The position numbers were made by a program, and so were the translations under genes. Shown here one piece after another: positions 1 to 16,178 of a stretch of DNA of 16,178 nucleotides. Positions within the stretch are counted from its first letter, which is position 1, and each line of letters starts with the position of its first letter. The DNA comes from an uncultured Prevotella sp. (GTDB lineage Bacteria > Bacteroidota > Bacteroidia > Bacteroidales > Bacteroidaceae), in the NCBI GenBank assembly GCA_900557255.1, contig USSA01000057.1:1-16178 (forward strand), in the 5' to 3' direction. The notes under the pieces are model-generated. The model saw only the letters and a list, made by a program, of their open reading frames with translations, was not told the origin of the DNA and searched no databases.

Positions 1-604
1 AGTAAGCCTCGGGGTCGTAAGCCAGTCCGCAGCTTCTCACCATGTCCTGGCATTGTTTGTCACAGCTGATACCCAGCAGTTTGTCGTAGATGCTCATGGC
101 TTTCTGTATGGCGAGCTGGTGGAGCTCGGTGGCAGTGAGATTGCATCCTTCAGGCCGCATATATCTGAGCAGAATGCGGAATCCCTTGCCCGAGACGGTG
201 ATGTAGAAGACCATGGTGAAGGGGATTTTCCGGGCGGTCTGCCTGAGTGCCGCGATGTTTTTTGGGGGCACGTCGTCATAATCGAGCATCAGCCAGTAGG
301 TTTCCTTCCTGAAGTCAGTCAGCTTCTTGGAGCTTCCCTTGAGCTGCACGCTGGGAGTGATGCAGGGCAGCCTGTGCTTGATGTCCTCTGCCGTTCTCTT
401 GTCCACCTTTATCATCGACCTGTAGCCTTCGGTATTGGTTTTCACCGGTGCCGAATGCATGATGTTGTACTCCAGCACCGCTCTGTTGGGGAGAGGCTTG
501 CTGGTAGAGGTCTTCAGAGTCTGGAAAAAAGAGGGCAAGACCTCTTTCTCCTGTTCTGTTTCCGGGTTATTTCCGGTCTCGTTTGTGGGTTTAATCTCTT
601 TCAT
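1..604 (-). CDS. BT4734/VirE-type primase-like protein, N-terminal part (3' end beyond window)
   Basis: The frame is open from the ATG at 604-602 to the left edge (201 codons), so only the N-terminal part is visible. A low-complexity head (about residues 1-25) is followed by a region typical of the BT4734/VirE N-terminal family of Bacteroidota mobile DNA. Residues 104-111 read WLMLDYDD, with a D108-x-D110 pair. Residues 138-143 read SGKGFR, and residues 182-198 read DKQCQDMVRSCGLAYDP, resembling the D...SR.C..SYDP signature of this family. The DxD plus SGxG arrangement resembles archaeo-eukaryotic primase active sites; full proteins of this type usually continue into a VirE/helicase-like domain, which would lie outside the window. 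Its start overlaps the stop of the 157-residue gene by four bases (ATGA), so the two are probably translationally coupled. A replication role is inferred. Confidence 0.8.
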   Translation of the reverse strand, partial: MKEIKPTNETGNNPETEQEKEVLPSFFQTLKTSTSKPLPNRAVLEYNIMHSAPVKTNTEGYRSMIKVDKRTAEDIKHRLPCITPSVQLKGSSKKLTDFRKETYWLMLDYDDVPPKNIAALRQTARKIPFTMVFYITVSGKGFRILLRYMRPEGCNLTATELHQLAIQKAMSIYDKLLGISCDKQCQDMVRSCGLAYDPEAY

Positions 605-1074
605 TTCTTTTTGGATTTTATGAGTTTGAATTTTTGGTTTAATTCCGCCTTTTTCATCGCAACAGAATTGTAGGATAGGATATTTTTCCAGTTGCTCAAA
701 CTATTGCTGAGGTCGTCCCAGTGTACCGAACCTTTGTGCAGTATCCATTTGCTCACTTCATCGCAGTAATACCAGAATCTGGTTTTTCCTTGGATGTTTC
801 CTTCATATTCCCAGGTCGTACCATTGCAGGCATCCTCCAGATCCATTTTTATGAGAATGGATATAATGGCTTTATCCATTGCGTAGAGGATTTCAGGAGT
901 GATTATCTTTTTTTTTATCTTTTCCGATATTGTGTCGCGTCCCCCCATTACTATTCTGATGTCTGTGACATTTACGTCACATACTTTGGCGATAGCCAGT
1001 TTTATGCTGGCTTCTTCTTCCATTTCTGCTGAAAATTTCAGCACTTCTTGTTTTGTTACGTTATTATTTTCCAT
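601..1074 (-). CDS. Hypothetical protein, 157 aa, upstream partner of the VirE-type gene
   Basis: I do not recognise a family. The protein is soluble-looking, with no signal peptide or membrane segment. Residues 1-80 are rich in E, K and I and look helical; residues 85-125 are aromatic (WEYEGNIQGKTRFWYYCDEV), and the tail is strongly basic, ending KSKKK. The ATG at 1074 is the first in the frame and sits about 4 bases downstream of a TAnnTTTG-like box, so the leader would be very short. The stop overlaps the next start as ATGA, implying one transcript with the primase-like gene. It could be a DNA-binding or regulatory partner, but that rests only on position and the basic tail. Confidence 0.75.
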   Translation of the reverse strand: MENNNVTKQEVLKFSAEMEEEASIKLAIAKVCDVNVTDIRIVMGGRDTISEKIKKKIITPEILYAMDKAIISILIKMDLEDACNGTTWEYEGNIQGKTRFWYYCDEVSKWILHKGSVHWDDLSNSLSNWKNILSYNSVAMKKAELNQKFKLIKSKKK

Positions 1075-1078
1075 GCTG

Positions 1079-1086
1079 CGAAGTTA
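1079..1086 (-). promoter_or_regulatory. Candidate -7 box for the 157-aa/VirE operon
   Basis: Read on the minus strand this is TAACTTCG, one mismatch from the Bacteroidota TAnnTTTG element, close to the ATG at 1074. No clear TTTG is seen about 20 bases further upstream; the 24-bp dyad at 1107-1130 occupies that place instead. Confidence 0.4.
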
Positions 1087-1106
1087 CACAAAAAGCTGCA
1101 CATTGG

Positions 1107-1130
1107 AAGTGAAGGCTATAGCCCTCACTT
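1107..1130. promoter_or_regulatory. 24-bp dyad, candidate operator of the VirE-type operon
   Basis: The arms are AAGTGAAGGCTA and TAGCCCTCACTT, complementary in 11 of 12 pairs and joined without a loop at TATA. The dyad covers about 21-51 bases upstream of the candidate -7 box, where a repressor or activator could block or replace the -33 contact. Its half-site GTGAAGG is also the core of the GGTGAAGGG repeats further upstream, which suggests one protein could recognise both. That link is inference. Confidence 0.5.
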
Positions 1131-1746
1131 TTTACAAAGAATAACCTAGGTTAAACTTTTTAACGCAGCATTTATGCGCCCATTTTTGTTGGGGTATTTT
1201 GAAGAAGAAGTAGGGAAGAAGCGAAACATCGGAAAAGTGACGAGGTGAAGGGTGAAGGGTATATTTTAAATCTTATATTATATTCTTTTTTTTAGGATTT
1301 TTGGAAAATCCGGATAATCAGAAAAATGAAAAAACGGATTTTTTTCCTTGCCGCGCGTATATATAAAAAAGAGTTTTCAAACCTTCACCCTTCACCTTTT
1401 TATTTAAGGTTTTGTGTGTCAAATAGTTACGGGTGAAGGGTGGTGAAGGGTGTTTTTCGCTTTTTATAAACATATTTTAAGAATTCAGCCCGTTTTTACA
1501 TATTTTAAGCATTTATTTTCGGTTCCGAAATGGGTGCCTTTTTTTAGGGGTCTACTTTTTCCTTTTTTCTTACCGCTAAAATCTTTGAAAAAGCGAGTGG
1601 GGTAGGGAATCCCGTCTTATGTTGTGTTAAACAATTATCAGATAAAAGAAGTTAACGATACCGAAAAAGGACTGATTTTTAAACAAATATTAACGCAGAA
1701 AACTTGAAGTTTTGCATATTAGATTGAACTTTCGTATGTGGGGAAG
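1131..1746. other. Gene-free, AT-rich region upstream of the VirE-type operon
   Basis: I see no convincing gene on either strand. Besides the GGTGAAGGG cluster, it holds a perfect 12-bp palindrome TAACCTAGGTTA at 1142-1153. The stretch 1451-1746 is AT-rich without recognisable structure. Its right edge meets the truncated kinase fragment at about 1765, so it may include a deletion junction. Confidence 0.5.
1243..1450. repeat. Cluster of GGTGAAGGG repeats flanking an AT-rich tract
   Basis: The 9-mer GGTGAAGGG occurs exactly at 1244-1252, 1251-1259, 1432-1440 and 1442-1450 on the plus strand and at 1388-1396 on the minus strand. A one-mismatch minus copy lies at 1381-1389. The pairs at 1243-1258 and 1382-1397 form a perfect 16-bp inverted repeat. 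Between them (1260-1380) the DNA is very AT-rich, with TATA and T/A runs. Oriented iteron-like repeats beside AT-rich DNA, upstream of a primase-like gene, resemble a replication origin or a multi-site regulator-binding region. Neither is proven. Confidence 0.65.
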
Positions 1747-1869
1747 TTAAGAGAAGTTAAAGAAATCTAGCCGTTCATGTTGGAGAATGCGAGACGTGAT
1801 GGTCGTCTTTCCGGAACCATTTGGACCGGCAATGACTATCAAAACGGGTTTATGCATGTTGTCTGTCAT
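1747..1869 (-). pseudogene. 5' fragment of a zeta-like P-loop kinase toxin gene
   Basis: The 40-residue frame starts MTDNMHKPVLIVIAGPNGSG and closely matches residues 1-34 of the intact kinase at 4315-4923, including the whole Walker A motif GPNGSGKT. After ...HERLD the match stops and the frame ends at a TAA (1747-1749) within six codons, so roughly the last 170 residues are missing. The fragment keeps the P-loop but lacks every substrate-binding element, so it cannot be an active kinase. Its start overlaps the reconstructed end of the interrupted partner gene (TAA at 1850-1852), as expected of a coupled module. A second in-frame ATG at 1857-1855 would give a start like that of the intact copy (MHKPVL versus IHKPVL). 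Confidence 0.85.
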
Positions 1870-1910
1870 ATTGAGTTTGATATTTGGTTGCAGCTTCATT
1901 GGAGGCTTCT

Positions 1911-1947
1911 GTAACTACTCAGCACCCCTATGGGCATGAGTAGTTAC
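1911..1947. repeat. Downstream end of the Rpn element: 11-bp perfect hairpin
   Basis: GTAACTACTCA (1911-1921) and TGAGTAGTTAC (1937-1947) are perfect inverted arms around a 15-base loop. The hairpin lies about 80 bases beyond the rpn stop. On the minus strand no T-run follows it, so it is a poor intrinsic terminator; a REP-like transposition end is more likely. Confidence 0.75.
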
Positions 1948-2029
1948 CTATCTTCTTTTTCCCACGTCTTTCTCCTTTTTTTTCACGGCTTTTCACAGTT
2001 TTTTCTCTATTCTGCCTGAGAGAATGGTT

Positions 2030-2917
2030 TTAAGCTTTCTTCAGGCGTTCTATTTTTTCTGGCGATAAACCTGTGGCTTGTATTATTTGAGCGATAGGAA
2101 CCCCTAAGGTCAGAAGATTTCTTGCGATTTCCTGGCTCTTGCTTAATTCGCCTTCAGCTCTTCCTTTTTCCATTCCTTTTTCCATTCCTTTTTCCATTCC
2201 TTTCTGATATCTGTCATCCAGGAGGGTTCTTTCAACACTTACTGAATCCCAGAATTTATTATAGGCACGGAGCTCTGCATCTGTAAAGCCGGAAACTTCA
2301 AGATCTTCTACGGCTTTTCCAATCTCCGGATCATTAAGCAGGTCGGCAGGAATCTCCTTTGTATTGGAATTGATTTCTGTAAGGAAACGCAGCCACAAGA
2401 CCATCATGCGCTTGTCTGCAATGGAATGAGGTGTGAACTTAGGGAGTTCTATGAAGGTGAAATGCAAGCCCTCGATGATCTTATTGCTGTCCTTGTCGTG
2501 CACGATGCGGTAGTTGTGGATGAAATCTGGAGTATCATGCGCAAAGATTTCATTCACAAGATTCAGGGAATATACTGGTTGGAGTTCGCTGTATTTTCCT
2601 CCTTTTTTAGCCTGACTCACATAGAGCTTGGATGCATTGAACAATACTCGCTGCTGGAATGCGTCTGACCATTCCATCTGCATTTCCACGCAGAATTTCC
2701 TGCCTCTAATGTCGGTGCAGAGTACATCTACTATGGTATTCTTGCCTCCTTCGAGCTGAGGCACAAGTTCTGTTGGCAGATACTCTATCTCGTGTATCTG
2801 CTCTTCTTCGCTGAGTGGCAGGAGGGCGTTCAGGAGGCTGATCAGTCTTGCGGGATGATTGCCGAATATCTTCTTGAACGTGAGGTCTGCCTTTGGATCT
2901 AAGTACTTCATAACCAT
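2030..2917 (-). CDS. Rpn family PD-(D/E)XK nuclease/putative transposase, full length
   Basis: This 295-residue protein belongs to the Rpn/PDDEXK_2 family, which promotes DNA recombination through a metal-dependent nuclease fold. The typical opening KYLDPKADLTFKKIFG is at residues 4-19. D64 in IVDVLCTD and E78-x-Q80 in CVEMQM fit the catalytic D...ExQ pattern, so it appears active. The C-terminal part has a charged repeat with three consecutive MEKG-type units (DNA repeat of 12 bases near 2170-2203), then a helix-turn-helix-like tail SQEIARNLLTLGVPIAQIIQ. The start at 2917 is followed by a second in-frame ATG at 2911 (MKYLDP), which may be the real one. It is the only gene in the element 1911-3036 and has its own promoter. 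Confidence 0.9.
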   Translation of the reverse strand: MVMKYLDPKADLTFKKIFGNHPARLISLLNALLPLSEEEQIHEIEYLPTELVPQLEGGKNTIVDVLCTDIRGRKFCVEMQMEWSDAFQQRVLFNASKLYVSQAKKGGKYSELQPVYSLNLVNEIFAHDTPDFIHNYRIVHDKDSNKIIEGLHFTFIELPKFTPHSIADKRMMVLWLRFLTEINSNTKEIPADLLNDPEIGKAVEDLEVSGFTDAELRAYNKFWDSVSVERTLLDDRYQKGMEKGMEKGMEKGRAEGELSKSQEIARNLLTLGVPIAQIIQATGLSPEKIERLKKA

Positions 2918-2937
2918 TCTGTTTAAAAACGATACCG

Positions 2938-2969
2938 CAAAGTTACGACTTTATTTCCAAACATGCAAG
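2938..2969 (-). promoter_or_regulatory. Promoter of the Rpn-type gene, inside the element
   Basis: On the minus strand a perfect -7 box TAACTTTG (2945-2938) lies 20 bases downstream of CTTG (2969-2966), a weak match to TTTG. It is about 20 bases upstream of the ATG and lies within the element, so the rpn gene carries its own promoter wherever it inserts. Confidence 0.6.
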
Positions 2970-3193
2970 CTTTTTCTGTGATTTTTTATAAGAATGAAGT
3001 TGGAATAGGCCATGCCGGAGGGTACTGAGTAGTTACAAGCTTCTTTAATCATGTCAATAACTCTTTTTTGAGCGTCTTCATTTTCTTTTCGATATAAGAC
3101 AGCTGCCTCATGCATAATCTGAGCCAGCATTTCGTCTGTTGGCTCTTCCATGCTTGTCAAGCGATAGCTATTTAGTTCTTTTTCTGAAATCAT
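2951..3193 (-). pseudogene. Small partner (putative antitoxin) of the broken kinase module, interrupted by the Rpn element
   Basis: Residues 1-31 (MISEKELNSYRLTSMEEPTD through MHEAA) are identical to the 63-residue partner of the intact kinase at 4923-5114. From codon 53 the frame runs into the inserted element, so the last 28 residues (from C53) are element-encoded, and the frame stops at 2951-2953. Excision of the element in silico gives a 69-residue protein ending ...KEASNEAATKYQTQYDRQHA and overlapping the toxin fragment start. It may still be translated as an 80-residue chimera with an intact N-terminus. Its leader (TTTTAAAGA-like sequence before the ATG) resembles those of the other two modules, but its promoter box is degenerate and it sits only 60 bases after the PIN gene. 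Confidence 0.75.
3010..3036. repeat. Upstream end of the Rpn element: single, non-palindromic copy of the end repeat
   Basis: Read on the minus strand it begins GTAACTACTCAGTACCC and continues to GGCATG, matching the other end over about 26 bases with small gaps. The second hairpin arm present at the other end is absent here, so the two ends are asymmetric. It is read through by the interrupted partner gene, encoding its residues from C53 on. Confidence 0.65.
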
Positions 3194-3253
3194 AATTTTT
3201 ATCTTTTAAAGTCTGCTGCAAATAGACTGCTTGCTTTAGGTTTTTGGAAGTAG

Positions 3254-3676
3254 CTAGTATTGGTTTATAAAATCTTCCAGAAAATCTTCCGGAGTTCCAA
3301 CTTTGATGCTTGCAGTCTTGAAATCTTTAATGTTCCTGGTAACTATGTAGTCCGCTTTTGCTTTTTCTGCACATTTGTATTGCATGGCATCTTCAAAGTC
3401 TTCAAAGTCGGATATGGTTGCATAGTTAACGCATTCTTCATCTGTTGCGACTACTTTACATATGTTGCAGAAATCAGCAATCAACGTTTTTATTCTGTTA
3501 TTGTCGTTGTTCTTGCTTAATATATAGCTTGCGGTCGCAAAAGATATGGCTGCTGCGTGTAATTCTATCTTTTGGTTGATAGCTAAGCTCATGATGATTG
3601 CTGCGTCATCGTAGAACCCCGTTCTGTTTCCAAGATAATCAATTATCACATTTGTATCTAAGAAAACCTGTTTCAT
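3254..3676 (-). CDS. PIN-domain ribonuclease toxin (VapC-like)
   Basis: This 140-residue single-domain PIN protein would be a metal-dependent RNase that inhibits translation when unopposed. The N-terminal strand VFLDTNVIIDYL supplies D7; the FEDFEDAMQY segment (residues 91-100) supplies the central acidic cluster (E95, D96). TRNIKDF (113-119) is the typical third motif, with D118. Length and motif order fit a complete VapC-type toxin. It starts six bases after the stop of the 88-residue gene at 3683-3949, which is therefore its likely antitoxin. The RNA target cannot be predicted. The pair lies between two kinase modules and shares its promoter region with one of them. Confidence 0.88.
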   Translation of the reverse strand: MKQVFLDTNVIIDYLGNRTGFYDDAAIIMSLAINQKIELHAAAISFATASYILSKNNDNNRIKTLIADFCNICKVVATDEECVNYATISDFEDFEDAMQYKCAEKAKADYIVTRNIKDFKTASIKVGTPEDFLEDFINQY

Positions 3677-3682
3677 ATCAGC

Positions 3683-3949
3683 TTATTTTATGTAGTCCTT
3701 GTAGTATTCGTTTTTGTAGTCGAATGACTCTGGCGAGTTGATGCCTTTAGTCATGGCTGCAATTCTTGGGTCTATAACTAAGTCTGCCTTGGTTATTTTC
3801 TTAGTCTTTGTCTTGTTGGGAGACACAGCCTTGTTAGGAGACAGTATGTTCTTCAGTGCTTTGACTGCCTTGCTTATTGTCTCGTAATCCTCGTTGGCAA
3901 TTATGTTGACGAGTGATTGATATTCTGTTTGTAACTCTAATGTTGTCAT
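3683..3949 (-). CDS. Putative antitoxin of the PIN-domain toxin
   Basis: The protein has 88 residues. The N-terminal part (about 1-36) is predicted helical (LELQTEYQSLVNIIANEDYE...), and it is followed by a basic, repeat-like linker with two copies of SPNK (residues 37-46) and KTKTKKITK. The C-terminal tail has many acidic and aromatic residues (SFDYKNEYYKDYIK), as in antitoxins whose tail wraps a PIN active site. I do not see a clear ribbon-helix-helix or AbrB DNA-binding domain. The gene begins 25-30 bases after a strong promoter and its stop is six bases before the PIN start, so the two form an operon. The assignment rests mainly on this arrangement. Confidence 0.75.
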   Translation of the reverse strand: MTTLELQTEYQSLVNIIANEDYETISKAVKALKNILSPNKAVSPNKTKTKKITKADLVIDPRIAAMTKGINSPESFDYKNEYYKDYIK

Positions 3950-3972
3950 AATTCTAATCTTTTAAAACCTTT

Positions 3973-4139
3973 TGCAAAGATACGCTGAATTTTTGTAACT
4001 TCCAAATTTTTAGGATGTTTTTTGCATTGAGGAACTGAGAAAAATCATTCTGTAGAAACGTCTTGTAGAATTTGCGCCTTTTCCTTGAATACCTTCATGT
4101 TATGGCGTGTTGTTTGCTTTAAAATGGAGTGAGGCTTAC
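3973..4139. repeat. Duplicated promoter region, copy 1 (167 bp)
   Basis: This segment matches 5648-5814 with the same length and only scattered substitutions. Shared blocks include GCAAAGATACGCTGAA, TTGTAACTTCCAAATTTT, TGCCTTTTCCTTGAATACCT (one variable base) and GGAGTGAGGCTTAC. The downstream genes differ completely (PIN pair here, kinase module beyond the other copy). A regulatory cassette was therefore duplicated or exchanged as a unit. Confidence 0.85.
3975..4006 (-). promoter_or_regulatory. Promoter of the PIN toxin-antitoxin operon
   Basis: On the minus strand TTTG (4006-4003), 20 bases, then TATCTTTG (3982-3975) make a full Bacteroidota sigma-type promoter. About 25 bases later comes the leader TTTTAAAAGATTAGAATT before the ATG at 3949; this leader is shared with the other modules of the island. 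Confidence 0.75.
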
Positions 4140-4280
4140 GTAAATGTTAACTGAGGCTCACTTGAAGTTGAAGTAAGGCTTACTTGAAATGGATGTGTTG
4201 ATTATCTGAACTCGAAGTGAGGCTTACTTCAATAGCTAACGAATACTATTTCAGTGACTAACGAGTACTATTTCAGTGAC
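4128..4280. repeat. Degenerate GAGGCTTAC repeats and 22-bp tandem repeats upstream of the PIN operon
   Basis: Copies of a sequence like AAGTGAGGCTTACTT begin near 4128, 4150, 4171 and 4215. They are followed by about 2.5 units of a 22-bp repeat (4227-4248, 4249-4270, partial from 4271) whose core is CAGTGACTAACGA. Compared with the second copy of the region, the segment at about 4140-4226 is an insertion. The rest of 4281-4314 shows nothing recognisable. Confidence 0.65.
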
Positions 4281-4314
4281 TTTTCGACACCTCTTTCGTT
4301 TTCTACTTTCTAGT

Positions 4315-4923
4315 CTATTCTTCTTTGTTGGCAATGCCTATAGCCCATTCCGGAATCTCCTTCACGTATTCCTTAAATATTTTACCTTCTGTCATTCTGA
4401 AAAGAAGTTGAGCTTCTACACCGTCTTTTGAGTTGTCATATACGTATGTGCGGTCGGCGTATTGGGATGCTATTTCGCAATTGATGATGGATTTGGCATA
4501 TCTTGAAATAATCTTTGTAATCGGTACATCGTGTCCACCTTTCATTACTCTTGTAGCAATTCTTGAAGCATTTATTGTTGGCGAGGAAGTTCCTACAAAA
4601 AAGAGACGAATAAAAAATCCTGCTTCTTTAGCTCTTTTGATAAAGTCAATTTTCTCGGCAGTGGACATTACTGTTTCGAAAATCATACTATGTTTATTGT
4701 TGAGGCATTCTTCTCTTTGAGCCTGGCAGTATTGGGCTGCTTTTAATACTGCATCTTGATTGTTCCAATCGCCAAACATATTTTGTGCAATATTGTCTGG
4801 GTTGATATAAATAGAATCTTCTAGCCATTCGTGGTGTAATACACGACTGGTTATTGTTGTCTTCCCAGAACCATTAGGTCCTGCAATGACAATTAAAACG
4901 GGTTTGTGTATTTTTGCCTCCAT
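4315..4923 (-). CDS. Zeta-toxin-like P-loop kinase, intact
   Basis: This 202-residue protein begins with a beta strand and Walker A GPNGSGKT (residues 15-22). It then has INPDNIA (40-46), FETVMS (82-87), RIATRVMKGGHDVP (121-134) and ISRY (139-142), the order seen in the zeta toxin/UNG-kinase-like family. Zeta toxins phosphorylate UDP-N-acetylglucosamine or related small molecules; members of this short chromosomal type have not all been shown to be toxic, so the substrate is open. The start is chosen because the upstream gene's TAA overlaps this ATG by one base (TAATG), a translational-coupling signature. The broken copy at 1747-1869 starts at the same place, which supports the choice. Length suggests an intact enzyme. 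Confidence 0.88.
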   Translation of the reverse strand: MEAKIHKPVLIVIAGPNGSGKTTITSRVLHHEWLEDSIYINPDNIAQNMFGDWNNQDAVLKAAQYCQAQREECLNNKHSMIFETVMSTAEKIDFIKRAKEAGFFIRLFFVGTSSPTINASRIATRVMKGGHDVPITKIISRYAKSIINCEIASQYADRTYVYDNSKDGVEAQLLFRMTEGKIFKEYVKEIPEWAIGIANKEE

Positions 4924-5114
4924 TAATTCAAATTGAATTTTTGTCGTTGTTCTTTAGCCTGTTTTTGCATATTGGCAAAATAACTTCTGTAAGCTTCTTC
5001 GTTTTCTCTGTTGTATATTTCGGCAGCCTCATGCATAATCTGAGCCAGCATTTCATCTGTTGGCTCTTCCATGCTTGTCAGCCGATAGCTATTTAATTCT
5101 TTTTCTGAAATCAT
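4923..5114 (-). CDS. Small partner (putative antitoxin) of the zeta-like kinase
   Basis: The protein has 63 residues and no named domain that I recognise. It is highly charged, with an N-terminal MISEKELNSYRLTSMEEPTD, a helix DEMLAQIMHEAAEIYNRENE and a basic, glutamine-rich tail. It overlaps the kinase start by one base, and its paralogue stands before the other kinase copy, so the two genes have been duplicated together; that is the main reason to call it the cognate antitoxin. It does not resemble the epsilon antitoxin in length, so neutralisation might differ. Its leader (CTTTAAAAGATTAGAATT before the ATG) is shared with the PIN operon, but the matching promoter now lies about 500 bases away, beyond an rpn remnant. 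Confidence 0.78.
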   Translation of the reverse strand: MISEKELNSYRLTSMEEPTDEMLAQIMHEAAEIYNRENEEAYRSYFANMQKQAKEQRQKFNLN

Positions 5115-5150
5115 AATTCTAATCTTTTAAAGCCTGTTGCAAATTTTCCG

Positions 5151-5279
5151 TTACTGAATTTTCGCAAGTTGGCTCCACTCGCCCTGAAAGGGCTGAAGCT
5201 CCTAGCCCAGGGCGCTGCCCTGGGCTAGGAGCTTTTGGGCCTTCAGCCCGTACTTGAACCACATGCGAAAGTTCAGTAA
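5151..5279. repeat. 129-bp palindromic (MITE/REP-like) element
   Basis: The outer arms TTACTGAATTTTCGCA (5151-5166) and TGCGAAAGTTCAGTAA (5264-5279) pair at 15 of 16 positions. The centre is a perfect 18-bp stem, 5196-5213 with 5217-5234, around the triloop GCT; its core is CTAGCCCAGGGC. Flanking CCCTGAAAGGGCTGAAG and GGGCCTTCAGCCCG add further pairing. It begins six bases after the stop of the rpn remnant and lies in the leader of the kinase module, where a transcript would fold strongly. GC-rich palindromes of this style are common in Prevotella and Bacteroides intergenic DNA. Confidence 0.8.
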
Positions 5280-5284
5280 GTAAT

Positions 5285-5554
5285 CTATATTTCTGCTTTT
5301 AGCTGCAGTATATGTTCCGCCGACAGCCCGGTTATTTCCTTTACCGTCGCTTCATCTATGCCCTTTGCCAGCATCTTTCTGGCAATCTCAAGACTTCTTT
5401 CTTCCTTGCCTTCGGCTATACCTTCACGCTTGGCGGTGTCTACGGAATTCTTGATGTCGCGATATGCCATCTTGCTGGTTTCGTACTCCCTCATTTCCTG
5501 CGGAGTGAACTTGGCTATCTCGGCTTTGATGTATCTTTCTTCTGCCTGTTTCAT
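5285..5554 (-). pseudogene. C-terminal remnant of an Rpn-type gene
   Basis: The 89-codon frame matches the C-terminal third of Rpn-type proteins: AEIAKFTPQEMREYETSKMA, then a KREGIAEGKEE charged repeat and the tail EIARKMLAKGIDEATVKEIT. This has the same layout as residues 220-295 of the full-length gene at 2030-2917, although the sequences are diverged. The nuclease domain (D and ExQ) is missing, and a TGA closes the frame about 14 codons upstream of the ATG. It could still give a small DNA-binding-like peptide, but a decayed gene is more likely. It separates the upstream promoter from the kinase module. Confidence 0.75.
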
Positions 5555-5602
5555 ACGCGATTCATTTAAATTAATACTTTTGCAAAGATTATGTCAGTGA
5601 GT

Positions 5603-5628
5603 GCAATGAAAGCTTGCTTTCGAATTGC
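5603..5628. repeat. Small inverted repeat upstream of the rpn remnant
   Basis: GAAAGC (5608-5613) and GCTTTC (5616-5621) form a 6-bp stem, extended after a two-base bulge by GCAAT (5603-5607) with ATTGC (5624-5628). It may mark the upstream edge of the rpn remnant, but no match to the 3' palindrome was found. Confidence 0.4.
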
Positions 5629-5647
5629 CGAGCGCCGTACAATCTTC

Positions 5648-5814
5648 TGCAAAGATACGCTGAAAATTTGTAACTTCCAAATTTTTAGGCAATTTTTTGC
5701 ATTGGGGGATAGAGAAAAATAAATCTATTGGAACGCCTTGTAGAATTTGTGCCTTTTCCTTGAATACCTTAATGTTATGGCGTGTTGCTTGCTTGAAATT
5801 GGAGTGAGGCTTAC
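5648..5814. repeat. Duplicated promoter region, copy 2 (167 bp), with promoter
   Basis: This is the partner of 3973-4139. On the minus strand it holds TTTG (5681-5678), 20 bases, and TATCTTTG (5657-5650), the same promoter as the PIN operon. The sequence departs from the other copy just after TTTGCA, where the rpn remnant begins. The missing shared leader resumes at about 5138 (TTTGCAACAGGCTTTAAAAG on the minus strand). Thus this promoter originally served the kinase module directly. TTTGCA on both sides (5138-5143 and 5648-5653) may be a target duplication. Confidence 0.8.
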
Positions 5815-5945
5815 TTCAATATTCAACGAATATTATTTCAGTGACTAACGAAGGCTGTTTCAGTGACTAACGAAGGCTGTTTTAGTGACTAACGAAGGCT
5901 ATTTCAGTAAGAATAGGAGGCTGTTCCAGTGAGAATAGCTTTCAG
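5814..5945. repeat. 22-bp tandem repeat array, six units
   Basis: Units start at 5814, 5836, 5858, 5880, 5902 and 5924. The units at 5836 and 5858 are identical, 5880 differs at two positions, and the outer ones decay. The core is TTTCAGTGACTAACGAAG. There are no spacers, so it is not a CRISPR array. A shorter array of the same repeat sits at 4227-4280 at the equivalent position upstream of the other promoter copy. Confidence 0.85.
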
Positions 5946-6014
5946 TTGCACTTTTTTTTCTGCATTTTTCTCTTATCCTGCAACCTTTATGTATCTTCTT
6001 GCGTCTAACCATCA

Positions 6015-6038
6015 GAATACCGAAACAGAAAGGTATTC
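6015..6038. promoter_or_regulatory. Inverted repeat before the EGVG lipoprotein gene
   Basis: GAATACC (6015-6021) and GGTATTC (6032-6038) are perfect 7-bp arms with a 10-base spacer, about 40 bases upstream of the ATG. It could be an operator or a leader hairpin. I see no convincing TAnnTTTG box in 5946-6077, so the gene may use an alternative sigma factor. Confidence 0.35.
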
Positions 6039-6077
6039 GGTATATCACGTATTTAGAAACATAAAAATAGAAATGAT

Positions 6078-6944
6078 ATGAAGAAATTTGGTATTTGGGC
6101 GGTGGCTGCCGCTTTATTCTTTGCCCCAATGGGCTTGAGTTCTTGCAGTATGGGATCTTCAGCCAGTGAAATGAAGGGAAGTCTCAACTTTACGCAGGGT
6201 GATTTGACCGAGAAGCCTTTCAAGGCAATCGACGTGGATGTGATTGCCAGCGTTTATTATACCCAGAACAATGGCGATGAATGCAGCGTTCGGTTGGATT
6301 ACTCTGCCATCAAGGATGCTGAGTTCGTACAGAAACTCAAGGAGAAACTCAAGGTGGTTTATCGTGACGGCGAGGTGAAGATCGGACTCAGCGGAAAACT
6401 CAAGGTGCCTGCCGCGTGTAACTCTGAAAAGAATAGACTCAAGATTTATATCACAAGTCCTGACCTGGTGAAGATTACGAGAGAAGGTGTGGGTTCTTTC
6501 CATGCCAAGACGATTAATAGCGACAGACTGGAAATCGATAACGAGGGTGTAGGTGCTGTCAAGATTGGGAAGATTCTAGCCAACAAACTGGAGATAACCA
6601 ACGAGGGTGTTGGCTCGGTAAATATCGATGATGTGGCTGGAGATGATATGAACATTGATAACGAAGGTGTAGGCTCGGTGAAAATCTCTAAGATTGAGAT
6701 GGGAAGTGTGAAACTGGATAATGAGGGTGTTGGCTCTGTTAATCTGGGAATGTTTAAGGGCGGCAGTCTGATTATCAAGAACGAAGGTGTGGGCAGCGTG
6801 AAAGCCAAGGTTGACTGCCAAAGTGTAAACGCTACATCCGAGGGCGTTGGCGGAGTTAACTTGAGCGGTGTAACCCGTCAGTACAATAAGAAAAAAGGTG
6901 GAATCGGAGGAATTTCTGATGGCGGATTGACAGTAAGAAAGTAA
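6078..6944 (+). CDS. DUF2807-type lipoprotein with seven EGVG repeats
   Basis: This 288-residue protein has a lipoprotein signal: basic MKKF, a hydrophobic stretch, and lipobox LSSC with C23 as the lipidated cysteine. Residues 35-130 (LNFTQGDLTEKPFKAIDVDV...) resemble the start of DUF2807, a beta-helical domain of Bacteroidota surface proteins. From about residue 137 the motif EGVG(S/A/G)(V/F) occurs seven times, mostly exactly 20 residues apart, ending EGVGGVNLSG; each unit would be one coil of a right-handed beta-helix. A Gly-rich basic tail (NKKKGGIGGISDGG) follows. It is probably anchored in the outer membrane and may face the surface. The function of DUF2807 proteins is unknown, so none is given. 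It stands alone and converges on the DUF5020 gene. Confidence 0.85.
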   Translation: MKKFGIWAVAAALFFAPMGLSSCSMGSSASEMKGSLNFTQGDLTEKPFKAIDVDVIASVYYTQNNGDECSVRLDYSAIKDAEFVQKLKEKLKVVYRDGEVKIGLSGKLKVPAACNSEKNRLKIYITSPDLVKITREGVGSFHAKTINSDRLEIDNEGVGAVKIGKILANKLEITNEGVGSVNIDDVAGDDMNIDNEGVGSVKISKIEMGSVKLDNEGVGSVNLGMFKGGSLIIKNEGVGSVKAKVDCQSVNATSEGVGGVNLSGVTRQYNKKKGGIGGISDGGLTVRK

Positions 6945-6988
6945 CGTAGGTTGTTGAAAAACAGAAAATAAAGTGGTTAAGAATTAGT

Positions 6989-7027
6989 GCGGAAAATTTT
7001 TAAAATGAATTTTTTAAAATTTTCCGC
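6989..7027. terminator. Bidirectional terminator between convergent genes
   Basis: GCGGAAAATTTTTAAAAT and ATTTTTTAAAATTTTCCGC form a long stem (one bulged base) with a two-base loop, giving A/T runs on both strands. It serves the lipoprotein gene on one strand and the DUF5020 gene on the other. Confidence 0.8.
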
Positions 7028-7044
7028 AGCTAAGAAATTCGTAA

Positions 7045-7842
7045 TTAGAAGTCCCACTTTACACCGAGGCAAGGGCGAACCATCCAGCCGGCATTGCTGC
7101 CGAAGTTGTGGCTGATTTCTACCTCGCTACCTACGCTCAGGTTCTCGCAGCCGAAGTGCTGGCCTACATTGTACCAGAGCTGTGGCTCTGTGGTGAAGAC
7201 AGTGTGCTCGGGAGTGAAGGCTATGTTGCCATCCTTGTCGAACTTCAGATTGCCATCCTTATCCTTGAAAGAACTGTGATTCTCCCACCAGAAATCTGCG
7301 AAACCGCTAAAGTTCAATCCCTTTAATCCAAAGATGTCTTTGCATCCCCAAACAGCAGTAAACTGCATTGGCACGTTCTGGTCGGTCTTGCGGATAGTCT
7401 TGTAGAGTGCCTGGAGTGTCAAGGTGTTCTTGAAACTCTTGTCGTGCATGAAATACTCCACACCGAAGAGCCAGGCATTGTTGATTGGGTAGTCTTTGTA
7501 AATACCGCCGTTATACTCTACGTGGAGGCTCAGGTTCTTCAACTTCGTGTTCTGCCAGAAGTTGAGGGCGCGCGAAATCTCGGTATAGGTTCCACCCTGT
7601 GACATGTTGTGCTCGTACTTCTTGCCTGTATCAGTGTTTGTCATCTGATCGAGGTTGAAGTCGTGGTCTACAAAGAAATAAGTGCTACCCCATTTGTCCT
7701 GCTTGAACATTTCGAGTGTGAGGGTAACAAACTTGCGGTCACTGCCGAAGTCGTAGAAAACTTGGGCGTTGGTCTGTGCTAAAGTTTTGCTCGCAGGGAG
7801 CAACGCAAGTGCCATGAGCAGTAGGCTTTTCATCTTTTTCAT
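7045..7842 (-). CDS. DUF5020 family outer-membrane protein (Tsx-like barrel)
   Basis: With the start at 7842 the product has 265 residues. This start is chosen because it gives a clean signal peptide MKKMKSLLLMALALLPASKT ending LAQ, preceded by an A-rich leader; the frame is open 13 codons further upstream, but that extension would bury the signal. The mature protein has many alternating aromatic strands (QVFYDFGSDRKFVTLTLEMF, STYFFVDHDFNLD, PQLWYNVGQHF) and ends in F (LGVKWDF), as outer-membrane barrels do. It fits the DUF5020 family, related to nucleoside-channel (Tsx) proteins; the substrate is not known. It lies downstream of glyA in the same direction but is separated by a terminator, so it is probably transcribed separately. 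Confidence 0.85.
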   Translation of the reverse strand: MKKMKSLLLMALALLPASKTLAQTNAQVFYDFGSDRKFVTLTLEMFKQDKWGSTYFFVDHDFNLDQMTNTDTGKKYEHNMSQGGTYTEISRALNFWQNTKLKNLSLHVEYNGGIYKDYPINNAWLFGVEYFMHDKSFKNTLTLQALYKTIRKTDQNVPMQFTAVWGCKDIFGLKGLNFSGFADFWWENHSSFKDKDGNLKFDKDGNIAFTPEHTVFTTEPQLWYNVGQHFGCENLSVGSEVEISHNFGSNAGWMVRPCLGVKWDF

Positions 7843-7880
7843 AAATTTTTTCTTTTCTTTATTATTTATTAAATGAAACA

Positions 7881-7909
7881 AAAAACTGCGGACGGAAGGC
7901 CCGCAGTTT
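7881..7909 (-). terminator. Intrinsic terminator after glyA
   Basis: On the minus strand AAACTGCGG (7909-7901) and CCGCAGTTT (7891-7883) form a 9-bp stem with a 9-base loop, followed by a T-run. It lies 24 bases after the glyA stop and before the DUF5020 start. Confidence 0.85.
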
Positions 7910-7932
7910 GTAATTATATTTATCCGTAACGA

Positions 7933-9213
7933 TTAGTATGCAAAGAGAGGGTAATCCTTCATTGTAGCATTCACCTTTTCGCGAACGCGGGCAATGACCT
8001 TCTCGTCCTCTGGAGCATTCAGTACCTCCTCGATGAGTTCAGCAATGAGGTGCATCATATCTTCCTTGGCGCCACGTGTGGTCATGGCTGCTGTACCCAG
8101 GCGGATACCTGATGTCTGGAAGGCAGAGCGGCTGTCGAATGGAACCATGTTCTTGTTGACTGTGATGTCGGCTGCAACCAGCGCATTCTCAGCGACTTTA
8201 CCTGTGAGATCTGGATATTTACTTCGGAGGTCTACGAGCATAGAATGGTTGTCTGTACCACCGCTCACGATACCGAATCCGCGACCGATGAGGTCATCTG
8301 CGAGTACGGCTGCATTCTTCTTTACCTGAGTAGCATACTCCTTCCATGAAGGCTGCAGATTCTCATTGAAGGCTACTGCCTTGGCAGCGATGACGTGCTC
8401 CAGCGGACCACCCTGCTGACCTGGGAATACGGCAGAATTCAAGAGCATGCTCATTTTCTTAACCTCGCCCTTCTTGGTTGTCAAACCCCATGGATTGTCA
8501 AAATCTTTGCCCATCAGAATGATACCGCCACGAGGACCACGGAGTGTCTTGTGAGTAGTAGAAGTAACGATGTGTGCATACTTCAATGGGTTGTCGAGCA
8601 GACCGGCTGCAATCAGACCTGCAGGGTGAGCCATATCGATCATGAGGAGAGCGCCTACCTCATCGGCAATCTTGCGCATGCGGGCATAATCCCACTCGCG
8701 GCTGTAAGCGCTACCACCACCGATAATCAGTTTTGGTTTGTGTTCAAGAGCCAGTTTCTCCATCTCGTCGTAGTCTACACGGCCTGTCTCCTTGTTCAGG
8801 TTGTAACCGATAGGGTTGTAGAGAATACCGGATGTATTGACGTGGCTACCATGAGAGAGGTGGCCGCCGTGGTCGAGGTTCAAGCCCATGAAGGTATCGC
8901 CTGGCTTCAATACGGCAAGCAGAACAGCAGCGTTAGCCTGAGCACCAGAGTGAGGCTGTACGTTGGCATACTCAGCACCGAACACCTTCTTTACACGCTC
9001 GATGGCGAGGTTCTCTACGATGTCAACTACCTGGCATCCGCCATAATAGCGCTTGCCTGGCAGACCCTCGGCATACTTGTTAGTAAGGTAAGAACCCATA
9101 GCGTTCATCACCTCGTCACTCACGAAATTCTCAGAAGCGATAAGCTCCATACCTTTCAGCTGGCGCTGATGTTCTCTTTCGATTAAGTCGAAAATCTCTT
9201 GATCTTTTACCAT
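7933..9213 (-). CDS. glyA: Serine hydroxymethyltransferase
   Basis: GlyA converts serine and tetrahydrofolate to glycine and 5,10-methylene-tetrahydrofolate in the cytosol, feeding one-carbon metabolism for purines, thymidylate and methionine. The protein has 426 residues, the usual length, with no gap. Family motifs are present: [10 protein letters not shown] (23-32), the glycine-rich KRYYGGCQ (54-61), [10 protein letters not shown] (85-94), and the PLP site [13 protein letters not shown] with K222 as the Schiff-base lysine. D193 and H196 in [10 protein letters not shown] contact the cofactor. The ATG at 9213 follows a purine-rich AAAGGGAA. It has its own promoter and terminator and is monocistronic. 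Confidence 0.98.
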
Positions 9214-9255
9214 TTCCCTTTACTTTTTATGGTTGATGTTTAATGAAATCGGATG

Positions 9256-9287
9256 CAAAAATAAGCAATATCTCTCAAACTACCAAA
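9256..9287 (-). promoter_or_regulatory. glyA promoter
   Basis: On the minus strand TTTG (9287-9284), 20 bases, and TATTTTTG (9263-9256) match the Bacteroidota consensus exactly. The -33 box is in the loop of the pyrI terminator hairpin, and the -7 box is its U-tract. The leader to the ATG is about 40 bases. Confidence 0.75.
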
Positions 9288-9318
9288 TAAATCGTAACAT
9301 TTTGAGTGATATTGCTTA
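9262..9318 (-). terminator. pyrI terminator hairpin, overlapping the glyA promoter
   Basis: The arms TAAGCAATATCTCTCAAA (9262-9279) and TTTGAGTGATATTGCTTA (9301-9318) pair at 17 of 18 positions around a 21-base loop. On the minus strand the stem is followed by TTTTTG. It lies 28 bases after the pyrI stop. Confidence 0.75.
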
Positions 9319-9345
9319 CTTTTTGTTATAAACTACCTGTTTTTA

Positions 9346-9810
9346 TTACTTGCAGAGCTCTACTTTGCCCAATTGCTGCTCTTTGTCGCAGTAGTGGCAA
9401 CGTACGATACCGAGCACTTTGTCTACGGTATGGAAGAGGGTCTGCATAGGCTCGTTGTTGGTGATGCACTTAGGGTTGTTGCACTTTACGATGCCCTTCA
9501 ATGTATCAGGAGTCTTGACGGTCTTCTTCTCTACGATTTCGTAGTCTTTGATGATACTCAGTCCGATGTTAGGCGCAACGACGGAGAGTCGGTTGATTTC
9601 CTCATCGGTAAAATACTTGTTGGCAACCTTGATGATGCCCTTCTTGCCAATCTTCTTGCTTGGCAGGTTGTAGCCGATAGTAACAGGAGTCTCCATCTTC
9701 TCCAACTGGAGCAGATTTACTACCTGATAGGTCTTTTCGGCTGGTATATGGTCGATTACGGTACCGTTCTCGATAGCCGCAACCACTAATTGACTTTTAT
9801 TGTTTCCCAT
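9346..9810 (-). CDS. pyrI: Aspartate carbamoyltransferase regulatory subunit
   Basis: PyrI binds CTP or ATP and transmits allosteric control to the PyrB catalytic trimers in the pyrimidine pathway. The 154-residue protein has the N-terminal nucleotide-binding domain (about 1-97, with [20 protein letters not shown]) and the C-terminal zinc domain with all four ligands: C110, C115, C138 and C141. It follows pyrB on the same strand, separated by an unusual 210-base repeat region. The start at 9810 ([20 protein letters not shown]) follows an A-rich leader and gives the expected length. With an intact PyrI, the organism probably has the feedback-regulated class B type of enzyme. Confidence 0.97.
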
Positions 9811-9820
9811 CTCTTTTTTT

Positions 9821-9925
9821 TTTAATGTTGAGTGTTTAATGTTGAATGTTGAGTGTTTAATGTTGAGTGTTGAGTGTTGAATGTTGAGTGTTTAATGTTG
9901 AATGTTGAGTGTTGAATGTTGAGTG
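9821..9925. repeat. Heptamer array, 15 units, between pyrB and pyrI
   Basis: Fifteen head-to-tail heptamers follow the consensus TT(G/T)A(G/A)TG, as TTGAGTG, TTGAATG or TTTAATG in irregular order. The array starts about 10 bases upstream of the pyrI ATG. With the complementary array at 9974-10030 it forms a large inverted repeat. Confidence 0.9.
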
Positions 9926-9973
9926 AGGCTTGCGCCCTTGAGGGCCATGTTAGGTGTCCGTTAGGCAACTTAA

Positions 9974-10030
9974 CATTCAACATTCAACATTCAACATTCA
10001 ACATTCAACATTATTCAACATTATTCAATT
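9974..10030. repeat. Complementary heptamer array at the end of pyrB
   Basis: Five exact CATTCAA units (9974-10008) and a decayed continuation to about 10030 are the reverse complement of TTGAATG. The pyrB stop (10021-10023) and its last codons (SIIE) lie inside the decayed part, so the repeat appears to have grown up to, or into, the gene end. The unpaired middle (9926-9973) holds GCGCCCTTGAGGGCC, a small GC-rich palindrome. Confidence 0.85.
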
Positions 10031-10968
10031 ATGCTTTTATCGTTCTTCACATCATCGAGCGAGATGCCGAGGCAGTGGCAGAAGATAGCCTCACGCGCAT
10101 AGAGGCCATTCTGAGCCTGCTGGATATAGTATGCATGTGGATCATCATCTACATCGTAAGCAATCTCGTTCACGCGTGGCAGCGGATGCATGATCTTCAT
10201 GTTTTCCTTCGCCTTGCAGAGCATGTCGCGCTTCAGGATATACACGTTCTTTACGCGTTCATACTCCATCAGGTCGCTGAAACGCTCCTTCTGTACACGG
10301 GTCATGTAGAGGATGTCGGCACCTGCAATCACATCTTCGTTAAAGTCCTCGTGCTCAACATATTTGATGTTGTGCTCCTTACAGTAGAGTTTGTACTCTT
10401 CTGGCATGGCGAGTTCCTTAGGTGCGATGAAATGGAAGGTAGGATTGAAGTGGCGCATGGCTGTGATAAGTGAGTGAACGGTGCGGCCATATTTGAGGTC
10501 ACCCACAAGATAGATGTTCAAGTTCTCCAGGGTACCCTGGGTCTTGTAGATAGAGTAGAGGTCGAGCAGGCACTGTGAAGGATGCATGTGAGCGCCGTCG
10601 CCTGCATTTACGATAGGCACTGGTGCTACCTCACTGGCATACTGGGCTGCTCCCTCGATGAAATGGCGCATGGCGATTACATCGGCATAGTTGCTTACCA
10701 TCAGGATGGTATCCTTGAGGGTCTCACCCTTGGTGGTACTGGATGTCTTGGCATCAGAGAAACCAATGACACGGGCACCAAGACGGTTGGCAGCGGTTTG
10801 GAAACTGAGTTGGGTACGAGTAGATGGCTCGAAGAAAAGGGTCGCTACGACCTTTCCCTTCAACAACTCCCTGTTCGGGTGCTTTTCGAACTCTTGCGCC
10901 ATTTCCAGGAGGTACATGATTTTCTCCTTGGAAAGGTCTGCAATGGTCACAAAATTATGTTTTTCCAT
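10021..10968 (-). CDS. pyrB: Aspartate carbamoyltransferase catalytic subunit
   Basis: PyrB joins carbamoyl phosphate and aspartate to N-carbamoyl-aspartate, the committed step of pyrimidine synthesis. I set the start at 10968, giving 315 residues ([20 protein letters not shown]); the frame is open 65 codons further upstream, but that part would cover the promoter and looks noncoding. Carbamoyl-phosphate motif FFEPSTRT has S49-T50-R51-T52. The 80s loop is SSTTKGET with K80. Also present are H129-P130 in [10 protein letters not shown] and HPLPRV (261-266). pyrI follows on the same transcript after the heptamer repeats. It diverges from the PBP gene, sharing a symmetric promoter region. Confidence 0.97.
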
Positions 10969-11001
10969 TTGAAATATGATTGAATGTTCTAAAATCGCCC
11001 C

Positions 11002-11060
11002 CAAAGTTACATAAAAAATCTGATTTATATGCGATAAATCAAAACTTTTATGTAATTTTG
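11002..11060. promoter_or_regulatory. Mirror-symmetric divergent promoter of pyrB and the PBP gene
   Basis: The pyrB -7 box (TAACTTTG, minus, 11009-11002) and the PBP -7 box (TAATTTTG, plus, 11053-11060) are placed symmetrically about base 11031. Between them ACATAAAA/TTTTATGT and GATTTAT/ATAAATC are perfect inverted arms, with five-base spacers between successive arms. TTTTATGTAACTTTG on one strand and TTTTATGTAATTTTG on the other differ at one base. No clear TTTG -33 box is seen for either promoter, so an activator may be needed. The shared dyad could bind one regulator for both directions. Confidence 0.7.
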
Positions 11061-11080
11061 CACAAATATTTAAAGAAATA

Positions 11081-13414
11081 GTGATGAGAAAGCGATTTAT
11101 ACATATTTTATGGGCTGTTTTCGGCACTGGAATACTCATGGTAATTCTTGCCTTTGTTGCCATCTGGTTTGGAATGATTGGCTACATGCCCGACATCGAG
11201 GATCTGCAGAATCCTATCAACAGATTTGCCACCCAGGTTTACTCTGCCGATGGCAAGGTGCTTGGTACGTGGAACCTGAACAAGGAGAACCGTATCGTGA
11301 TTCCTTACAAGAAGATGTCACCTTATTTAATTAAGGCGCTGGTGGCTACTGAGGATGAGCGATTCTATGAGCATTCAGGTATCGACTTCCGTGCACTGGG
11401 ACGTGCCATCGTCAAGCGTGGTATCCTGGGACAGACTAATGCGGGTGGTGGAAGTACCATCACGCAGCAGCTCGCCAAGCAGCTTTATTCTGAGAAGGCA
11501 GGCAGTACGATGGAACGATTGTTGCAGAAGCCGATAGAGTGGGTGATTGCGGTGAAGCTGGAACGCTATTATACCAAAGAGGAGATTCTGGCTCTCTATC
11601 TCAATTACTTCGATTTCCTGCACAATGCTGTAGGAATCAAGACGGCGGCCAATACCTATTTTAATAAAGAACCGAAGAATCTGACCCTCTGTGAGTCGGC
11701 AACGCTCATCGGACTGTGCAAGAATCCGTCGCTCTTCAATCCGGTTCGCTATCCGGAGAGAGCGAGGGAGCGCAGAAATGTGGTTCTTTCGCAGATGGTG
11801 AAGGCGGGATATCTGAGCCGGAGCGAGTATAGCCAGTATGCTGCTGAGCCGCTGACACTCAATTTCCACCGTACCGACCATAAGGATGGTTCGGCTACTT
11901 ATCTGCGTGAGTTCCTTCGCCAGTATATGATGGCTAAGCGTCCGGAGCGTAGTGATTATCCTTCTTGGAACCGTGCCCAGTTTGTGGTGGATTCTATCCA
12001 GTGGGAGAATGATCCGCTCTATGGATGGTGCAACAAGAACTATAAGAAGGATGGTTCGCCATACAATGTATACAGTGATGGACTGAAGGTGTTTACAACT
12101 ATCGATAGCCGTATGCAGCAGTATGCGGAAGAGGCTATGTATCAGCATGTAGCCCGCTATCTGCAGCCTCGCTTCAGTGCAGAGATAGCCCGCAAACCAA
12201 GCTCGCCATACAGCGATAAGCTGACACCGGAACAGATTAAGAGTATACTGAACCGCAGTATCACCCAGAGTGAGCGTTACCGTACGATGAAGGCTGCGGG
12301 ATATTCTGAGGATGAAATCAAGGCGGCATTCCGCAAGAAGCAGGAGATGACCGTATTTACCTATCATGGTGATATTGATACGCTGATGAGTCCGCTCGAT
12401 TCTATCCGTTATTACAAGAGTTTTCTGCGTAGCGGTTTTATGAGCATGGATCCTAAGACGGGTGCTGTGAAAGCGTATGTGGGTGGATTGGATTATACTC
12501 ATTTCATGTATGACATGGTGAGTCTGGGACGCCGGCAGGTGGGTTCTACCATCAAGCCATTCCTTTACAGTCTGGCGATGTCTAACGGCTTCCAGCCTTG
12601 CGATCTGGCGCCTAACCGTCAGCAGACCTATATGGTGGCAGGTCGTCCGTGGACACCTCGCAATGCCAACCATTCACGTGCCGGACAGATGGTACCGCTG
12701 AGTTGGGGATTGGCGCAGAGTAGCAACTGGGTGAGTGCTTATCTGATGAGTAAGCTCAATCCGCAGCAGTTCGTACAGATGTTGCGCGACTTCGGCATCA
12801 ACAATCCTGATATCCATGCATCCATGAGTCTCTGTCTGGGACCATGTGAGGTAAGTGTCAGCGAGATGGTGAGCGCTTATACCGTATTTGCCAACCACGG
12901 CATCCGTACTGCTCCAATGTTTGTGAGCCGTATCGAGGATAATGAAGGTAATACGATTGCTACCTTCCAGCCACGTATGAACGAGGTGATCAGTGCCGAT
13001 AATGCCATGAAGATGCTCACCATGCTGATGGGCGTTGTGGATAATGGTACGGCAGGAAGACTGCGCTACCGTTATAACCTGGAAGGACAGATTGGCGCCA
13101 AGACCGGTACTACCAATAACAACAGCGACGGTTGGTTTATCGGCTTTACTCCACAACTCGTAAGTGGCTGCTGGGTAGGTGGTGAGGAGCGTGATATCCA
13201 CTTCGATTCCATGAGTATGGGTCAGGGCGCTACCATGGCTTTGCCTATCTGGGCGATATTCATGAAGAAGGTTTATGCCGACCCGTCGCTGGGTATCAGT
13301 CCTGCTATCAAGTTCGATTTGCCGGAAGACTACAATCCTTGTTCCCGCAAGGCTGCCGAACAGGATGACTCAGAGGAAGTAGGAACTGGCAGTATCGACG
13401 AAGTTTTCGAATAA
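11081..13414 (+). CDS. mrcA: Bifunctional class A penicillin-binding protein (PBP1A-like)
   Basis: This enzyme polymerises lipid II into glycan strands and cross-links peptides outside the inner membrane. The 777 residues start with a short basic head and one membrane segment (about 10-30, [20 protein letters not shown]). The GT51 domain has the catalytic E91 in [24 protein letters not shown] (about 124-137) and [17 protein letters not shown]. The transpeptidase domain has S489-T-I-K492 (acyl-serine), S547-S-N549 and K674-T-G676, all complete. The acidic tail ([11 protein letters not shown]) has no extra domain. The ATG at 11081 lies about 20 bases after its -7 box. Symbol given by analogy with E. 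coli. Confidence 0.95.
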
Positions 13415-13423
13415 AAACCAAGG

Positions 13424-13475
13424 CATTCGCCATTTTTGCATGTATTTATTTTAAATAGTGCAAAAATGGCGAATG
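13424..13475 (+). terminator. Inverted repeat/terminator after the PBP gene
   Basis: CATTCGCCATTTTTGCA (13424-13440) and TGCAAAAATGGCGAATG (13459-13475) form a perfect 17-bp stem with an 18-base AT loop, ten bases after the stop. The following sequence is T-rich rather than a clean U-tract. Confidence 0.75.
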
Positions 13476-13478
13476 TTA

Positions 13479-13510
13479 TTTGTTTATATGCATTTTTTTT
13501 TGTATTTTTG
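13479..13510 (+). promoter_or_regulatory. pheT promoter
   Basis: TTTG (13479-13482), 20 bases, and TATTTTTG (13503-13510) match the Bacteroidota consensus perfectly. The -33 box begins three bases after the terminator stem. A leader of about 70 bases precedes the ATG; I see no T-box or leader peptide of phenylalanine codons in it. Confidence 0.8.
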
Positions 13511-13589
13511 CAGAGTTTTAGAACATGCATAGCCCGAATGATGTTTCTTAGGGTTTTTCAAAATAGAAATAAAATAAAAAATCATTATA

Positions 13590-16058
13590 ATGAACGTTTC
13601 ATACAAATGGCTTAAAGAATACGTCGATTTCGATTTGACACCACAGGAGACTGCGGACGCGTTGACCTCTTGCGGACTCGAAGTTGACGCTTTGGAAGAA
13701 GTTCAGTCTGTCAAGGGCGGACTGAAAGGTCTCTATGTTGGTAAAGTGTTGACATGCGAGGAGCATCCTAATAGTGATCACCTCCATGTTACAACCGTTG
13801 ACTTGGGCAAGGGTGAACCTCAGCAGATAGTCTGTGGTGCTCCTAACGTTGCTGCAGGTCAGAAGGTTATCGTGGCTGATTTGGGCTGCGTGCTTTACGA
13901 TGGCGACCAGAGTTTTACCATCAAGAAGAGCAAACTCCGCGGTGTAGAGAGCTTGGGTATGATCTGTGCTGAGGATGAGATTGGGGTAGGTACCTCTCAC
14001 GACGGCATCATCGTACTCCCAGAAGATGCTCCGGTAGGTCAGCCTGCTGCTGAGTATTATCACCTGGAGAGTGACTGGCTCATCGAGATAGATATCACAG
14101 CCAACCGTGCTGATGCGCTCGGTCACTGGGGTGTAGCCCGCGACCTGTATGCCTGGTTGAAGCAGAATGGCTACAAGACAAGCTTGCATCGCCCATCTTG
14201 CGATGAGTTTGTAGTAGACAACGAGGATCTTCCTATCGATGTTGAAATCCAGAATACTGAGGCTTGCAAGCGTTATGCCTGTGTAAGCATCACCGGTTGT
14301 GAGGTGAAGGAAAGTCCTAAGTGGTTGCAGGATAAGCTGAACATCATCGGCTTGCGCCCTATCAACAATATCGTGGATATCACCAACTACATCATGATGG
14401 CATACGGCCAGCCATTGCACTGCTTCGATGCAGACATGGTTACCGGTCATAAGATTGTAGTTCGTACCCAGCCGGAGGGCACCAAGTTTGTTACTCTCGA
14501 TGGCGAGGAGCATACCTTGGGTGAGCACGACCTGAGCATCTGCAATGCTGAGGAGCCTATGTGTATCGCCGGTATCTTCGGCGGTAAGGGTTCTGGTACT
14601 TACGAGACAACCAAGGATGTAGTCTTGGAGAGTGCTTACTTCCATCCTACATGGATCCGCAAGAGTGCTCGCCGTCATGGTTTGAGCACAGATGCCAGCT
14701 ACCGTTTTGAGCGTGGTGTAGATCCAAACGGACAGATTTATGCTTTGAAGCAGGCTGCCATCCTCTGCAAGCAGTTAGCTGGCGGTAAGATTTCCATGCA
14801 GATCAAGGATGTATATCCAGAGCCAATGCAGGATTTCCCAGTTCGCCTGAACTATGAGTATGCGCATCGCCTCATCGGTAAGGAGATTGGTGCTGAAACC
14901 ATCAAGAACATCGCCACATCTCTCGAGATGAAGATTGTGAAGGAGGATGCTGAGGGCATCGACCTCCTGGTTCCTGCTTATCGTGTAGACGTTCAGCGTC
15001 CTTGCGACGTAGTAGAGGATATTCTCCGTATCTACGGATATAATAATGTGGAGATTCCAACCCAGTTGAAGAGCTCCCTGACTGTTCAGGGCGATGAGGA
15101 CAAGGCTTATCACAGCCAGAACCTCGTGGCAGAGCAGCTGGTAGGCGAGGGCTTCATGGAGATTCTCAACAACTCTCTGAGCAAGGCTAGCTACTATACC
15201 GACTTCGACCTCAACAAGTATCCTAACGAGACAACCGTGAAGGTGATGAACCCATTGAGTGCTGATCTCGGTGTGATGCGCCAGACGATGCTGTTCGGTG
15301 GTTTGGAGAGCGTGGTTCGCAACATCAACCATAAGAGCCAGAACCTGAAGTTCTTCGAGGTGGGTAACACCTATATATATAATAAGGAGAAGTGGAGCGA
15401 GGAGAGTCCTATCAAGGCTTACTCTCAGGAGGCTCACATGTCTCTCTTCATCACCGGTAAGCGCGTAGAGGGCAGTTGGGCTCATGCTGATGAGCAGAGC
15501 AGCATCTACGAGCTGAAGGCTGTGGTAGAGAATATTCTCCGCCGTGTGGGTATGCCACAGAACAACGTGGTTATCAAGCACAGCGACAATAACATCTTCT
15601 CTAAGGGCGTAAGCTACGAAACCCGTGCCGGAAAGGTATTGGTAGAACTGGGTATCCTGAGCCTGAAGTTGAAGAAAGCATTCGATATTGAGCAGGATGT
15701 ATTCTATGCTGATATCCACTGGGATAACCTGATGAAGGCAGTGAAGAAGGTGAACCTTACTTACACCGACATCAGCAAGTATCCGTCAGTGAGCCGCGAC
15801 CTTGCATTGCTCGTAGACAAGAATGTAGAGTTCGCTCAGATTGAGCAGATTGCCCACCAGACAGAGAAGAAACTTCTGAAGAGCGTTGTTCTCTTTGATG
15901 TTTACGAGGGTGAGCATTTGCCAGAGGGCAAGAAGAGTTATGCCGTTAACTTCATCCTGCAGGATGAGGAGAAGACTCTGAATGACAAGCAGATAGATGC
16001 TATCATGAAGAAGCTCATAGCCAACCTTACAAGCAAGCTCAATGCAGAATTGAGATAA
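13590..16058 (+). CDS. pheT: Phenylalanyl-tRNA synthetase beta subunit
   Basis: PheT pairs with PheS (not in this window) to charge tRNA-Phe. At 822 residues it is full length. The domains follow the bacterial order: N-terminal fold MNVSYKWLKEYVDFDL; EMAP/OB tRNA-binding domain (about 40-150, with EEHPNSDHLHVTTVDLG and QIVCGAPNV); and the B3/B4 editing region (about 215-385, with RPINNIVDITNYIMMAYGQP, then LHCFDADM). After these come B5 (about 410-480, with RPCDVVEDILRIYGYNN), the synthetase-like core, and a C-terminal anticodon-binding FDX-ACB domain (about 730-820, with YPSVSRDLALLV and DVYEGEHLPEGKKSYAV). It has its own promoter; yebC follows after 71 bases. pheS is elsewhere, so the two subunits are not in one operon here. 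Confidence 0.98.
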   Translation: MNVSYKWLKEYVDFDLTPQETADALTSCGLEVDALEEVQSVKGGLKGLYVGKVLTCEEHPNSDHLHVTTVDLGKGEPQQIVCGAPNVAAGQKVIVADLGCVLYDGDQSFTIKKSKLRGVESLGMICAEDEIGVGTSHDGIIVLPEDAPVGQPAAEYYHLESDWLIEIDITANRADALGHWGVARDLYAWLKQNGYKTSLHRPSCDEFVVDNEDLPIDVEIQNTEACKRYACVSITGCEVKESPKWLQDKLNIIGLRPINNIVDITNYIMMAYGQPLHCFDADMVTGHKIVVRTQPEGTKFVTLDGEEHTLGEHDLSICNAEEPMCIAGIFGGKGSGTYETTKDVVLESAYFHPTWIRKSARRHGLSTDASYRFERGVDPNGQIYALKQAAILCKQLAGGKISMQIKDVYPEPMQDFPVRLNYEYAHRLIGKEIGAETIKNIATSLEMKIVKEDAEGIDLLVPAYRVDVQRPCDVVEDILRIYGYNNVEIPTQLKSSLTVQGDEDKAYHSQNLVAEQLVGEGFMEILNNSLSKASYYTDFDLNKYPNETTVKVMNPLSADLGVMRQTMLFGGLESVVRNINHKSQNLKFFEVGNTYIYNKEKWSEESPIKAYSQEAHMSLFITGKRVEGSWAHADEQSSIYELKAVVENILRRVGMPQNNVVIKHSDNNIFSKGVSYETRAGKVLVELGILSLKLKKAFDIEQDVFYADIHWDNLMKAVKKVNLTYTDISKYPSVSRDLALLVDKNVEFAQIEQIAHQTEKKLLKSVVLFDVYEGEHLPEGKKSYAVNFILQDEEKTLNDKQIDAIMKKLIANLTSKLNAELR

Positions 16059-16091
16059 TGCAGAAGGTGCTCAGTGCAGAATTAAGATAAT
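16043..16091. repeat. Short direct repeat over the pheT stop codon
   Basis: TGCAGAATTGAGATAAT (16043-16059) recurs as TGCAGAATTAAGATAAT at 16075-16091, 32 bases later, with one difference. The first copy encodes the last pheT codons and stop; the second is a noncoding duplicate. Confidence 0.7.
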
Positions 16092-16129
16092 ATTATAAAC
16101 AAACGATAAACATTTAAAATTAAATTCCA

Positions 16130-16178
16130 ATGGGAAGAGCATTTGAATATCGTAAAGCTACAAAGCTGAAAAGATGGG
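16130..16178 (+). CDS. yebC: YebC/PmpR family protein, first 16 codons (cut by window edge)
   Basis: The frame from the ATG at 16130 reads MGRAFEYRKATKLKRW and runs off the right edge. This is the characteristic start of Bacteroidota YebC proteins, which are DNA-binding regulators and/or translation factors that help ribosomes at proline stretches. The leader is AT-rich (AAACATTTAAAATTAAATTCC). It lies 71 bases after pheT with no obvious terminator between, so co-transcription is possible. Confidence 0.8.
   Translation, partial: MGRAFEYRKATKLKRW

What the first reader, a model, noticed from the sequence alone, without database searches (positions are those of the whole stretch)
1903..3044. 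Rpn-type gene packaged as an IS-like element with inverted ends, inserted in a toxin-antitoxin partner gene; in-silico excision restores the frame
Seen: GTAACTACTCAG at 1911 and its exact inverted copy ending at 3036 bound a 1126-bp segment with one gene. Flanks AGGCTTCT/AAGCTTCT look like an 8-bp target duplication with one change. Collapsing the flank copies joins codon 52 of the interrupted partner to TCC AAT GAA GCT... in phase, with a stop at 1850 overlapping the toxin start. Known: Rpn proteins are recombination-promoting nucleases annotated as putative transposases, and I know of no defined termini for them. Inferred: this may show the boundaries of a mobile Rpn unit.
Basis: partly seen in the sequence, partly recalled or inferred. 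Interest (0 to 1): 0.85.

Follow-up and report, generated by a model that had tools for sequence, protein, structure and literature searches.

The report
Nuclease gene inside borrowed IS66 ends
A stand-alone nuclease gene that is often mislabelled a transposase sits between the ends of a different, well-known jumping element (IS66), inserted into a small gene, so it looks like a passenger rather than the engine of the jump.

Summary
In detail: window 1911-3036 (1126 bp) has perfect 12-bp inverted ends, flanks alike at 7/8, one rpn gene, and splits the partner gene of a degenerate zeta-type toxin locus. The interpretation needs changing: the ends are not Rpn's. In related genomes GTAACTACTCAGYACC bounds 1.78-1.86-kb insertion sequences with one IS66 transposase (TnpC) and 143-217-bp MITEs, mostly with 8-bp target duplications. 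ISDge4 (ISBst12 group of IS66) is published with ends one base different and an 8-bp repeat. Of 19 two-ended elements found by a rule that requires the duplication, 7 carry tnpC, 11 are MITEs, 1 (the window) carries rpn. Of 241 distinct rpn places (208 with 400 bp on both sides), only the window has such ends. Best reading: a non-autonomous IS66-type cassette with rpn as passenger, moved in trans by TnpC; a concrete case of the hitchhiking proposed for rpn genes. Limits: one copy; a mismatch in the duplication; the left end also exists as solitary palindromes without duplications; the window's own genome is not held.

The parts
1903..1910 (.). left copy of the presumed 8-bp target duplication (AGGCTTCT)
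   Evidence: 7/8 match to 3037-3044; P 0.00079 for random local 8-mers
1911..1947 (+). left end: 12-bp terminal inverted repeat plus inner inverted copy, a 37-nt palindrome like the tnpC-distal (3') end of IS66 elements
   Evidence: 33/37 to the 3' end of the IS66 element in L088; fold z -5.2
2030..2917 (-). rpn gene, 295 aa, PD-(D/E)XK nuclease family with RpnS-like C-terminus (passenger gene)
   Evidence: PF12784 5e-46; TIGR01784 2.7e-38; PDB 7th0 RpnA, residues 250-290, E 9.3e-5
2161..2203 (-). three copies, 12 bp apart, of a 19-bp unit coding four-residue repeats (KGME) before the C-terminal domain
   Evidence: direct repeat D5
2938..2968 (-). promoter-like TTGC-N19-TAACTTTG upstream of rpn, within the DNA stretch shared with other rpn copies (to 2981)
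   Evidence: pattern match; shared stretch 2150-2981; the promoter consensus is recalled
3011..3036 (-). right end: 12-bp terminal inverted repeat and 14 further bases
   Evidence: 24/26 to the 3' end of the IS66 element in L249; other IS66 ends 16-20/26
3037..3044 (.). right copy of the presumed 8-bp target duplication (AAGCTTCT)
3038..3193 (-). codons 1-52 of the interrupted toxin partner gene
   Evidence: 82% DNA match of 3041-3223 to 4962-5144; protein match
1850..1903 (-). remainder of the interrupted partner frame up to its stop, overlapping the toxin start (placed by frame and position; little sequence likeness to the paralogue)
   Evidence: left flank alone translated; alignment
1747..1857 (-). 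truncated zeta-type toxin fragment of the interrupted locus
   Evidence: PF06414 1.7e-4, just below cut-off; 75% DNA match of 1766-1860 to 4820-4914
4315..5114 (-). uninterrupted paralogous pair (partner 4923-5114, zeta-type toxin 4315-4923), the reference for the empty site
   Evidence: PF06414 1.1e-11; alignments

Best explanation
The segment 1911-3036 is a non-autonomous IS66-family (ISBst12-group) element, a mobile insertion cassette: IS66-type terminal repeats flank a promoter plus rpn, with no transposase. A TnpC supplied in trans from a full-length IS66 copy would recognise the ends and insert the cassette with an 8-bp duplication, here into the partner gene of a decaying zeta-type toxin locus. 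Rpn is cargo, probably a self-contained nuclease toxin with its own C-terminal inhibitor as reported for E. coli Rpn. Shown: end identity to IS66 elements and MITEs, 7/8 duplication, insertion inside a gene that is uninterrupted in the paralogue and in relatives, rpn content, no tnpC. Inferred: movement in trans, Rpn activity and selection for the cargo.
For: The first 12 bases of both ends equal those of elements of 1824, 1825 and 1839 bp in G001 and G026 with one 491-496-aa IS66 transposase (NF033517, E about 1e-68) and perfect 8-bp duplications. By a rule that requires an inverted mate and an 8-bp duplication with at most 1 mismatch, 28 of 113 distinct exact ends have a mate; these are 19 elements: 7 with tnpC (1777-1857 bp), 11 MITEs (143-217 bp), 1 with rpn. 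Not selected by duplication: of 18 pairs whose two ends together differ from the 12-mer by at most 1 base, 15 have a duplication with at most 1 mismatch (my count). The 16-base end pattern is in 59 of 398 genus genomes, the reversed control in 3. ISDge4 of the ISBst12 group has ends GTGACTACTCAGCA/GTAACTGCTCAGCA and an 8-bp repeat (PMC12898284, passages). Other rpn places lack such ends (240 of 241). Partner and toxin matches lie side by side, at most about 125 nt apart, in 17 of 27 loci fetched by the right flank.
Against: Only one copy of the cassette is known: no match in plasmids or phages; 1930-2150 matches in 0 of 398 genus genomes, an answer without a positive control. The duplication has one mismatch. 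The left end belongs to a class of 34-38-bp palindromes: 22 seen, none flanked by an 8-bp duplication of its own (3-8 mismatches), 14 of them with no tnpC within up to 2.3 kb, so an end can stand alone. Paired ends are not proof of a unit: L168 has two such palindromes 611 bp apart without duplication, and two tnpC-bearing pairs (L173, L174) also lack one. In one search the bare 11-mer was not commoner than its reversed control in most of the 10 genomes.
Confidence: 0.8

Rival explanations
1. The unit is a mobile Rpn element: these inverted ends are the defined termini that Rpn itself recognises and moves.
For: The cassette holds no other gene; Rpn proteins are named putative transposases.
Against: The same ends bound IS66 tnpC elements and MITEs without rpn; 240 of 241 distinct rpn places lack them; a preprint reports no inverted ends or target duplications at rpn genes and no evidence of autonomous transposition (PMC10327210, passages).
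Confidence: 0.04
2. Two solitary IS66-derived ends landed or survived on either side of an rpn gene; rpn came by ordinary recombination and the 7/8 flank match is chance, so 1911-3036 never moved as one unit.
For: Palindromic ends without tnpC and without duplications exist (14 of 22 palindromes); L168 shows two, 611 bp apart, with no duplication; the left end, and by one comparison the right end, look like the same (3') IS66 end.
Against: Chance of a 7/8 flank match is 0.00079. The extra length against the paralogue is 1133 bp (arithmetic) and the frame offset is a multiple of 3, as for one insertion. Relatives have partner and toxin side by side (17 of 27 loci).
Confidence: 0.12
3. It is a full IS66 element in which recombination replaced tnpC by rpn, still bearing one 5' and one 3' end, now a dead relic.
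For: Same kind of ends around a single gene; no tnpC left. Apart from one element, IS66 3' ends match the right end (16-19/26) no better than 5' ends do (17-20/26), so a 5' origin of the right end is not excluded.
Against: tblastn found no tnpC remnant in the segment; the best match of the right end is a 3' end (24/26, L249).
Confidence: 0.04

Closest known systems
ISBst12-group insertion sequences of the IS66 family (for example ISDge4)
   Same: Terminal repeats one base different at each end, 8-bp repeat, a single transposase gene in the autonomous forms (PMC12898284, passages; own elements)
   Different: The window element has rpn in place of tnpC
tIS66 elements with passenger genes (for example ISPa75 with fosZ)
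   Same: IS66-type ends carrying a passenger gene (PMC12888890, passages)
   Different: ISPa75 keeps its transposase genes; the passenger there is unrelated to rpn
Mobile insertion cassettes and MITEs
   Same: Non-autonomous elements moved by ISs, without transposase (PMC3281130, passages); that MICs carry passengers is recalled
   Different: No paper in the held library has both 'recombination-promoting nuclease' and IS66 (0 found)
Rpn (YhgA-like) recombination-promoting nucleases
   Same: TIGR01784/PF12784 protein, D64 and E78-x-Q80 (read by eye), four-residue repeats, RpnS-like C-terminus
   Different: Other rpn genes are reported without inverted ends or target duplications (PMC10327210, passages)

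Membership tests
IS66 family, ISBst12 group, non-autonomous derivative | terminal inverted repeats of the group, starting GTAA | tested here: met
   12/12 at both ends; beyond that 33/37 left (L088) and at best 24/26 right (L249) to tnpC-bearing copies
IS66 family, ISBst12 group, non-autonomous derivative | 8-bp target duplication | tested here: inconclusive
   7/8 in the window, P 0.00079 by chance
IS66 family, ISBst12 group, non-autonomous derivative | same ends on elements with a single TnpC | tested here: met
   7 of 19 two-ended elements; NF033517 above cut-off in the 3 of 7 that were scanned
IS66 family (autonomous) | own transposase gene inside the element | tested here: not met
   no tnpC match in 1911-3036
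Mobile insertion cassette (MIC) | IS ends around a passenger gene, no transposase | tested here: met
   structure
Mobile insertion cassette (MIC) | moved in trans by an IS transposase | not testable with these tools
   needs an experiment; own genome not held
Rpn family | PD-(D/E)XK domain of TIGR01784/PF12784 | tested here: met
   above both curated cut-offs
Rpn family | C-terminal RpnS-like domain with four-residue repeats | tested here: met
   7th0 RpnA match at 250-290, 12-bp repeats
Rpn family | internally translated inhibitor (RpnS) | not testable with these tools
   in-frame ATGs in the repeats seen only
Autonomous Rpn transposon | shared termini across rpn genes | tested here: not met
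   1 of 241 distinct rpn places

The most novel reading that the evidence does not exclude
IS66-type ends act as a general packaging system for a nuclease toxin-inhibitor gene: the cassette moves in trans with TnpC while Rpn, a PD-(D/E)XK nuclease like the TnsA subunit of Tn7, takes part in cutting or in keeping the insertion, making a two-protein split transposition or addiction unit.
Probability: 0.04. Interest if true: 0.85.

Novelty: new variant of a known kind. Interest (0 to 1): 0.42.

Why it matters
Rpn genes spread widely and are still named transposases, yet a preprint reports neither inverted ends nor target duplications at them and suggests hitchhiking (PMC10327210, passages). This locus is a candidate for that hitchhiking with base-level boundaries, and it makes a test possible: whether an IS66 TnpC can move an rpn cassette in trans. 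It also warns that an rpn between inverted repeats should not be read as proof that Rpn is the transposase.

Tried and rejected
Rpn termini. A first scan of 172 rpn places (140 distinct, 109 with at least 500 bp on both sides) and a second of 276 places (241 distinct, 208 with at least 400 bp on both sides) looked for these ends, or any GTA-type ends with an 8-bp duplication; only the window had them. The places come from best-hit and capped lists, not from a random sample. With 3 mismatches allowed and 1500 bp searched, 28 other distinct places had an end-like 12-mer, 27 on one side only and one, L336, on both sides (3 mismatches each) without a passing duplication; at 2 mismatches within 800 bp no place but the window had both sides. 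A looser generic scan gave 4 of 140 loci with inverted repeats and 4-6-bp duplications around rpn: L097 and L297 are longer inverted copies of intergenic repeats that run past the supposed ends; L304 and L346 I left unexplained as possible chance. Under the stricter generic rule, 0 of 241 remained.

Rpn paralogues in G001: shared stretches differ from pair to pair and I noticed no common terminal sequence; I did not analyse them further. The closest rpn relatives (G001, G067, G411 and named Segatella/Prevotella contigs, 83-91% protein identity) have no such ends on both sides; at DNA level G001, G067 and G411 share about 2150-2981 with the window (2171-2959 for G411). Protein search: capped at 8000, best identities 97% over 79% (P0120) and 93% over 82% (P0111, named Segatella hominis); no context given. 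Plasmid and phage collections: no match. Viral contigs: 1 weak rpn relative; 8 end-pattern matches that collapse to 4 distinct surroundings, none with a mate. Rfam: no family. PADLOC: best Rpn match E 0.0023, not convincing. A search with 1930-2150 found nothing in 398 genomes.

Ends not counted as elements: 85 of 113 had no mate under the rule. In one search, of 114 distinct ends, 42 have tnpC within 2.3 kb, 63 have neither tnpC nor rpn, 7 had too little sequence, and 2 are the window's.

Full report
WHAT IS THERE. The window carries a 1126-bp segment (1911-3036) with perfect 12-bp inverted ends; the pairing extends to 17 of 18 bases. Directly outside lie AGGCTTCT and AAGCTTCT, 7 of 8 alike; random 8-mers from local DNA reach that with probability 0.00079. 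Inside is one gene on the minus strand (2030-2917, 295 aa), an Rpn-family PD-(D/E)XK protein above the Pfam and NCBIfam cut-offs. Its C-terminus matches a solved RpnA fragment (7th0, residues 250-290, E 9.3e-5) and is preceded by four-residue repeats (12-bp DNA repeats at 2161-2203), as described for Rpn proteins (PMC10327210, passages). A promoter-like TTGC-N19-TAACTTTG stands at 2938-2968 (consensus recalled).

THE SITE. The segment splits a small gene that precedes a zeta-type toxin gene. An uninterrupted paralogous pair lies at 4315-5114 in the same window: 3041-3223 matches 4962-5144 at 82% and 1766-1860 matches 4820-4914 at 75%. The matched blocks are 47 bp apart in the paralogue and 1180 bp apart here, a difference of 1133. 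Among 27 loci fetched with the right flank (25 of 299 genomes matched), 17 have partner and toxin matches side by side, no more than about 125 nt apart, though several of the toxin copies match only in part; 2 show the partner only and 8 neither. The offset between the two sides is 1134 = 3 x 378, and the left flank alone is open in that phase to a stop at 1850-1852. This left piece is placed by frame and position; its sequence is hardly like the paralogue's. The toxin fragment of the interrupted locus is itself truncated (36 aa from the homologous start against 202 aa in the paralogue), so the insertion may have landed in, or helped to make, a decaying locus.

WHOSE ENDS ARE THEY. In the nearest held genome (G001) and in G026 the same 12 bases bound elements of 1824, 1825 and 1839 bp, each with one 491-496-aa IS66 transposase and each with a perfect 8-bp duplication. 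The bare 11-mer is not above its reversed control in most of the 10 genomes, but the 16-base pattern GTAACTACTCAGYACC occurs in 59 of 398 genus genomes (a draw from a larger group) against 3 for the reversed control. From the loci then in hand, 113 distinct exact ends gave 28 with a mate under a rule that requires an inverted partner and an 8-bp duplication with at most one mismatch. These are 19 elements: 7 with tnpC (1777-1857 bp), 11 MITEs of 143-217 bp, and the window element with rpn; 16 of the 19 duplications are perfect and three, including the window's, have one mismatch. Because the rule selects for duplications, an unselected figure is better: of 18 pairs whose two ends together differ from the 12-mer by at most one base, 15 have such a duplication; the three without are L168 and two tnpC-bearing pairs, L173 and L174 (my count). 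The other 85 ends had no mate. ISDge4, an ISBst12-group member of IS66 caught transposing in Deinococcus, has ends GTGACTACTCAGCA and GTAACTGCTCAGCA and an 8-bp repeat (PMC12898284, passages). The ends are therefore those of the ISBst12 group of IS66, not of Rpn.

DO OTHER RPN GENES HAVE THEM. Not in what I examined. Among 276 rpn places, 241 distinct, 208 of them with at least 400 bp on both sides, only the window has these ends (at most 2 mismatches, both sides within 800 bp) or any GTA-type ends with an 8-bp duplication. The places come from capped best-hit lists. With 3 mismatches and 1500 bp allowed, one other place (L336) has weak end-like 12-mers on both sides, without a passing duplication. 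The closest rpn relatives share the gene and its upstream region to 2981 but not the ends. [quoted passage not shown]

HOW IT PROBABLY WORKS. The unit is best read as a mobile insertion cassette: IS66-type ends with a passenger and no transposase, moved by TnpC made elsewhere. IS66 elements with passengers are known (ISPa75 with fosZ, PMC12888890, passages), but there the transposase is kept. MICs and MITEs as classes are known (PMC3281130, passages). One search for papers holding both 'recombination-promoting nuclease' and IS66 found 0, and one for 'miniature inverted-repeat', Prevotella and IS66 found 0; the library holds open-licence papers only. Shown here: the ends, the near-perfect duplication, the interrupted gene, the content. 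Inferred: mobilisation in trans and the cargo's activity.

WHAT SPEAKS AGAINST IT. There is one copy. The duplication has a mismatch. The left end looks like the tnpC-distal (3') end of IS66 (33/37 to L088); the right end matches one 3' end at 24/26 (L249), but the other six 3' ends at 16-19/26, no better than 5' ends at 17-20/26 (ungapped), so its origin is less sure. The left end belongs to a class of 34-38-bp palindromes: 22 were seen, window included, none with an 8-bp duplication of its own (3-8 mismatches); of the 21 others, 4 are attached to tnpC, 14 have no tnpC within up to 2.3 kb, 1 had too little sequence and 2 of another sequence type were not classified. One locus, L168, has two of these 611 bp apart and no duplication. 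So a chance pair around an rpn gene is a real rival, made unlikely by the flank match, the split gene and the extra length. The window's own genome is not held, so resident TnpC copies and further cassettes could not be looked for.

VERDICT. A real and well-bounded insertion; an ordinary IS family supplies the ends, and the unusual part is the cargo. It is a new variant of a known kind and a useful test case for how rpn genes travel.

Noticed in passing
window 5285-5554: C-terminal remnant of a second rpn gene, 73% identical over 91 residues to an rpn of G001 (L060); the open frame had no Pfam match.
   Followed up: partly
window 1911-1947; L094, L168, L205, L207, L216, L228, L264 and others: Palindromes of 34-38 bp (GTAACTACTCAG...TGAGTAGTTAC) without target duplications of their own: 22 listed, window included, 14 without tnpC nearby. 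They resemble the tnpC-distal end of IS66 elements; their origin is unexplained.
   Followed up: partly
L127/L169, L170, L203, L217, L221, L222, L234, L236, L247, L248, L256: MITEs of 143-217 bp with IS66-type ends and 8-bp duplications (10 of 11 perfect, under a rule that requires at most one mismatch).
   Followed up: partly
window 3190-3222, 3946-3978, 5111-5143: A 33-bp stretch repeated directly before three small genes: the two zeta-toxin partners and the gene before a PIN-domain gene (82% and 94% to the reference copy), as if these toxin loci share a leader.
   Followed up: no
window 5184-5246; L097: A REP-like palindrome (30-nt arms, 83% complementary) whose neighbouring core GCCCTTTCAGGGC (window 5181, minus strand) recurs around rpn copies in G001, including a tandem rpn pair in L097.
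   Followed up: partly
L297 3880-5165: An rpn relative in Segatella copri iAQ1173 flanked by inverted copies of an intergenic repeat that runs past the gene on both sides.
   Followed up: partly
window 4107-4268: Imperfect 22-bp repeats (GTGAGGCTTACTT type) between the PIN locus and the zeta locus.
   Followed up: no
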